Below are positions 1 through 64,000 of a stretch of 64,000 nt of DNA, in pieces (within the stretch, counting starts at the first letter, position 1; each line of letters opens with the position of its first letter). The stretch is from the NCBI RefSeq assembly GCF_006546625.1, contig NZ_VIAR01000006.1:1-64000 (forward strand), given 5' to 3'. The notes below the pieces were generated by a model. The model had not been told where the DNA came from. It saw only the letters and a list, made by a program, of their open reading frames with translations, and searched no databases. This DNA is from Haloflavibacter putidus (GTDB taxonomy: Bacteria > Bacteroidota > Bacteroidia > Flavobacteriales > Flavobacteriaceae). Made by a program: the position numbers and the translations under genes.

Positions 1-38
1 TCATCCTTTTAATGAACTAATATGCCCGAAAGCGGGTG

Positions 39-70
39 CAAATATACAACCCTTTTTCTTTCCTAAACAA
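39..70 (-). promoter_or_regulatory. Promoter for a gene off the left edge
   Basis: On the minus strand TATATTTG (46 to 39) matches the Bacteroidota -7 element TAnnTTTG, and a TTG at 70-68 lies 21 bp upstream, close to the usual 19. A minus-strand ATG at 4-2 could be the start codon it serves, but only four bases of that gene would be in the window. Confidence 0.5.
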
Positions 71-371
71 ACCTTTTTTGAAATAAATTTAAACTTTTCT
101 TAATTGCTATCTAAAATGCCTGAAAATCAAAGTGAAAGATAAATGGTTTTTTTATCGATAAATGTTCCCATCTGGTACTAATGACTAAAAAAATCTTCCC
201 GTGTGAAGAAAAAGTGCTTTTCTATGGTGGTATTATCTCCGAGTTTATTCCGTAAAGAAAACCTTGTGTAGCTACATTTATACCTTTTATAAAAGAATTA
301 AGAGAAGTTGCGTATATTTTTAAATACTTTTATGCCTTTGGTTAGTTTAACTTCCGTATAAAAATAGATTT
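71..371. other. Intergenic stretch without recognised gene
   Basis: AT-rich sequence with no ORF of credible composition on either strand and no clear terminator. The only recognisable item is one copy of the 10-mer TTCCGTAAAG at 248-257, which recurs through the window. Confidence 0.5.
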
Positions 372-731
372 ATGCAATACCCTTGGCACTTATATTTAAT
401 GGGCTTACTTTATATAGTAGCTGGAATTATGCACTTTTTAAAAACAAAATCATATATGCGTGTAATGCCAAGATATCTGCCCAGACCTAAATTATTGGTT
501 TATATAAGTGGTGTTGCAGAATTAGTTTTAGGTATTACAGTTATGCTTCCTGCTACAAAGAATTATGCTATTATTGGAATTACCCTTATGCTGTTGGCGT
601 TTTTGCTGGTGCATATTAATATGTTACGATCACGAAAAGCTGGTTTAAACCTACCTGTATGGCTTTTGGTCTTTCGGCTTTTGTTGCAATTTGTTTTAAT
701 TTGGTGGGCACTTTTCTATCTTCGGTTTTAA
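372..731 (+). CDS. DoxX-like small integral membrane protein
   Basis: A 119-residue, very hydrophobic protein with about four predicted membrane segments (near residues 5-22, 42-60, 64-84 and 95-117). Size and topology fit the DoxX/DoxX-like family of inner-membrane proteins. The early GIMHF segment (residues 18-22) followed by a basic loop recalls family members annotated as DoxX-like. The stop is immediately followed by the ATG of the AlkB gene, so the two are almost certainly co-transcribed. The biochemical role is not known; the family assignment rests on hydropathy and recalled sequence character. Confidence 0.7.
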   Translation: MQYPWHLYLMGLLYIVAGIMHFLKTKSYMRVMPRYLPRPKLLVYISGVAELVLGITVMLPATKNYAIIGITLMLLAFLLVHINMLRSRKAGLNLPVWLLVFRLLLQFVLIWWALFYLRF

Positions 732-1313
732 ATGATGCGCAAATTTGATTTACCTAATAGCAAATTAATATATTATGAGCGGTTTTTAGATGCGCCTCGT
801 GCAAACTCACTTTTCGGAAAGTTGCTTGCCGAAATAAAATGGCAACAGGATAAAATCACGCTATTTGGAAAAACACATTTGCAACCAAGGTTAACTGCTT
901 TGTTTTCTGTAAAAGAAAAAACGTATACTTATTCTGGTATTACTATGCATCCGCAAGCTTTTCCAGATTATCTTTATTCTATACTTCTAGAATTAAATAA
1001 AAAATTTGATACTAATTTTAATACGTGCTTAGTTAATTTATACCGCGATGGAGCAGACAGTAATGGTTGGCATGCGGATAACGAAAAAGAATTGGGTAAA
1101 AATCCGGTAATAGCTTCTATTAGCTTAGGAGAGATTCGGAAATTTAAAATTAAACACAATACTTTAAAAAAAGAGAAATTAGATTTTTGGCTAGAGTCAG
1201 GAAGTTTATTATTGATGGCCGGCGAAACACAACATTATTGGAAGCACCAGATTCCTAAAACCAAAAAACCAGTAAAACCTCGAATAAATTTAACTTTTAG
1301 AGAAATAAAATAA
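732..1313 (+). CDS. AlkB-family 2OG-Fe(II) dioxygenase
   Basis: A 193-residue protein of the AlkB type, expected to remove alkyl lesions (1-methyladenine, 3-methylcytosine) from DNA or RNA by iron- and 2-oxoglutarate-dependent oxidation. The iron ligands are visible as WHAD (H114, D116) and the distal H172 in the segment HYWKHQIPK. The 2-oxoglutarate-binding signature RINLTFR has R184, N186 and R190. Length suits the compact ALKBH2/3-like bacterial form. It starts directly at the stop of the DoxX-like gene (a second ATG is at 735) and is followed two bases later by the DUF2805 gene, giving a three-gene operon. Confidence 0.93.
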   Translation: MMRKFDLPNSKLIYYERFLDAPRANSLFGKLLAEIKWQQDKITLFGKTHLQPRLTALFSVKEKTYTYSGITMHPQAFPDYLYSILLELNKKFDTNFNTCLVNLYRDGADSNGWHADNEKELGKNPVIASISLGEIRKFKIKHNTLKKEKLDFWLESGSLLLMAGETQHYWKHQIPKTKKPVKPRINLTFREIK

Positions 1314-1315
1314 TT

Positions 1316-1600
1316 ATGACTACCGCATACACCGAAAGAGAACTAAATCGTATTATAGAAATGGCTTGGGAGGACAGAACGCCATTTGAAGCTATAAAAT
1401 ATCAATTTGGCACGACAGAAAAAGATGTTATACAACTTATGCAACGCGAATTAAAACCATCAAGTTTTAGAAGATGGCGCAAACGCGTGCAAGGTAGAAA
1501 AACCAAGCATTTAAAATTGCGAAAAAATGCTGTAAAACGCTTTAAAGCCAGCCGGCAAAAAGCAATTTCTAATAATAAAATTTCTAAATCTAAAAACTAA
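1316..1600 (+). CDS. DUF2805 (TIGR03643) family protein
   Basis: A 94-residue basic protein. The N-terminal half (MAWEDRTPFEAIKYQFG, near residues 17-33) looks like a helix-turn-helix and matches what I recall of the DUF2805/TIGR03643 family, small proteins found in many marine bacteria. The C-terminal third is lysine- and arginine-rich and probably disordered, suggesting nucleic-acid contact (inference). It is the third gene of the operon with the DoxX-like and AlkB genes. Its stop overlaps the stop region of the convergent nuclease gene. No function is established. Confidence 0.8.
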   Translation: MTTAYTERELNRIIEMAWEDRTPFEAIKYQFGTTEKDVIQLMQRELKPSSFRRWRKRVQGRKTKHLKLRKNAVKRFKASRQKAISNNKISKSKN

Positions 1601-2376
1601 GCAAATATTGTATTTAGTATTTTTGCTAAGCGTAAGCCTCCTATTTGTAAACGCTCTTTTAAAACAGGAAACCAATTATACATATATTTGTAACCTAAAT
1701 TTCTATTATTTTCTGCATCTGTATATAAATCTTCGGCAATAGCCTTAGATTCTATTGCCCAGGTTTGTGGATTGCCAGCTTGATACGTTTGTATTTGTTT
1801 TTTAGAAAGTATTTGTGCGTGTTCACTCAATTCCGTAAAGCTCATTTTATAAGTTTCTATCATTTGGGTATCCCAAACGCGATGCAAATTACTATGTCTT
1901 CCAAACCAATCTACTTTAATATCGTTACCTCCCCTATCTTCTGCTCTGCCAACGTGCATAGGTTGGTGCAAATCTCCTACTAGATGTACCAACATTTTTA
2001 AATAGAATTGCTTTTCCTTTTTAGGTGTGTTTTTGTTCTGCAACTTTTGCTTACACTTATTAATTGCCCAGATAATATTTTCGCCTAAGTCTTCTTTAAC
2101 CGCCTCATATGTTTTACCGGCAGATATATTTACATAATGCCACTTGCCGTATTGGTCAAAAGATTTATCGCTCTTTACCTCATCTGCAAAAGTAGAAACC
2201 ACGGCAAGGCTCTGACCATCTAACAATTGGGTTATTTTTCTTAAAACTCTTTTCTTAAGATGTTTTTCTGCAATTTGAGCTGTGGTGCGATGCCCGTTTT
2301 GTCCCCAATCTTCTGCTGCATTTGTTGGTGCTACAATAAATACATATAAAAAGGTAAAAAGAATTAAATTTTTCAT
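1597..2376 (-). CDS. Secreted S1/P1-type nuclease
   Basis: A zinc-dependent nuclease of the S1/P1 family, which cleaves single-stranded DNA and RNA and removes 3' phosphates outside the cytoplasm. The ATG at 2376 is chosen because it gives a clean signal peptide (MKNLILFTFLYVFIVAPTNA); a longer in-frame extension to 2436 would put charged residues before it. The mature protein begins with AEDWGQNGHR, carrying the N-terminal Trp and first His zinc ligands typical of the family. HLVGDLHQPMHVG and a following RGGND carry further zinc ligands. About 259 residues, the usual length. Convergent with DUF2805 with a 4-bp overlap. Confidence 0.93.
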   Translation of the reverse strand: MKNLILFTFLYVFIVAPTNAAEDWGQNGHRTTAQIAEKHLKKRVLRKITQLLDGQSLAVVSTFADEVKSDKSFDQYGKWHYVNISAGKTYEAVKEDLGENIIWAINKCKQKLQNKNTPKKEKQFYLKMLVHLVGDLHQPMHVGRAEDRGGNDIKVDWFGRHSNLHRVWDTQMIETYKMSFTELSEHAQILSKKQIQTYQAGNPQTWAIESKAIAEDLYTDAENNRNLGYKYMYNWFPVLKERLQIGGLRLAKILNTIFA

Positions 2377-2564
2377 AGCTATTTTTTTGCTGACAAAAAT
2401 ACGACTTCTGACCAAAGCTTTGAAAAAAATGACCAATCTTATATATTTTAGCTAAAAAAATTTCCATAAAGGTTTTTTTACTGAAGATTTTCTACAAGTC
2501 TATACCAAAATACGAGGCAGTTTTTATAAAGTAATTATATTTACGGCAAATTGGTAATTTACTT

Positions 2565-3833
2565 ATGGAAAACACTCCTCTTTTTACAAACGACGCTATT
2601 GTTTTTGGTTTATTAATGCTTTTGCTTGCGGGCGTTTTTTATACCTCTTCTATTAAAACAGGTTTTTGGAAAAAATTCTACAAAATTGTACCCGCATTAT
2701 TAATGTGTTACCTATTGCCGGCAATTTTGAATTCTCTTGGTATTATAAGTTCAGAAGATTCGCAACTTTATTTTGTTGCCAGTAGATATTTGCTACCAGC
2801 ATCTTTGGTGCTTATGACCTTAAGTATAGATTTAAAAGCCATATTTAACCTGGGGCCAAAAGCTTTGATTATGTTTTTTACCGGAACCATAGGTATTGTA
2901 ATTGGCGGCCCACTAGCCATCTTATTAATTTCTGCCTTTTCTCCCGAAACTGTTGGAGGCTCCGGACCAGATGCTATTTGGAGAGGCTTATCTACCTTAG
3001 CTGGAAGCTGGATTGGTGGTGGCGCTAACCAAGCTGCTATGCTGGAGATATTTAAATACAATCCGGAAAAATACGGTGGGATGGTTTTTGTAGATATTGT
3101 TGTTGCTAACATCTGGATGGCCATTGTGCTTCTAGGTATTGGTCGCAACAAAAAAATAGACCGTTGGTTGAAAGCCGACTCCTCTGCCATAACCGAACTT
3201 AAAAACAAAGTTTCTTCGTATACTGCTGCCATAACCCGCAACCCAAGTTTGTCTGATTATATGATTATGCTTGGTCTAGCTCTTGGTGCGGTAGGAATTG
3301 CCCATTGGGGCGCAGATGGTATATCTGCCTTTCTCTTAGATAATTTTGCTGTTTTTAGCGACAAAAGCTCGGCTTTTTCTTCGTTTACTTCTAGGTTTTT
3401 CTGGATGATAACCATTGCTACTTTTATTGGTATTGGTCTTTCTTTTACCAAAGCCAAAAAATTTGAAGGTGCCGGCGCCAGCAAAATTGGCAGCATTTTT
3501 ATTTATATTCTTGTAGCTACTATTGGTATGAAAATGGATTTGACCATGATTTTTGATAATCCCGGTTTAATAGCCATTGGTTTGGTGTGGATGAGCATTC
3601 ACGCCGGTTTGTTAATCTTGGTTGCCAAACTTATAAAAGCACCTTACTTTTTCTTAGCGGTAGGTAGTCAAGCCAATGTTGGTGGCGCAGCTTCTGCTCC
3701 GGTAGTTGCAGCGGCTTTTCACCCCTCGTTGGCAACCGTTGGTGTACTTTTGGCCGTAATGGGATATGTGGTTGGCACTTGGGCTGCTTATGCTTGTACA
3801 ATTTTAATGGAAATGGCTTCTGCAGGAGCTTAA
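2565..3833 (+). CDS. DUF819 family membrane protein (YjcL-like)
   Basis: A 422-residue polytopic membrane protein with about ten hydrophobic segments and the family-typical GGANQAAM segment (residues near 155-162) and a second GSQANVGGAASAPV segment near residue 368. DUF819 proteins are putative transporters of unknown substrate and belong to the bile-acid/arsenite transporter-like fold group. It is a single gene with its own leader. An imperfect -7 element (TATATTTA) sits at 2536-2543, about 20 bp upstream of the ATG. Function is not inferable beyond membrane transport. Confidence 0.88.
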   Translation: MENTPLFTNDAIVFGLLMLLLAGVFYTSSIKTGFWKKFYKIVPALLMCYLLPAILNSLGIISSEDSQLYFVASRYLLPASLVLMTLSIDLKAIFNLGPKALIMFFTGTIGIVIGGPLAILLISAFSPETVGGSGPDAIWRGLSTLAGSWIGGGANQAAMLEIFKYNPEKYGGMVFVDIVVANIWMAIVLLGIGRNKKIDRWLKADSSAITELKNKVSSYTAAITRNPSLSDYMIMLGLALGAVGIAHWGADGISAFLLDNFAVFSDKSSAFSSFTSRFFWMITIATFIGIGLSFTKAKKFEGAGASKIGSIFIYILVATIGMKMDLTMIFDNPGLIAIGLVWMSIHAGLLILVAKLIKAPYFFLAVGSQANVGGAASAPVVAAAFHPSLATVGVLLAVMGYVVGTWAAYACTILMEMASAGA

Positions 3834-3880
3834 ATTATCTAAAAAAAATAGCATCTTTGCATTTTTAATTCCGTAAAGCA

Positions 3881-4612
3881 ATGAAGAAAATAATTTTTAT
3901 AGCGGTAATACTCGTGATAATTAGCGCTTGTTCTAAACCAGATAATTTTATCCTTAGCGGAAACGTAAAGGGCTTAAAAAAAGGTAAATTACTTTTACAG
4001 CGTTTAGAAGATACAAGTTTGGTAAGCTTAGATTCTGTAAGTATAAACGGTGATTCTAATTTTGAATTGAGTACCAATCTTAAAGAACCACAAATGCTGT
4101 TTTTATATTTAGATAAATTTAATGGCGATAAAAACGACGATATTGTAGAGTTTTTTGCGGAAAAAGGAGAAATGACTATTAAAACCAGTTTAAAGAACTT
4201 TGAAACAGATGCAAAGATTACCGGCTCTGCAAACCAAGAAAAATTGGAAGCTTATAACCAGACTATTTCTAAATTTAACAGCCAACATCTTAACATTATA
4301 AAAGAAAATTTTGAAGCGCAACGCGATAACGACCAAGAACGCATCTTATCTACCAACAAACAGTACGAAAATTTATTAAAACGCAAATATCTCTATACGG
4401 TAAACTACGCCATTAATAATAAAGATTTAGAAGTGGCACCCTACTTGGCTTTAAGTCAGGTTTTTGATGCCAATATAAAATATTTAGACACTATATATAA
4501 TTCTTTCAATAAAGACATTAGAAAATCGCTTTACGGAAAAAAACTAAAAGAGCTTATTAAAGAACGTAAAAAAACCCAGAAGAAAGAAGACAAACTAAAG
4601 AAAGAAGTATAG
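3881..4612 (+). CDS. DUF4369-type lipoprotein
   Basis: A 243-residue lipoprotein: signal peptide with lipobox ISAC (Cys17). It is followed by a beta-rich domain beginning NFILSGNVKGLKKGKLLLQR, the pattern of DUF4369, which usually precedes a thioredoxin-like domain in Bacteroidota peroxiredoxin/thioredoxin lipoproteins. Here the thioredoxin domain is absent; the C-terminal half is helical and charged and ends in a run of Lys and Glu. It may sit in the outer membrane facing the periplasm. An upstream TTCCGTAAAGC lies at 3869-3879, just before the ATG. The substrate or partner is unknown. Confidence 0.8.
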   Translation: MKKIIFIAVILVIISACSKPDNFILSGNVKGLKKGKLLLQRLEDTSLVSLDSVSINGDSNFELSTNLKEPQMLFLYLDKFNGDKNDDIVEFFAEKGEMTIKTSLKNFETDAKITGSANQEKLEAYNQTISKFNSQHLNIIKENFEAQRDNDQERILSTNKQYENLLKRKYLYTVNYAINNKDLEVAPYLALSQVFDANIKYLDTIYNSFNKDIRKSLYGKKLKELIKERKKTQKKEDKLKKEV

Positions 4613-4704
4613 ATTTTTATCTATTTATGTTAGACTTACTTTAGCAGATATTTTCTAAAAAGGATATTTTATTTCTGCCAATCTCTATTTTTTACCGTTA
4701 AAAC

Positions 4705-4753
4705 CAAAAAAAGTTGCTTCGAGAATATTAAAATTCTTGAAGCAACTTTTTTA
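4705..4753. terminator. Bidirectional intrinsic terminator
   Basis: A perfect-but-one inverted repeat (arms 4711-4725 and 4731-4746) with A-tract on the left and T-tract on the right. It therefore has U-runs in both directions between the converging genes ending at 4612 and 4776. Confidence 0.85.
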
Positions 4754-4775
4754 TTACCTAATGCTTTAGCTTTAT

Positions 4776-5042
4776 TTATAAAGCGTTAAGTTTTTCTACC
4801 AAGCCTAAGCTTTTTTCTTCCAATTCTTGGTTTATTTCCTTATAATGTTTACTTCTTTCTGAAACATTTTTTGCATTTATTTCTTGCAATAGCGCGTCAT
4901 AAACAGAAATAGCTTCTTCTACAATAGCATTGCTTTTAGATTTATCCTGCGTAGGATTGGCTAATTGATGTATATAAGCCGCTTCTATAATTTCGGCCAT
5001 TACGTTGTTTACATCTCGTTTCAAGTTTCTAATACTTGCCAT
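4776..5042 (-). CDS. Conserved small helical protein, function unknown
   Basis: An 88-residue, entirely helical, acidic protein without signal peptide or membrane segment (begins MASIRNLKRDVNNVMAEIIE). I recognise it as a small flavobacterial hypothetical but cannot give a family name. A -7 element TACTTTTG is placed 21 bp before the ATG and a bidirectional terminator follows the stop, so it is probably a single-gene transcript with a short leader. Composition suggests a cytoplasmic helical bundle or oligomeric coiled coil (inference). Confidence 0.75.
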   Translation of the reverse strand: MASIRNLKRDVNNVMAEIIEAAYIHQLANPTQDKSKSNAIVEEAISVYDALLQEINAKNVSERSKHYKEINQELEEKSLGLVEKLNAL

Positions 5043-5062
5043 AATTTTTAATTTTAGTGCTG

Positions 5063-5070
5063 CAAAAGTA
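5063..5070 (-). promoter_or_regulatory. -7 element of the 88-residue protein gene
   Basis: Minus-strand TACTTTTG (TAnnTTTG consensus) 21 bp upstream of the ATG at 5042. No TTG is found at the expected distance, so only the -7 half is supported. Confidence 0.5.
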
Positions 5071-5080
5071 CACTAAATTA

Positions 5081-6055
5081 TTAGATGCTAACCTCTAAAA
5101 CTTTCGAATTATTTCCAGATAATGTCACCGCAGTTAAAACCGCCGGAAACAAGATGGTTTCGCCTGCTTTTAAAATCTCTTTAAAACCGTTTCCGGTTAA
5201 GGTAGTTTCGCCCTCCACCGCCATAAAAATTCTAAAGGAATCTGGTTTATAGCTAAAACTATGTGGTTCTTCGGCTACAGCCAACAAACGCGTTGTAAAA
5301 TAATTATTTTTAGCTAAAACAGCTGCTTGGTTTTTAGCTAAGGTATACGGAATTTTATACCGGTTATTTTCCGTAAAGTCTATAGCATCTTCTGCCAAAG
5401 TCGTATGCAAATCTCTTTTCTCGCCATCTTTACCGGCTCTATCCCAATCATAAACACGATAGGTAATATCTGAGGTTTGTTGTATTTCTGCCAGTAAAAC
5501 CCCAGCGCCAATTGCGTGAATTAATCCGGGTTTTATAAAAAAAGTATCGCCTTTTTTTACTTTTTCGAAGTTTAGTAATTCCGGTAGTTTTTTATTATTA
5601 AGCTCTGCTAGATAGTCTTCTTTTGTTACGCCATCTTTAAAACCGGCTATAATTCCGCTGCCTTCGTCGGCTTGTAAGATGTACCACATTTCTGTTTTGC
5701 CAAAAGAATCGTGTCGCTCTTTGGCCAAAACATCGTTAGGATGCAATTGTACAGAAAGATTTTCTTCTGCATCTATAAATTTTATTAACAACGGAAAAGC
5801 ATTGCCAAAATCTTTGTAAGCTTTTTCTCCAAGCAGATCTGCCTTATAACTACTAATTATTTCCGATAAGGTTTTTCCTTTGAATACACCGTTTTTTACT
5901 ACAGAAATATTGTCTTCTACCGTACTAATTTCCCAGCTCTCGCCAATTTTATTGGAAGATAAGTTTTTATTTAAAATATCGCCTAATTTAGTGCCGCCCC
6001 ACACTTTTTTCTTTAAAATGGGCTCAAATCTTAACGGATATAGCTTTTTATTCAT
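5081..6055 (-). CDS. manA: Mannose-6-phosphate isomerase, class I
   Basis: Interconverts fructose-6-phosphate and mannose-6-phosphate, feeding GDP-sugar and surface glycan synthesis. The 324-residue length matches the short Bacillus-type class I enzyme. Zinc ligands are visible: Gln and His in SVQLHPND, Glu in KTEMWYIL, and His in GLIHAIGAG. The conserved RVYDWDR segment follows. It overlaps the upstream peroxiredoxin gene by 8 bp, so the two are translated from one mRNA. Mannose metabolism is consistent with the glycan locus at the right end of the window, although the two are far apart. Confidence 0.95.
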   Translation of the reverse strand: MNKKLYPLRFEPILKKKVWGGTKLGDILNKNLSSNKIGESWEISTVEDNISVVKNGVFKGKTLSEIISSYKADLLGEKAYKDFGNAFPLLIKFIDAEENLSVQLHPNDVLAKERHDSFGKTEMWYILQADEGSGIIAGFKDGVTKEDYLAELNNKKLPELLNFEKVKKGDTFFIKPGLIHAIGAGVLLAEIQQTSDITYRVYDWDRAGKDGEKRDLHTTLAEDAIDFTENNRYKIPYTLAKNQAAVLAKNNYFTTRLLAVAEEPHSFSYKPDSFRIFMAVEGETTLTGNGFKEILKAGETILFPAVLTAVTLSGNNSKVLEVSI

Positions 6056-6509
6056 CTTGTAGTTTTTTGACGGTTTTTAAAGCTTTTTGCACGTGATCTT
6101 TACTACTCAGATTATTAAATTTTAGGCGCAATTTTCCTTGTTTATCTACCACAAAAGTTTCCCTTCCGGGGATTAAACCTAATAAGTGACCTTTTACTCC
6201 AAATCGTTTTCTAATTTCTTCGGTAGGATCGGAAAGTAGAATATGCGGCAAATTATATTTTTTACTGAACCTTTTATGCGAAGCAACCGAGTCTGAGCTT
6301 ATACCAATTACCTCTGCCCCATTTTGCATAAATTCTTGGTAATTATCTCTAAAATCACAAACTTCTTTTGTACAACCGGGAGTAAAATTTTTAGGATAAA
6401 AAAAGAGTACACAAACTTTTTTTCCAATTACAGAATTGGAGTAAAATAAATTGCCGTCTTTATCTACCAAAGTAAACTCTGGTACTTTCTCGTTTAATTG
6501 AAGTTTCAT
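6048..6509 (-). CDS. bcp: Bcp/PrxQ-type peroxiredoxin
   Basis: A 153-residue thiol peroxidase that reduces hydrogen peroxide and organic hydroperoxides. The active-site segment FYPKNFTPGCTKEVCDFRD carries the peroxidatic Cys (FTPGC) and, five residues later, the resolving Cys characteristic of the Bcp/PrxQ class. There is no signal peptide, so it acts in the cytoplasm. The gene lies 4 bp after the PTPS/QueD gene and overlaps manA by 8 bp, forming one leftward operon. Confidence 0.94.
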   Translation of the reverse strand: MKLQLNEKVPEFTLVDKDGNLFYSNSVIGKKVCVLFFYPKNFTPGCTKEVCDFRDNYQEFMQNGAEVIGISSDSVASHKRFSKKYNLPHILLSDPTEEIRKRFGVKGHLLGLIPGRETFVVDKQGKLRLKFNNLSSKDHVQKALKTVKKLQDE

Positions 6510-6513
6510 AAGC

Positions 6514-6921
6514 TTAGCCGCTAAAAGTTACAAAATTGCGTGGAGTTTCATACAAAGTGATTTGCAAATCTAAATTTTCTTGAATTTTATTGCGAAGTTT
6601 TTTCCAAATCACCATAGCTATATTTTCTGCAGTAGGATTTAGCGTTTTAAAAGCCGCTACTTCTTCGTTTAAATTTTTATGGTCAAAAGCTTCTTCTATT
6701 TCTTCCCGAATAATCTGTTTTAGGGTTTTCAAATTCATTACAAAACCAGTTTCTGGATCTATCTCTCCGGTTACGCCAACAATTAATTCATAATTATGCC
6801 CGTGGTAATGCGGGTTGCTACACTTACCAAAAACTTCCAGATTTTTTTCGTCTGTCCAATCTTTTCTATACAAGCGGTGGGCCGCATTAAAATGTGCTTT
6901 TCTGTTTACGGTAACTTTCAT
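6514..6921 (-). CDS. 6-pyruvoyl/6-carboxy-tetrahydropterin synthase family
   Basis: A 135-residue T-fold enzyme acting on dihydroneopterin triphosphate. Zinc ligands appear as the His of HFNAAHRL (residues 10-17) and both His of YHGHNY. The catalytic Cys lies in GKCSNPHYHGH, with the Cys-x5-HGH spacing I associate with 6-pyruvoyl-tetrahydropterin synthase rather than typical E. coli QueD. No other queuosine gene is adjacent, so PTPS and QueD activity cannot be separated here. It directly abuts idi (its ATG at 6921 follows the idi stop at 6922) and shares its operon. Confidence 0.92.
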   Translation of the reverse strand: MKVTVNRKAHFNAAHRLYRKDWTDEKNLEVFGKCSNPHYHGHNYELIVGVTGEIDPETGFVMNLKTLKQIIREEIEEAFDHKNLNEEVAAFKTLNPTAENIAMVIWKKLRNKIQENLDLQITLYETPRNFVTFSG

Positions 6922-7434
6922 CTAGGCTATTTGACTGTAATGTTTATCAAAAATTATTTTAAACCAGGCAGTATATTGGTCAGGATTTTTTTCTATATCG
7001 TTTTTTACTTCTTCTGCTGTAAGCCATTTCCAATCTGCTACTTCATCTGGATTGGGTTTGGGGTCTTGGTTGTAATAACCTACCAAAATATGGTCAAATT
7101 CGTGCTCACTTAAACCGTTTTCAAAAGGAGCTTTGTAAATAAAGGAAATTGTATCTTTTAAATCTGTAGTAAAGCCCATTTCTTCCATCAGGCGTCGTTT
7201 TCCGGCCTGAATATTGGTTTCGTTCTCGCGTTGATGACTACAGCAAGTGTTGGTCCATAATCCCGGCGAATGGTATTTACCTAAAGCTCTTTTCTGCAAG
7301 AGCATTTGGTTTTTATCATTATAAACAAAAACCGAAAAAGCACGATGCAACAAGGCTTTTTCGTGGGCTTCAATTTTTTCCATCAGCCCTATTTGCTCGT
7401 CTTTTTCATTAACGAGAATTACTTTTTCTTCCAT
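6922..7434 (-). CDS. idi: Isopentenyl-diphosphate delta-isomerase, type 1
   Basis: Nudix-fold enzyme interconverting isopentenyl and dimethylallyl diphosphate for isoprenoid synthesis. The active-site segment WTNTCCSHQ with the catalytic Cys and the Nudix-like RRLMEEMGF are both present. I use the ATG at 7434 rather than a TTG at 7443 because a -7 promoter element at 7449-7456 would place the transcript start between them. About 170 residues, the normal length. It heads a four-gene leftward run: idi, PTPS/QueD, bcp, manA. Confidence 0.95.
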   Translation of the reverse strand: MEEKVILVNEKDEQIGLMEKIEAHEKALLHRAFSVFVYNDKNQMLLQKRALGKYHSPGLWTNTCCSHQRENETNIQAGKRRLMEEMGFTTDLKDTISFIYKAPFENGLSEHEFDHILVGYYNQDPKPNPDEVADWKWLTAEEVKNDIEKNPDQYTAWFKIIFDKHYSQIA

Positions 7435-7448
7435 AGAAATCAAAAATA

Positions 7449-7456
7449 CAAAAGTA
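7449..7456 (-). promoter_or_regulatory. -7 element of the idi operon
   Basis: Minus-strand TACTTTTG fits TAnnTTTG and lies 14 bp before the chosen idi ATG. A second match, TATTTTTG, overlaps at 7448-7441. No TTG at the canonical distance. Confidence 0.5.
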
Positions 7457-7495
7457 TTTTAAATATCTAAGTATATAAGGCTTTTTAGCGTTTTA

Positions 7496-9817
7496 TTACA
7501 ATCTGTTTTCGCCCTGTAAACGCACTATAAATGCATCTTTTATTCCTTTTTTACGCAATTTAAATTTATAAGCATTTGCTGCTGCCTTGGTCTTAAATTG
7601 TTTAGAATAATACCTGCGGTAACCATCTGGATAAACGTGGTGATAAACATTGTTTACTTTAGGGAATTTAATAATAGAATTATGCTTTTTAGAAGCTGCA
7701 ATCTGCACGGCGTATACTTCTTGATTACCACTAAAATCATAACTTTCTTCTAGAATTTCTTCTTTAAGCTCGGGCTTTTTTGCCTGTACAATTTTTCGCC
7801 TTTTCTCTATCTGTTTCCGCACCTCTTGCGGAGTTTCATTTTTATTTACTATAATAAATTCAGATCTGCGGTTAAGCTGGTGTTGCGCTTCGGTGCAATT
7901 AGAATTATTACCACAATTATTTATGAGTTGCGTTTCGCCATAACCTTTTCCGCTAAGGCGATCTTTGCTTATACCTTTATTTTTGAGGTAATTTAAAGTA
8001 GCTTTTGCTCTCTTTTCAGACAGAATTTTATTGTATGCATCTCCTGCCCTACTATCTGTATGCGATCTAATGTCTATTTTCATTGCCGGATACTGGCGCA
8101 ATACGGCCATTACTTTTTGTAATTCTACCTCAGCATCGGGTCTAATTTCGCTTTCGTCTAAATCAAAATAAATAGGGTCTAATTGCAATAATTTACTTAA
8201 ATCGTCGCCTTTTTCCGCTTTAGCGACACCTAAGCCGCTACCTTTTTTAAGCTGAATATCTAAGTCTATTTTCTTTTCTAACTCAGTATCCGATTGGAAA
8301 ATATCTTCTTTGGTGCTGTAACCTTCTTTAGAAGCCCGAATGATGTAGCGTTTATTACACTTAACTTTCAATTTATATTCGCCTTCTTTATTAGTACGTT
8401 GCGTGCTAATTAATTCTAAGTTTTCATCAAATAACTCTACTGTTGCATCTTCTATGGGGTCGCCACTATCTGTATCGCTAACTATGCCCGTTATATATTG
8501 TTTACAACCGGTAATTACTTTTTCTTTTTGCTTAAAAGCATAGATGTTGTCTTCTCTGTTTTCTGCTTCGCGATTGGAGGCAAAAAAACCTTTTTTTCTT
8601 TTACTGTCAATTATAAAACTAAAATCGTCTTTACTGCTGTTTATGGGTCTACCAATATTAAAAACTTCGCCTATGCTATCTTTCTTATCTATTTCTGCCA
8701 CAAAAATATCTAAACCGCCTAAACCTATATGGCCATCTGATGAGAAATAAATTTTATTTTCTTTACTGATGTAAGGAAAATTCTCGCGCCCTTCTGTATT
8801 AATGTTGCTCCCTAAATTTTCTGGTTCTCCATAAGTGCCATCTTCTTTTACTTCTACCCGGTAAATATCTGACATACCCATCGTGCCCGGCCTATCTGAA
8901 GAAAAATACAAACTTTTTTCATCTGAACTTAAAGCAGGATGTGCGGTAGAAAATTCATCGCTATTAAAAGGCAATTCTTTTGGTGTTTGCCATTCTGCAT
9001 CCAGATTCTCGCGAGTACTTGTGTAAATTTTCAAAAAGTTAATACCTTCTTCACTCTCGCCATATTTCTTTTTGTTGTAATTATTTCTAGTAAAATAAAT
9101 ACGCAAACCATCTTTGGTAATTACTGCAGATGCTTCGTGAAATTTAGAATTAATCGTTTTAGAAAGCAATTCCGGCTCTCCTTTTACTTCTAAAGAATCT
9201 ATATTTATCCCGACTTTATAAATATCTAAGTAAGGCTGATTATTCCATTCGTGAATACGCTTTACGGAAGAAGACGTAGGCCGATTAGATGCGAACAGCA
9301 ACTGGTTTTCTCCGTAAAACATAGGAGAAAAATCTGATAAATCTGAATTTATAGGAAAATCTTTAATGTCAAATTTACCCGACTGCATTTCTATAATCTC
9401 TAGATAATCGCGATCTTTTTTAAGCATTGCCACTCTAGAATCTGTCTTGTTTAAAACGTCAAACTCAAGCATAATTTCATCTGCTTTTGCATATTGCTTA
9501 TTGCTTTTTAACGCCATCGCGTACCGAAACAAGTAATCTGCTTCTAAACCCTCTGATTTAAATTTGTATAAAGCTTCATACCATTTTAGAGCCTTTTCCA
9601 GTTCGCCATTAAAATAATAGCTGTCTGCCAGTTTTTTAAAGAGATTTTCTGATTCGTAGCCATTTTCTGCCACTTCCAGATAAACTTCGCGGGCATCTAT
9701 GTAAGCATACCTGTCAAACATCTTATCGGCTTCCTCTAATTTGTCTTTTTGTGAAAAAGCTAAGAAGCTACCTCCTAAAAAGAGTAGAAGTACTAGTATA
9801 TTTTTTTGTAATTGCAT
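7496..9817 (-). CDS. OmpA-family protein with TPR, PD40, CarboxypepD-like and SPOR-like domains
   Basis: A 773-residue exported protein, third gene of the adhesin module. After a signal peptide (about 22 residues) come TPR-like repeats (about 25-140) and a PD40/WD40-like beta-propeller (about 150-430, with FSSDRPGTMGMSDIYRV motifs). Next are a carboxypeptidase-regulatory-like beta domain (about 440-520) and an OmpA peptidoglycan-binding domain (about 545-660, with HTDSRAGDAYN and LSEKRAKA). The protein ends in about 70 residues resembling SPOR (VYAVQIAASK). It starts 2 bp after the PorP/SprF gene. It probably anchors the secretion partner to the cell wall. Confidence 0.9.
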   Translation of the reverse strand: MQLQKNILVLLLFLGGSFLAFSQKDKLEEADKMFDRYAYIDAREVYLEVAENGYESENLFKKLADSYYFNGELEKALKWYEALYKFKSEGLEADYLFRYAMALKSNKQYAKADEIMLEFDVLNKTDSRVAMLKKDRDYLEIIEMQSGKFDIKDFPINSDLSDFSPMFYGENQLLFASNRPTSSSVKRIHEWNNQPYLDIYKVGINIDSLEVKGEPELLSKTINSKFHEASAVITKDGLRIYFTRNNYNKKKYGESEEGINFLKIYTSTRENLDAEWQTPKELPFNSDEFSTAHPALSSDEKSLYFSSDRPGTMGMSDIYRVEVKEDGTYGEPENLGSNINTEGRENFPYISKENKIYFSSDGHIGLGGLDIFVAEIDKKDSIGEVFNIGRPINSSKDDFSFIIDSKRKKGFFASNREAENREDNIYAFKQKEKVITGCKQYITGIVSDTDSGDPIEDATVELFDENLELISTQRTNKEGEYKLKVKCNKRYIIRASKEGYSTKEDIFQSDTELEKKIDLDIQLKKGSGLGVAKAEKGDDLSKLLQLDPIYFDLDESEIRPDAEVELQKVMAVLRQYPAMKIDIRSHTDSRAGDAYNKILSEKRAKATLNYLKNKGISKDRLSGKGYGETQLINNCGNNSNCTEAQHQLNRRSEFIIVNKNETPQEVRKQIEKRRKIVQAKKPELKEEILEESYDFSGNQEVYAVQIAASKKHNSIIKFPKVNNVYHHVYPDGYRRYYSKQFKTKAAANAYKFKLRKKGIKDAFIVRLQGENRL

Positions 9818-9819
9818 AA

Positions 9820-10755
9820 TTAAAAGAATCTAGGCGTAAGCATTTTTTGGTACTTTTTAAACAATTCGTAGCGTAAAAAGAATTCAAAACTACCGTTATT
9901 ATATTTTCCAAAATCTGTAGTATCCGTATCGTAAGCCAATCCTGCCAGAAGTCCGTCTGTAATTTGAAAACCGGCCATTCCGCTTACGGCTGCATCCCAT
10001 CTGTATGCCGCACCCAAGATAAATTTCTCATAAAACATAAAATTGGCAGACACATCTACTTGCAACGGCGCACCAGATACAGCTTTGGTCATTAAAGCAG
10101 GTTTAAATTTAAGATCTCTAGAAAAATCTATAACATAACCTGCAAGAAAGTAATAATTAATACGTTCTTTCGCCAAAGATTTTGAACCGGGTGAGCTGTC
10201 AAAATGTTTTGTTTGTAAAAGATTGGGCGCGCTTAAACCAGCATAAAATTTATCTGTATAATACATCATGCCCACACCTACTTGCGGTGAAAATTTATTA
10301 TCTATATTATTAGATTGGTAGTTAGGGTCTGAAGGGTCATAAATATTCAATTTATTATAATCTACATCCAGCAAATTTGCTCCGGCTTTTAAGCCAAAAC
10401 TAAGCTTTGCATAACGAGAAGTTTGCAAGCTATAACTAAAATTGGCATTTATAGCCGTCTCTCGCGCAGGACCAAGATTATCGTTTATAATATCTAAGCC
10501 CAAGCCAATGTTATTTCTTCCTACAGGACTGTGTACCGAAAGGTTTTGTGTAGTTGGAGCGCCATCTATTCCAACCCATTGAGAACGGTGTAAACCAACA
10601 ATGCTCAGAACTTCTCGAGAACCCGCATAAGCCGGATTTATTTGCATTTGGTTATACATATATTGGCTATACTGTGCGTCTTGTTGTGCTTGTATTTGCC
10701 AATTACCAAAGGTGCTTATTATAGCGATAAAAAGTAAAAGTACCTTGTTTTGCAT
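9820..10755 (-). CDS. PorP/SprF-family type IX secretion outer-membrane protein
   Basis: A 311-residue outer-membrane beta-barrel of the PorP/SprF family. Members assist secretion or surface attachment of proteins with type B gliding C-terminal domains through the type IX system. The ATG at 10755 gives a signal peptide (MQNKVLLLFIAIIST, cleaved after QAQ); a longer ORF start at 10797 would overlap the adhesin gene and lacks signal character. The mature start QQDAQYSQYMYNQMQINPAY is the family hallmark, and the protein ends with an aromatic strand (RFF). It lies between adhesin and OmpA genes in one leftward operon. Confidence 0.95.
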   Translation of the reverse strand: MQNKVLLLFIAIISTFGNWQIQAQQDAQYSQYMYNQMQINPAYAGSREVLSIVGLHRSQWVGIDGAPTTQNLSVHSPVGRNNIGLGLDIINDNLGPARETAINANFSYSLQTSRYAKLSFGLKAGANLLDVDYNKLNIYDPSDPNYQSNNIDNKFSPQVGVGMMYYTDKFYAGLSAPNLLQTKHFDSSPGSKSLAKERINYYFLAGYVIDFSRDLKFKPALMTKAVSGAPLQVDVSANFMFYEKFILGAAYRWDAAVSGMAGFQITDGLLAGLAYDTDTTDFGKYNNGSFEFFLRYELFKKYQKMLTPRFF

Positions 10756-10774
10756 AAACCTATGCTGTGTTTCT

Positions 10775-13700
10775 TTAATTAATGTATAAATAACCATCTA
10801 ATTTATTCAGCTTACCTTCATGGTTTCGATATTCTAAAATATAAAAATAGGTGCCGGCCGGGAGTTTTTCTCCTTTTTGTAAAGTAGCTCTACCATCGCT
10901 CAAGCCTCTAAAAACCCTTCCGTTTTGACCGTAACCTTTGGTTTCAAAAACCTTTACGCCCCAACGGTTAAATATTAGAACTTTGTTCTCCGGATAATCT
11001 TCGATACCTTCAATTAAAAAGAAATCGTTTTTCCCGTCACCATTTGGGGAAACCGCATTATAAATTTCAAAAACATTTGGGTCGTTTTCCGGAACGTAAA
11101 AACCGTCTATTTCTTCGTGTATTCCATCTGCAACCACCATGGTAGTAGTTGGATCATCGCCTTCAGTTTGAATTGCGCCATTTGGAAAGTCTGCATCGTT
11201 TTGATTAATAAACGATACGGTTTCGCCCACAGGCACATTTACCTCCCAATTACCATCTACATCTGTTTCTATAAATTGCGAAAAACCAAAAGAATCTATA
11301 ATCTCCACTTCAATATCTGCCAAGTTAAGTTCTCCGGTATTTTGAACGCCGTTATTGTTGGTGTCGTAATAAATATGACCTTTTAGCTTCTCTGGCGATT
11401 GCCCGTCTACATAAAATCCGTCAACCTCTGTTAATGTGTTGTTTTCTGTTACGTTAGAAATAGTTGGATTGTCTCCTTCTGTCTGAATAGCATTTGGTGG
11501 GAAGTCTGCATCATTAACATCAACTTCTGAAATAGTATTACCTACCGGAACTTCTACTTGCCAATTACCATCCTGATCTGTTTCTAAAGTTATTGTCGTG
11601 CCTAAAGAAGTGGTAAGCCATACGGTAACATTTGCCAAATTTGGCTCTGTATTTTCCTGTACTGCGTTAGCATTTTCATCTAAATACAAATGACCTTTTA
11701 GAATGTTTGTTGCAAGATTAGGATTGTAAAACCCATCTATTTCCTGAAAATTCCCTGTAGCTGTTACTGGAGTGGTGGTAGGATTTGTTCCTTCCGTTTG
11801 AATAGCCCCCGCAGGAAAATCGGGATCGTTTTCATTAATTTCTGAAATTGTATTTCCTGCCGGCACTAATAAAAACCAATCGCCATTTTGATCTGTTTGC
11901 AGAAAAGTGCTAACTCCCGCCGCATTCACAACTTCTATATCTACATTAGGTAAATTTGGTTCTCCCTGGTCTTGAACAGCATTTGCATTCCAATCATAAT
12001 AAAGATGTCCCGATAGTGTATTTGTGCCAACCGCGGTTTGAGCAAAGCCATCTGGTTCTTCTGCTGTTGGATTACCAGCCGCAACCATTGTAGTGGTAGG
12101 GTTGGTTCCTTGTGTTTGGCTTACTGCAAGCGGAAAATCAGGGTCTGTGAAATCTATCTCTGAAACGGTATTACCTACAGGAACGGTTATAGACCAATCG
12201 CCATTATTATTGGTAGTAATTATTTGTATATAGCCAAGAGAATTGGTGATTGCTACATCTACATTGGGTAAATTTGGTTCGTTTTCATCCTGCATTCCAT
12301 TTGCATTGGTATCGTAATATAAATGTCCGGATAGCATTTCTGTTTCAATATCTTGTACTTCAAAACCATCGTTTACCTCGCTAAGGTTTTCTCCTGCCCC
12401 AACATAAGTTGTAGTTGGGTCTGTACCTTCGGTTTGAATAGCGCCTAAAGGAAATTCAGGATCTGTATTATCTATGTCTGATGTAGTATTTCCTTCCGGT
12501 ATGCTTATACTCCAATCGCCATCTTGATTTGTGGTTACGATAGTTGTCAAACCCAAAACATTGGTAATTGTCACATCTACGTTAATAAGATTAGGTTCTC
12601 CCTGATCTTGGTTACTATTGGCATTTGTATCAAAATATAAATGACCAGAAAGTATTCCTGTTCCCGTATTGGGAAGTGTAAACCCGTCTGGAGTTTCAAC
12701 ATTTGCTACATTGGATAATACATTGGTAGTAGTTGGGTTTGTTCCTTGGGTTTGCACTACTGCAGTAGGAAAATCTGGATCTGTAAAATCTATAGAAGAG
12801 GTTGTATTTCCTTCCGGAACTTCTACCATCCAATTTCCTTGGTTGTTGGTTACTACATTAAAAGTAACCCCAACTGAACTTGTTATGCTAACATCTATGT
12901 TTGGAAGGTTTGGCTCGCTTACATCTTGAACTCCGTTAGCGTTGGTATCGTAATAAAGATGACCGCTTAAATTACCAGTTTGCAATTGATCTACATAAAA
13001 ACCATCGTTTTGGTGATTGTCACTTTCGTTGGTTACCATAAAAACAGTAGGATTTGTACCCTCTGTTTGAATTGCGCCGGCAGGAAAATCTATATCGTTT
13101 TCGTCTACCAAAACACTTACCGGACCAATTGGCGCTGTAAAAGACCAATTACCATCTGCATCTGTTATTAAAGTTTGGGTAGTGCCGTTTACGATTTCTA
13201 CCAATACAGAAATATTTGCCAAATCTGGCTCTCCTAATTCTTGGTTAGCGTTACCGTTTGTGTCGTAATAAACATGTCCGGTTAATTCTCCTTCTCCAGA
13301 GAATCCGTCTTTTTCCGTAAAGATACTTTGATTGTTTAACACAGTAGCGTAACTGGGATTCGTACCTTCTGTTTGTAAGGCTCCAGTAGGAAAATCGGGA
13401 TCGGTTTCGTCTATAGTAATCGTCACATCGCCAACCGGCAAATCTGCGCTCCAGTCGCCATTGGCATTTGTAACCACTGTATGGGTATTGTTTAAAGCAT
13501 CTGTAATATTTACATCTACATTTGGCATACCCGGCTCGTTGTTATTTTGAGTACCGTTGCCATTTACGTCATAATAGACACGACCACTCAAGCTTCCTTG
13601 TTCAAAAAAGCCGTCATTTTCCGTAAAGGTATTTTGATTAATTATAACGGTATGCGTGCTCGGATTTGTTCCTTCTGTTTGAATTGCACCCGTGGGGAAA

Positions 13701-15607
13701 TCTGAATCATTTTCGTTGATGCTTACTACTGTAGCTCCTATTGGTCCGGTATAATTCCAGTCGCCATTGGCATCTGTTGTTAAAACGGTAGAAACTGCCA
13801 AGGTTTGATTAGTTATTTCTACTTCCACATTGGGCATATCTGGCTCTGAACTGTCTTGTGTACTATTACCGTTAACATCAAAATAAAGGTGACCGGTTAT
13901 GGTTCCTTCTTCAAAAAAACCATCGTTTTCACTAAAAACCATCTGGTTATTAATAACGGTTGTAGTGGTTGGGTTAGTACCTTCTGTTTGAATAGCTCCT
14001 TGAGGAAAATCAGAATCTGTTTCATCTATATTTATCAAGGCATCGCCAATAGGTAAATTTACGCTCCAGTTTCCGTTGGCATCAGTAACAAGCGTTTGTG
14101 TATTATTTAAAGCATCTGTAATGTTTACATTTACATCTGGCATGTCTGGCTCGCTGCTATCTTGCGTACCGTTGCCGTTAGAATCAAAATATAAATGCCC
14201 GCTTAACGTACCTTGTTCAAAGAATCCGTCATTCTCAGTAAAAACACTCTGATTAATTATAACGGTATGCGTACTTGGATTGGTACCTTCTGTTTGAATT
14301 GCACCCGTTGGGAAGTCTGCATCATTTTGATTAATAGTAACGGTAGAGGGGCCAACCGGACCGGTATACGACCAATTACCGCTGGCATCTGTAAATACAC
14401 TTGCAGTCACACCGGTGGGTGTATTATTTATTACTACTTCTATATTTGGCATATCTGGCTCTGCACTGTCTTGCGTGCCATTACCATTTACGTCAAAATA
14501 TAAATGACCGGTTAAGGTTCCTTCTTGAAAAAAGCCATCGTTTTCACTAAAAACCGTTTGATTATTGATAACGGTTGTGGTAGTAGGATTAGTACCTTCG
14601 GTTTGCACGGCCCCGACAGGAAAATCAGGATCAGTTTCGTCTATATTTGCTATTGTTTCGCCCGCGGGCACCAAAGCTAGCCAATTTCCATTTGCATTGG
14701 TTGCAACAATTTGCGTATTACCAAAAACATCTGTAACCTTAACATTTACATCTGGCATATCTGGTTCTAAATTATCTTGAGTACCATTACCATTCCAATC
14801 AAAATATAAATGACCGGTTAAATAACCTTCCGGATAAAAACCATCATTTTCTGTAAAGGTACTTGTATTTGCTATGACGTTGGCTGTACTCGGGTCTGTT
14901 CCTTCTGTTTGGGTAGCACCGGTAGGAAAATCAGGATCGTTATCATCTATATCTATTGTTGCTTGGGCTGCGGTAACTGTTGCTGCCCAATTTCCTGAAG
15001 CATCTGTTGTAACAATAACCGGTGGGTTATTGAAAGGATCGCTAACTTTAACATCTACATTTGGCATATCTGGTTCAGTAATGTCTTGCGTGCCATTACC
15101 GTTTAAATCAAAATATAAATGACCAGAAACTTCCCCTACAAAGTAAAAACCATCTTTTCCGCCAAAGTTTGTCTGCCCGTCAACAGCAACAATGGTATTG
15201 GGATCTCCACCGTTATTACTGGGCGTACTTGGGTTATCTCCTTCTGTGTGAATGGCACCAAAAGGCAAATCTGTAATATCTACGTAAATGGTTACCATTC
15301 CCGGAATAACATAGGCAAGCCAGTCTCCATTAGCATTTGTGGTAACTGCTTGAGAGCCGGCAGCATCTATTAAAATCATATCAATGCTTTCCATGCCAGG
15401 TTCAAAGCTATCTTGGGTACCGTTACCGTTAACATCTTTATACACGCGACCATTTACCATAGCGGTTGCAGTATCTTGCACAGCAATTTTGTGCCCCGGC
15501 TGCCAGTTTATAGCGGGAATATCTTGTACAACCTGGGCGGTAGTCAAGGAAGAGATAAAAATAAAAAAGAACAAAATAGAATTTAGACGCGTAAATGTTC
15601 TTTTCAT
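10775..15607 (-). CDS. Giant repeat adhesin with gliding-type C-terminal domain (T9SS cargo)
   Basis: A 1610-residue surface protein: signal peptide (residues 1-24), then 14 tandem repeats of about 105 residues, then a C-terminal domain starting near residue 1510 with VSPNGDGKNDFF, the gliding-motility-associated (TIGR04131/CHU_C, type B) signal for type IX secretion. Each repeat opens with a calcium-binding-like DxNGNGTQD loop followed by EPDMPNVDV and ends with GAIQTEGTNPTT and an NDGFY strand, resembling SdrD_B Cna-type repeats. A -7 element precedes it and PorP/SprF and OmpA genes follow. Role inferred: adhesion or gliding-surface protein. The ligand is unknown. Confidence 0.92.
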   Translation of the reverse strand: MKRTFTRLNSILFFFIFISSLTTAQVVQDIPAINWQPGHKIAVQDTATAMVNGRVYKDVNGNGTQDSFEPGMESIDMILIDAAGSQAVTTNANGDWLAYVIPGMVTIYVDITDLPFGAIHTEGDNPSTPSNNGGDPNTIVAVDGQTNFGGKDGFYFVGEVSGHLYFDLNGNGTQDITEPDMPNVDVKVSDPFNNPPVIVTTDASGNWAATVTAAQATIDIDDNDPDFPTGATQTEGTDPSTANVIANTSTFTENDGFYPEGYLTGHLYFDWNGNGTQDNLEPDMPDVNVKVTDVFGNTQIVATNANGNWLALVPAGETIANIDETDPDFPVGAVQTEGTNPTTTTVINNQTVFSENDGFFQEGTLTGHLYFDVNGNGTQDSAEPDMPNIEVVINNTPTGVTASVFTDASGNWSYTGPVGPSTVTINQNDADFPTGAIQTEGTNPSTHTVIINQSVFTENDGFFEQGTLSGHLYFDSNGNGTQDSSEPDMPDVNVNITDALNNTQTLVTDANGNWSVNLPIGDALINIDETDSDFPQGAIQTEGTNPTTTTVINNQMVFSENDGFFEEGTITGHLYFDVNGNSTQDSSEPDMPNVEVEITNQTLAVSTVLTTDANGDWNYTGPIGATVVSINENDSDFPTGAIQTEGTNPSTHTVIINQNTFTENDGFFEQGSLSGRVYYDVNGNGTQNNNEPGMPNVDVNITDALNNTHTVVTNANGDWSADLPVGDVTITIDETDPDFPTGALQTEGTNPSYATVLNNQSIFTEKDGFSGEGELTGHVYYDTNGNANQELGEPDLANISVLVEIVNGTTQTLITDADGNWSFTAPIGPVSVLVDENDIDFPAGAIQTEGTNPTVFMVTNESDNHQNDGFYVDQLQTGNLSGHLYYDTNANGVQDVSEPNLPNIDVSITSSVGVTFNVVTNNQGNWMVEVPEGNTTSSIDFTDPDFPTAVVQTQGTNPTTTNVLSNVANVETPDGFTLPNTGTGILSGHLYFDTNANSNQDQGEPNLINVDVTITNVLGLTTIVTTNQDGDWSISIPEGNTTSDIDNTDPEFPLGAIQTEGTDPTTTYVGAGENLSEVNDGFEVQDIETEMLSGHLYYDTNANGMQDENEPNLPNVDVAITNSLGYIQIITTNNNGDWSITVPVGNTVSEIDFTDPDFPLAVSQTQGTNPTTTMVAAGNPTAEEPDGFAQTAVGTNTLSGHLYYDWNANAVQDQGEPNLPNVDIEVVNAAGVSTFLQTDQNGDWFLLVPAGNTISEINENDPDFPAGAIQTEGTNPTTTPVTATGNFQEIDGFYNPNLATNILKGHLYLDENANAVQENTEPNLANVTVWLTTSLGTTITLETDQDGNWQVEVPVGNTISEVDVNDADFPPNAIQTEGDNPTISNVTENNTLTEVDGFYVDGQSPEKLKGHIYYDTNNNGVQNTGELNLADIEVEIIDSFGFSQFIETDVDGNWEVNVPVGETVSFINQNDADFPNGAIQTEGDDPTTTMVVADGIHEEIDGFYVPENDPNVFEIYNAVSPNGDGKNDFFLIEGIEDYPENKVLIFNRWGVKVFETKGYGQNGRVFRGLSDGRATLQKGEKLPAGTYFYILEYRNHEGKLNKLDGYLYIN
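11095..15470 (-). repeat. Fourteen tandem coding repeats of about 310 bp in the adhesin
   Basis: Within the adhesin gene the QTEG/QTQG/HTEG motif recurs 14 times and the DxNGNxxQD motif recurs in step, giving a period near 105 codons. Repeats in the first half (promoter-proximal) are most alike and alternate between two sub-types ending THTV and TTTV. Later repeats carry variable linkers and NANxxQD in place of NGNGTQD. The similarity at DNA level makes copy-number change by recombination likely. Confidence 0.88.
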
Positions 15608-15643
15608 AAATTTTATTGATTAGCAGAGTGGTTTACAAAAGTC

Positions 15644-15651
15644 CAAATTTA
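15644..15651 (-). promoter_or_regulatory. -7 element of the adhesin operon
   Basis: Minus-strand TAAATTTG (TAnnTTTG) lies 36 bp before the adhesin ATG. No TTG at the ideal distance, so support is partial. Confidence 0.45.
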
Positions 15652-15781
15652 TCATAAACCATTTAATATTCCATAATAAATATTAAAATTACGTAAAATA
15701 ATCGATAAAAAAACTCTTTTGACAGTCAAATAAGTTTTTTTATTATAATGCTTTCTTAAATAACTTCAATAAAAATAGCAC

Positions 15782-15811
15782 TTGGCAAAAGGTGCGAAAA
15801 GAATATATTTG
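15782..15811 (+). promoter_or_regulatory. Consensus Bacteroidota promoter of prfC
   Basis: TTG at 15782-15784, exactly 19 bp spacer, then TATATTTG at 15804-15811. The expected transcript start, about four bases past the -7 element, falls at or next to the prfC ATG at 15816, so the mRNA would be almost leaderless. Confidence 0.8.
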
Positions 15812-15815
15812 CAAC

Positions 15816-17402
15816 ATGAAATTATCGAAAGAAATAAATAGAAGAAGAACATTTGGAATTATCTCGCATCCCGATGCCGGTAAAACCACTTTAACCGAAA
15901 AATTATTGCTTTTTGGAGGCGCAATACAAGAAGCAGGAGCAGTAAAATCTAACAAAGCCAAAAAAGGTGCTACCAGTGACTTTATGGAAATTGAACGCCA
16001 ACGTGGTATTTCGGTAGCCACATCTGTTTTGGCCTTTGAGTATAAAGACATTAAAATAAATATTCTTGATACACCCGGACACAAAGATTTTGCCGAGGAT
16101 ACTTTTAGAACCCTTACCGCTGTAGATAGTGTAATTGTGGTGATAGATGTAGCAAAAGGTGTGGAAGCCCAAACCGAAAAACTGGTAGAAGTTTGCCGTA
16201 TGCGCAAAATACCAATGCTAGTTTTTATCAATAAATTGGACAGAGAAGGGAAAGATGCTTTTGATTTGTTAGATGAAATAGAGCAAAAATTACACCTAAA
16301 AGTTACACCCTTAAGTTACCCAATTGGAATGGGTTATGATTTTAAAGGAATTTATAATATTTGGGAACAAAATATAAATTTATTTACCGGCGACCCTAGA
16401 AAAGATATTGAAGATACCATAGAAATTAAAGATTTAGCCACGCCGGAGTTAGATGAATTAATTGGCAAGGATGCAGCCCAAGACCTACGCGAAGAAGTAG
16501 AGCTTGCACAAGGAGTTTACCCAGATTTCGATAAAAACGCTTATATTAATGGCGATTTACAACCGGTTTTCTTTGGTTCTGCTTTAAACAATTTTGGCGT
16601 TCGCGAACTATTAGATTGTTTTATCACAATAGCTCCGCCCCCATTACCAAAAGTGAGCGAAGAGCGTGAAGTAAGGCCTGAAGAGGAAAAATTTACCGGT
16701 TTTGTTTTTAAAATTCATGCCAATATGGATCCGAAGCATCGCGATAGATTGGCTTTTGTTAAAATTGTGTCGGGTAAATTTGAAAGAAACGTACCTTATC
16801 TTCACGTAAGAAATAATAAAAAGCTGCGCTTCTCTAGTCCTAATGCATTCTTTGCGGAAAAAAAGGAAATTGTAGATGTGTCCTATCCGGGAGATATTGT
16901 TGGTTTACATGATACCGGAAATTTTAAAATTGGAGACACTTTAACCGAGGGTGAACAGATGCATTTTAAAGGCATACCCAGTTTCTCTCCAGAACATTTT
17001 AGGTATATTAATAATGCAGACCCAATGAAATCTAAACAACTTGAAAAAGGAGTAGATCAATTAATGGATGAAGGAGTTGCGCAACTGTTTAAACTAGAAA
17101 TTAATAATAGAAAAATTATTGGAACGGTTGGCGCTTTGCAGTTTGAGGTTATTCAATACCGATTGGAACACGAATATGGTGCAAAATGCACCTACGAAAA
17201 CCTAAATGTACATAAAGCCTGTTGGGTAGAACCCGAAGATGAAAAAAGTGAAGAGTTTAAAGAATTTAAACGTGTTAAAAATAAATTTCTAGCAAAAGAC
17301 AAAAAAGGACAGTTAGTATTTTTAGCAGATTCTTCTTTTTCTTTACAGATGACCCAGCAAAAATACAAGAATATTAAATTTCACTATACATCAGAATTTT
17401 AA
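15816..17402 (+). CDS. prfC: Peptide chain release factor 3
   Basis: A 528-residue translational GTPase that recycles RF1/RF2 from the ribosome after termination. The N-terminus MKLSKEINRRRTFGIISHPDAGKTT contains the G1 loop SHPDAGKT; later GTPase motifs are RQRGIS, DTPGHKDF and NKLDREG. Length matches E. coli RF3. I start at 15816 because it aligns with known RF3 N-termini; the in-frame ATG at 15792 precedes the -7 promoter element. The terminator at 17414-17448 closes the transcript, so prfC is monocistronic. Confidence 0.97.
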   Translation: MKLSKEINRRRTFGIISHPDAGKTTLTEKLLLFGGAIQEAGAVKSNKAKKGATSDFMEIERQRGISVATSVLAFEYKDIKINILDTPGHKDFAEDTFRTLTAVDSVIVVIDVAKGVEAQTEKLVEVCRMRKIPMLVFINKLDREGKDAFDLLDEIEQKLHLKVTPLSYPIGMGYDFKGIYNIWEQNINLFTGDPRKDIEDTIEIKDLATPELDELIGKDAAQDLREEVELAQGVYPDFDKNAYINGDLQPVFFGSALNNFGVRELLDCFITIAPPPLPKVSEEREVRPEEEKFTGFVFKIHANMDPKHRDRLAFVKIVSGKFERNVPYLHVRNNKKLRFSSPNAFFAEKKEIVDVSYPGDIVGLHDTGNFKIGDTLTEGEQMHFKGIPSFSPEHFRYINNADPMKSKQLEKGVDQLMDEGVAQLFKLEINNRKIIGTVGALQFEVIQYRLEHEYGAKCTYENLNVHKACWVEPEDEKSEEFKEFKRVKNKFLAKDKKGQLVFLADSSFSLQMTQQKYKNIKFHYTSEF

Positions 17403-17413
17403 AGCGTAACTAT

Positions 17414-17448
17414 AAAAAAAATCCGAAGCTTAAAACTTCGGATTTTTT
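17414..17448. terminator. Bidirectional terminator between prfC and DUF3467 gene
   Basis: Stem ATCCGAAG / CTTCGGAT with a short loop, flanked by an A-tract on the left and a T-tract on the right, serving the converging genes that end at 17402 and 17466. Confidence 0.9.
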
Positions 17449-17465
17449 TGTTTTTTCCTAATTAT

Positions 17466-17780
17466 TTATGCTTGGCCTGTTGGACCAAAATTTAAAGGAA
17501 TATTTGGTTTATCGTAATCTCGTATTTCGCCGTGAGCGTTTTCAAATTTTTTAATATTTCCGCCTAAAGCTTTCAACAAACGTTTGGCGTGTTGCGGAGT
17601 TAATATTATTCTAGACTTAACCTTGCTTTTTGGCGTACCCGGCATAATACTGACAAAATCTATCACAAATTCTGAAGCAGAATGGTTTACAATTGCTAAG
17701 TTACTGTACTCACCTTGAGCCGTAGCTTCGTCTAATTCAATATTTAATTTCTTTTGATTATTTTTCTTTTCCTCACTCAT
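17466..17780 (-). CDS. DUF3467 family protein
   Basis: A 104-residue cytoplasmic protein matching DUF3467 (core ...GEYSNLAIVNHSASEFVIDF... and RIILTPQHAKRLLKAL). The family is widespread in Bacteroidota and commonly found downstream of rpoC, as here. No function is established. A strong terminator sits between rpoC and this gene. I saw no good -7 element before it, so it may depend on read-through. Confidence 0.88.
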   Translation of the reverse strand: MSEEKKNNQKKLNIELDEATAQGEYSNLAIVNHSASEFVIDFVSIMPGTPKSKVKSRIILTPQHAKRLLKALGGNIKKFENAHGEIRDYDKPNIPLNFGPTGQA

Positions 17781-17811
17781 TTCACTGTATTTAATTACTA
17801 ATGCACTAAAA

Positions 17812-17847
17812 TAAAAAAAGCGCTGTGAATAACAGCGCTTTTTCGTT
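17812..17847 (-). terminator. Terminator of the rpoBC transcript
   Basis: Perfect inverted repeat (AGCGCTGT / ACAGCGCT) with five-base loop and T-run on both strands, just past the rpoC stop at 17861. Confidence 0.88.
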
Positions 17848-17860
17848 TTATTATAAAAGA

Positions 17861-20800
17861 TTAGTTGTAATTAACCTCTTGTTTTTCTTCCATCATTTCT
17901 TCAAACTCTTCTTTAGAGCCCACAATAATATTATCGTATTCACGCATTCCGGTACCAGCCGGTATTTTGTGTCCAACAATAACATTTTCTTTAAGGCCTT
18001 CTAAATTATCTACTTTACCGCTTACCGCAGCTTCGTTTAATACTTTAGTTGTTTCTTGGAAAGAAGCAGCAGAAATAAATGATTTTGTTTGCAACGATGC
18101 TCTGGTAATACCTTGTAAAATTGGCGTTGCCGTAGCAGGTTGTGCATCTCTTGCTGTTGCCAAAGCTTTATCTTCGCGACGCAATAAAGAGTTTTCATCT
18201 CTTAATTGTCGTGCAGTTAAGATTTGTCCCGCTTTAAGATTTTCGCTATCGCCTGCATCTTCAATTACTTTCTTACCAAAAATATCGTCGTTCTCTTCAA
18301 TAAAATCAGATTTATGTACTAATTGATTTTCTAAGAAAATAGTATCTCCCGGATCTTGAATTTTAACTTTACGCATCATTTGTCTTACAACAACTTCAAA
18401 ATGCTTATCGTTAATCTTAACCCCTTGTAATCTATAAACTTCTTGTACTTCGTTTACCAAATATTGCTGTACAGCGTTTGGACCTTTGATGTTCAAGATG
18501 TCTTCTGGAGTAATAGAACCGTCTGATAATGGCATTCCTGCACGAACATAATCGTTTTCTTGAACTAAGATTTGATTAGAAAGTTTTACTAAGTACTTTT
18601 TAACTTCGCCTAGTTTAGACTCTACAATTATCTCGCGGTTACCACGTTTAATTTTCCCAAAAGAAACAACCCCATCAATCTCACTTACTACGGCAGGATT
18701 TGAAGGGTTACGTGCTTCAAACAATTCTGTAACACGAGGAAGACCACCTGTAATATCTCCAGCTTTTGAAGATTTACGTGGAATTTTAACCAAGATTTTA
18801 CCAATCTTAATTTTCTCGCCATCATCTACCATCAAGTGAGCTCCTACAGGCAAGTTGTACGAACGAATTACTTCGTCTCCTTTACCCATAATTAATAAAG
18901 TAGGAATCTTTTTCTTGTTTCTAGATTCTGAGATTACTTTCTCTTGAAAACCTGTCTGCTCATCTGTTTCAACTTGATAAGTAACGCCTTGTTCAAGATT
19001 TTCGAATTTGATTTTTCCGGCAAATTCAGAAATAATAACCCCGTTATACGGATCCCATTGACAGATTTTGGTTCCTTCTGTAACCTTGTCTCCAGGTTTT
19101 ATAAATAATTCTGCCCCGTAAGGTATAACATTGGTACTTAAAACAATACCCGTGTCCGGATCTACAATTTTAACTTCGGAAGTTCTAGATATAACAATTT
19201 CTGCTTTATCTCCTTCTGCGTTTTCTCCTTTTACGGTTTTTAAATCATCAATTTCGGCAATACCGTCAAATTTAGAGATTACCTTATTGTCTTCTGAAAT
19301 GTTTCCTGCAATACCACCTACGTGGAAGGTACGAAGCGTTAACTGTGTACCAGGTTCTCCAATAGATTGCGCAGCTACTACCCCAACGGCTTCTCCGCGT
19401 TGTACTGTTTTACCTGTTGCTAAGTTTCTACCATAACATTTTACACAAATACCTTTTTTAGCTTCACAACTTAAGGCAGAACGTACTTCTACAGCATCTA
19501 AAACAGACTTTTCAATTTTAGTTACTATTGCTTCGTCAATTTCTTCTCCTGCTTCTGCATAAAGCTCTTGTGTAATAGGATCTATAATATCATTAAGAGC
19601 TGTTCTACCAAGAACACGCGCTCCTAATGTTTCTATTACTTCTTCGTTCTTTTTTAAGGCTTTAACCTCTATTCCACGTAAAGTGCCACAATCTTCTTCT
19701 CCTACAATTACATCTTGCGAAACGTCTACCAATCTACGGGTTAAATAACCTGCATCGGCCGTTTTAAGTGCGGTATCGGCAAGACCTTTACGCGCCCCGT
19801 GTGTAGAAATAAAGTATTCTAAAATAGAAAGACCTTCCTTAAAGTTAGAAAGAATTGGGTTTTCAATAATTTCTCCTCCTCCGGTGTTCGATTTTTTAGG
19901 CTTTGCCATCAAACCACGCATACCGGTAAGCTGTCTAATCTGCTCTTTAGAACCACGAGCTCCAGAATCTAACATCATATAAACGGAGTTAAACCCTTGC
20001 TGGTCTTCTCTAATTCTTTTCATAGCCAACTCGGTAAGGTTAGCATTTGTAGCTGTCCAAATATCAATAACTTGGTTATAACGTTCGTTATTGGTAATAA
20101 GACCCATATTATAGTTACCCATAATACCATCTACTTGCTCATTGGCTTCTTTGATCATGTCTTCTTTTTCTTTAGGGATAATAATATCTCCTAAAGAGAA
20201 AGAAAGTCCGCCTCTAAATGCAAAGCCGTAACCAAGGTCTTTAATTTTATCTAAGAATTCTCCGGTTTCCGGCACGCTGGTTACTTTTAAAATTTTACCA
20301 ATAATATCTCTTAAAGATTTTTTGGTCAAAACTTCGTTAACATAACCTGCAGCTTCCGGTACTTCTTCGTTAAATATAACTCGCCCAACGGTTGTTTCTA
20401 CCAATTGCGACACCAACTCGCCTTCATCATTAAAGTCTTTTGTCTTAACTTTAATCTGCGCGTTTAAGTGAACGCGTTTTTCATTATAGGCAATAATTAC
20501 TTCTTCTGGAGAATAGAAAGTTAGACCTTCTCCTTTAATTGGCACCTCTTTGGTAGATTCTCTCAATTTGGTCATGTAATAAAGACCTAAAACCATATCC
20601 TGAGATGGTACCGTTACCGGAGAACCATTTGCAGGGTTTAAGATATTATGAGAAGCCAACATTAATAATTGTGCTTCTAAAATAGCTTCTGGTCCTAATG
20701 GTAAGTGAACTGCCATCTGGTCACCATCAAAATCGGCATTAAATGCAGTACAAACCAACGGGTGCAATTGAATTGCTTTACCCTCAATTAATTTTGGTTG

Positions 20801-22162
20801 GAAAGCTTGAATACCTAAACGGTGCAAAGTAGGCGCACGGTTAAGTAATACCGGATGTCCTTTTAATACATTTTCTAAAATGTCCCAAACTACCGGTTCT
20901 TTCTTATCTATTATCTTTTTGGCAGATTTTACTGTTTTAACAATACCTCTTTCAATCAGTTTTCTAATTACAAAAGGCTTGTACAATTCTGCTGCCATAT
21001 TTTTAGGAAGACCACACTCATACAATTTCATTTCTGGCCCAACCACAATTACAGAACGTGCTGAATAATCTACACGTTTACCTAGTAAGTTTTGACGGAA
21101 ACGTCCTTGTTTTCCTTTTAAGGAATCTGATAGTGATTTTAATGGTCTGTTAGAATCTGTTTTAACGGCAGAAGATTTTCTGGTATTGTCAAACAAAGAA
21201 TCTACAGATTCTTGCAACATACGTTTTTCGTTACGTAGGATAACTTCAGGAGCTTTAATCTCCATCAATCGCTTTAAACGGTTGTTACGTATAATTACTC
21301 TTCTATATAAATCGTTTAAGTCTGAAGTTGCAAAACGCCCTCCATCTAACGGCACCAACGGTCTAAGTTCTGGCGGTATTACAGGAACCACTTTCATGAT
21401 CATCCATTCCGGCAGGTTTTCTTGGTTTTCGTTAGCATCGCGGAAAGCTTCAACAACCTGCAACCTTTTTAAGGCTTCTGTTTTACGTTGTTTAGAAGTT
21501 TCGTTATTTGCTTTATGACGTAAATCGTACGAAAGCTCATCTAAATCTAATCTTTTTAAGATTTCGATAAGACATTCTGCTCCCATTTTGGCGATAAATT
21601 TGTTAGGGTCTGAATCTTCTAACTGGTAATTTTCTCGCGGAAGCTCATCTAAAACATTTAAGTATTCTTCCTCCGTAAGGAAATCCATTTTCTTTAATGG
21701 TTCTCCTTCTTCATTTTTTGCGTTACCGGGTTGTATTACCACATATCTTTCGTAGTAAATAATCATATCTAATTTCTTAGATGGGATACCCAATAAATAA
21801 CCTATTTTGTTTGGCAAAGAGCGGAAATACCAAATATGCGCTACCGGCACTACCAAATTGATATGCCCTACGCGATCTCTTCGAACTTTTTTCTCTGTTA
21901 CTTCTACTCCACATCTGTCACATACAATCCCCTTGTAACGAATTCTTTTATATTTACCGCAAGCACATTCGTAGTCTTTTACAGGACCAAAAATACGTTC
22001 GCAAAACAAACCGTCTCTTTCTGGTTTGTGCGTACGGTAATTAATTGTTTCTGGTTTTAAAACCTCTCCTCTCGACTCCGCCAAGATCGATTCTGGAGAT
22101 GCTAAACCAATGGAGATTTTATTAAATCTCTTTTGTGTATTCTTGTCATTATTTCTTGCCAT
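17861..22162 (-). CDS. rpoC: RNA polymerase beta' subunit
   Basis: The 1433-residue beta' subunit, complete. The zinc-binding Cys cluster ECACGKYK...CDRCGVEVT is near residues 68-90. The catalytic magnesium loop [15 protein letters not shown] is near residue 475 and carries the three Asp. The second Cys cluster [19 protein letters not shown] is in the C-terminal half. It lies 78 bp downstream of rpoB, with a perfect hairpin in the gap, and ends before a strong terminator. Confidence 0.99.
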
Positions 22163-22207
22163 AATCTATGGTACTAAAAGAATTATTCTAAAAAATTAAC
22201 GAAAACT

Positions 22208-22236
22208 ATTACCTCCAAAACTGGTTTGGAGGTAAT
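22208..22236 (-). promoter_or_regulatory. Perfect 12-bp hairpin in the rpoB-rpoC gap
   Basis: Arms 22208-22219 and 22225-22236 are exact reverse complements with a 5-nt loop. On the transcribed strand it lies just after the rpoB stop and is followed by AGTTTTCG rather than a long U-run. It looks more like an RNA processing or stabilising element, or a weak attenuator, than a terminator (inference). Confidence 0.7.
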
Positions 22237-22240
22237 GGTT

Positions 22241-25200
22241 TTACTCTTTAAGTTGTATATCGAGTCCTAAACCTTTTAATTCGTGCATTAACACGTTAAA
22301 AGATTCGGGCAAGCCGGGCTCTGGCATTGGTTCTCCTTTTACGATAGACTCGTATGTCTTAGCCCTTCCTATCACATCATCAGATTTTACGGTCAAAATT
22401 TCACGTAAAGTGCTTGATGCGCCGTAAGCTTCTAAGGCCCAAACTTCCATTTCTCCAAAACGCTGACCACCAAACTGTGCTTTACCACCTAATGGTTGTT
22501 GCGTAATTAAGGAATATGGCCCAATAGAACGTGCGTGCATCTTATCTTCAATCATATGCCCTAATTTAAGCATATAAATCACTCCAACTGTTGCGGGCTG
22601 GTCAAATCTATCTCCGGTACCGCCATCATATAAATGGGTGTGACCAAATCTAGGAATACCAGCTTTATCTGTCAACTCATTAATATGGTCTATAGTTGCG
22701 CCATCAAAAATTGGAGTAGCATATTTCTGCCCTAATTTTTGTCCTGCCCATCCTAAAACCGTTTCATAAATCTGTCCAATATTCATACGTGATGGTACCC
22801 CAAGTGGGTTTAACACGATGTCTACAGGCGTTCCATCTTCTAAGAAAGGCATGTCTTCTTGACGTACAATACGAGCTACAATACCTTTGTTACCGTGACG
22901 TCCTGCCATCTTATCTCCAACTTTTAATTTACGTTTTTTAGCAACATAAACCTTGGCTAGTTTGATAATACCAGATGGCAACTCGTCTCCTACAGTTATG
23001 GTAAACTTCTCTCTTCTAAGGTTACCTTGCAGGTCGTTTTCTTTAATTTTATAATTGTGCAATAAATCTGCAACCAATGCATTTAAATGATCGTCTGTCG
23101 TCCACGTACCGCTAGTAAGGTGCGTATAATCGTCTACGGAGTTAAGCATTTTTAAGGTATATTTTTTACCTTTTGGTAATACATCTTCTCCTAAATCATT
23201 TTGCACTCCCTGTGCGGTTTTACCACCAACAATTGCAAAAAGTTTATCGATTAAATCAGATTTTAAAGCTTCAAACTTAACTCTGTACTTATCTTCTAAG
23301 CGTGCAATGTCTTCTTTATCCTGCGCTCGTTTACGCTTATCTTTGATAGCACGTGCAAAGAGTTTTTTATTAATTACCACTCCTTCTAAAGATGGAGAAG
23401 CTTTTAAAGAAGCATCTTTTACATCTCCTGCTTTGTCTCCAAAAATAGCACGTAGTAACTTCTCCTCAGGTGTTGGATCTGATTCTCCTTTTGGCGTAAT
23501 CTTACCAATTAAAATATCGCCGGGTTTAACCTCTGCTCCAATACGAATCATTCCGTGCTCATCTAAATCTTTAGTAGCTTCTTCAGAAACGTTAGGAATA
23601 TCGTTGGTTAACTCTTCGTTACCTAATTTGGTATCGCGTACTTCCAAACTATATTCATCAATATGAATAGAAGTAAAGATATCTTCTCTTACTACCTTTT
23701 CGGAAATAACAATTGCATCCTCAAAGTTATACCCTTTCCAAGGCATAAAGGCAACTTTCATGTTTCTACCCAAAGCAAGTTCTCCTGCTTCTGTAGCATA
23801 ACCTTGACATAAAACCTGGCCTTTTTTAACCCGATCTCCTACCCGTACGATTGGTTTTAAGTTTACGGAAGTACCTTGATTGGTTTTTCTAAACTTAATT
23901 AAATCGTAGGTTTTAGAATCAGAATCAAAGCTTACCATACGCTCTTCTTCTGTTCTATCGTATTTGATAGTAATTTTTTGTGCGTCTACATATTCTACGG
24001 TTCCGTCTCCTTCTGCATTCATTAAAACACGGGAATCTGAAGCTACTTGACGCTCTAAACCGGTTCCTACGATGGGTGAATCTACACGTAATAATGGCAC
24101 AGCTTGACGCATCATATTAGATCCCATTAAGGCACGGTTTGCATCATCATGCTCTAAGAACGGTATTAAAGATGCCGAGATAGAAGAAATCTGATTAGGA
24201 GCAACATCTGTAAAATGCACTTCTTTAGGATCTACTACCGGGAAGTCTCCTTCCATTCTAGCAATAACTTTGTCTGTATTGATGGTACCGTCATCTTTGA
24301 TAGGAATATTTGCTTGTGCAATTAATTTTCCTTCTTCTTCTTCCGCAGAAAAATATACAGGTTCGTTTTCCACATCCATCTTTCCGTCTTCTACCTTTCG
24401 GTAAGGCGTTTCTATAAAGCCCATACCGTTTACTTTGGCAAAAACAGATAGCGAAGAAATCAAACCAATGTTTGGCCCTTCAGGAGTTTCAATAGGACAT
24501 AGTCTTCCGTAATGCGTATAATGCACATCTCGCACCTCAAATCCAGCTCTTTCTCTAGATAAACCTCCCGGACCTAATGCAGACAAACGACGCTTGTGTG
24601 TAATTTCTGCCAAGGGGTTGGTTTGGTCCATAAACTGTGACAACTGGTTGGTACCAAAAAAAGAATTGATTACAGACGATAAAGTCTTCGCGTTAATCAA
24701 ATCTATTGGTGTAAACACTTCGTTGTCGCGCACATTCATTCTTTCACGAATGGTTCTGGCCATACGTGCAAGACCTACACCAAATTGTTGCGATAATTGT
24801 TCTCCTACCGTACGTACACGACGATTAGAAAGGTGATCAATATCATCAATCTCTGCTTTAGAGTTGATAAGTTCTATTAAATACTTAATAATGGTAATAA
24901 TATCTTCTTTGGTAAGCACTTGCTTATCCATTTCTATATTAAGACCTAATTTTTTATTCATACGGTAACGACCAACTTCGCCTAAGTTATAACGTTGATC
25001 TGAGAAGAATAATTTATCTATTATTCCTCTAGCCGTTTCTTCATCTGGCGGCTCGGCGTTACGTAATTGTCTATATATATGCTCTACCGCCTCTTTTTCT
25101 GAGTTCGTAGGATCTTTTTGCAATGTATTGTGAATAATTGCATAATCGCCGGTAGAGTTATCTTCTTTATGTAAAAGTATAGTTTTGGTTCCTGTTTCCA

Positions 25201-26053
25201 GAATTTCCTCTATATGGTCTTTTTCAAGCTCTGTATCACGATCTAATACAATTTCGTTTCTTTCTATAGAAACTACTTCCCCGGTGTCTTCATCTACAAA
25301 ATCTTCATACCAAGTATTAAGTACACGGGCTGCTAACTTGCGTCCCAGAACTTTTTTAAGACCGGTTTTGCTTACTTTAACTTCTTCTGCAAGGTCAAAA
25401 ATTTCTAAAATATCTTTATCTCTTTCAAAACCAATTGCACGGAATAAAGTAGTTACCGGTAATTTCTTTTTACGGTCAATGTAAGCGTACATTACGCTGT
25501 TTATATCTGTGGCAAACTCTATCCAAGAACCTTTAAAAGGAATTACTCTGGCAGAGTATAATTTTGTTCCGTTGGCGTGGAACGATTGTCCAAAGAATAC
25601 ACCAGGAGAACGGTGCAATTGTGAAACCACTACGCGTTCTGCTCCATTGATACAAAAAGTACCGCTTGGCGTCATATAAGGTATTGTACCCAAGTATACG
25701 TCCTGTACAATAGTTTCAAAATCTTCATGTTCCGGATCTGTACAATATAATTTTAACCTAGCTTTTAATGGAACACTATAGGTCAAACCTCTCTCTATAC
25801 ATTCTTGAATGGAATAGCGAGGAGGATCTACGAAATAATCTAAAAACTCGAGTACGAATTGATTACGCGTATCGGTAATCGGGAAATTCTCTTGAAAAGT
25901 ATTGTACAAGCCTTCATTTCCCCTTTCTTCTGATTTTGTTTCTAATTGGAAGAAATCTTGAAACGATTTTATCTGTATATCCAAAAAGTCTGGATAATCA
26001 GGCTTATTCTTTACAGAAGAGAAATTCAATCTTTCAGTTTGCGTTTCTAACAT
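22241..26053 (-). CDS. rpoB: RNA polymerase beta subunit
   Basis: The complete 1270-residue beta subunit, begun at [13 protein letters not shown]. Recognisable conserved blocks include the rifampicin region with [23 protein letters not shown], followed by [22 protein letters not shown]. The C-terminal part carries [24 protein letters not shown]. The rifampicin-site residues (Q, D, H and S in the usual places) look wild-type. It lies between two intercistronic hairpins, downstream of rplL and upstream of rpoC. Confidence 0.99.
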
Positions 26054-26152
26054 CTATTGGACGGAATTTGAGGTTTTCAAAAAATAATTTTTGAAAGCAT
26101 AATTAACTAAAAAAATGTGTGTATTAACACGCTGCGCTTTTATACGCAAAAC

Positions 26153-26190
26153 GGTTTAGACCTCCAGGAGTAAATCCTGAGGTCTAAACC
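26153..26190 (-). promoter_or_regulatory. Long hairpin in the rplL-rpoB gap
   Basis: Arms 26153-26164 and 26179-26190 are exact 12-bp complements; after a single bulged C the stem continues with AGGA/TCCT and a GTAAA loop. On the mRNA it lies 26 nt after the rplL stop and about 100 nt before rpoB. A short TTTT follows. In E. coli the same gap holds an attenuator and an RNase III site; an equivalent role is an inference. Confidence 0.75.
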
Positions 26191-26215
26191 TAAATAAAAT
26201 TGCTCGGTAAGCTTA

Positions 26216-26593
26216 TTATTTAAGCTCAACCTCAGCTCCTGCTTCTTCTAATTGTGATTTAAGTGCTTCGGCTTCATCTTTAGCAACACCCTCTTTTACT
26301 GGAGCTGGTGCACCATCTACTAAACCTTTTGCATCTTTAAGACCAAGACCTGTTAATTCTTTTACCAGTTTTACAACTGCCAATTTAGAACCACCCGGAG
26401 CTTTTAAGATTACGTCAAACTCAGTTTGCTCTTCTTCTTCGGCTCCTTCACCAGCAGCACCGCCACCGGCAACAGCTACTGCAGCAGCTGCAGGCTCTAT
26501 ACCATATTCTTCTTTTAATATATCAGCTAACTCATTAACTTCTTTTACTGTAAGGTTAACCAATTGTTCTGCGAATTCTTTTAAATCTGCCAT
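26216..26593 (-). CDS. rplL: Ribosomal protein L7/L12 (bL12)
   Basis: A 125-residue acidic stalk protein that recruits translation factors. The N-terminal dimerisation helix ([20 protein letters not shown]) is followed by an Ala/Gly/Glu hinge and the conserved C-terminal domain [19 protein letters not shown]. It follows rplJ by 57 bp and precedes the hairpin leading to rpoB. Confidence 0.98.
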
Positions 26594-26650
26594 TTTCTAT
26601 CGTTTTAAAATGTGTAATTTAATTTATAATTGTTAAAAAGTGCGTACGTG

Positions 26651-27169
26651 TTATTCTTTTTCAGAAAGTGTTTTAAGAATACCAGAAAGTTTACTACCAC
26701 CAGACTTAAGCGCTGAAATAACGTTTTTGGTTGGCGATTGTAACAACCCGATAATATCTCCAATAACCTCTTCTTTAGATTTGATGCTAGATAGTGTTTC
26801 TAAATACTCATCTCCAACATAAATTGCTTCATCAATAAAAGCACCTTTAAGAAGGGGTTTATCGTTTTTCTTTCTAAATTCTTTAATTACTTTGGCCGGG
26901 GCATTTCCGGTATCTGATACCATTATTGAGGTATTACCTTTCAAAACCGTTGGAAGTTCGCCGTAATCTACGCCAGATTCTTCCATTGCTTTGGCCAATA
27001 GAGTATTTTTAACTACCGATAGCTTTACATCAGCTTTAAAGCAAGCTCTTCTTAAATTAGAAGTAGTGTTTGCATCCAATCCTGATATATCTGCTAAATA
27101 AAGCGTGGAAGTATCAGCTAACTGGGCAGTTAAATCTTTTATTACTTGTGATTTTTCTTCTCTTGTCAT
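26651..27169 (-). CDS. rplJ: Ribosomal protein L10 (uL10)
   Basis: A 172-residue protein anchoring the L7/L12 stalk to 23S rRNA; starts MTREEKSQVIKDLTAQLADT. A typical LRRACFKADVKLSVVKNTLL rRNA-binding stretch is present. The rplA-rplJ gap is only 10 bp, too short for an E. coli-like L10 leader, so any autoregulation must work differently. Confidence 0.98.
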   Translation of the reverse strand: MTREEKSQVIKDLTAQLADTSTLYLADISGLDANTTSNLRRACFKADVKLSVVKNTLLAKAMEESGVDYGELPTVLKGNTSIMVSDTGNAPAKVIKEFRKKNDKPLLKGAFIDEAIYVGDEYLETLSSIKSKEEVIGDIIGLLQSPTKNVISALKSGGSKLSGILKTLSEKE

Positions 27170-27179
27170 AATAATTTAA

Positions 27180-27878
27180 TTATTGCTCAGTAAACCTTTT
27201 TGTATCAATCTCCACACTCGGGCTCATCGTGCTAGACATGTATATACTTTTAATATACACTCCTTTAGCGGCCTGAGGTTTTAATTTTACCAGCGTAGTT
27301 AATAATTCCCTTGCGTTTCCTGCAATTTTATCGGCATCAAAAGATGTTTTCCCAATTGCCGCATGAACTATACCGGTTTTATCTACTTTAAAGTCGATTT
27401 TACCAGCTTTCACATCAGCAACAGCTTTAGCAACATCCATAGTTACCGTACCTGTTTTTGGGTTAGGCATTAAACCTCTTGGTCCTAAAATTCTACCTAA
27501 AGGCCCTAATTTTCCCATAACACTAGGCATGGTCACAATAACGTCTACGTCTGTCCAACCGCCTTTGATTTTTTCTAAATATTCGTCCAAACCTACGTAG
27601 TCTGCACCGGCTTCTTTTGCTTCATCTTCCTTATCAGGTGTTACTAAAGCTAAAACCTTAATGTCCTTACCCGTACCGTGTGGTAAAGTAACAACACCTC
27701 TCACCATTTGATTCGCTTTACGCGGATCTACATTTAATCGAACTGCAAGTTCTACAGAAGGATCAAAGTTTACGTTAGAAATATCTTTTATTACAGAGGA
27801 GGCTTCTGCAACTGTATACAACTTAGCGTTGTCTAATTTTGCTTGCACCTCTTTTTGCTTTTTTGTCAATTTTGCCAT
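27180..27878 (-). CDS. rplA: Ribosomal protein L1 (uL1)
   Basis: A 232-residue L1 protein with the conserved [20 protein letters not shown] segment and [11 protein letters not shown]. Lies 17 bp after rplK and 10 bp before rplJ in the leftward ribosomal operon. Confidence 0.98.
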
Positions 27879-27895
27879 TTTACTTTCTTTTTGGA

Positions 27896-28333
27896 TTAAA
27901 ACGGTGCATCACCTTTTACAGTTATTCCCATAGACCGTGCGGTGCCGGCTACCATTTTCATAGCAGACTCGACAGTAAAAGCGTTTAAATCTTGCATTTT
28001 ATCTTCTGCAATAGCTTTTACTTGATCCCAAGTAACACTAGCGACTTTTTTACGGTTTGGTTCTCCAGAACCTTTCTTATTTTTAGATGCTTCTAGGAGT
28101 TGAACGGCAGCCGGTGGAGTTTTAATAACAAAATCAAATGATTTGTCTTTATATACTGTTATGTCTACCGGCAAAACCTTGCCTGCCTTATCTTGGGTTC
28201 TACCATTGAATTGCTTACAGAATTCCATGATATTTACCCCGGCAGCACCTAAAGCAGGTCCAACTGGTGGTGAAGGGTTAGCAGCACCTCCGCGGACTTG
28301 TAGTTTTACAACTTTACTTACTTCTTTTGCCAT
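27896..28333 (-). CDS. rplK: Ribosomal protein L11 (uL11)
   Basis: A 145-residue L11 protein, starting [20 protein letters not shown], with the conserved [19 protein letters not shown] loop that contacts the GTPase-associated rRNA. Located 74 bp after nusG. Confidence 0.98.
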
Positions 28334-28407
28334 TTTTTAATTTTTAATTTGAATTAATCTAAAAGTGGAAGCATTAAGAATAATTCTAATTATATAAGCG
28401 TAACAAC

Positions 28408-28959
28408 TTAAACTTTTTCTACTTGCATATAACTGAGTTCTAATGGTGTTTTTCTTCCAAAGATTTTTACCATTACTTCCAGTTTTCTTTTTTCTTCGTT
28501 AACGCGCTCTATAGTACCATTAAAACCATTAAAAGGACCATCGATAACCTTAATTGTCTCTCCAATATTATAAGGAATCGCAACGCTGTCTTCTTGTACC
28601 GCCAACTCATCTACATCTCCTAGCATACGGTCAACTTCAGACTTTCTTAACGGCACAGGATCTCCTCCTTTAGTTTCTCCTAAGAAACCAATAACGCCGT
28701 TTATTCCTTTAATAATATGCGGAATTTCCCCACTTAGGTTAGCTTTAACCATCACGTAACCGGGAAAATATACGCGTTCTTTATTAACTTTTTTACCTTT
28801 TCTGATTTGAACAACTTTTTCTGTAGGTACCAAAACCTCTTCCAAATACTCTTCTAAACCTTCATGGGCTATTTCTTTTTCTATATAATCTTTAATCTTA
28901 TTTTCTTGACCGCTTACCGATCTAACCACATACCATTTTTTCAACTTATCTTCAGCCAT
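28408..28959 (-). CDS. nusG: Transcription factor NusG
   Basis: A 183-residue NusG: N-terminal NGN domain (KKWYVVRSVSGQENKIKDYI and KVNKERVYFPGYVMV) and a C-terminal KOW motif (GETIKVIDGPFNGFNGTIE). It binds RNA polymerase and couples it to ribosomes or Rho. It follows secE by 10 bp. Confidence 0.98.
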   Translation of the reverse strand: MAEDKLKKWYVVRSVSGQENKIKDYIEKEIAHEGLEEYLEEVLVPTEKVVQIRKGKKVNKERVYFPGYVMVKANLSGEIPHIIKGINGVIGFLGETKGGDPVPLRKSEVDRMLGDVDELAVQEDSVAIPYNIGETIKVIDGPFNGFNGTIERVNEEKRKLEVMVKIFGRKTPLELSYMQVEKV

Positions 28960-28969
28960 AAAGCGATTT

Positions 28970-29167
28970 TTAAGATTTAACCCACTTAAAGTATTCTTCT
29001 ATAATTTCACCAAACACCGAATCTACACCCCATATTGCTAAAGAGAAAATTACCGAAAATACTAAAACGATTACGGTTAACCGCTGCGCTTCCGCATAGG
29101 TTGGCCAGGTTACATGGTTTTTAAGCTCATCGTAAGACTGCGATATATAATTTACAAATCCTGCCAT
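28970..29167 (-). CDS. secE: Preprotein translocase subunit SecE
   Basis: A 65-residue SecE with the amphipathic YDELKNHVTWPTYAEAQR segment and one C-terminal membrane helix, the minimal single-helix form. It partners SecY/SecG in the inner membrane and sits directly upstream of nusG as in most bacteria. Confidence 0.97.
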   Translation of the reverse strand: MAGFVNYISQSYDELKNHVTWPTYAEAQRLTVIVLVFSVIFSLAIWGVDSVFGEIIEEYFKWVKS

Positions 29168-29511
29168 TTTTAAATTTTATTTGAGGTCAAAGAAACTTCC
29201 CTGTTTTTACTACTGAAAGTCTCAAGCCGGTATTTTTTATATTTAAGTTCTATTATCTTTAAATACCTTACATAACTTTCTAACTTTATACTTTGAAAAA
29301 AAATTTATGTAAAAAGAACTATTTATTTTTTCTCTTCTATTGCGCTTTTCCGCGAAAGCTTTAAATTTATGATTTAACGCTCAACAAAATGAGCCAGAAA
29401 TCACAATCTAAAATTCCATTCTCGCAAGGGTTGAGAGGCTCCTTTCGACTCCGTTATCACTTCGCTCAAGATAAACTTCTCGCCTCACCAAATCCAACAT
29501 TTCAATATTCG
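29168..29511. other. 344-bp gap between secE and tRNA-Trp
   Basis: AT-rich sequence with no credible gene. It holds a GCTTTTCCGCGAAAGC motif at 29344-29359 (its reverse complement recurs at 45443-45458) and a 19/20 copy of the tRNA-Trp 3' end at 29422-29441. In most relatives I recall, the tRNA and secE are much closer, so the gap itself looks enlarged. Confidence 0.6.
29422..29441 (-). repeat. Duplicated 3' end of tRNA-Trp
   Basis: Bases 29422-29441 match 29509-29528 (discriminator, acceptor 3' strand and T-stem side of tRNA-Trp) at 19 of 20 positions, in the same orientation, 87 bp apart. This layout resembles the attachment-site pair left by tRNA-targeting elements, though no integrase accompanies it. 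Confidence 0.7.
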
Positions 29512-29584
29512 CACGGGTTGAGAGGCTCGAACTCCCGACACCTGGTTTTGGAGACCAGTGCTCTACCAACTGAGCTAAACCCGT
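29512..29584 (-). tRNA. tRNA-Trp (CCA)
   Basis: A 73-nt cloverleaf on the minus strand: acceptor ACGGGTT/AACCCGT, anticodon stem CTGGT/ACCAG, loop CTCCAAA with anticodon CCA, T-arm TTCGAGC. CCA end not encoded. Lies between tuf and secE as in other Bacteroidota. Confidence 0.96.
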
Positions 29585-29685
29585 AAATAGTATAGAATCT
29601 TATTACAAAAAGGAAACTAAACCATAAATACAAGTCAAGGTATTCCGTTTTCACGAAACACCTTAACCTTATACTTAGCTTACGC

Positions 29686-30873
29686 TTATTCTAAAATTTC
29701 AGTTACCTGACCAGCACCTACGGTTCTGCCACCTTCACGGATAGCAAAACGTAAACCTGTGTTCATAGCAATTGGCTGAATCAACTCAACAGTAATAGTT
29801 ACGTTATCTCCAGGCATTACCATTTCTACACCATCAGGCAAGTTAATAGTACCAGTTACGTCTGTTGTTCTTACGTAGAACTGTGGACGATAGTTATTAT
29901 GGAATGGTGTGTGACGACCACCTTCTTCTTTTTTCAAGATATAAACCTCTGCTTTAAACTTAGCGTGAGGAGTTACAGATCCGGGCTTAGTAATCACCAT
30001 ACCACGAGTAATCTGAGTTTTCTCTATACCTCTTAATAAAATACCAACGTTATCACCAGCTTCACCTCTATCTAATATTTTACGGAACATCTCAACTCCA
30101 GTAATAGTAGAAGTAAGTTTACCAGCCCCCATACCGATAATCTCTACAGGATCTCCAGTATTAGCAACACCAGTTTCTATACGACCAGTTGCAACAGTAC
30201 CACGACCAGTAATAGAGAATACATCTTCTATAGGCATTAAGAAATCTTTATCAACATCTCTTTGTGGTAACTCTATCCACTCATCAACAGCTTCCATCAA
30301 ATCCATAACAGTCTTTGACCACTTTTCGTCACCGTTCAAGGCACCTAAAGCAGAACCAGAAATGATAGGAGCATTATCTCCGTCATACTCATAGAAAGAA
30401 AGCAAATCTCTTACTTCCATCTCTACTAATTCTAATAATTCTTCATCGTCAACTAAATCAACTTTATTCAAGAAAGTAACGATTCTTGGAATACCTACCT
30501 GACGCCCTAATAAGATATGCTCACGTGTTTGTGGCATTGGACCGTCTGTAGCAGCAACTACCAAAATAGCACCGTCCATCTGAGCAGCACCTGTAACCAT
30601 GTTCTTCACATAATCGGCGTGACCAGGACAGTCAACGTGCGCATAGTGGCGCTTTTCTGTTTGATATTCTACATGCGAAGAGTTAATTGTAATACCTCTT
30701 TCTTTTTCTTCAGGAGCATTGTCAATTTGATCAAAAGCACTAGCTTCTGAATATCCAGCATCAGCCATTACCTTAGTAATAGCAGCAGTTAAAGTAGTTT
30801 TTCCGTGATCTACGTGTCCAATTGTACCTATATTTAAGTGCGGTTTGGAACGATCATAAGTTTCCTTTGCCAT
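29686..30873 (-). CDS. tuf: Elongation factor Tu
   Basis: A 395-residue EF-Tu delivering aminoacyl-tRNA to the ribosome. GTPase motifs: [17 protein letters not shown], and the usual NKxD written as LNKVDLVDD. Catalytic His is in CPGH. The single copy in this window lies among tRNA genes, so the transcript combines tRNAs and EF-Tu. Confidence 0.99.
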
Positions 30874-30993
30874 AATTAATACTTATTTATCTTAGTTTAT
30901 ATTAGTGTTCTATTTTATACAATACAAAAAACCTACTGTCATATCAGCTAGGCTAACTTAAACTTAACGCCGGAGTAAACACCCCAAAACTAG

Positions 30994-31065
30994 AGCCAAC
31001 GACGAGATTTGAACTCGTGGCCTCTTCCTTACCAAGGAAGCGCTCTACCCCTGAGCTACGTCGGC
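30994..31065 (-). tRNA. tRNA-Thr (GGT)
   Basis: A 72-nt cloverleaf: acceptor GCCGACG/CGTTGGC (one G-T pair), anticodon stem CTTCC/GGAAG, loop TTGGTAA with anticodon GGT. Immediately upstream of tuf. Confidence 0.96.
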
Positions 31066-31213
31066 GTAAAACATATAACAACCAAAATTGGCTGTTTTCT
31101 AGAGCTAAAAGGAAATATATTTTTCACTATCACCTCACCTCCGAGACCAGCTTCTACAAGCTACTTTCTTTACTACTCTACGAACCAAACCAAGCCCTGC
31201 CAGTAAAGGTTAG

Positions 31214-31286
31214 AGCGGGAGACCGGGTTCGAACCGGCGACATTCAGCTTGGAAGGCTGACGCTCTACCAACTGAGCTACTCCCGC
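31214..31286 (-). tRNA. tRNA-Gly (TCC)
   Basis: A 73-nt cloverleaf: acceptor GCGGGAG/CTCCCGC, anticodon stem TCAGC/GCTGA, loop CTTCCAA with anticodon TCC. Third gene of the tRNA series. Confidence 0.96.
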
Positions 31287-31399
31287 ATTCTACAACCCAA
31301 AAGGTTGCTTTTGTATTTTTACAAACCTAAACGATTTGCGTCTTGCAATGAAAATTTTGATTTCCTTAAAACCAAAATCCATATAATCTTACAAGCTTG

Positions 31400-31482
31400 T
31401 GGGGAGAGCAGGATTCGAACCTGCGAAGTCGAAAGACAACAGATTTACAGTCTGTCCTCGTTGGCCGCTTGAGTATCTCCCC
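31400..31482 (-). tRNA. tRNA-Tyr (GTA)
   Basis: An 83-nt tRNA with a long variable arm, acceptor GGGGAGA/TCTCCCC, anticodon stem CAGAC-side loop containing GTA. Class II length fits bacterial tRNA-Tyr. Confidence 0.96.
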
Positions 31483-31516
31483 AAAGTATTTCACCTTTCA
31501 AAATTTCATAGAACAG

Positions 31517-31590
31517 AGCCGATGGAGGGACTCGAACCCACGACCTGCTGATTACAAATCAGCTGCTCTAGCCAGCTGAGCTACATCGGC
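31517..31590 (-). tRNA. tRNA-Thr (TGT)
   Basis: A 74-nt cloverleaf: acceptor GCCGATG/CATCGGC, anticodon stem GCTGA/TCAGC, loop TTTGTAA with anticodon TGT. First gene of the tRNA-tuf operon, right behind its promoter. Confidence 0.96.
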
Positions 31591-31613
31591 AAATTGTTCA
31601 GCTTTTTAGTTTT

Positions 31614-31639
31614 AAAAAGCCCGTTGTTTCTAACGGACT
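31614..31639 (-). terminator. Terminator-like hairpin at the head of the tRNA operon
   Basis: Arms AGTCCGTT (31639-31632) and AACGGGCT (31625-31618), 6-nt loop, followed by U residues. The predicted transcript start (about 31637) falls within the first arm. Transcripts reading through from xerC would form the full stem, while those from the tRNA promoter form a shortened one. Acting as an xerC terminator or a weak attenuator is inferred. Confidence 0.55.
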
Positions 31640-31640
31640 G

Positions 31641-31670
31641 CAAATATAGAGCTGTTTATGTTTTATGCAA
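31641..31670 (-). promoter_or_regulatory. Consensus promoter of the tRNA-tuf operon
   Basis: Minus strand: TTG (31670-31668), a 19-bp spacer, then TATATTTG (31648-31641), identical in layout to the prfC promoter. A long A/T tract lies just upstream, a likely UP-like element for a strongly expressed stable-RNA operon. Confidence 0.85.
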
Positions 31671-31808
31671 AACTTTTTTTTATTTTTTTTCAAATATTTT
31701 TAATTCGCCTTAAAAAAGCTCGTTTTAACCCTACTATTTTTTCCATAAATACCTATAAATCAATCATGTTAAACGTTTGACAACTTTCTTTTAAAAAATG
31801 TATTTTCC

Positions 31809-32693
31809 TTAAATGTTTCTTGGATGTGCATTTTTATAGATTTCACTAAGCTCTTTTATATTATTATGGGTGTACACTTGCGTGGAAGCTAAACTAGAAT
31901 GCCCTAATAAATCTTTTACTGCATTTAAATTTGCGCCTTCATTTAAAAGATGAGTAGCAAAACTATGTCTTATTATGTGCGGACTTTTTTTTACTTTACT
32001 AGAAACCCTCGAAAAATAATTATTTACAATTCTATACACCAAAGTCCCGTAAAGTTTTTCACCTTTTTTGGTTAGCAGAAAATACTCAGCCTTTGTTAGG
32101 TTTTCTATTTCCTTTCTCTTATCTAAATACACTTTTAAAATCTCTATAGAAGAAGAAAGGAGAGGTACAATGCGTTCTTTATTGCGTTTACCATAAATTT
32201 TTATTTGGCGTGCAGCTATATCTACATCTGTTAATTTAATGTTTATCAATTCTGCACGTCGCATTCCCGTAGAGTAAAGCAACTCTACCACTAACCTATC
32301 TCGCCAATCTTCGAAACTTTCTAAAGGTATTTCTTGTATTGCATTTTGAATTTCTTCTACCGAAAATGGAGTCTGAATACGCTGCGCCACCTTAAGAGCT
32401 TTATGTTTATTTAACGGAGAGACGCTAACTTGTTTGGTTTTAAGTAAAAACTTGTAATAGGTCTTTAAGGAAGATATTTTTCGGTTAATGCTCCTATTGG
32501 AAGTTTTCGCATCGGAGAGATGAACAATATAACTTCTAATTAAAGAGTAGCTAACTTCTGTTAGGTTGGTTTCTTCAAAATTATCTTTTATAAAAGTTGC
32601 AAATTGTTGCAAATCTTTAATATAAGCCGTTACCGTGTGCACAGAATATTTTTTTTCGTACTGTAGATAATCTTTAAATTGAGAAAAGTCCAT
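31809..32693 (-). CDS. xerC: Tyrosine recombinase XerC-like
   Basis: A 294-residue tyrosine recombinase for chromosome dimer resolution. The N-terminal SAM-like domain (FKDYLQYEKKYSVHTVTAY) precedes the catalytic domain with Arg in GMRRAELINI, HIIRHSFATHLL (His and Arg), GHSSL (second His) and the nucleophile Tyr in TQVYTH. Position between rpsU and the tRNA-tuf operon matches other Bacteroidota, so this is the housekeeping enzyme rather than a mobile-element integrase. The hpf gene often seen just downstream is missing. The ATG directly follows the U-tract of the rpsU terminator. Confidence 0.93.
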   Translation of the reverse strand: MDFSQFKDYLQYEKKYSVHTVTAYIKDLQQFATFIKDNFEETNLTEVSYSLIRSYIVHLSDAKTSNRSINRKISSLKTYYKFLLKTKQVSVSPLNKHKALKVAQRIQTPFSVEEIQNAIQEIPLESFEDWRDRLVVELLYSTGMRRAELINIKLTDVDIAARQIKIYGKRNKERIVPLLSSSIEILKVYLDKRKEIENLTKAEYFLLTKKGEKLYGTLVYRIVNNYFSRVSSKVKKSPHIIRHSFATHLLNEGANLNAVKDLLGHSSLASTQVYTHNNIKELSEIYKNAHPRNI

Positions 32694-32740
32694 AAAAAAA
32701 CGCTTACTTTACAAAGTTAGAAAACTTTACAAAGTAAGCG
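32694..32740 (-). terminator. rpsU terminator abutting the xerC start codon
   Basis: Long stem: CGCTTACTTT (32701-32710) with AAAGTAAGCG (32731-32740), an internal mismatch, then AAAGTT/AACTTT. The seven-base U-tract (32700-32694) ends directly at the xerC ATG. The minus strand within the hairpin also reads TAACTTTG (32719-32712), a -7-like element that could drive xerC. Confidence 0.8.
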
Positions 32741-32761
32741 TATAATTATTTGCACAACCAA

Positions 32762-32956
32762 TTAAAAGTTATCTTGATCTCTTAAACTTTGCACATAGGT
32801 GGCTTTCTGTCGCTGCGCTCTTTTTACAACCGAAGGTTTAGAAAAAGTTTTACGCTCGCGCAATTCTTGTAGGGTTTTTGTACTGGAAAATTTTCGTTTT
32901 AAACGTTTTAACGCTCTTTCAATATTTTCTCCCTCTTTAACATGTATTTTTAACAT
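32762..32956 (-). CDS. rpsU: Ribosomal protein S21 (bS21)
   Basis: A 64-residue basic protein of the small subunit (MLKIHVKEGENIERALKRLK, then FSKPSVVKRAQRQKA). In Bacteroidota ribosomes bS21 helps bury the 16S anti-Shine-Dalgarno tail. Here the gene has a consensus promoter, a 35-nt leader and an exceptionally strong SD, fitting the autogenous control described for Flavobacteriia. Its own terminator follows the stop. Confidence 0.97.
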   Translation of the reverse strand: MLKIHVKEGENIERALKRLKRKFSSTKTLQELRERKTFSKPSVVKRAQRQKATYVQSLRDQDNF

Positions 32957-32963
32957 AGTTGTT

Positions 32964-32972
32964 TCACCTCCC
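32964..32972 (-). promoter_or_regulatory. Strong Shine-Dalgarno of rpsU
   Basis: Minus strand reads GGGAGGTGA, seven nucleotides before the rpsU ATG. No comparable SD was noticed before other genes in the window. Knowledge of Flavobacterium: ribosomes lacking bS21 expose the anti-SD and translate rpsU preferentially. Confidence 0.88.
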
Positions 32973-32994
32973 TTCGCTTAGAATTTTCAGGCGG

Positions 32995-33024
32995 CAAAAT
33001 TATATTTATTTTTCAAATTAACAA
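32995..33024 (-). promoter_or_regulatory. Consensus promoter of rpsU
   Basis: Minus strand TTG (33024-33022), 19-bp spacer, TAATTTTG (33002-32995). The predicted leader is about 35 nt and contains the SD. Confidence 0.75.
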
Positions 33025-33083
33025 AGACCTCTGTCAAAATATTTTTTCTGAATGAGAGACAAAATCAAAACAGAAAAAAAGTC

Positions 33084-33149
33084 TTATTTCGCTGCAGGTT
33101 TGTACTCTTTCTTGTCGATGATCATTTTGGCGATAATTTCTAAAGGCAT
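33084..33149 (-). pseudogene. C-terminal remnant of a second acyl-CoA dehydrogenase
   Basis: Minus strand encodes LEIIAKMIIDKKEYKPAAK and stop, nearly the same as the last 19 residues of the intact enzyme next door (REIIAKMIIDKKEYKPAAR). The two stops are 90 bp apart and the homology covers about 57 bp. It is either the tail of a deleted tandem copy or a short terminal duplication; an ATG at 33149 would make only a 21-codon ORF, so expression is not expected. Confidence 0.8.
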
Positions 33150-33173
33150 TTTCGCCAAAACAATCAAAAAAAA

Positions 33174-34343
33174 CTAGCGCGCTGCCGGCTTGTACTCTTT
33201 CTTATCGATGATCATTTTGGCGATAATTTCACGCAAAATTTCACTAGTGCCACCTCCTATTGGACCTAAACGGCTGTCGCGTAACATTCTGGCTAGTGGA
33301 TATTCTTCCATATAACCATAACCGCCTAAAAATTGTAAGCAAGAATTTATGCCTTCATCCGCGATCTTGGTAGATAAAAGTTTAGACATACTGGCTTCTT
33401 TTACCACATAATGCCCCTCATCTAATTGTTTTGCTACGGCATAATTAAACTGCTTGGCCATTTCTACTTCGCTGGCAATATCTGCAATCTTATGGCGTAG
33501 AGCTTGAAACTTATCTATTGTTTTACCAAAAGCCGTTCGCTCAGACATATATTCTAAGGTATATTCTAAGGCATACTCGGTTCTGGCGTGGGCGTTAATA
33601 CCCATTATTAAACGCTCTAAAGCAAAATGTTGCATTATGTACGGAAAACCTTGACCTTCTTCTCCCATCAAGTTTTCTGCCGGAATTTCAACATCGTTAA
33701 AAGCAATCTCTCCGGTGTCTGAAGCACGCCAGCCCAGTTTATCTAATTTGGTTGCAGAAATACCTGGTGTATCTCTGTCTACCACAAAAATGCTCATTCC
33801 TTTGTTGCCCTTTTCAGGGGAAGTTTTTGCGGCTACTACCAAATAATCTGAATAAACGCCATTGGTAATAAAGGTTTTGGAGCCGTTTAAAATATACTTA
33901 TCTCCTTTTTTTACGGCAGTAGATTTCATACCGGCAACATCAGATCCGCCGAAAGGCTCTGTAATACAAAGACAGCCAATTTTTTCTCCGGTAATACTTG
34001 GCGCTAAATATTCCTTTTTAATGCGATCATCGCCTTCTTTGTTTAGGTGCGTCATAGCCAAATAGGCGTGCGCCCACATTGCGGCCGCAAAACCACCGGA
34101 ATTTATGCGTTGCAACTCTTCTAAGAAAATTACCGTGTAAAAAAGATCTAAATCTAAACCCCCGTATTCTTCTGGGTAGTTAAGGCCAAAATAGCCCATC
34201 TCACCAAACTTTTCCCAAATAAAACGTTCTATGGTTCCCGTTTTTTCCCACTTATCAACATACGGCACGACTTCTTTGTGTAAAAAATCTCTAAAGCTTT
34301 TTCTAAAATGCTCGTGCTCTTCTGTAAAATACGTACTGTTCAT
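33174..34343 (-). CDS. Acyl-CoA dehydrogenase
   Basis: A 389-residue FAD enzyme that forms a 2,3-trans double bond in acyl-CoA, passing electrons to ETF. Signatures: LCITEPFGGSDVAGM (FAD/substrate), FITNG, and the C-terminal LQFLGGYGYMEEYPLARMLRD with a catalytic Glu expected in the GGTSEILR region. Closest by feel to long- or medium-chain ACADs. It is transcribed leftward 94 bp after the HhH gene, and a duplicated tail fragment follows it. Confidence 0.94.
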   Translation of the reverse strand: MNSTYFTEEHEHFRKSFRDFLHKEVVPYVDKWEKTGTIERFIWEKFGEMGYFGLNYPEEYGGLDLDLFYTVIFLEELQRINSGGFAAAMWAHAYLAMTHLNKEGDDRIKKEYLAPSITGEKIGCLCITEPFGGSDVAGMKSTAVKKGDKYILNGSKTFITNGVYSDYLVVAAKTSPEKGNKGMSIFVVDRDTPGISATKLDKLGWRASDTGEIAFNDVEIPAENLMGEEGQGFPYIMQHFALERLIMGINAHARTEYALEYTLEYMSERTAFGKTIDKFQALRHKIADIASEVEMAKQFNYAVAKQLDEGHYVVKEASMSKLLSTKIADEGINSCLQFLGGYGYMEEYPLARMLRDSRLGPIGGGTSEILREIIAKMIIDKKEYKPAAR

Positions 34344-34437
34344 TTATTATTTGATTTTAATAGCAATTTCTTGTTATATACTGAATGCATCAAAAATAAC
34401 AAGTATTCGTAGAATATCGCTAATTTTTTGATATTTT

Positions 34438-35325
34438 CTATTTTATTTGCACATAAAGTTTTATGCGTTCTATTTTATAGGCCGGAAAATCTTCTATTTT
34501 GGCAAGTTCTTCAAAAGTTTTAATGCCTTCGTGCAGTTCTCTGTAGTTTATAATTTCGCGCGCCAGTTCGTAATTAAAATATGGAATTTCTGATAATTGT
34601 ATAAGCGTTGCTTTGTTAAGGTCTAAAACTTCTACCGACGGCGGAGTTTTCACGGTAAAGCGGGCTAGAAGTTTTTCTTCGGTTTCGTACTTTAGACCGT
34701 AAATATCTTTTATTTGTATGTCTGCTACAAAGCCATCTAATTTATTACGGTAACGCAAAATCCGTAAAGCTATTTTTTCGCCAATCCCATTTATTTCTTG
34801 CAATTGGGCCGACGTAGCTTGGTTTAAATCTGTTTTCTTTGCGTACGGCAACGCTTTAACTTGCTGTTTCTGCTGTTTCTTGGTTTTGTTTTGTGCCACC
34901 ACCCAATCCGGGAATTTAAAATACGGTGCTATTTTATTCAGTAAAGAATCAGAAATTTCAGTAACGTTTTGAAAATCTTTTTTAGAATTTATCCATTGGT
35001 CTTTTTCACGAAAAGCGTGCAACCTGTCTATTTCTTCGGTAGACATTCCTAAAGTGTATCCTTTATAATCTGTAATAAAATTAGGATTGAAAGGATATAT
35101 CTTATACGTCTTTTTTTGCTTCTTTAGTTGCAGCTTTTTTAAAGAATCTAATTCTTTTTGAACCGCCAAAAACTCTTTTTCTTGGTCTTTGGTTAATGTA
35201 TTTTCGGGAGCTTGCTTATTTACCCAAAACATTCCGCCAAGCAAGACAAGAATAATTAAAGACATAAAAAAAATCCCATTTCGTTGACTTTTCGTAAAAA
35301 TGAGATGGGATTTATTAAATGACAT
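34438..35325 (-). CDS. Helix-hairpin-helix (ComEA-like) membrane-anchored protein
   Basis: A 295-residue protein with one N-terminal membrane helix (about residues 16-34), a charged coiled region, and two or more HhH motifs. The clearest is ATSAQLQEINGIGEKIALRILRYR (about 168-192) with a second near ATLIQLSEIPYFNYELAREIINYR. HhH domains of this class bind DNA nonspecifically, as in ComEA. In Flavobacteriia such proteins are common and of uncertain role. The starting FTKSQRNGIFF is typical, supporting the upstream ATG. It begins 22 bp after the symporter stop. Confidence 0.87.
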   Translation of the reverse strand: MSFNKSHLIFTKSQRNGIFFMSLIILVLLGGMFWVNKQAPENTLTKDQEKEFLAVQKELDSLKKLQLKKQKKTYKIYPFNPNFITDYKGYTLGMSTEEIDRLHAFREKDQWINSKKDFQNVTEISDSLLNKIAPYFKFPDWVVAQNKTKKQQKQQVKALPYAKKTDLNQATSAQLQEINGIGEKIALRILRYRNKLDGFVADIQIKDIYGLKYETEEKLLARFTVKTPPSVEVLDLNKATLIQLSEIPYFNYELAREIINYRELHEGIKTFEELAKIEDFPAYKIERIKLYVQIK

Positions 35326-35347
35326 ATTTTAAAGGTTTAGAACTCCA

Positions 35348-37450
35348 TTAAGCTTGTTGTTTTCCGGATTTGGTAAACAATTCGTTAGCTTTTAATTTTC
35401 TAAAGTATTCACGCAGGTCTTCCCGCACTTCGCCAGACATTATATATAAACCAATAATATTAGGAAAAGACATGGCCAATATCATCATATCTGAAAAATC
35501 TAGTACTGCGCCAAGACTAATAGAGGCACCTACGACAACAAATACACAGAATATTATTTTATAGATAAATTCTGTTTTTTTACTTTTTCCGAAAAGATAC
35601 GTCCAAGCGCGCATGCCGTAATACGACCAAGAAATCATAGTAGAAAAAGCGAATAAAAATACTGCCGCGGCTAATACATAAGGAAACCAAGAAATAACAC
35701 TGGCAAATGCTTGCGAGGTTAATTCTACTCCGCCAATACCTTCAACTTCGTGCATTCCGGTAAAAATAAGTACCAAAGCAGTAAGTGTACAAACTACTAC
35801 TGTATCTATAAACGGCTCTAATAAAGCCACAAAACCTTCTGATGGTGGATGATGGGTTTTGGCTGCACTATGCGCAATAGCGGCAGAACCAACCCCAGCC
35901 TCGTTAGAAAATGCTGCCCGTTGAAAACCAACTACGAGCACTCCAATAACACCACCTTTTAATGCACTTGGAGAAAATGCTCCGTTAATAATTGCAGAAA
36001 AAGCAGCGCCTATATTTTCAAAATTAAAGCCAATAACAATCAAACATCCTATCACATAAATAATAGCCATAAACGGTACAACTTTACCGGTTACTTTAGC
36101 AATACTATTAATACCACCAATTATAACAACACCTACCAAAATTGCGATTACCAGACCAAATAAAAAACCATTACCTTCTAAGGCAGGAAATTGTCCGGAT
36201 AATATGCTAAAAGACTGGTTGGCTTGAAACATATTTCCGCCACCAAAAGATGCTCCTACACCCAATACGGCAAAAAGACCGGCTAAAAATTTACCTAAAC
36301 CACGCATATTTCTTTTCTCCAAACCGTAACGCAAGTAATTCATAGGTCCGCCAAAAATTCTGTTTTCAGAATCTATAAAGCGGTATTTTACACCTAATGT
36401 ACATTCTACAAATTTAGAAGACATACCTAAAAGACCGGCTACAACCATCCAAAAAGTAGCACCGGCACCTCCCAAAGAAACCGCTACGGCAACCCCAGCA
36501 ATATTACCCAAACCAACTGTTGCAGAAACGGCAGTAGCAAGCGCTTGAAAGTGAGTTATTTTTCCGGGCGCATTAGGATCGTCATACTTTCCTTTTGCTA
36601 AATCTAAACTGTGTCTAAAACCTCTAATGTTGATAAAGCCCATTCTTATTGTAAAGAAAGTGGCTCCTAAAATAAGCCAAACCACAATAAAAGGTATAGC
36701 GTTTTGTTTAACATCGCCATTAGGATGCGTTAAGGCAATTGGCTTGTCATATTTTATTTCTGCTAGGTGATGCGCACCTTGCTCTATTTTGTGTTGTGTA
36801 TTATCTGGATTAAAAATAACATTTCCTTCCTGTACCAAATAAGTTAAAGTACCATTGGCAGGCGACGTTACTCGTAACTCTTCTCTACCGTCTTTTTGAA
36901 CAACAGCAATTTCTTCTCCTCTATTTACTTTAGAACCTTCTGGTTTTAACCATTTTTGTAAAACCGATTTTTTATCGGTCTCCGCTGACCAACGCGGAAT
37001 AGGAATTTTTTTGCTTTCGGCATATACAACCGGATCGTAGATGCCTATGGCAGCAAAAGGGTCCCAAAATAAAATTGCTCCCATACTTTCTACAATAGGA
37101 GCAAAAAAACCGTTAAAATGTTCGGTAACAGATTCTACTTTTATACGGTAAGATTTTGTAATCGTATTTTGATCTGCATCTGTAATTATAACTTGATATG
37201 GAATACCTTCCGTTAAATTTGATGCTGTGCTGGATCTTAAAGAAGTTTCTGGATTGCTCCATTTATAAGTATATGGCGGCTTACCACCACTTACTTCTAA
37301 ACTTATAAAACCGTCGTTTATTAGATTGGACGGATTTTCAATTTTTGCATCAACTTTTAGCTCTCCACTATTTGCTTCTACTAAACCTTGTGCATTTCCA
37401 GTTAAAATACCCACACAAACAAGTAGGAACGAAAGCATAATATTTTTCAT
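35348..37450 (-). CDS. Sodium:amino-acid symporter (AGCS) with exported N-terminal domains, copy 1
   Basis: A 700-residue protein whose C-terminal 450 residues are an AGCS carrier (sodium- or proton-coupled alanine/glycine uptake), with ATAVSATVGLGNIAGVAVAVSLGG, GGPMNYLRYGLEKR and GFQRAAFSNEAGVGSAAIAHS. Unusually, it begins with a signal peptide (about 1-20), a SprB-repeat-like beta domain (about 30-105, GGKPPYTYKWSN) and a lipoyl/biotinyl-like beta domain (about 150-230). The usual lysine motif is lacking. These would face the periplasm. A paralog with the same architecture lies at 40598-42697. Confidence 0.93.
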   Translation of the reverse strand: MKNIMLSFLLVCVGILTGNAQGLVEANSGELKVDAKIENPSNLINDGFISLEVSGGKPPYTYKWSNPETSLRSSTASNLTEGIPYQVIITDADQNTITKSYRIKVESVTEHFNGFFAPIVESMGAILFWDPFAAIGIYDPVVYAESKKIPIPRWSAETDKKSVLQKWLKPEGSKVNRGEEIAVVQKDGREELRVTSPANGTLTYLVQEGNVIFNPDNTQHKIEQGAHHLAEIKYDKPIALTHPNGDVKQNAIPFIVVWLILGATFFTIRMGFINIRGFRHSLDLAKGKYDDPNAPGKITHFQALATAVSATVGLGNIAGVAVAVSLGGAGATFWMVVAGLLGMSSKFVECTLGVKYRFIDSENRIFGGPMNYLRYGLEKRNMRGLGKFLAGLFAVLGVGASFGGGNMFQANQSFSILSGQFPALEGNGFLFGLVIAILVGVVIIGGINSIAKVTGKVVPFMAIIYVIGCLIVIGFNFENIGAAFSAIINGAFSPSALKGGVIGVLVVGFQRAAFSNEAGVGSAAIAHSAAKTHHPPSEGFVALLEPFIDTVVVCTLTALVLIFTGMHEVEGIGGVELTSQAFASVISWFPYVLAAAVFLFAFSTMISWSYYGMRAWTYLFGKSKKTEFIYKIIFCVFVVVGASISLGAVLDFSDMMILAMSFPNIIGLYIMSGEVREDLREYFRKLKANELFTKSGKQQA

Positions 37451-37586
37451 AAATCGTTATTGAAATTTAAAGTTTACGGCTAATTAAGAAATTTTTAACG
37501 GCACAATATCCTAAAAAAAAGACTTTTTAAAAAGATAAAACACTAAAAATTAAAGCAGCTACTTAATTTTAACGCAAATAATTTAC

Positions 37587-37817
37587 TTACAAATCAAAAA
37601 CAGATGTTCTTTTGGTATACACCAAGTCCTTTAACCTCAACCAAAAAGCCAAGGTAAGGTAAAATGCAAAACCAATTCCCAGGGTGGCAAAAGAGAGGTA
37701 TATAAAAAACAAACGAACACTTTTTACGCGCATCCCAATTCTATCTGCCAATCTAGAACTTACATAAAAACCATTACGCTCAAAATAATAACGTATTCTG
37801 TACATTAAATTTGCCAT
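37587..37817 (-). CDS. PspC-domain membrane protein
   Basis: A 76-residue protein with a PspC-like core: charged N-terminus, YVSSRLADRIGMRVKSVRLFF, then one hydrophobic membrane segment (about 37-60). PspC proteins respond to envelope stress in enterobacteria; small forms here have no proven role. It lies 19 bp after the DUF2851 gene at the end of a three-gene operon. Confidence 0.82.
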   Translation of the reverse strand: MANLMYRIRYYFERNGFYVSSRLADRIGMRVKSVRLFFIYLSFATLGIGFAFYLTLAFWLRLKDLVYTKRTSVFDL

Positions 37818-37836
37818 AATACAAAAATAAGCATTT

Positions 37837-39114
37837 CTATTTTCTTTTCAGCAAATTTAAACCCACTGCACATTGCAAACAGCGATTTTTATTGCAGTAA
37901 TTATTTTTTAGATGTAAAATTGCTTGCGAAGCCATTGCATTGGTTGCTGTTTTTGATCTTATGGCATTAAATTTTTTTACGACCGCATTTTGTTCCGCCG
38001 GCAAATTTCGCATCCAACCAAAAAGGTGTTCGGGAGCGCTTTTTCCTAAGCTTTGGTAATAAGAAAATAAAATTGGCACTATAGTATTTATTATTAGTAA
38101 ATCTTTAAATTTTTGGCTTAAAGCTTTTTTACTTTTCTTACCGGGCGTTGCAAAAGAATAATGCGTTTGCCAGTATTCTCCGGCTGTACAATTTAAAAGC
38201 CGGTATAAATCATTTTTGTTAGAGGTTTCTTTTATTTTACTGAATAAATTAGGCGTACTAACATACAAATGTGCCAATTGCGATAAACGAATAGTAGGGA
38301 AATTATGCGGTCGTAACCTAAAATATTGCACCCCAGAACCAAGTGGCGCTTTTAATTGGTATTTATGCCGAAGATAGAAATAGTCTTTTTGTAATTTTTG
38401 AAAATAAGCATCTTCTATTTCTTGGTCTAACATTCCTGCTTGCCCCATTAATAAAGCTTCTAAACTTTCTGCCAATTTTATTTTTTGTACCACTTGTATA
38501 GGGATACTTTCTGCTACTCGTAAAAAGCTATTTCCGTTTTTATTTAAACCGAAATTTTTGGCAAGGCTTAAAAATAAAACCGCTTCCCAATTATTGCGCG
38601 TTTTCTCCAATAACTTAGCAATAAATTCGTGTTTTATTTCTAATCGTTCAACGTATAAACGCTCTATCCAATTATTCAGTAAAAAATCATCTACCTTAGA
38701 AAAATCGTTTTCGCAATTAAGGTATTGTGCTTGTCCTACAAGTAATTTTTGGTAATTCTTCACAGCATTTTTGTCTACCAAAGCATTTAGCTCTAAACAA
38801 GGAATTGGCGTTTCGTCTTTTCTAAAAACCTCTACGTCTTCTTCCCAAACCACGTGTAAAATCACATTATCATATTTTGCATCTGTTTCGTGGTAATGCG
38901 CATACCAGTCGCTTGCTTTAAGATGTATTTCTACATTACCTGCCCAAAGTTGCGAACCAACTTCAATCTTGGCATTAAAAAAATCCGGACCACCGGCTTG
39001 TTGGTTGTGCAATCCAAAATTTATAATACGAATAGCTTCTCCTGCAGTAGTTTTAGCATTTAAAAAATCGAATTTTTTAAACTTCCAGACGTAATGTAAA
39101 AAATCTTCTTTCAT
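37837..39114 (-). CDS. DUF2851 family protein
   Basis: A 425-residue cytoplasmic protein of the Bacteroidota-specific DUF2851 family; conserved items include an early GGPDFFNAKIEV segment, NVEIHLKASDWYAHYH and a C-terminal CNKNRCLQCAVG Cys pair. The family is functionally unassigned. Start ATG at 39114 overlaps the upstream GDSL gene stop (ATGA), so it is translationally coupled; an ORF extension to 39126 would enter that gene without gain. Confidence 0.9.
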   Translation of the reverse strand: MKEDFLHYVWKFKKFDFLNAKTTAGEAIRIINFGLHNQQAGGPDFFNAKIEVGSQLWAGNVEIHLKASDWYAHYHETDAKYDNVILHVVWEEDVEVFRKDETPIPCLELNALVDKNAVKNYQKLLVGQAQYLNCENDFSKVDDFLLNNWIERLYVERLEIKHEFIAKLLEKTRNNWEAVLFLSLAKNFGLNKNGNSFLRVAESIPIQVVQKIKLAESLEALLMGQAGMLDQEIEDAYFQKLQKDYFYLRHKYQLKAPLGSGVQYFRLRPHNFPTIRLSQLAHLYVSTPNLFSKIKETSNKNDLYRLLNCTAGEYWQTHYSFATPGKKSKKALSQKFKDLLIINTIVPILFSYYQSLGKSAPEHLFGWMRNLPAEQNAVVKKFNAIRSKTATNAMASQAILHLKNNYCNKNRCLQCAVGLNLLKRK

Positions 39115-39788
39115 AATTTTTTGCACATTTCTATTACCACCGGTTGTATTTTCTTAACCCATTGCGCATACATTTTTGGGCTTGGGTGCAAGCCGTCTTC
39201 TGCAAGTAGGCTTTTATCTTTTTTTGCTTTTTGTGAAATTGGCGTAATGTTTACAAAAGCAATTTTATACTTTTTACTCATTTTACGCGCAATACGGTTA
39301 TACTGTTTTATTTCTTTACGAATTTTATTGTGCTTGACGGTAACAAAAGGCGTAACACTGTAATCTGGAATACTCACTACAAAAACCCCTTTTGCTCCTT
39401 CTTTACTTTTGACGATAGCTTTTGTAAGTAAGCCTTCAAATTCAGATTTAAATTGCGAAATTTCTTTGCCCTGATATTGATTGTTTACGCCAATTAATAA
39501 CGAAACCAAGTCAAATTTCCCCTTTACAGAAGTGGTATCGATAGCGTTTAATAAATTGTCTGTGCGCCATCCGGTTTGGGCTATTATATGTGTTTCTTCC
39601 ACTTCTGTTTCTTCCTTATTCAAGGCTTTTGCCAGTTGCACCGGCCAACGACTTTGCGGTGCTACTTTTTCGCCAATTGTATACGAATCTCCTAAAGCCA
39701 AATAACGCAAACTTTGCTTTTCTTGCGCTTGCAAATTACCAAGACAAAAATAAATACTTAAAATAACCAAGAAAGAAAACTGCTGCAT
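39111..39788 (-). CDS. Secreted SGNH/GDSL-family hydrolase
   Basis: A 225-residue secreted esterase/lipase-like protein. Signal peptide (about 1-21, ends QAQ) is followed by block I YLALGDSYTIGEKVAPQSRWP with the nucleophile Ser in GDSY. Block III is GVNNQYQG with Asn, and the C-terminal LLAEDGLHPSPKMYAQW holds the Asp-His pair. Substrate may be an ester-linked glycan or lipid. It is first of the operon with DUF2851 and PspC. Confidence 0.92.
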   Translation of the reverse strand: MQQFSFLVILSIYFCLGNLQAQEKQSLRYLALGDSYTIGEKVAPQSRWPVQLAKALNKEETEVEETHIIAQTGWRTDNLLNAIDTTSVKGKFDLVSLLIGVNNQYQGKEISQFKSEFEGLLTKAIVKSKEGAKGVFVVSIPDYSVTPFVTVKHNKIRKEIKQYNRIARKMSKKYKIAFVNITPISQKAKKDKSLLAEDGLHPSPKMYAQWVKKIQPVVIEMCKKL

Positions 39789-39796
39789 ACCATTAA

Positions 39797-39814
39797 TTTA
39801 TCTTTAAAGATAAA
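39797..39814. promoter_or_regulatory. 18-bp perfect palindrome in a divergent gap
   Basis: TTTATCTTTAAAGATAAA lies 9 bp upstream of the SGNH hydrolase start and 88 bp upstream of the divergent 39902 gene. It contains TATCTTTA, a near -7 element, on each strand. Possible operator or paired promoter cores; all inference. Confidence 0.45.
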
Positions 39815-39901
39815 CGATTTTTTTAAAAGTCTTAATTTTAGCTTTACGGAAAAAAATCCATTTAAAATTAGTATTTTTAGCGCCTCAAAGCGGCACCGAA
39901 A

Positions 39902-40087
39902 ATGCAGGAAGAGAAAGAAGAAAATCCAAATAAAACAGCTCCCAATAAACCAAAACCAAAAAAGAATTGGCGCCAAAGTGACAATGCGTTTTTACGTTTT
40001 TTTGGTAATGTGGGTTATTACCTATGGGTAGCAGCTTTAGCCATTGGCGGTTTTATTGCCTGGTTAATTTCTTTTTTACTGATATGA
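39902..40087 (+). CDS. Small membrane protein (61 aa)
   Basis: A 61-residue protein: hydrophilic Lys/Pro/Asn-rich N-terminal half (MQEEKEENPNKTAPNKPKPK), then RFFGNVGYYLWVAALAIGGF and a C-terminal membrane helix. The next gene overlaps by 4 bp (ATGA), implying coupled translation and perhaps a membrane complex of the two products. No family recognised. Confidence 0.7.
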   Translation: MQEEKEENPNKTAPNKPKPKKNWRQSDNAFLRFFGNVGYYLWVAALAIGGFIAWLISFLLI

Positions 40088-40482
40088 GAAATTACACGGT
40101 TTTTTTTATTGGTTGTGCAGTATTGGTTGGCGCGTACCAACTTGGTTTGCAAAACGGTATAAATTACCCGCAATGGATGCGTGCTTATTTTATGGACTTG
40201 CTTTGTATGCCCATAGTTTTCGGGATAATTCTCTTTTTGCTTCGGTTGGTTAAACCTGCTTTTTGGCTTAGTCTAAGTATGATACTTAGTTTGAGTTTAC
40301 TTTACGCCATTTATTTCGAAGTTATATTACCGCCCATAAAAGCTCGTTATACCGCAGACTGGGGCGATGTATTTTGTTATTTCGCCGGCGCTTTGGTGGC
40401 TTATTTAGTACAATTAAGTGATAAACGCCGACAGAACTTATTCCGTGACAACGAGAGTATACTACAACACCCGAGTTCATAA
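40084..40482 (+). CDS. Small polytopic membrane protein (132 aa)
   Basis: A 132-residue protein with about four membrane segments (near 5-20, 33-53, 60-80 and 98-113). The ATG at 40084 is used because the stop of the preceding gene overlaps it as ATGA; an ORF start at 40024 lies inside that gene. It resembles small Bacteroidota proteins loosely annotated as magnesium/citrate transporter-like, but that label is weak. The convergent AGCS copy 2 lies downstream. Confidence 0.72.
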   Translation: MRNYTVFFIGCAVLVGAYQLGLQNGINYPQWMRAYFMDLLCMPIVFGIILFLLRLVKPAFWLSLSMILSLSLLYAIYFEVILPPIKARYTADWGDVFCYFAGALVAYLVQLSDKRRQNLFRDNESILQHPSS

Positions 40483-40521
40483 TCTATTTTTGCAGCACTT
40501 AATAATTCCGTAAAGTGAAAA

Positions 40522-40573
40522 TAAAAAAGCTGCTTTAAAAAGTAGATTTACTATTACTACTTTTTAAAACAGC
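40522..40573 (-). terminator. Terminator of AGCS copy 2
   Basis: Long stem GCTGCTTTAAAAAGTAG (40529-40545) with CTACTTTTTAAAACAGC (40556-40572), nearly perfect, and a U-tract on the minus strand past the gene stop at 40598. Confidence 0.8.
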
Positions 40574-40597
40574 CCAAATTATAGTTCTTCAAAAAAA

Positions 40598-42697
40598 TTA
40601 AGCTTTTATAAATTTGGGATTAACCTTTAGCTCTCCATTTTTAAGTTTTTGCCAGTACTCTTTCATATCGCTTCTTACTTCTGAAGACATTATATATAAA
40701 CCAATAATATTTGGGAAAGACATGGCTAGAATCATCATATCTGCAAAGCTAAGCACAGCGCCAAGACTTACCGATGCGCCAAGGACTACAAAAAGCAGGA
40801 ACATTACTTTAAAAATCATTTCAGATTTTTTACTACGTCCAAATAAGTATGTCCACGAACGCATACCGTAATACGACCAAGAAACCATAGTAGAAAATGC
40901 AAACAAGAATACAGCAAAAGCTAAAACTGCCGGAAACCAAGAAATTACGCTTCCGAAAGCATCTGAAGTTAGCTCTACTCCGCCAAGGCCGCTAACTTCG
41001 TGCATTCCCGAGAAAATAAGCACTAAAGCCGTCATTGTACACACTACCATCGTATCTATAAACGGCTCTACCAAAGAGGTAAAACCGTCTGCAATAGGAT
41101 TGTTGGTTTTAGAAGCACTATGCGCAATTGCGGCAGAACCAACTCCCGCTTCACTAGAGAAAGCGGCACGTTGCAAGCCAATAATCAAGACGCCAATAAA
41201 ACCACCTTTTAAAGCATCTGCAGAAAGTGCACCGTTAAAAATAGCGGCAAACGCGCTACCTATATTTTCTATATGTACGCCAATTACTATTAGGCAGCCA
41301 AGAATATAAACAGCCGCCATAAATGGCACTACTCGACCAGTAACGCGAGCAATACTGTTAATACCACCAATAATCACTACGCCTACAAGAATAGCAAACA
41401 TAATCCCGAACCAAAAGCCGTGACCTTGCAAAAACGGTAATTGCTCAGATACAATCTTAAAAGCTTGGTTGGATTGTAACATATTTCCGCCACCAAAAGA
41501 TGCGCCAACACCTAAAACGGCAAAAAGTCCAGCCAAGAATTTACCCAAACCTTTTAAATTGCGTTTTTCTAATCCGTAGCGTAAATAGTTCATCGGGCCA
41601 CCAAATATTCTGCCTTCTTTGTTGATAAACCTGTATTTTACACCAAGCGTACATTCTACAAATTTTAAAGACATTGCAAAGAAACCTGCCATAAACATCC
41701 AGAAAGTAGCGCCGGCACCACCCAAGGAAATTGCCACGGCCACTCCGGCAATATTCCCTAAACCAACGGTTGCAGAAACGGCGGTTGCCATTGCCTGAAA
41801 GTGCGTAATGGTTCCGGGAGCGTCAGGATCGTCATACTTTCCTTTGGCTAATTCTATAGAGTGCTTAAAACCGCGAATATTTACAAAGCCTAAACGAAAA
41901 GTAAAGAAAATACTTCCTAATATAAGCCAGATTACAATAAACGGAATAGTATTCTTTTTTATATCGCCGTTAGGATGTAAAAGCGGTTGTGGGTCACCGT
42001 ATTCTATTTCTGCCAAAACGTGTGCATCTTGTTTGATAACGTCTTGCGCATCTTGAGGATCGTAAATTACGTGGCCTTCTTTAACCAAATAGAAAAGTTT
42101 TCCCTTTACGGAAGAAAATACATTGCTTTCTTTTCCGGTATCACTGGTAATTATAGCAATTTTATCGCCTTCTTCTACATTTGAATTCTCGGGTAGTAAC
42201 CATTTTTTTAAGGAATAGGTTTCTTTACTGGTAGCATCCCAATTTGGAATAGGAATTTGACGTTTGGTTGTATAAACCACCGGATCGTAAATTCCTAAGG
42301 TAGAAAAGGGATCCCAAAACAAAATACTTCCCAAAACATCTACAGCCGGTTGCACGTTACTGTTAAATATTTCTGTTATAGATTTTGCCGGAATTTCGAA
42401 AGTTTTAGAAACCGAATTTCCATTTGCGTCTGTAACTCGTATGTGATGTTCCATACCTTCTATTAAGCCGGTAGATTTTTGCGCATCTAATGCAGTACTC
42501 TGGTTACTCCATTTATATTGATAAGGCGGCTTGCCTCCGGTTGCCTCTACTCTAGCCACTGCATCGTTTATCTCACGCGACGGGTTATTAAGATCTATAT
42601 TTACACGCAGAGCAGTATCTTCCTTAATTTGATCTTGTGCAGTGGTAATGGCTGTTAGCATTAACAAAATTGTGGTAATTAGCCATATATTTCTCAT
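40598..42697 (-). CDS. Sodium:amino-acid symporter (AGCS) with exported N-terminal domains, copy 2
   Basis: A 699-residue paralog of the 35348-37450 protein, with the same order: signal peptide, SprB-like repeat (GGKPPYQYKWSNQSTALD, about 50-70), lipoyl-like domain (about 165-245), then the AGCS carrier (ATAVSATVGLGNIAGVAVAISLGG and AAFSSEAGVGSAAIAHSASK). The carrier halves are very alike, the N-terminal halves less so. It has its own terminator. Substrate is probably alanine, glycine or another small neutral amino acid, from family knowledge. Confidence 0.93.
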   Translation of the reverse strand: MRNIWLITTILLMLTAITTAQDQIKEDTALRVNIDLNNPSREINDAVARVEATGGKPPYQYKWSNQSTALDAQKSTGLIEGMEHHIRVTDANGNSVSKTFEIPAKSITEIFNSNVQPAVDVLGSILFWDPFSTLGIYDPVVYTTKRQIPIPNWDATSKETYSLKKWLLPENSNVEEGDKIAIITSDTGKESNVFSSVKGKLFYLVKEGHVIYDPQDAQDVIKQDAHVLAEIEYGDPQPLLHPNGDIKKNTIPFIVIWLILGSIFFTFRLGFVNIRGFKHSIELAKGKYDDPDAPGTITHFQAMATAVSATVGLGNIAGVAVAISLGGAGATFWMFMAGFFAMSLKFVECTLGVKYRFINKEGRIFGGPMNYLRYGLEKRNLKGLGKFLAGLFAVLGVGASFGGGNMLQSNQAFKIVSEQLPFLQGHGFWFGIMFAILVGVVIIGGINSIARVTGRVVPFMAAVYILGCLIVIGVHIENIGSAFAAIFNGALSADALKGGFIGVLIIGLQRAAFSSEAGVGSAAIAHSASKTNNPIADGFTSLVEPFIDTMVVCTMTALVLIFSGMHEVSGLGGVELTSDAFGSVISWFPAVLAFAVFLFAFSTMVSWSYYGMRSWTYLFGRSKKSEMIFKVMFLLFVVLGASVSLGAVLSFADMMILAMSFPNIIGLYIMSSEVRSDMKEYWQKLKNGELKVNPKFIKA

Positions 42698-42732
42698 AAA
42701 CTTATAATTATTTCTATGCGTTAAAAAAAAGA

Positions 42733-42762
42733 CAAAAAAAATCCTGCAACATAGGCAGGACT
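42733..42762 (-). terminator. Terminator of the cysteine-synthase-like gene
   Basis: Stem GTCCTGC/GCAGGAT on the minus strand with a 7-nt loop and a run of eight T, just past the stop at 42771. Confidence 0.82.
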
Positions 42763-42770
42763 TTTATTTT

Positions 42771-43751
42771 TTATTCTATAAAACCTTGTTCTTTCATCCA
42801 CTCGTCGTTAAATATTTTCCCAACATAACGACTACCATGATCGTGAAATAAAATAACCACCACATCATCTTTAGAGAAATGATCTTTTAACTGTAGAAGA
42901 CCTTTAATGGCTGCGCCAGCAGAATTACCTAAAAACATACCTTCTTCTTCGGCTAGTTTTCTAGTATAAACGGCTGCATCTTTATCGGTTACTTTAGTGA
43001 AACCATCTATTACATCAAAATCTACATTTTTTGGTAAAATATCTTCACCTATTCCTTCTGTGGTATATGGGTAGATTTCTTTTTCGTCAAACTCACCGGT
43101 TTCGTGGTATTTTTTAAAAACGCTCCCATAAGTATCTACTCCCCAAACTTTTACATTTGGATTTTGTTCCTTTAAATATTTTCCTACACCGGAGATTGTT
43201 CCGCCGGTACCAACGCCAACCACGAAATGGGTTACCTTCCCATCTGTTTGGTTCCAGATTTCTGGACCGGTACTTTCGTAATGTGCTTTGGTATTAGAAA
43301 GGTTATCGTACTGATTTACATACCAAGAATTTGGCGTTTCTTCTGACAATCTTTTGGAGGTAGAATAATAAGAACGCGGATCGTCCGGTTCTACATCTGT
43401 AGGGCAAACCACAACCTCACTACCTACAGCGCGTAAAATATCTATTTTTTCTTTACTTTGTTTATCGGCAATAACGCAAACCATTTTATAGCCTTTTACA
43501 ATAGCTGCAAGCGCCAGGCCCATTCCGGTGTTACCGGAAGTACCTTCTATAATAGTCCCGCCGGGTTTTAGTTTTCCTTCCTTTTCTGCATCTTCTATCA
43601 TTTTTACCGCCATACGGTCTTTTACCGAGTTACCCGGATTAAAGGTTTCGTATTTAGCCAGAACTAATGCAGGAATATCTTTAGTCAATTTGTTAATCTT
43701 TACCAAAGGTGTATTGCCAATGGTTTCTAATATATTTTCTTTGTAGTCCAT
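42771..43751 (-). CDS. PLP-dependent cysteine synthase / cystathionine beta-synthase-type enzyme
   Basis: A 326-residue fold-type II PLP enzyme. The PLP lysine lies in NPGNSVKDRMAVKMI (about residue 43) and the phosphate loop is GTSGNTGMGLALA (about 69-82); GVGTGGTISGVGKYL is the second glycine loop. It makes cysteine from O-acetylserine or cystathionine from serine and homocysteine; with only the catalytic domain present the choice is open. A -7 element (TACCTTTG) and a terminator bracket it, so it is monocistronic. Confidence 0.9.
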   Translation of the reverse strand: MDYKENILETIGNTPLVKINKLTKDIPALVLAKYETFNPGNSVKDRMAVKMIEDAEKEGKLKPGGTIIEGTSGNTGMGLALAAIVKGYKMVCVIADKQSKEKIDILRAVGSEVVVCPTDVEPDDPRSYYSTSKRLSEETPNSWYVNQYDNLSNTKAHYESTGPEIWNQTDGKVTHFVVGVGTGGTISGVGKYLKEQNPNVKVWGVDTYGSVFKKYHETGEFDEKEIYPYTTEGIGEDILPKNVDFDVIDGFTKVTDKDAAVYTRKLAEEEGMFLGNSAGAAIKGLLQLKDHFSKDDVVVILFHDHGSRYVGKIFNDEWMKEQGFIE

Positions 43752-43769
43752 CTCTTTTTTTTAAGGCTG

Positions 43770-43777
43770 CAAAGGTA
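43770..43777 (-). promoter_or_regulatory. -7 element of the PLP enzyme gene
   Basis: Minus-strand TACCTTTG, TAnnTTTG consensus, 18 bp before the ATG at 43751. Confidence 0.5.
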
Positions 43778-43844
43778 AGAAACAATTTAGATGTAGCGAA
43801 ATGCAGTGCTTAAATCAACATACACAAGCCTTTAGATGTTTTTT

Positions 43845-43860
43845 AGCTTCCGCGGAAGCT
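43845..43860. repeat. 16-bp perfect palindrome AGCTTCCGCGGAAGCT
   Basis: Located in the gap between the PLP enzyme start and the permease stop. The 14-bp core GCTTCCGCGGAAGC occurs again at 45646-45659 and as 13/14 at 49485-49498, both inside genes. Confidence 0.7.
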
Positions 43861-43890
43861 TAAACAGCAATTTTAAATCACAAATTATCC

Positions 43891-45129
43891 TTACTCAAAT
43901 TTAATCGCCTTTGTAGGCGTGATTCTGGTAATTATAATTGAAGGAATAAGCAACATTAACATACAAAGCAGAAGCGTACCCAGATTGATAAGAAGAACAT
44001 AATCCCAATTTATATAAACCGGGGCTTCGGTTACGTAGTAAGTTTCTGGGTTTAGCGGAATTAACTTTAAGTATTTCTGCGCAAAAAGCAAGCCCAAGCC
44101 TATTATATTTCCGTAAAGTAAACCTTTTACAATAAGGTAAGCGGCGTTGTATAAAAATATTTTCCGTACCCTCCAATCGGTGCTTCCAAGTGCTTTTAGC
44201 ATCCCAATCATTTGGGTGCGTTCTAAGATTAAAACCAATAGCGCGGTAATCATATTTATACCCGAAACTATAATCATTATCCCAATTATTAAAGCGATAT
44301 TAAAATCGAAAAGCGACAACCACTCAAAGATAGAAGGATACATTTGCCGAATGGTTTTTGCATCTAAAAAAGAGTCGATTGCGCGGTAAACTTCACCACC
44401 CTTTTCGTCTATTTTAGTAAAATCGTCTATGAAAATTTCAAAATTGCCAACTTCGTCTTTCTTCCATTTATTTAAACGCTGCAACTGATTAATGTCTGCA
44501 ATAACGTAGGTTTGGTCAAACTCTTCGAAACCGGAATTAAATAGCCCCACCACTTCAAAAGCCGTTAAACGCGGCCGTTCTTGTTTGTCGTTGTTCATAA
44601 AATAAATAACCACCTGGTCTTCTAAAGAAAAACCCAAACGCTTTGCTAAATATTCTGAAATAAGAATTTCTTTGCTGTAACCGTCATTTTTATATTCCGG
44701 CAAACGGCCTTCTACCAAATATTCCTGAAAGAAATTCCATTTATAATCTGTACCAACGCCTTTTACCACAATGCCTTCAAAGTCTGTTTCGGTACGAATA
44801 ATGCCATATTTTGTAGCCACGGCTTGTATATGTTCAATACCGTCTACCGCATCAAAATCCGGATAAAATTCTTGAGTAGTAGAAATTGGCACCATCGAGA
44901 CTTGGGAGTTATTGTTGTCTAAATTTCCAATGGTAATATGCCCGTTAAAAGCGGCAATCTTATCTCGAATTTTTTGCTGCAAACCAACGCCGGTAGCCAC
45001 AGAAACCAACATCATAATAACGCCAATGGCAATTGCACTTACCGCAATTTTTATTATTGGTGCGGAAATACTACTTTTATAATCTTTTGTGCTGATTAAG
45101 CGCTTTGCTATAAAAAATTCAAAATTCAA
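43891..45129 (-). CDS. FtsX-like ABC permease (LolC/LolE type)
   Basis: A 412-residue inner-membrane permease: N-terminal membrane segment near residues 25-48, a large periplasmic MacB-PCD-like domain (about 50-270), then three membrane segments with the ERTQMIGMLKALGSTDWRVRKIF coupling region. This layout matches LolC/LolE, which extract lipoproteins for the outer membrane. The start codon at 45129 is TTG (NFEFFIAKRLI follows, as in relatives). Its start abuts that of the divergent lipoprotein gene with no gap. A possible -7 element TATTTTTG lies in that gene at 45163-45156. Confidence 0.9.
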   Translation of the reverse strand: MNFEFFIAKRLISTKDYKSSISAPIIKIAVSAIAIGVIMMLVSVATGVGLQQKIRDKIAAFNGHITIGNLDNNNSQVSMVPISTTQEFYPDFDAVDGIEHIQAVATKYGIIRTETDFEGIVVKGVGTDYKWNFFQEYLVEGRLPEYKNDGYSKEILISEYLAKRLGFSLEDQVVIYFMNNDKQERPRLTAFEVVGLFNSGFEEFDQTYVIADINQLQRLNKWKKDEVGNFEIFIDDFTKIDEKGGEVYRAIDSFLDAKTIRQMYPSIFEWLSLFDFNIALIIGIMIIVSGINMITALLVLILERTQMIGMLKALGSTDWRVRKIFLYNAAYLIVKGLLYGNIIGLGLLFAQKYLKLIPLNPETYYVTEAPVYINWDYVLLINLGTLLLCMLMLLIPSIIITRITPTKAIKFE

Positions 45130-46362
45130 ATGCTGTCTCTATTTAAACGATTGTTCAAAAATACATTTTTTATTCTTCTGCTCGTGGTATTTTCTTGTCA
45201 AGCACAAACAAAATCGCCTAATGTGGGTGACAAAAATGAAGCGGCAAAAAATTTAAGTAAAAAACCGGTTCTTGGTGCCAACCAAATGCAGGCTTATTTG
45301 CCATTGTTAAAAAATAAGAATGTTGGTATTGTGGGCAACCAAACCTCGGTTATTTTTAAAGAAGATGACAGTTTTACGCATTTGGTAGATTCTTTATTGG
45401 CGCGAAACATTACTATAAAACGCGTTTTTTCTCCCGAGCACGGCTTTCGCGGAAAAGCAGATGCCGGCGAAAAAGTTATAGACGGTATCGACCAAAAAAC
45501 CGGTTTGCCCATTATTTCCCTTTACGGAAATAATAAAAAACCAACCCCAAAACAATTGGAAGGTTTAGATATTATTGTATTCGATATTCAAGATGTAGGC
45601 GTAAGGTTTTACACCTATATTTCTACTTTACATTATATTTTAGAAGCTTCCGCGGAAGCGAATATTCCTGTTTTAGTATTAGATCGGCCTAACCCAAACG
45701 GCAACTATATTGACGGACCAATTTTAGAAAAAGAAAATAAAAGTTTTGTAGGAATGCATCCCGTACCAATTGTACACGGCATGACAATTGCCGAATATGC
45801 TCAAATGATAAATGGCGGAAACTGGCTCCCAAATAACTTAAAAGCCGATTTGATGGTAATTCCTATGCAAAATTACACAAAAGAAACCGTTTATGATTTA
45901 CCGATAAAACCATCGCCCAATTTGCCCAATGCCAAAGCTATAAACCTTTACCCGAGTTTATGTTTTTTTGAAGGCACCAATGTAAATGCGGGTCGTGGCA
46001 CCAATAAACAATTTCAAGTTTTTGGTTCGCCATTTTTAAATAAAGATTTCTATTCTTTTTCCTACACGCCAACTGCTAACGAAGGTGCTAAAAACCCCAA
46101 ACACAAAAACAAACTTTGTTTTGGCAAAGACCTTAGCAACACGCAAAAACTCTCTGCCATAAACTTGAGTTGGTTAATAGAAGCCTACGAACACACCAAC
46201 AAAAAAGAGGAATTTTTTAATAATTTTTTCAGCAAATTGGCCGGCACCAAAAAACTGCAACAACAAATTGAAAATGGCATAAGCAAAGAAGAAATTAAAG
46301 CAAGTTGGCAAGCAGGTTTAGAAGATTACGATGCTATGCGAAAAGCATATTTATTGTATTAA
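45130..46362 (+). CDS. NamZ-like DUF1343 lipoprotein (exo-N-acetylmuramidase family)
   Basis: A 410-residue lipoprotein: lipobox VFSC (Cys22 or so), then DUF1343 with FSPEHGFRGKADAG, DIQDVGVRFYTYISTL, DRPNPNG and EGTNVNAGRGT, all matching the family of NamZ, which releases N-acetylmuramic acid from the non-reducing ends of peptidoglycan fragments. It acts in the periplasm or on the cell surface in wall recycling. The ATG at 45130 begins exactly where the divergent permease starts. Confidence 0.9.
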   Translation: MLSLFKRLFKNTFFILLLVVFSCQAQTKSPNVGDKNEAAKNLSKKPVLGANQMQAYLPLLKNKNVGIVGNQTSVIFKEDDSFTHLVDSLLARNITIKRVFSPEHGFRGKADAGEKVIDGIDQKTGLPIISLYGNNKKPTPKQLEGLDIIVFDIQDVGVRFYTYISTLHYILEASAEANIPVLVLDRPNPNGNYIDGPILEKENKSFVGMHPVPIVHGMTIAEYAQMINGGNWLPNNLKADLMVIPMQNYTKETVYDLPIKPSPNLPNAKAINLYPSLCFFEGTNVNAGRGTNKQFQVFGSPFLNKDFYSFSYTPTANEGAKNPKHKNKLCFGKDLSNTQKLSAINLSWLIEAYEHTNKKEEFFNNFFSKLAGTKKLQQQIENGISKEEIKASWQAGLEDYDAMRKAYLLY

Positions 46363-46469
46363 TTAAAGTTTAAATAAGAAGCAAAAAATCAAAACGTATA
46401 AATTTTTCATTCAGTAAAAAAACGCAACCAAAATGGTTTTTTACATCTATAAGTTGAAAACCAACTTTT

Positions 46470-47177
46470 ATGAAAAGAATGAAATTAGCGTTTCTATTCT
46501 ATATTTTTACAGCTTTTTGTTTTTACAGTTGTCAAGATATAGAGATAGAAAACAATAAACGCATAACCGTATCCGGAAAATTAGTAGATCAAGACGGCAA
46601 CCCGCTTCAAAACATCAATGTACAATCTGTAGTAGAAGAATACACTATGGGAACTGGCAGCAGCAATGTTTCCGGAGATTTTTCTTATGTCTCTTTACAA
46701 AGTTATAGTAACGATTTTGTTACACTTATTAACCGAAAAAAAGGCTTTAATTTTAACCAAAGTCCCGCCGTAAACGAAAATTATGCTAGCGCAAGAATCA
46801 TAAATTATGATGAAGATGATTTTTTACGCGTAAATAAATATGAATTGGGTAGCTTCGAAATTCCTAAAGCAGCAACACTAGAATTCTCTATCGAAAAAAT
46901 TTCTTCAGAAGATAAAAATTTAAATTGGTCGTTGCGATTGTATAACACCAATTGCGATTATGCATATAGAGATACGATAGAACCCATTGAAAATTTTTGT
47001 TATGAGGTTTATTATATTGCTCGCAATCAAGATAGCATAAAACCTAACTACCAAGGACGCTTTTACAGTCTCGCGTCCAAACCCGCAGTGTTTACCTACA
47101 CTATTAACAATAACGCAACCCAAAGTATTACAATACCATTAACCAACGCAACCAACAATTATGTTTTTGAATATTAA
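46470..47177 (+). CDS. Lipoprotein with carboxypeptidase-regulatory-like domain
   Basis: A 235-residue lipoprotein (lipobox FYSC, Cys20 or so). Residues about 32-80 (ITVSGKLVDQDGNPLQNINVQS) match the CarboxypepD_reg-like beta sandwich common in outer-membrane proteins of Bacteroidota. The remainder is beta-rich and unassigned. It overlaps the following barrel gene by 17 bp, so the two are co-translated and may form an outer-membrane pair. Confidence 0.78.
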   Translation: MKRMKLAFLFYIFTAFCFYSCQDIEIENNKRITVSGKLVDQDGNPLQNINVQSVVEEYTMGTGSSNVSGDFSYVSLQSYSNDFVTLINRKKGFNFNQSPAVNENYASARIINYDEDDFLRVNKYELGSFEIPKAATLEFSIEKISSEDKNLNWSLRLYNTNCDYAYRDTIEPIENFCYEVYYIARNQDSIKPNYQGRFYSLASKPAVFTYTINNNATQSITIPLTNATNNYVFEY

Positions 47178-47805
47178 AACACTAATCGGCTTATTTTTAT
47201 TTTTTTCCCTATGTTTAAATCAGACAAAAGCCCAAGAAAAGGAAATCACCCAAGCAAATTCTACGCAGGTTTTTGAAAAAGACGATCATTACGGAATTAT
47301 TACTTTAGGCTTTTCTAAAGCAATACCTATTGGAGATAATTTTGTAAAAAATTCTTTTAAAGATTCGGTAGGTTTTGATTTTAATTTCCTCTTTAATTTA
47401 TTCGATACTCCTTGGCTTTTAGGAATTCAGTATGGCGTCATCTATAATTCTATTGAAAATCAAGCCTTGGTTGGCAATTATGAGCATACAAACATTATTC
47501 GCGTTGGCGGCTTGGTAGGTTATCAATTTTTTCCAAGAAACGATTTTAGATTTTTACTCAAAGTCGGCGTTGGTTCGGTTTCTTATAAAAACCTGGCAGA
47601 AGGCGGACTCACATTTTCAGATTATGGAACCACTGTAGCGATAAATCCGGAGTTAAGTTATCATTTTTCAAAAAATTTCGGACTCTTTTTTTCTACCGAA
47701 TTCCGTACAGATTTCTTGTCTATTGAAGCTCCTAAAGAAATTGAGTCACAATTTAAAAACCCTTATTATATAACACCTACTTTAGGGATTAGATTAGTAA
47801 TTTAA
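47161..47805 (+). CDS. Predicted outer-membrane beta-barrel protein
   Basis: A 214-residue protein with signal peptide (about 1-24, ends TKAQ) and alternating amphipathic strands with aromatic girdles (GFDFNFLFNLFDTPWLLGIQ and others), ending in the strand TPTLGIRLVI. Its size suits an eight- to ten-strand barrel. Overlap with the upstream lipoprotein gene implies joint function. No specific family recognised. Confidence 0.75.
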   Translation: MFLNIKTLIGLFLFFSLCLNQTKAQEKEITQANSTQVFEKDDHYGIITLGFSKAIPIGDNFVKNSFKDSVGFDFNFLFNLFDTPWLLGIQYGVIYNSIENQALVGNYEHTNIIRVGGLVGYQFFPRNDFRFLLKVGVGSVSYKNLAEGGLTFSDYGTTVAINPELSYHFSKNFGLFFSTEFRTDFLSIEAPKEIESQFKNPYYITPTLGIRLVI

Positions 47806-48076
47806 ATAAGTAAAAAGTGAATAGTTTTATAACTCATAATTCTTGGATTAAAATAACCTAATTACATTTAAAGCTTTAATCCCGCAAAGTTCCAAAAATC
47901 TTGTAGATATGTATGAAACCCACCTTCCAGCAAATTATTTGTTTTTTCTTTTTCGAATTATCTCTGCAAGACCAGAAAAAACTTTACAGGAGTAATTCTT
48001 TTTAACCCAGCCGAAAAGTAATTGAAACGTATTAACTACCTTTTTTTCCGCTTAAAGCGAATTCATCGTTGTTAGC

Positions 48077-48577
48077 TTATAACTTGTTGGCTAAACGTTT
48101 CTTCATCTCTTCCACAATATTATAGGCCGCAGGACAAATTTCCACGTTTTTCATTGTTAAGTTAGAGATTTGCTGAAACTTTCTTCGGTCAGTGTGCGGA
48201 AATTCTGCGCAAGCTTTTGGTCGTACTTCATAAATTAAACATTTATTGTCTGGACCTAAAAAAGCACACGGTACTTGCTGCAAAACATAATCTTTTTCTT
48301 CGTCTATGCGCAAATATTTATCTATAAAAGTCTGAGGTTTTAATTTTAAAAACTTCGCAATACGCTCAATATCTTTGTTGGTAAAAAGCGGACCGGTGGT
48401 TTTGCAACAATTGGCACAAGTAAGACAATCTGTACGTTCAAACTCTTCTTCGTGCAATTCCTGCATTAACAAATCTAATTGCTTTGGCGGTTTCTTTTTT
48501 AGCTTCCCAAAGAATTTTTTATTAGACTTCTTCTTATCTTTGGCCAACTTTGGCAGTTGTTTTAAAAAATCTTCCAT
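48077..48577 (-). CDS. YkgJ-family cysteine cluster protein
   Basis: A 166-residue protein with the YkgJ/CxxCxxCC pattern: CLTCANCCKTTGPLF (about 57-71), CAFLGPDNKCLIYEVRPKACAEFPH (about 105-130) and a late Cys. The eight-Cys set is thought to bind zinc or an iron-sulfur cluster. Role unknown. The methyltransferase gene diverges 24 bp from its start. Confidence 0.88.
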   Translation of the reverse strand: MEDFLKQLPKLAKDKKKSNKKFFGKLKKKPPKQLDLLMQELHEEEFERTDCLTCANCCKTTGPLFTNKDIERIAKFLKLKPQTFIDKYLRIDEEKDYVLQQVPCAFLGPDNKCLIYEVRPKACAEFPHTDRRKFQQISNLTMKNVEICPAAYNIVEEMKKRLANKL

Positions 48578-48600
48578 AGCGCAAATATACTAATACCAAA

Positions 48601-49317
48601 TTGAATTTGAATTCCACAGACATTTTTGGCCAGGCCGTTTTAGACTTTTTCCTTAAAGGAAATGCAACAGATATTCGTGTAAAAAGTCAAGATTTTGACG
48701 AAGATGTGATTCCGGTAAATTACTTGTTTAGAGCCTATAAAGAAATGCCGAAAATTGAGCAGCGGGCTTTAGATTTGTCCGAAGGAAAAATCTTAGATGT
48801 AGGTTGTTGCGCTGGTAGTCACGCGCTACATTTGCAAAACCAAAACAAAGACGTTCTTGCCATAGATGTATCTGAAGGTGCTATAAAAACCACCAAACTC
48901 AGGGGTGTAAAAAAGGCAGAAGTACAAGATTTTTACCAACTTAAAAACCAAAAATTCGATACGGTTTTAATGTTGATGAACGGCAGCGGCATTGTTGGTA
49001 AACTAAAAAATCTTACTCAATTTTTTCAACATCTCAGAACTATTTTAAAACCCGAAGGCAAAGTTTTGTTAGATTCTTCAGATTTGCGCTATCTTTTTGA
49101 TGCCGAAGAAGATGGCGGTATTTGGGTAAACCCGAACCAATATTATGGCGAATTAACTTACCAGATTGGTTATAAAAATAATTGGTCGCCACCGTTTGAT
49201 TGGCTTTACATAGATTTTAACAGCCTGGCTTTGGCTGCAAAAAGTAATGGTTTTAGCTGCGATTTACTGGAAGAAGGCGAGCATTATGATTATTTGGCTA
49301 TGCTAAAACCTTCTTAA
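48601..49317 (+). CDS. Class I SAM-dependent methyltransferase
   Basis: A 238-residue methyltransferase with motif I KILDVGCCAGSHAL (about 63-76), followed by LAIDVSEGAI for the ribose-binding acidic residue and VLMLMNGSG for motif IV. The start codon is TTG (48601), divergent from the YkgJ gene. Substrate cannot be deduced. It overlaps nothing; the next gene starts 57 bp later. Confidence 0.88.
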   Translation: MNLNSTDIFGQAVLDFFLKGNATDIRVKSQDFDEDVIPVNYLFRAYKEMPKIEQRALDLSEGKILDVGCCAGSHALHLQNQNKDVLAIDVSEGAIKTTKLRGVKKAEVQDFYQLKNQKFDTVLMLMNGSGIVGKLKNLTQFFQHLRTILKPEGKVLLDSSDLRYLFDAEEDGGIWVNPNQYYGELTYQIGYKNNWSPPFDWLYIDFNSLALAAKSNGFSCDLLEEGEHYDYLAMLKPS

Positions 49318-49373
49318 AAAATTATTTATTAGCTTAAAAATGATTTTCTTTCGTAATGTAGAAAAACTTCGGT

Positions 49374-50123
49374 ATGCTAAAAAATAGTTGTTATTTAATT
49401 TTTGTCGGTCTTTTGTTAATGGCCTGCAACTCTTCTAATGAAGACGAAGATGTCTCGGTTTTTGGTAACGATTTACCGGTTGGCGCTTCCGCGGAAGAAT
49501 TTCTGCTGCAACAAGAAGAATTTCCTACCATAGAAATTGAAGTCGCTTACACAGAAAATTTTCAGCCCTTGCCGGAAAGTCTTCAAAACTTACGCGATTT
49601 TGTAGAACAACATACCGAAAAAGAGGTGATTATAAGTCCGAATAAAATCATGTTAGAGCCGCAGGAAATTTATACTCAGAATGCTATTGAAGCCATTGAG
49701 GAACAATTCCGCATAAGCGAAAACGAGCCGGAAAAAATTAGCACTTTTATACTTTTCTTGCCGGGAAGTTATGCTCAAAACACAGCAGATAGCATACAAT
49801 TGGGTTTGGCGTATAGAAACACGTCTATCGCGCTTTTTGAAAAAGATATTTTAAGTGTTGCTAATTCTAAAACCAACCAAGAAAAGGCAGAAAGCAGGTT
49901 GGCTGCACATCATTTTATGCATCTTTTGGGTTTGGTAAACCATGGCGTTCCCACTGTAAATAACCACGAAGATCTTGAATTCTCACATCATTGTCTTACC
50001 CAAAATTGCTTGTTGCAAGCAGCTACCAATTTTGCGGGTGACAGCGATTTTTTACTGAGCAATGATTTGCAACTAAAATCGTATTGTTTAGCGGATTTAG
50101 CTGCTTTTAAAAACGCTAATTAG
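49374..50123 (+). CDS. Lipoprotein resembling a zinc metalloprotease, catalytic residues replaced
   Basis: A 249-residue lipoprotein (lipobox LMAC, Cys18). Near residue 179 AHHFMHLLGLVNHG fits the metzincin-like frame HExxHxxGxxD/H of flavobacterial 'membrane metalloproteases', but the catalytic Glu is His180, the third ligand position is Asn189, and the Met-turn CLM is CLL (C212). It is therefore likely inactive or has a different role. The gene ends convergently with an amidohydrolase, overlapping by 8 bp. Confidence 0.75.
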   Translation: MLKNSCYLIFVGLLLMACNSSNEDEDVSVFGNDLPVGASAEEFLLQQEEFPTIEIEVAYTENFQPLPESLQNLRDFVEQHTEKEVIISPNKIMLEPQEIYTQNAIEAIEEQFRISENEPEKISTFILFLPGSYAQNTADSIQLGLAYRNTSIALFEKDILSVANSKTNQEKAESRLAAHHFMHLLGLVNHGVPTVNNHEDLEFSHHCLTQNCLLQAATNFAGDSDFLLSNDLQLKSYCLADLAAFKNAN

Positions 50124-51747
50124 CAAAAACTTTTTCGCCATTTATAAACGTAGCTTCTACTTTGGTAGTTAAAATATTCTCGATTGGGGTTTTCATAATA
50201 TCGTGATCTAACACAATAAAATCTGCCATTTTTCCTACTTCAAGACTACCTTTTTCTTTTTCTTCAAAATTGCCGTAAGCCGCCCAAATCGTCATTCCGC
50301 GTAAAGCTTCTTCTCTTGTCAAAGCATTTTCTGGCTGGAAACCGTTTTCCGGCCAGGCTTTAGCATCTTTTCTGGCAACGGCCGCGTAAAAAGTTAAAAA
50401 CGGACTCACTTTTTCTATAGGAAAATCTGTTCCTAAGGCTATAAGTCCGGCTTTCTCCAACAATTTTTTATAAGCATAAGCATTTTTTAAACGCTTTTTA
50501 CCAATTCTTTTTTCTGCCCAATACATATCGCTGGTAGCGTGCGTGGGTTGTACAGATGGAATAATATTTTTACCGAAATAATCAAAATCGGGTTTATCTA
50601 TAATTTGCGCGTGTTCTACCCGCCATCTTCTGTCTTCGTTTTTTGACAACAAACTATCGTAGGTTTTTAAAACCAAAACATTGGCAGAGTCGCCAATGGC
50701 GTGTGTATTTAACTGATATTCTGATTTATAAACCCGAGTAGCCAATTTTTTAAAGTCTTGCGGACTCATAAGTAAAGCGCCAAAATGTTTATGCTTGTCG
50801 GAATACGGTTTTTTTAAAGCTGCGCCGCGAGAACCCAACGCGCCATCTGCATAAGCTTTTACCGAACCAACGTGCAAACGCTCGGTTTTATAAATACCTT
50901 GGTTTAGAAAATAATCTAAATCTTCTGGATTGCTACTTACCATTGTATACAAACGGGTTTTTAACTTACCTGCTTGTTGTAAACTGTCTATTAATTGAAT
51001 GGTATTTTTATTTAAACCGGCATCTACAATTGTTGTCAAGCCGTACGATAACGTGATTTCTTCCGCAGCTTTTAAAGCTTCTATTTTGTCTTTTTTATTC
51101 GGTTCTGGAATTATATTTTGTATTCCGCTCATCGCGTTATCTATTAAAACCCCGGTTAATTGGCCGTTTTTCTTGTAAAATTCGCCGCCTTCTATTGTTG
51201 AATTTTTAGTGATATTTGCCATATCCAAAGCTTTTTGATTGGCAAGTAAAGCGTGGCCATCTATTCTGGTAATTGCTATTGGCGTGTTGGGAAAAAGTTT
51301 GTCTAAAGTGTCTTTGGTAGGAAAATTTTGTTTTTCCCAATCGTTTTGATCCCAGCCTCTGCCGGTAATAAAATCTACTTGATTTTCTTTTTGAAATTTG
51401 GTAATGCGTTTTACAACTTCCGTAAAGCTATTAGTGCCGGTAAGATTTACTTTCTTCTGTTGCAAGCCCAAACCATAAAAATGGGCGTGAGCGTCTATAA
51501 ACCCCGGCAAGATAAATTTACCTTTGGCCTCATAAATTCGTTTGCTTTTATACCGAATTTTTAATTCTTCTATATCGCCGGCCAAAGCGATAATTTTTCC
51601 GTTGTTAATGGCCATTGCTTTAGCTACTTCAAAATCATCGTTTACCGTATAGATTTTGGCCCCGCTAACCAGCAAATCTATTTCTTCTTTCTTTTGACAT
51701 GAAAAAAGAAGAAAGACAGCTATAATTAAAAATAAAGCTTGTTTCAT
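50116..51747 (-). CDS. Amidohydrolase family lipoprotein (YtcJ-like)
   Basis: A 543-residue lipoprotein (MKQALFLIIAVFLLFSC, lipobox FSC, Cys17) with an amidohydrolase barrel of the YtcJ type: GFIDAHAHFYG (metal His pair), GALGSRGAAL, NTHAIGDSAN and WRVEHAQI, then ALGTDFPIEKV with Asp. It probably hydrolyses an amide or cyclic substrate in the periplasm. Preceded on the right by a terminator of the next operon. Confidence 0.88.
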   Translation of the reverse strand: MKQALFLIIAVFLLFSCQKKEEIDLLVSGAKIYTVNDDFEVAKAMAINNGKIIALAGDIEELKIRYKSKRIYEAKGKFILPGFIDAHAHFYGLGLQQKKVNLTGTNSFTEVVKRITKFQKENQVDFITGRGWDQNDWEKQNFPTKDTLDKLFPNTPIAITRIDGHALLANQKALDMANITKNSTIEGGEFYKKNGQLTGVLIDNAMSGIQNIIPEPNKKDKIEALKAAEEITLSYGLTTIVDAGLNKNTIQLIDSLQQAGKLKTRLYTMVSSNPEDLDYFLNQGIYKTERLHVGSVKAYADGALGSRGAALKKPYSDKHKHFGALLMSPQDFKKLATRVYKSEYQLNTHAIGDSANVLVLKTYDSLLSKNEDRRWRVEHAQIIDKPDFDYFGKNIIPSVQPTHATSDMYWAEKRIGKKRLKNAYAYKKLLEKAGLIALGTDFPIEKVSPFLTFYAAVARKDAKAWPENGFQPENALTREEALRGMTIWAAYGNFEEKEKGSLEVGKMADFIVLDHDIMKTPIENILTTKVEATFINGEKVFAN

Positions 51748-51772
51748 GATAAATAGTGTTTATGTAAAAATA

Positions 51773-51806
51773 AAAAAAGCGTTGAAGTAGGTCTCAACGC
51801 TTTTCA
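51773..51806 (-). terminator. Terminator of the barrel-TPR operon
   Basis: Minus-strand stem AAAAGCGTTGA / TCAACGCTTTTT with U-tract, just past the barrel gene stop at 51837 and before the amidohydrolase start. Confidence 0.82.
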
Positions 51807-51836
51807 AAAATAAAGTTTCATATTGATAATTTCAAC

Positions 51837-53588
51837 CTACCAATCAAACTGGTAACTTGCGCCACCCATAAATTGTACGTCTTGCACAGAATATCCCATC
51901 CAACGTTGGTAATTGCCTTCTGCTAAATTATTTCCCATTACAAAAAACGATAATTGACTGTTTAGGTTATAACCCAGTTTTAAATTAGCGTCTAAATATG
52001 CACCTAACTCTCTTGTAAAACGAGTATTTGTTCCGTCTACCGGCGCGAGGTTGTAATGGTAAATGTCTTTACGTTCTCCTACATAAAAAATACTTGCATT
52101 GGCAAACCATTTATCGCTAATTTGATAATCTGCGGTGAAGCTGGCTTTTAATTCCGGCAAGTTCCAGGCTTCGGCTTGCTTATCTGTATCGTAGGTGTTT
52201 GCTTCGGCGCTAAGCCTTAAATTTAATTTTTCGTTAGCTTGGTATTGCAACTCGCCATAAATACCCAAAGTAGAAACGTCGTCGTACAACACCTTAAAAG
52301 AATTAAAGTGTTGATAATTTTCTTTGGGATCAAAAGGTAGATAGGTGTTGTGTGCAAATAAAGCTTTGTTCTTTTCGGAAGTATAACTGGCTTTGGCATT
52401 ATAGCTTAAAGCGCTGGTAAATTTACCTTTTACGCCGGCATAAATATCGTATTGTTTGTCTGTAGGCGCTATACCTAAAGTTGGCGAAACAAACGGATTT
52501 TCTTGCGCGAAAGCATAATAGGTGTTTTGTTTTAAGCCTCCTTCTGCCCCAGCGTAAAGACTAAGATAATCTCCTGCTATTGGGTAACTGGCTTTTACTT
52601 TTGGATAGATAAAAAAATCGTTTTCATCGTTTTCAGAATCTATAGAGTAAACGAGTTGCGCTCCTAAATCTACGTTTAAATCGCCTTGCGTTAATTGAAT
52701 GCTTGGTAAAATGCCAATGTTTAAATAACCGTATTTTAGTTCTTCTTCCGTAAAGTAATTCCGGTCAAATTTTCCGCCAAGGTAATCTACAGAAACATCT
52801 GTATTAATGATTTCGTTGCCGGCATAAAACTCAAATTCCGGAGTTATAACTACGTGATTTTCGCCGCTGCTATAATTATCTCCAAACCTTCTGTATTGCA
52901 AATCTGCTTTGTTAAAAATACCTTGGTCCATATTTATTGTTGCTCCGGCGGTAACCGCATAAAAAGTGTGCTGCGGATCTATATCTTCGTATTCTGCCGG
53001 GCTGAGTGGCAAAAAATCTGGTGCTCCATACCAATTATACACTTGGTGTTGCACACCAAAATTAGCGCCCCAGCTAAAGCTTCTGGCTTGCGCTTGGTAA
53101 TCTACATCTAATTGGGTATCGTAATATTTATCGTCTAAAACTGCATTTTCAATTCCGCCTTGTGAAGAATTATGCTGTAAGGCAAGATTTACTTTTTCGT
53201 CCCGGTTTAATTCTACCGTACTGTAAAATTCTGCCATAGCATTAGAGTAATTACCAAAACCAAGGGCCGCATAATTGTCATATAAACGCGCACGTGGTTG
53301 CACACGAACGCCAGTGGCTTTGCCCTTTGCCGGTGTAAAAGTAGAAGCTACCGGAAAAGAAAATATTTTATAATTTACTTCTTTGGGTTGCTGTTGTAAC
53401 GAGTCTGTTAATTTTGGCATTTGCTTTACCTTAAAAGCATCGCTTACTGTTGGCGAATAAGGTTTTACAATGATAAGACGTTCTGTATCTATTGTATTTT
53501 CTTCATCGTCTTCTTGGGCAGAAAGGGTGTTAAGGCTAAATACTGCCAATAAAAAAACTGCGAGTTTACTAAATGATAGTGCGTTCAT
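51837..53588 (-). CDS. Outer-membrane beta-barrel, TonB-receptor-like
   Basis: A 583-residue outer-membrane protein with signal peptide (MNALSFSKLAVFLLAVFSLN). The rest is rich in amphipathic strands, ending ASYQFDW, a classic C-terminal barrel signal. It lacks a clear plug domain, so it is a receptor-like barrel rather than a full TonB transporter. The ATG at 53588 is preferred to an in-frame TTG at 53597. It lies 27 bp after the TPR gene, in one operon with it. Confidence 0.85.
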   Translation of the reverse strand: MNALSFSKLAVFLLAVFSLNTLSAQEDDEENTIDTERLIIVKPYSPTVSDAFKVKQMPKLTDSLQQQPKEVNYKIFSFPVASTFTPAKGKATGVRVQPRARLYDNYAALGFGNYSNAMAEFYSTVELNRDEKVNLALQHNSSQGGIENAVLDDKYYDTQLDVDYQAQARSFSWGANFGVQHQVYNWYGAPDFLPLSPAEYEDIDPQHTFYAVTAGATINMDQGIFNKADLQYRRFGDNYSSGENHVVITPEFEFYAGNEIINTDVSVDYLGGKFDRNYFTEEELKYGYLNIGILPSIQLTQGDLNVDLGAQLVYSIDSENDENDFFIYPKVKASYPIAGDYLSLYAGAEGGLKQNTYYAFAQENPFVSPTLGIAPTDKQYDIYAGVKGKFTSALSYNAKASYTSEKNKALFAHNTYLPFDPKENYQHFNSFKVLYDDVSTLGIYGELQYQANEKLNLRLSAEANTYDTDKQAEAWNLPELKASFTADYQISDKWFANASIFYVGERKDIYHYNLAPVDGTNTRFTRELGAYLDANLKLGYNLNSQLSFFVMGNNLAEGNYQRWMGYSVQDVQFMGGASYQFDW

Positions 53589-53615
53589 ATATAGCAAGAA
53601 ATTTTTCAGGGTAAT

Positions 53616-56600
53616 TTAGTTTTGCTCTGCTTCTACAGAGGCGTTTGTTTTTGCTTCTTCTGTTTTTATACGTTGCAATTCGGCTTTAGCCTCTTCTACA
53701 ACATCCGGATAATTTGTTGCGCTATTTATCAAGTTTTCTAAAATAACGGTTGCTTGGTAGGCGTCTTTTAAATCGTAATAGTTTTTGGCCATTAGCAACA
53801 AACCTTTAATAGAGTATTTTTTATAACCGGAGTATTCTTTTGCTAAAACTTGCACCGCAGCATTAGAAGCTTCAAATTTGCCCTCTTTTCGTTTAAAATA
53901 GGCGTCATAATATTGTGCTTCTGCAGCCAAAGAGCCGTTTGCGATCTTTTTAACTTCCGCGTAAGCTTGTTTAGCACGATCTTCGTTTCCGGTTTTAATA
54001 GCCGAACGAGCAATAAACACCTGCGCATCGCTTTTTACGTCGTTATCTACTTTTTGGTTGGCTAAAACCTTATCTGCATATTCTTGCGTTTTCTGGTAGT
54101 TCTCTTTTTGGTAGAAAGCTTTCATCAAATTAGATTGGGCAAAAGTTATGTTTTGCGGAAAATCTGCTTCGGTTTCTAAACGCTGTAAAACCGGAATAGC
54201 TTCTGTGTATGCGTTTTCTTCTAAATAAATCTGTGATAAACGCGCCAGGGCTTGCTCGGTGTATTCGTTTCTACCCTTGTCAACAACAAATTTATAGTGC
54301 GGTTTGGCAGCTGCCAATTCGTTATCTTTAAATTGCATTTGCGCCAAATAAAAGTGCGATGATAAAGCATAAGAACCATTAGGGAAATCTTTTAAATACT
54401 TTTCGAAGCCTCTTTTGGCAGCCTTTGTATTATTTTCTATAAACTGTTGTTCGGCTGCTTCGTAAGTGGCATTTTCTATATCAGAATCAGACACTTCTAC
54501 AAAATCTAAGGTTTTTACCCAAGTTGCATATTCGTCTGTACGTTCTAAATCTACATAGACTACGCGCGCGTTTTTTACAGCCTGCGAAGCTTCGTCTGTG
54601 TTAGGGTATTTTGCAACTACTTGCTTAAACTTCTCTAAAGCTTGGTTACCACGATCGCTGTTATAATAAATTAGACCTTGTTTTAAAAGCGATTTTGCCA
54701 CAAAAGAACTACGCGGTTGGTGTTTTACCAAATTACCGTAAGCTTCTAAGGCTTTTTCGGTTTTGTTCTCTGCCACGTAGGTATTTCCTAATTCGTATAA
54801 AGCATCGTCGCGGTAAATAGATTTTGGGTATCTATTTAAAAAGTCTTGTAAGTCTTCTATTTTACGCTTGTTTCTATCTACAAAACCATAACTAATTGCT
54901 TTTTGAAAATAGGCATAATCACTGTCTACTCCTTTCATGGCAATGGCTTTATTGTAAGCTTCCATGGCGGGCCAGTAATCACTAGTAACAAAATGACTGT
55001 CTCCAAGTCGTAAAAGTGCATCGTTTACCTGCTCTATAGGTTGTTGGTGTGTATTGGCGTAATTTTTAAAATGCTGAATAGCGTTGGCGTATTCTTTCTT
55101 TTTAAAATAGGCATAACCAATATTGTAATCTATATCTTTTAATTCTTGCGTACTTTTTGCAGCCTGCATTCCTTTAAATTCTTTATAGCCAATTAATGCT
55201 TCGTGAAAATTGCCAAGATTATAATCTGTTTCGGCTTTCCAAAAAGTGGCTTTTGCCGTTATTTTTTGGTTGTTACGCTCGCTTAAGGATTTATCAAAGT
55301 TCTCGCGCGCTTTTTTATAATTGGTTGCTCGGTATAATTCTAAACCACGTAAAAAGGCTACTTTCTGGTAAACTTTTTTATCCGCGTAAGCGTTAGAACC
55401 TTCTAACAACTCCATTGCCTTTTTATAGTTTTTGGAAGTAATATAAGAATCTACCAAAAGCTCTTGAATCTCTTCGCGCTCCTCTGAATTTGGATATTTC
55501 TCTAAAAAGTTGGTGAGCACTTCCGGAATACTTTTATAATTATTCCCGATATCGTAACTCAATTTGGCGTAGTTAAGCGCTGCGTTTTCTTGAATTTTTT
55601 TATCAAAATTCATTTCCGAAGCATTTTTAAATGCGTTTAAGGCCTGTTGCTTTTTATCTAACTTAACATAAGATTCTGCCAAATGGTAATAAGCGTTTTG
55701 TGCAACGGCGTTTTTACCGTCTATAATTTTATTGAATTCTGAAACTGCTTTTTGGTATTTGCCTTGCTTGTAGTAGGCATAACCCAATTGGTAATAGTCT
55801 GTATTGTTCCACCTGCCGCGTTTGCCACGATATTCTTTTAGGTACGGAATGGCTTGGGCATATTGTTCTAAATTGAAGTAACTTTCACCAATAATTTTGT
55901 TTAGCTCGGACCGTTCCATGCGATTAGAACGCTCTAATTGCTCTTTGGCAAGCTGAATGGCTTTTTGGAATTTTCCTAATTTAAAATTCATATCTGCCTG
56001 AAAATAAGACAGGTTTCGGTCTTCTGTAGACTCCCCTTTTACTTCTTCAAACAACTCGTCTGCCTCTTCATAATCGTCACCTTCATAAGCTATAAAACCA
56101 ATATAATATTTGGCCTGCGAGCCGTATTCTTGCGAGTCGCGCACACGGTTCAAATATTTTTTGGCTTGCGCCGTACGACCTACTTTAAAAAGTGCATACC
56201 CGTTTTTAAAATAAAACTCTTCTAATTCTCCGCGGGATAACTGACTTTGGTTTACACGCTGAAACCAGTTTAAAGAACGGCTATACTCGCCGCTTTCAAA
56301 ATAATAGTTGGCTACGTTAGCGTAAGCCGAATTTCTTTTAGGACTACTGGGATAATCTTGCACAAAATCTTGCATTAATTCTTCTGCATTGCGTTGCCCC
56401 AATCGTACTGCCGCATTGGCAATATAATAAGCAGCATTAGCCTCAATTTCTTGAGATTCTGCAGAATTTTTCACCGTTTTAAACAGCGTTATAGAGGCTT
56501 GGTATTGTTGTTTGTTATACAATTCTAAAGCCCGATTATACTCTACTAAATTATTGGTATAAATGGCAGATTGCTGTCCAAAAACCTGCAAGTTGAAAGC

Positions 56601-56645
56601 AAGCAGCAAAAACGCGATTAAACTTATTCTAAAAGGCATGCGCAT
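53616..56645 (-). CDS. Large TPR-repeat exported protein (1009 aa)
   Basis: A 1009-residue protein: signal peptide (about 1-24) followed by 20 or more TPR units spanning nearly the whole length (ALELYNKQQYQASITLFKTV and similar). TPR proteins of this size act as periplasmic scaffolds. Its -7 element (TATCTTTG, 56677-56670) stands alone before the gene. The following barrel gene suggests an outer-membrane complex partner. Confidence 0.9.
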   Translation of the reverse strand: MRMPFRISLIAFLLLAFNLQVFGQQSAIYTNNLVEYNRALELYNKQQYQASITLFKTVKNSAESQEIEANAAYYIANAAVRLGQRNAEELMQDFVQDYPSSPKRNSAYANVANYYFESGEYSRSLNWFQRVNQSQLSRGELEEFYFKNGYALFKVGRTAQAKKYLNRVRDSQEYGSQAKYYIGFIAYEGDDYEEADELFEEVKGESTEDRNLSYFQADMNFKLGKFQKAIQLAKEQLERSNRMERSELNKIIGESYFNLEQYAQAIPYLKEYRGKRGRWNNTDYYQLGYAYYKQGKYQKAVSEFNKIIDGKNAVAQNAYYHLAESYVKLDKKQQALNAFKNASEMNFDKKIQENAALNYAKLSYDIGNNYKSIPEVLTNFLEKYPNSEEREEIQELLVDSYITSKNYKKAMELLEGSNAYADKKVYQKVAFLRGLELYRATNYKKARENFDKSLSERNNQKITAKATFWKAETDYNLGNFHEALIGYKEFKGMQAAKSTQELKDIDYNIGYAYFKKKEYANAIQHFKNYANTHQQPIEQVNDALLRLGDSHFVTSDYWPAMEAYNKAIAMKGVDSDYAYFQKAISYGFVDRNKRKIEDLQDFLNRYPKSIYRDDALYELGNTYVAENKTEKALEAYGNLVKHQPRSSFVAKSLLKQGLIYYNSDRGNQALEKFKQVVAKYPNTDEASQAVKNARVVYVDLERTDEYATWVKTLDFVEVSDSDIENATYEAAEQQFIENNTKAAKRGFEKYLKDFPNGSYALSSHFYLAQMQFKDNELAAAKPHYKFVVDKGRNEYTEQALARLSQIYLEENAYTEAIPVLQRLETEADFPQNITFAQSNLMKAFYQKENYQKTQEYADKVLANQKVDNDVKSDAQVFIARSAIKTGNEDRAKQAYAEVKKIANGSLAAEAQYYDAYFKRKEGKFEASNAAVQVLAKEYSGYKKYSIKGLLLMAKNYYDLKDAYQATVILENLINSATNYPDVVEEAKAELQRIKTEEAKTNASVEAEQN

Positions 56646-56669
56646 AGTGAATTTTAAAAATTTGGTTTC

Positions 56670-56677
56670 AAAGATAA
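56670..56677 (-). promoter_or_regulatory. -7 element of the TPR-barrel operon
   Basis: Minus-strand TATCTTTG, TAnnTTTG consensus, 24 bp before the ATG at 56645. Confidence 0.55.
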
Positions 56678-56996
56678 TTTAATATCTATTTTAATAACGA
56701 ATGGAAGCTGTAATAATTATGTTAATCTTGTTTTTATGTAAGGCTTATACACAATAATCGTCACAAACCATTGGCAGTAATGGCAATAGAAAGAATAGCA
56801 CTCGTCTCAAATAAGCGTTAGCGGTTTTCATTTTTAAAAAATGTGCAGTTAGCAAAAACAGTTTTAAATTTGAAATGAAAAATTTGAATTTTGAAATTTC
56901 CATAAAACCTAATCCCTAACACCTAATTCCTAATCTCCCACATCCCATTTTTTCTTTTAAAATAAAAACATACCTTTAGAGCTCAAAAAACAAGCT
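56678..56996. other. Divergent intergenic region, 319 bp
   Basis: No gene seen. It contains a C-rich stretch of CCTAA-like repeats (CCTAATCCCTAACACCTAAT, 56908-56927) and, near the ftsE start, TACCTTTA (56970-56977), an imperfect -7 element that may drive ftsE. Confidence 0.5.
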
Positions 56997-57680
56997 ATGG
57001 CAGAAAGCATTTTAGAACTACACAACGCCGCTATTTATCAGCGAGAAAACCTTATTTTATCAGAAGTTGATGTAGAGATAAAAAAAGGCGAATTTGTTTA
57101 CCTTATCGGGAAAACCGGTACCGGAAAAAGTAGTTTTATGAAAACTCTCTATGGCGATATTCCTTTAAAAGAAGGCGAAGGCAGTATTGTAGGTTTCGAT
57201 TTACGAAAGTTAAAAGAAAAGCAAATTCCGTTTTTACGTAGGAAATTAGGCGTGGTTTTTCAGGATTTTAAATTGCTAAACGACCGTACGGTAAAAGCAA
57301 ACCTCGAATTTGTTTTGCGTGCAACCGGTTGGAAAGACAAAAAATCTATGGAAAATAAAATAGACGAAGTCTTAAATAAAGTGGGTATGAAAACCAAAAG
57401 TTTTAAATATCCGTACCAGCTTTCTGGCGGCGAGCAGCAGCGTATTGCCATTGCGCGCGCTTTGTTAAACGACCCGGAATTGATTTTGGCAGACGAGCCT
57501 ACTGGAAATTTAGATCCGCAAACTTCTGTAGAAGTGATGGAAGTTCTACGCGAGATTAACAACAACGGTCGCACCATTTTAATGGCAACCCACGATTATG
57601 CACTCTTGCTTAAATATCCTTCTAAAACTTTAAAGTGCGACGGACAAAAAGTTTTTGAGGTAGTTCAAAAAAGCGCTTAA
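56997..57680 (+). CDS. ftsE: FtsE-like ABC transporter ATPase
   Basis: A 227-residue ATPase with Walker A GKTGTGKSSF (about 37-46), Q-loop VFQDFKLL, signature LSGGEQQRIAIARALL, Walker B LILADEPTGNLD and switch ATHD. By sequence type it is FtsE, which with FtsX controls cell-wall hydrolases at the divisome. No ftsX lies next to it; the glycosyltransferase follows 12 bp later, so it may share their transcript. Confidence 0.9.
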   Translation: MAESILELHNAAIYQRENLILSEVDVEIKKGEFVYLIGKTGTGKSSFMKTLYGDIPLKEGEGSIVGFDLRKLKEKQIPFLRRKLGVVFQDFKLLNDRTVKANLEFVLRATGWKDKKSMENKIDEVLNKVGMKTKSFKYPYQLSGGEQQRIAIARALLNDPELILADEPTGNLDPQTSVEVMEVLREINNNGRTILMATHDYALLLKYPSKTLKCDGQKVFEVVQKSA

Positions 57681-57692
57681 TTTTTATACCAG

Positions 57693-58598
57693 ATGCTTTC
57701 TATTTTAATTCCCGTTTACAATGATAATGTCAGGCATTTGGTTACCGAAATACATGTGCAAGTAAAAAAAGCAAGCATAATTTTTGAAATTATAGCAGCA
57801 GACGATTGTTCTACCCAAACCGAAATTTCTTCCGAAAACAAAAAAATAATTTCGCAACTCTCTAATTGTCTTTACCTCCAAAACGAAACAAATTTAGGAA
57901 GAACGGCTACCCGCAATATTCTGGCAAAAAATGCACGCCATAATTACCTCTTATTTTTAGACGCCGATGTGATGCCGGCGAAGACTAACTTTATTGAAAA
58001 GCTAATTGCTTCCGTAAAGAAATATAAATACGAAATAATCTATGGCGGGATAGCAAAAAACACAAAAATTCCTACAAAAGATAAACGCTTACGCTGGAAA
58101 TTTGCCAACCAAAGAGAAAGCAAAGCTTTAGCTTTACGGAAAAAAGAGCCTTACCTTTCTTTAATTTCACAATGTATTTGTATTCAAAAAGACGTTTTTT
58201 TAGTAGCCAACACTTTTTTAGAAAACCGTTACGGCTTAGATATTCTATTTTCGTATCGGCTTAAAAAAATGAAAGTTGCTGTTTTGCATATCGAAAACCC
58301 GATAGTTAATCACGGTTTGGAAGACAACAAAAGTTTTATAAACAAATCAAAACGCGCTATAGATTCTCTACTTTATTTTGAAGAGAAAGGCTGGTTACCA
58401 AAAGATTATTCTTCGTTACAAAAGGCTTATTTACATTTAGAAAAGAAGCACGCTACCGCATTATTTAGGTTTATTATTGGTAAATTTAATCCTTTAATCA
58501 AAAAGAACTTATGCTCAAAAAATCCTTCGCTTTTTTTATTTGATTTGTATCGTTTAAACTATTTTATCTGTCAAAAAAAGAACTCTACCAATGCCTAA
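57693..58598 (+). CDS. Family 2 glycosyltransferase
   Basis: A 301-residue GT-A glycosyltransferase: MLSILIPVYNDNV opening, ADDCSTQTE, NLGRTATRNILAK (sugar-nucleotide contacts) and the DxD-like LFLDADVMP (about residues 89-97). No membrane segment. It overlaps the next glycosyltransferase gene by 8 bp. Substrate sugar unknown. Confidence 0.9.
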   Translation: MLSILIPVYNDNVRHLVTEIHVQVKKASIIFEIIAADDCSTQTEISSENKKIISQLSNCLYLQNETNLGRTATRNILAKNARHNYLLFLDADVMPAKTNFIEKLIASVKKYKYEIIYGGIAKNTKIPTKDKRLRWKFANQRESKALALRKKEPYLSLISQCICIQKDVFLVANTFLENRYGLDILFSYRLKKMKVAVLHIENPIVNHGLEDNKSFINKSKRAIDSLLYFEEKGWLPKDYSSLQKAYLHLEKKHATALFRFIIGKFNPLIKKNLCSKNPSLFLFDLYRLNYFICQKKNSTNA

Positions 58599-59532
58599 GT
58601 TTTCTGTAATTATTCCTTTGTACAACAAAGAAAACTACATCGGAGCTACCGTAGCGTCTGTCTTGGCGCAAAATTTTACCAATTTTGAACTTTTGGTGGT
58701 AAACGATTGTTCTACTGATAATAGCGTTAAAATACTCGAACAATTTGACGATAACCGAATTAAATTGCTGCATCATCAAAAAAATCAGGGTCTTTCTGCT
58801 TCGCGAAATACGGGAATAAAACAAGCTGTTGGCGAAATAGTCACATTTTTAGATGCAGACGATCTTTGGAAAACCAATTTCCTTTCAGCCATTGACAGCC
58901 TGTCTAGAAAATTTCCAAATTGTGCTATTTTAGGAACAGATTATGAAGAACAACTTGGCGACAAAACCACGTTTCCGCAGAAAAATTTAGAAGGCATTTA
59001 TCAAGAAAATAAAATGCTGGAAATTCCCGATTTCTTTAAAGCCAGCCTTTTTAATCCGATTTATTGTTATAGCTGCGTGGCTTTTAATAAAGAAGTTTTT
59101 CAAAAAATTGGTTTATTTGATACAGCAATAGATTTTGGCGAGGACGTAGATTTTAATATCAAGGCAAACACGCAGTTTTCTTTGGCGTACTATTGCAAAT
59201 CTTGCGCGATATACAATATTGGCGTACCGCAGCAAATGACCAACAGCGGCATAAAAAACAAGCGTTTAATAGATTTTAAAAAATTTGATGCCTTGGCGGA
59301 AAACAATCTTTCTTTAAAAAAATACATCAATTCTAAGCGCTATTATTACGCGTCCCAATATAAAAATCAGCGCGATAAAGCTTTATTTGAAAAGTTTATG
59401 CGCGAAATAGATTTTTCGCAGCTTTCGTTACAGCAAACAATGCTTTTAAAAAGTCCGTTTTGGCTATACCGATTTTTTAAACGCACGAAAATGATTTTAT
59501 TGAAAAAAGGAATTAAAGTTACGCCGTATTGA
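58591..59532 (+). CDS. Family 2 glycosyltransferase
   Basis: A 313-residue glycosyltransferase with PKFSVIIPLYNKENYIGATV, VVNDCSTDNS, NQGLSASRNTGI and the DxD motif FLDADDLW (about residue 88). It overlaps the preceding GT by 8 bp and ends just before the 8-bp repeat array. Probably adds a residue in a surface polysaccharide. Confidence 0.93.
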   Translation: MPKFSVIIPLYNKENYIGATVASVLAQNFTNFELLVVNDCSTDNSVKILEQFDDNRIKLLHHQKNQGLSASRNTGIKQAVGEIVTFLDADDLWKTNFLSAIDSLSRKFPNCAILGTDYEEQLGDKTTFPQKNLEGIYQENKMLEIPDFFKASLFNPIYCYSCVAFNKEVFQKIGLFDTAIDFGEDVDFNIKANTQFSLAYYCKSCAIYNIGVPQQMTNSGIKNKRLIDFKKFDALAENNLSLKKYINSKRYYYASQYKNQRDKALFEKFMREIDFSQLSLQQTMLLKSPFWLYRFFKRTKMILLKKGIKVTPY

Positions 59533-59550
59533 GTGAAATTAGTGGTGAGT

Positions 59551-59630
59551 GGTGAGTTGGTGAGTTGGTGAGTTGGTGAGTTGGTGAGTTGGTGAGTTGG
59601 TGAGTTGGTGAGTTGGTGAGTTGGTGAGTT
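59551..59630 (+). repeat. Ten exact tandem copies of GGTGAGTT
   Basis: 80 bp made of ten uninterrupted 8-bp units, preceded by a degenerate copy from 59542. It starts 18 bp after the GT gene stop, in the gap between converging glycan genes. A period of eight is typical of slippage-driven repeats. Confidence 0.97.
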
Positions 59631-59644
59631 AAAATAATAATTCT

Positions 59645-60593
59645 AAAGCTTTCTCCAAACCCTCCTGCGAGGTTTTTTTTCGACCTTGTAGGTCTTATTC
59701 GAAAAGACAAACGGAGATGAGATTTACCGAAGCGCAGGCTGAAACATACCTAAAAGGTTTGAATTCGCACACCGGAGATAAAACTTGCAGGAGAATTCGG
59801 CTTTGAAACTTTCTCCAAACTCATCTGCAAGGTCTTTTTCGACCTTGTAGGTATTATTCAAATAAAACAAACGGAGATAAATCTTGCTAAAGTGCACGCG
59901 GAGACATACCTACAAGGTTTAAATTTGCACACCGGAGATAAACCTTGCAGGAGAATTCGGCTTTGAAACTTTCTCCAAACTCATCTGCAAGGTCTTTTTC
60001 GACCTTGTAGGTATTATTCAAATAAAACAAACGGAGATAAATCTTGCTAAAGTGCACGCGGAGACACACCTACAAGGTTTGAATTTGCACACCGGAGATA
60101 AACCTTGCAGGAGAACTCGGCTTTGAAACTTTCTCCAAACCCTCCTGCAAGGTCTTTTTCTGACCTTGTAGGTGTTTTTCGGAAAAGACAAACGAAAATA
60201 ATTTTATGGTGTAGGTCGGAAAATATACCTACAAGGTTTTGGAAACCTTGCAGGATAAATCTGAGATCTTTGCAATAAACAAAAAAACTTTCCGATATTA
60301 TCCTACAAGGTTTGAATTTGCACACCGGAGATAAACCTTGCAGGAGAATTCGGCTTTGAAACTTTCTCCAAACCCTCCTGCGAGGTCTATTTTCGACCTT
60401 GTAGGTATTATTCGAAAAGACAAACGGAGATAAGACTTACCGAAGTGCAGGCTGAAACATACCTACAAGGTTTTTGGAAACCTTGCAGGATAAATCTGAG
60501 ATCTTTGCAACAAACAAAAAACTTTTGATGCTAGCCTACAAGATTTGAATTCGCGCACCGGAGATAAACCTTGCAGGAGAGAACGGAGTTTTT
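59645..60593. repeat. Five-unit intergenic repeat array of 160 to 235 bp units
   Basis: Units begin near 59645, 59805, 59965, 60125 and 60358, so three consecutive periods are exactly 160 bp; the second and third units differ at about three positions. Each contains GGTCTTTTTCGACC-type hairpins (about CCTGCAAGG..CCTTGTAGG) and a second inverted pair CCTACAAGG..CCTTGCAGG. The last two units carry an extra segment of about 73 bp. No ORF with real coding character. It fills the space between converging glycan genes, so the hairpins may also terminate both. Confidence 0.9.
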
Positions 60594-61688
60594 TTAGCCC
60601 TCGCTAGTATTTTCTAAAAACGCTTTCCAATCTTTTGTAATTTTTTCCATGCTAAACTTATCCACGCTTTTCTGCGCATTAGCAACACAGGTGGCGTATA
60701 GATTTTCATCGCGGAGCATTTTTTCCATACCACGTTTTAACTCCGCAAAATTTTGATCTTTAATTAGCAAACCGTTTTTTTTGTGTTGTACAATTTCACT
60801 TGGCCCCGAAGGACAATCAAAAGAAACCACCGGTGTGCCACAGGCTAAAGCCTCTATTAATACCATTGGCAAACCTTCGTTTTTACTGGAAAGCACCAAG
60901 AATTCGGCATTTTTGTAATAAGGAAAAGGATTTTCTGCGAAAGGTAATAATTTAACCAAATCTGAGGCATTGGTTTTTTCAATGTGGTTTTTTAAAGCAT
61001 CATTTCCCAGGTCATCGCCTAAAATGAGAAGTTTTACACTATTTTTTAAAAGAGTGGAGTCTAAATAAATATCAATCAATTTTTTAAATTGTTTAATTGG
61101 ATGGTGACGCCCTACGGCTATAATATATCTGCCATAGTTTTTAGGAAGATTTTCTTTTGCTTTTTCAGTAATAAAATTAACGCGAATTGGATTTGGAATA
61201 GTGGTTACATTGGTAAATTCAAATTTATCTTCTATATTTTCCTTAATGGCATTTGCCACACAATTGATTCCATAATAGTTTTTATATAATTTTTTTGAGA
61301 TATAAAAAGGTGTTGGAAAGTAATAAGTTAAGAAATAACTTCTAACCATATTAACGATTTTGGTTTTAAACACCAACCAATTCAGCAAAACCTCTCGCAA
61401 AGCAAAATTCTTCATTCTAAAATCTAAAATCAAATCAAACTGATGATTTTTCAGTTGTTTTTTGAGTTGAAAATATCTCCTGTATTTGCTAAAAAAACTG
61501 TGGGACCCCTTTTTGTATTTCCCCAAATTGATGAGTTCACCTTCATACTCATAACCAATATCATCTAACAAGGTGATGATAAATAGCTGATGCCCCAAGC
61601 CCGATAATATTTTAGATAAGATACCCGCGGAACGTTCTGCGCCACCACCGTTAAGTTGTTCAATTAAAATACAGATTTTTTTCGCCAT
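60594..61688 (-). CDS. Family 4 glycosyltransferase
   Basis: A 364-residue GT-B glycosyltransferase beginning MAKKICILIEQLNGGGAERS with the glycine-rich acceptor loop. The donor-site motif SKNEGLPMVLIEALACGTPVV contains the E(x)7E pair. Start ATG at 61688; a TTG at 61703 would overlap the ketoisomerase gene. It probably transfers a hexose or similar sugar in lipid-linked glycan assembly, transcribed with that gene. Confidence 0.92.
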   Translation of the reverse strand: MAKKICILIEQLNGGGAERSAGILSKILSGLGHQLFIITLLDDIGYEYEGELINLGKYKKGSHSFFSKYRRYFQLKKQLKNHQFDLILDFRMKNFALREVLLNWLVFKTKIVNMVRSYFLTYYFPTPFYISKKLYKNYYGINCVANAIKENIEDKFEFTNVTTIPNPIRVNFITEKAKENLPKNYGRYIIAVGRHHPIKQFKKLIDIYLDSTLLKNSVKLLILGDDLGNDALKNHIEKTNASDLVKLLPFAENPFPYYKNAEFLVLSSKNEGLPMVLIEALACGTPVVSFDCPSGPSEIVQHKKNGLLIKDQNFAELKRGMEKMLRDENLYATCVANAQKSVDKFSMEKITKDWKAFLENTSEG

Positions 61689-61699
61689 AAGTAGTTTTA

Positions 61700-62119
61700 T
61701 CAACTAGATGTTTTAAAAACCCTAAAGTCTTTATAATCACGGATATAATCTTCTTCATCATACTCCGCTGAGACTAATGCCAAACACACGGAACCGGAGG
61801 AAAAATTTTCAATTTCCCGCCATATACCGTTTGGAATAATTAAACCTTTGTTAGGTTTGTTCAACTGAATTCTTTTTGTGTTTTTACCATCGTCTAAAAT
61901 CACCTCAAAACTTCCGCTTAATGCAATTAAACACTGGTTTAGCTCAATATGGGCATGTCCTCCGCGAGTAGAATCGCTGGGCACATCATATAAATAATAC
62001 ACTCGTTTAATAGGATAAGGTAAAATATCTTTTTCTATGACAGATAGATTTCCTTTTCCGTCTGGATCGGATATTTTTGGTAAATTGATTAAAAAACTAT
62101 CCTTAATCGTATTTTTCAT
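61700..62119 (-). CDS. Sugar 3,4-ketoisomerase (FdtA/QdtA-like cupin)
   Basis: A 139-residue cupin isomerising dTDP-4-keto-6-deoxyglucose to the 3-keto form, the entry to dTDP-3-amino-3,6-dideoxyhexoses. Visible signatures are GNLSVIEKDILPYPIKRVYY, DSTRGGHAHIELNQCLIALSG (catalytic His pair) and IIPNGIWREI. The dTDP-glucose enzymes and aminotransferase are not in the window, so they must be coded elsewhere. Operon with the downstream GT4 gene. Confidence 0.9.
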   Translation of the reverse strand: MKNTIKDSFLINLPKISDPDGKGNLSVIEKDILPYPIKRVYYLYDVPSDSTRGGHAHIELNQCLIALSGSFEVILDDGKNTKRIQLNKPNKGLIIPNGIWREIENFSSGSVCLALVSAEYDEEDYIRDYKDFRVFKTSS

Positions 62120-62175
62120 TGGTAAATAAGAATTATTTTATTACTGAGAAGTTTTAATTAGGCTATCTATTATTC

Positions 62176-62183
62176 TATTTTTG
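62176..62183 (+). promoter_or_regulatory. -7 element upstream of the 62249 glycosyltransferase
   Basis: TATTTTTG, TAnnTTTG consensus, about 66 bp before the ATG at 62249. No TTG at the expected distance. Confidence 0.4.
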
Positions 62184-62248
62184 AATTAACAGTCTTACTA
62201 TTTTTTTACTTGGTAAAATAATTGCGCAAAGAACAAAGATATAACTTT

Positions 62249-63388
62249 ATGAAGATATTATTAATAGGCGAATTCAGCAGATTGCATAATTCTTTAAAGA
62301 AAGGCCTACAAGAGTTGGGGCACGAAGTTTTGTTGATTGGAGATGGTGATAGCTTTAAAAATTACCCAATAGATATTTCTTTGGCCGCCAATTTTATAAA
62401 CCGTTACTTCATTTTTAAAAAATTTAAAAATGCTTTATTCCGGTTTACCTCTATCAATCTAGAACTTTACGAGACTTATTTTCGGTTTTTAAAAATTAAA
62501 AAACAGTTAAAAGGCTATGACGTTGTTCAATTTATTCATGCGGATGCTTTAAAAATGCCTTTGAAACTTCAATTAAAACAAATTGAATTTCTTCAGCAAC
62601 ATAACAATAAATTATTTTTGCTTGTTTGTGGTAACGACTATCGCACAGTGAAATTTCTTCAACAAAAAACTTTAAAATATAGCGTGCTCAGTCCGTACTT
62701 CTTAAATAATGCAACCAAAAAAGACTATCGTTATCTCTTACCCTATGCCGAACAAAAATACGAAAATTACTATCTAAAAGCCGAAGCTTATATGCAAGGT
62801 CTGATTGCCTCTGATATAGATTATCTACTAGTATTGCAAAACCACAAGAAAAACTTAGGAATGTTACCCAATCCGGTCATAACCGCTGATGTTTTACCCA
62901 TTAAACCTTCAAAAAAAACACAAATCTTTTTGGGTATTAACCGAAGCACAAAAGTTAGAAAAGGCATAAGTTTTTTTGAAAAAGCCTTAGAGGTTATTGA
63001 GAAGAAATATCCAAATGAGGTAGAAATAACAGTTGTAGAAAATATTCCGTACCAAGAATATATAAAACGCTATCAAAATTGCCATATATTTTTAGATATG
63101 GTTTATGCTTACGATCAAGGTTATAATGCTTTGGAAGCAATGGCGCAGGAAAAAGTGGTTTTTACCGGGGCAGAACAGGAATTTTTAGAGCATTACGCTT
63201 TGCAGGAAGATGAAGTTTGCATCAATGCTTTGCCGGATGTGGCTTATTTAGTAAGAAAGCTATCTTGGCTTATTGAAAATCCGGGGAAAATTATAGAGAT
63301 TGGTGAAAATGCTCGTAAATTTGTCAAAAGCAAACACGATTACGTAAAAATTGCTAAAAAATATATAGACACGTGGAGGCAGCCTTAA
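62249..63388 (+). CDS. Glycosyltransferase (GT-B type)
   Basis: A 379-residue protein beginning MKILLIGEFSRLHNSLKKGL, with the typical nucleotide-sugar loop QELGHEVLLIGDGD near residue 22. The donor-site motif is GYNALEAMAQEKVVFTG, with ALEAMA taking the place of the usual E(x)7E. The longer ORF start at 62222 is a TTG and is not preferred. The C-terminal 16 bp overlap the sulfotransferase gene. Confidence 0.85.
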   Translation: MKILLIGEFSRLHNSLKKGLQELGHEVLLIGDGDSFKNYPIDISLAANFINRYFIFKKFKNALFRFTSINLELYETYFRFLKIKKQLKGYDVVQFIHADALKMPLKLQLKQIEFLQQHNNKLFLLVCGNDYRTVKFLQQKTLKYSVLSPYFLNNATKKDYRYLLPYAEQKYENYYLKAEAYMQGLIASDIDYLLVLQNHKKNLGMLPNPVITADVLPIKPSKKTQIFLGINRSTKVRKGISFFEKALEVIEKKYPNEVEITVVENIPYQEYIKRYQNCHIFLDMVYAYDQGYNALEAMAQEKVVFTGAEQEFLEHYALQEDEVCINALPDVAYLVRKLSWLIENPGKIIEIGENARKFVKSKHDYVKIAKKYIDTWRQP

Positions 63389-64000
63389 AACTCTCGTTAA
63401 AAGACGTCAATTTATTTGTTCCAGGAGCAGCAAAATCTGGAACAAGTACTTTGCATAATTTATTGAATTTACACCCGAAGATCAATATGTCTTCCAACAA
63501 AGAACCGCATATTTGGTCGATGGCAAATCGCGAAGAAATGGACGCTGATTGGAGCGTTTCTCGAGATTATTTTCAAAAAGAGAAAGGTATTGAATATTAC
63601 GGCGAATCGAGTACAGGTTATTTCTATTTTAAAAATTTCAAAATCAATCTAAAGAAATATGGTAATCCAAATGCCAAGTTCATCTTCATTTTACGAAACC
63701 CCATCGATCGCACATATTCACATTACACGTATTTAAAAAGTTTAGGTAGTGAGGATGAATCGTTACGAAAGGCAATTCTAGAAAATCACAAACACGAACC
63801 TTCTACCGATGATGTACTACCTGAATTGATTATAAAGAACTATTACCAATACAGTTTATATGGTAAATGGATGGAACGATTTTATGAAGTTTTTGATTCT
63901 AAGAATGTAAAAATAATCTTATTTGAAAACCTAAAAACAAAGCCTTTAGATACTTTAAATGAATGCTTCAATTTTCTCGGATTAACACCCTTAGCCAAGA
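63373..64000 (+). CDS. Sulfotransferase, 3' end beyond the window
   Basis: An ORF of 209 visible codons open at the right edge. GTG at 63373 gives MEAALKLSLKDVNLFVPGAAKSGTST. FVPGAAKSGTSTL is the 5'-phosphosulfate loop that binds PAPS, and IFILRNPIDRTYSHYTYL is the 3'-phosphate-binding strand. PAPS sulfotransferases in glycan loci add sulfate to sugars. Overlap with the upstream glycosyltransferase by 16 bp supports co-translation. No in-frame ATG is available near the start. Confidence 0.85.
   Translation, partial: MEAALKLSLKDVNLFVPGAAKSGTSTLHNLLNLHPKINMSSNKEPHIWSMANREEMDADWSVSRDYFQKEKGIEYYGESSTGYFYFKNFKINLKKYGNPNAKFIFILRNPIDRTYSHYTYLKSLGSEDESLRKAILENHKHEPSTDDVLPELIIKNYYQYSLYGKWMERFYEVFDSKNVKIILFENLKTKPLDTLNECFNFLGLTPLAK

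Follow-up and report, generated by a model that had tools for sequence, protein, structure and literature searches.

bS21 autoregulation and related systems

In most bacteria, a strong Shine-Dalgarno sequence (SD) is the usual enhancer of translation. The gene of the ribosomal protein bS21, rpsU, is found beside the main sigma factor gene in the rpsU-dnaG-rpoD operon of E. coli. For the Flavobacteriales, work on the rpsU/bS21 system was reportedly also presented by Jha et al. in 2021.

For Flavobacterium johnsoniae, it has been reported that ribosomes without bS21 translate the rpsU leader better, and that ribosomes carrying bS21 use the SD of rpsU poorly (McNutt et al., 2023; PMC9976891). Here, reporters harboring the rpsU leader increased 3- to 4-fold when bS21 was cut, mutated at Y54 or depleted. 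The residue Tyr54 of bS21 stacks on A1534 of the 16S rRNA and the protein is essential in this organism (PMC9976891). Based on a pairing below -13 kcal/mol, the same report predicts autoregulation for ~80% of the Flavobacteriales. Where it lists extra bS21 copies, these are given for other phyla, not for Bacteroidota (PMC9976891). The autoregulated type of Bacteroidota is further characterized by an rpsU pairing that exceeds that of all other ribosomal protein genes, and by pocket residues in bS18 and bS6.

More than one bS21 per genome is described for Francisella, where ribosome heterogeneity is considered possible (PMC9578407; PMC13122176). Furthermore, bacteriophages encode bS21 proteins from SD-less genes, which carry an aromatic residue at position 54 (PMC9723584).

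The rpsU gene of Haloflavibacter putidus

Here, the window is the whole stretch of DNA analysed, 64,000 nucleotides of contig NZ_VIAR01000006.1 from Haloflavibacter putidus, whose genome comprises 2.92 Mb in 53 contigs. Its rpsU gene and the surrounding features are the following (class A is defined below):

31809..32693, minus strand: ORF, tyrosine-recombinase-like gene ("xer"), the downstream neighbour diagnostic of class A
32700..32741, minus strand: terminator-like hairpin of 19 pairs plus T run, separating rpsU from the recombinase gene, from a consensus scan
32762..32956, minus strand: rpsU of class A, ORF of 64 aa encoding bS21, residue 54 = Y
32957..32994, minus strand: leader region from promoter box to ATG, with a predicted 5' end only
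32964..32972, minus strand: GGGAGGTGA, the SD of the initial annotation
32965..32975, minus strand: extended SD GAAGGGAGGTG, 11 pairs with the own 16S tail, spacing 8 to the ATG
32995..33002, minus strand: -7 promoter box TAATTTTG (contains TANNTTTG), ending 38 nt ahead of the ATG
33022..33024, minus strand: -33 TTG, 19 nt from the -7 box
33174..34343, minus strand: ORF, acyl-CoA-dehydrogenase-like gene ("acd"), the upstream neighbour, used for the genus tree

Both neighbours are named from their sequence, and we take them to be a tyrosine recombinase and an acyl-CoA dehydrogenase. The product of rpsU matches the Pfam family Ribosomal_S21 (PF01165) with 62.7 bits at a cut-off of 27. The terminator consensus occurs three times in the region in comparison to a mean of 0.8 in shuffles, and the hairpin behind rpsU suggests a monocistronic transcript. 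Between acd and the rpsU promoter, additional partial copies of the 3' end of acd are present (window positions 33088-33240; L038:1187-1329), and such copies also appear as repeat matches in the genomes G161, G156 and G147.

The promoter has the form TTG-N19-TAATTTTG (TTG-N19-TANNTTTG), in which the box TAATTTTG presumably represents the Bacteroidota promoter consensus. Its position implies a predicted leader of ~35 nt, and the leader reads GAAAATTCTAAGCGAAGGGAGGTGAAACAACT-ATG. The promoter and the 35-nt leader that the initial annotation had put forward are therefore both in agreement with the sequence, the start site being a predicted one.

A strong SD, GGGAGGTGA, had been placed seven bases before the ATG, and this is confirmed by its position and by its single occurrence in the window. 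The helix is longer than had been stated, since GAAGGGAGGTG forms 11 continuous pairs, one of them G-U, with the own 16S tail (-19.8 kcal/mol by RNAduplex, 16S positions 1532-1544). This tail, taken from the single 16S match of the genome (L004), ends with GGAACACCTCCTTTCTAGAGC and contains the canonical anti-SD CACCTCCTTTCT. A scan of 63,976 25-mers of the window, taken every 2 bases on both strands, revealed seven that reach -19 kcal/mol; all seven overlap the SD of rpsU, which is thus the strongest site in the window. Seven further sites reach -13 kcal/mol, the best one -15.5. By shuffling the window, 0.15 copies of GGGAGGTGA are expected, and 15 of 100 shuffles contained at least one.

The initial annotation had described the organism as almost without SD sites. 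This is supported within a sample of 78 mechanically called ORFs of at least 100 aa from the window, L003 and L004, of which some are surely spurious and the starts are guessed. Here, the best pairing in the SD region was -6.9 kcal/mol, a single mock region reached -10.7, and the mean was -1.88 for SD regions vs. -2.27 for mock regions, so that SD pairing is no stronger than mock and no use of SDs by genes at large was seen in these 78 ORFs. Genome-wide, the pattern GGAGGTGA-N(2-11)-ATG occurs four times vs. twice for the reversed control, and the three matches other than rpsU precede frames of only 13, 25 and 27 codons. The rpsU pairing is the strongest with respect to the window and the 78 sampled ORFs, the genome-wide scan covering the exact GGAGGTGA pattern.

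A fold of the leader (CGCCU/AGGUG, -8.9 kcal/mol) would hide part of the SD, with CGCCU perhaps lying outside the transcript. As an SD-hiding hairpin it was rejected, since 35 of 200 shuffled sequences folded equally well (z -0.97).

Taken together, the gene in the window encodes a bS21 with Tyr54 and displays a pairing far below -13 kcal/mol, a canonical anti-SD, a housekeeping promoter and a short leader, which are the sequence features used by McNutt et al. (PMC9976891) for predicting bS21 autoregulation. It resembles the F. johnsoniae type in Tyr54, in an extended SD of 9-13 bp with a pairing below -13 kcal/mol (determined with free_scan in the published work and with RNAduplex here, which are not identical in scale), in the conserved anti-SD and in an SD-poor gene sample. 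With its extended SD, a known feature, the gene belongs to the rpsU type of the Flavobacteriales, and these properties support the fit with bS21 autoregulation that had been suggested for it. For the host organism, autoregulation is a prediction, which rests on published work in a relative, and the feedback presumably operates here as well.

A second bS21 gene without SD

A search of the host's own genome revealed two bS21 genes, the second one having been missed by the initial annotation:

G000:C33:226029-226220 (L002, L003:8027-8221): class B bS21 gene

Its product is 64% identical to the bS21 of the window, Y54 is kept, and the protein is identical to the bS21 of an uncultured Mesonia sp. 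An rpoD-like sigma-factor gene, which we take to be rpoD from its sequence, precedes the class B gene at a distance of 118 nt, and a GNAT-like gene lies on its downstream side. Its leader has a pairing of +0.1 kcal/mol, i.e., no SD, and no TANNTTTG box is found within 90 nt upstream of the start. The gene thus displays the hallmarks of class B, namely no strong SD, Tyr54 and an upstream rpoD. Due to this second, SD-less gene, the level of bS21 need not depend on the loop alone.

The location of class B next to the main sigma factor is similar to the E. coli operon; however, the order is reversed and dnaG is missing. In contrast to Francisella, the paralogs here differ in SD control and their hosts are SD-blind Bacteroidota. 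A palindrome upstream of class B (TTTAGGATAATCCTAAA) was considered and rejected, since in the numerous class B leaders showing it, it overlaps the last codons and the stop of rpoD (frame by eye). Within the open-access literature searched, the pairing of a feedback-controlled bS21 gene with an SD-less twin is undescribed for Bacteroidota.

Distribution of the bS21 classes

The search covered 149 genomes of the family and 16 of the genus, and the 253 loci fetched represent 238 distinct bS21 genes (15 repeats). In a protein tree, 148 of these fall into class A and 70 into class B, and the other 20 form a mixed group, class C. The support is moderate for these 64-aa proteins (SH-like values: A, 0.61; B, 0.79), and synteny and leaders agree with the division.

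The leaders separate the classes clearly: a pairing below -13 kcal/mol is found for 144 of the 148 class A genes, showing that the element is conserved, vs. none of the 90 others, 88 of which are weaker than -7. All energies were calculated for the host 16S tail, which does not apply to lineages whose tail differs, such as G147 and the Chryseobacterium group (PMC8710568). Moderate pairing outside class A is found for the class B leader of G131 (-9.8) and the class C leader of G101 (-10.2). The recombinase gene lies downstream in 143/148 class A vs. 0/90 other loci. Furthermore, a TANNTTTG box within 90 nt of the start is present for 147/148 class A, 11/70 class B and 2/20 class C genes (random window pieces, 5.9%), and 97 of the 148 class A genes have a TTG at 17-23 nt from the box. 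The four class A genes without strong SD (L172, L182, L246 and L255 of the genomes G003, G047, G078 and G112) belong to genomes of 1.6-2.2 Mb, suggesting that the circuit is dispensable in some lineages.

All 70 class B proteins contain Tyr54. In 45 of the 70 loci, rpoD lies upstream on the same strand, and for 26 of these 45 genes the rpoD stop is no more than 40 nt away, pointing to a joint transcript; for the remaining 25, no rpoD is present in the fetched flank.

On genome level, 142 of the 149 family genomes were classified, the others being G032, G052, G058, G084, G128 and G136 (single match) and G100 (no match); G136 was later found to contain class A and is kept outside the tally. Class A is the only bS21 in 71 genomes, 49 contain A and B, 11 A and C, three A and two C, three A, B and C, and five only B. 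Unlike the published rpsU system, a second SD-less bS21 is therefore found not only in the host but in 52/142 family genomes with both A and B, and class A is lost in five. Within the genus, 11 of 16 genomes contain A and B, four only B and one only A. Class C as sole bS21 was not observed among the classified genomes. Outside the family, two bS21 matches were found in 3/118 genomes of the order, two of these three with a contamination of 6-7%. All 15 order-draw genomes of genus g111 have a single bS21 copy. This genus is probably Flavobacterium, as judged from the near-identity of G111 to the 7jil chain, in which case the genus of the model organism would not show the second gene.

Of a set of 80 loci from named genomes, which is not independent of the family set, 61 were assigned by score to class A and 19 to class B. 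No class B locus pairs below -3 kcal/mol, and 55 of the class A loci pair below -13 kcal/mol. Among the other six, five carry titles of other Bacteroidota and one is an ambiguous locus of Lutibacter.

Proposed interplay of the two genes

We favor the reading, with a probability of roughly 0.7, that class A is autoregulated, and that class B supplies bS21 outside this loop yet closes the anti-SD pocket. Ribosomes carrying bS21 would keep the 3' tail of the 16S rRNA folded away and ignore SDs, while a 30S subunit lacking bS21 would expose the tail and pair with the 11-nt SD of the class A leader, resulting in more bS21. Class B would be made from its SD-less leader independently of the anti-SD, possibly together with rpoD. 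Since class B keeps Tyr54, its product should enter 30S subunits and hide the anti-SD; it would thereby lower class A translation, and class A would fill the shortfall left by class B. Incorporation of class B into ribosomes is suggested by the genomes in which it is the only copy found, and class B would then turn class A down. It is also conceivable that class B is not expressed, or that it serves only under certain conditions.

A different, less probable but still serious reading assumes two kinds of ribosomes with different mRNA preference, in which class B is no plain substitute for class A and might keep the anti-SD more accessible, so that translation of class A would rise instead of fall. 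The two consensus sequences differ mainly and consistently at residues 23-36 (KFDKTGTMRQLRSR in A, KHRNIKVMQNLRDN in B). The bS21 homologs of Francisella differ in their effect on gene expression (PMC9578407, PMC9976891), and phage and host bS21 are reported to differ at positions 21, 23, 25 and 28 (PMC9723584). However, the A and B consensus share Tyr54 and the YIQ-LRDQE tail, the part to which contact with the 16S tail is attributed.

Loss of class A and selection

Class B is the only bS21 detected in 5/142 family and 4/16 genus genomes, one of them in both sets, resulting in eight in all (G048, G156, G158 and G162 in the genus; G077, G121, G134 and G147 elsewhere). This suggests that class B is presumably able to do the bS21 job. 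In six of the eight, no bS21 is present between the adjoining acd and recombinase genes; G077 and G121 have their recombinase gene at a different location. The recombinase frame of G162 is broken. With regard to a possible decay of the anti-SD following the loss of class A, a 16S gene was found in four of the eight, with a readable 3' end in three: two are unchanged, and G147 (L465) has a changed flank, GGAATACCTCCTTTTTT, with the CCTCC core intact. A tree of acd (17 rows of this one neighbouring gene, two of three intended outgroups having no acd match) implies a minimum of two losses of class A within the genus.

These losses, which concern 4 of the 16 genus genomes, would fit to a relic, i.e., class A and its loop being on the way out and class B being the working bS21 of the lineage. 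A comparison of the host (G000) with the closely related G161 shows 34/192 nt and 12/64 residues to differ in class A, while for class B only 3 nt differ and the protein is identical. Furthermore, among the family genomes, the SD of class A pairs slightly less strongly in those that contain B (median -17.6, n = 52, vs. -18.1 kcal/mol without B, n = 85; p 1e-7, relatedness ignored). On the other hand, the SD (-19.8 kcal/mol), promoter and reading frame of the host class A gene are intact, both genes are kept in 11/16 genus and 52/142 family genomes, and class A is under purifying selection between G000 and G161 (dN 0.13, dS 0.56). The contrast in dS (0.56 for A vs. 0.09 for B) suggests a differing history or expression, not only relaxed selection. 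We therefore regard the relic as rather improbable.

The SD could also be a plain strong initiation signal, raising bS21 output without feedback, as is usual for strong SDs in most bacteria. This appears quite improbable, since in the sampled ORFs of the host SD pairing is no stronger than mock, and ribosomes with bS21 of F. johnsoniae use the rpsU SD poorly, the output rising upon loss of bS21 (PMC9976891). A chance match, to which the occurrence of GGGAGGTGA in 15/100 shuffles might point, is hardly credible, since the full pairing surpasses every other site of the window, stands at the right spacing before a bS21 gene and is shared as strong pairing by 144/148 class A genes, which refutes it.

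The favored reading, an autoregulated class A gene beside a class B gene outside the loop, can be extended to the family, although only tentatively, and we consider this extension doubtful. Commonly in Flavobacteriaceae, ribosomes without bS21 would produce class A as required, and class B would be made with or beside the housekeeping sigma factor, blind to this signal. The output of class B would set the need for class A and could shift the choice of mRNAs, tying ribosome make-up to rpoD; some lineages would since have given up class A, thereby losing the only gene for which use of the SD is known. On the published model, strains with only B should be without the only known target of bS21-free ribosomes. 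Relatives with A only, A and B, and B only occur naturally, and the published autoregulation model is thus testable by comparison.

Viral bS21 and class C

Like class B, phage-encoded bS21 is SD-less with an aromatic residue at position 54 (PMC9723584); unlike it, class B is chromosomal and often located behind rpoD. On viral contigs, 79 bS21 loci (L384-L462) were identified, one of them absent from the table, and the other 78 represent 35 distinct proteins. Their best score is to class C for 21, class B for 12 and class A for two, a tally biased against A since class B served as query, and no leader pairs below -6.7 kcal/mol. Class B might be of phage origin.

The 20 divergent bS21 genes of class C (L106, L158, L163, L166, L220-L235) are found in 17 genomes and have altered C-terminal tails; five lie just before and two just behind an rpoD-like gene.
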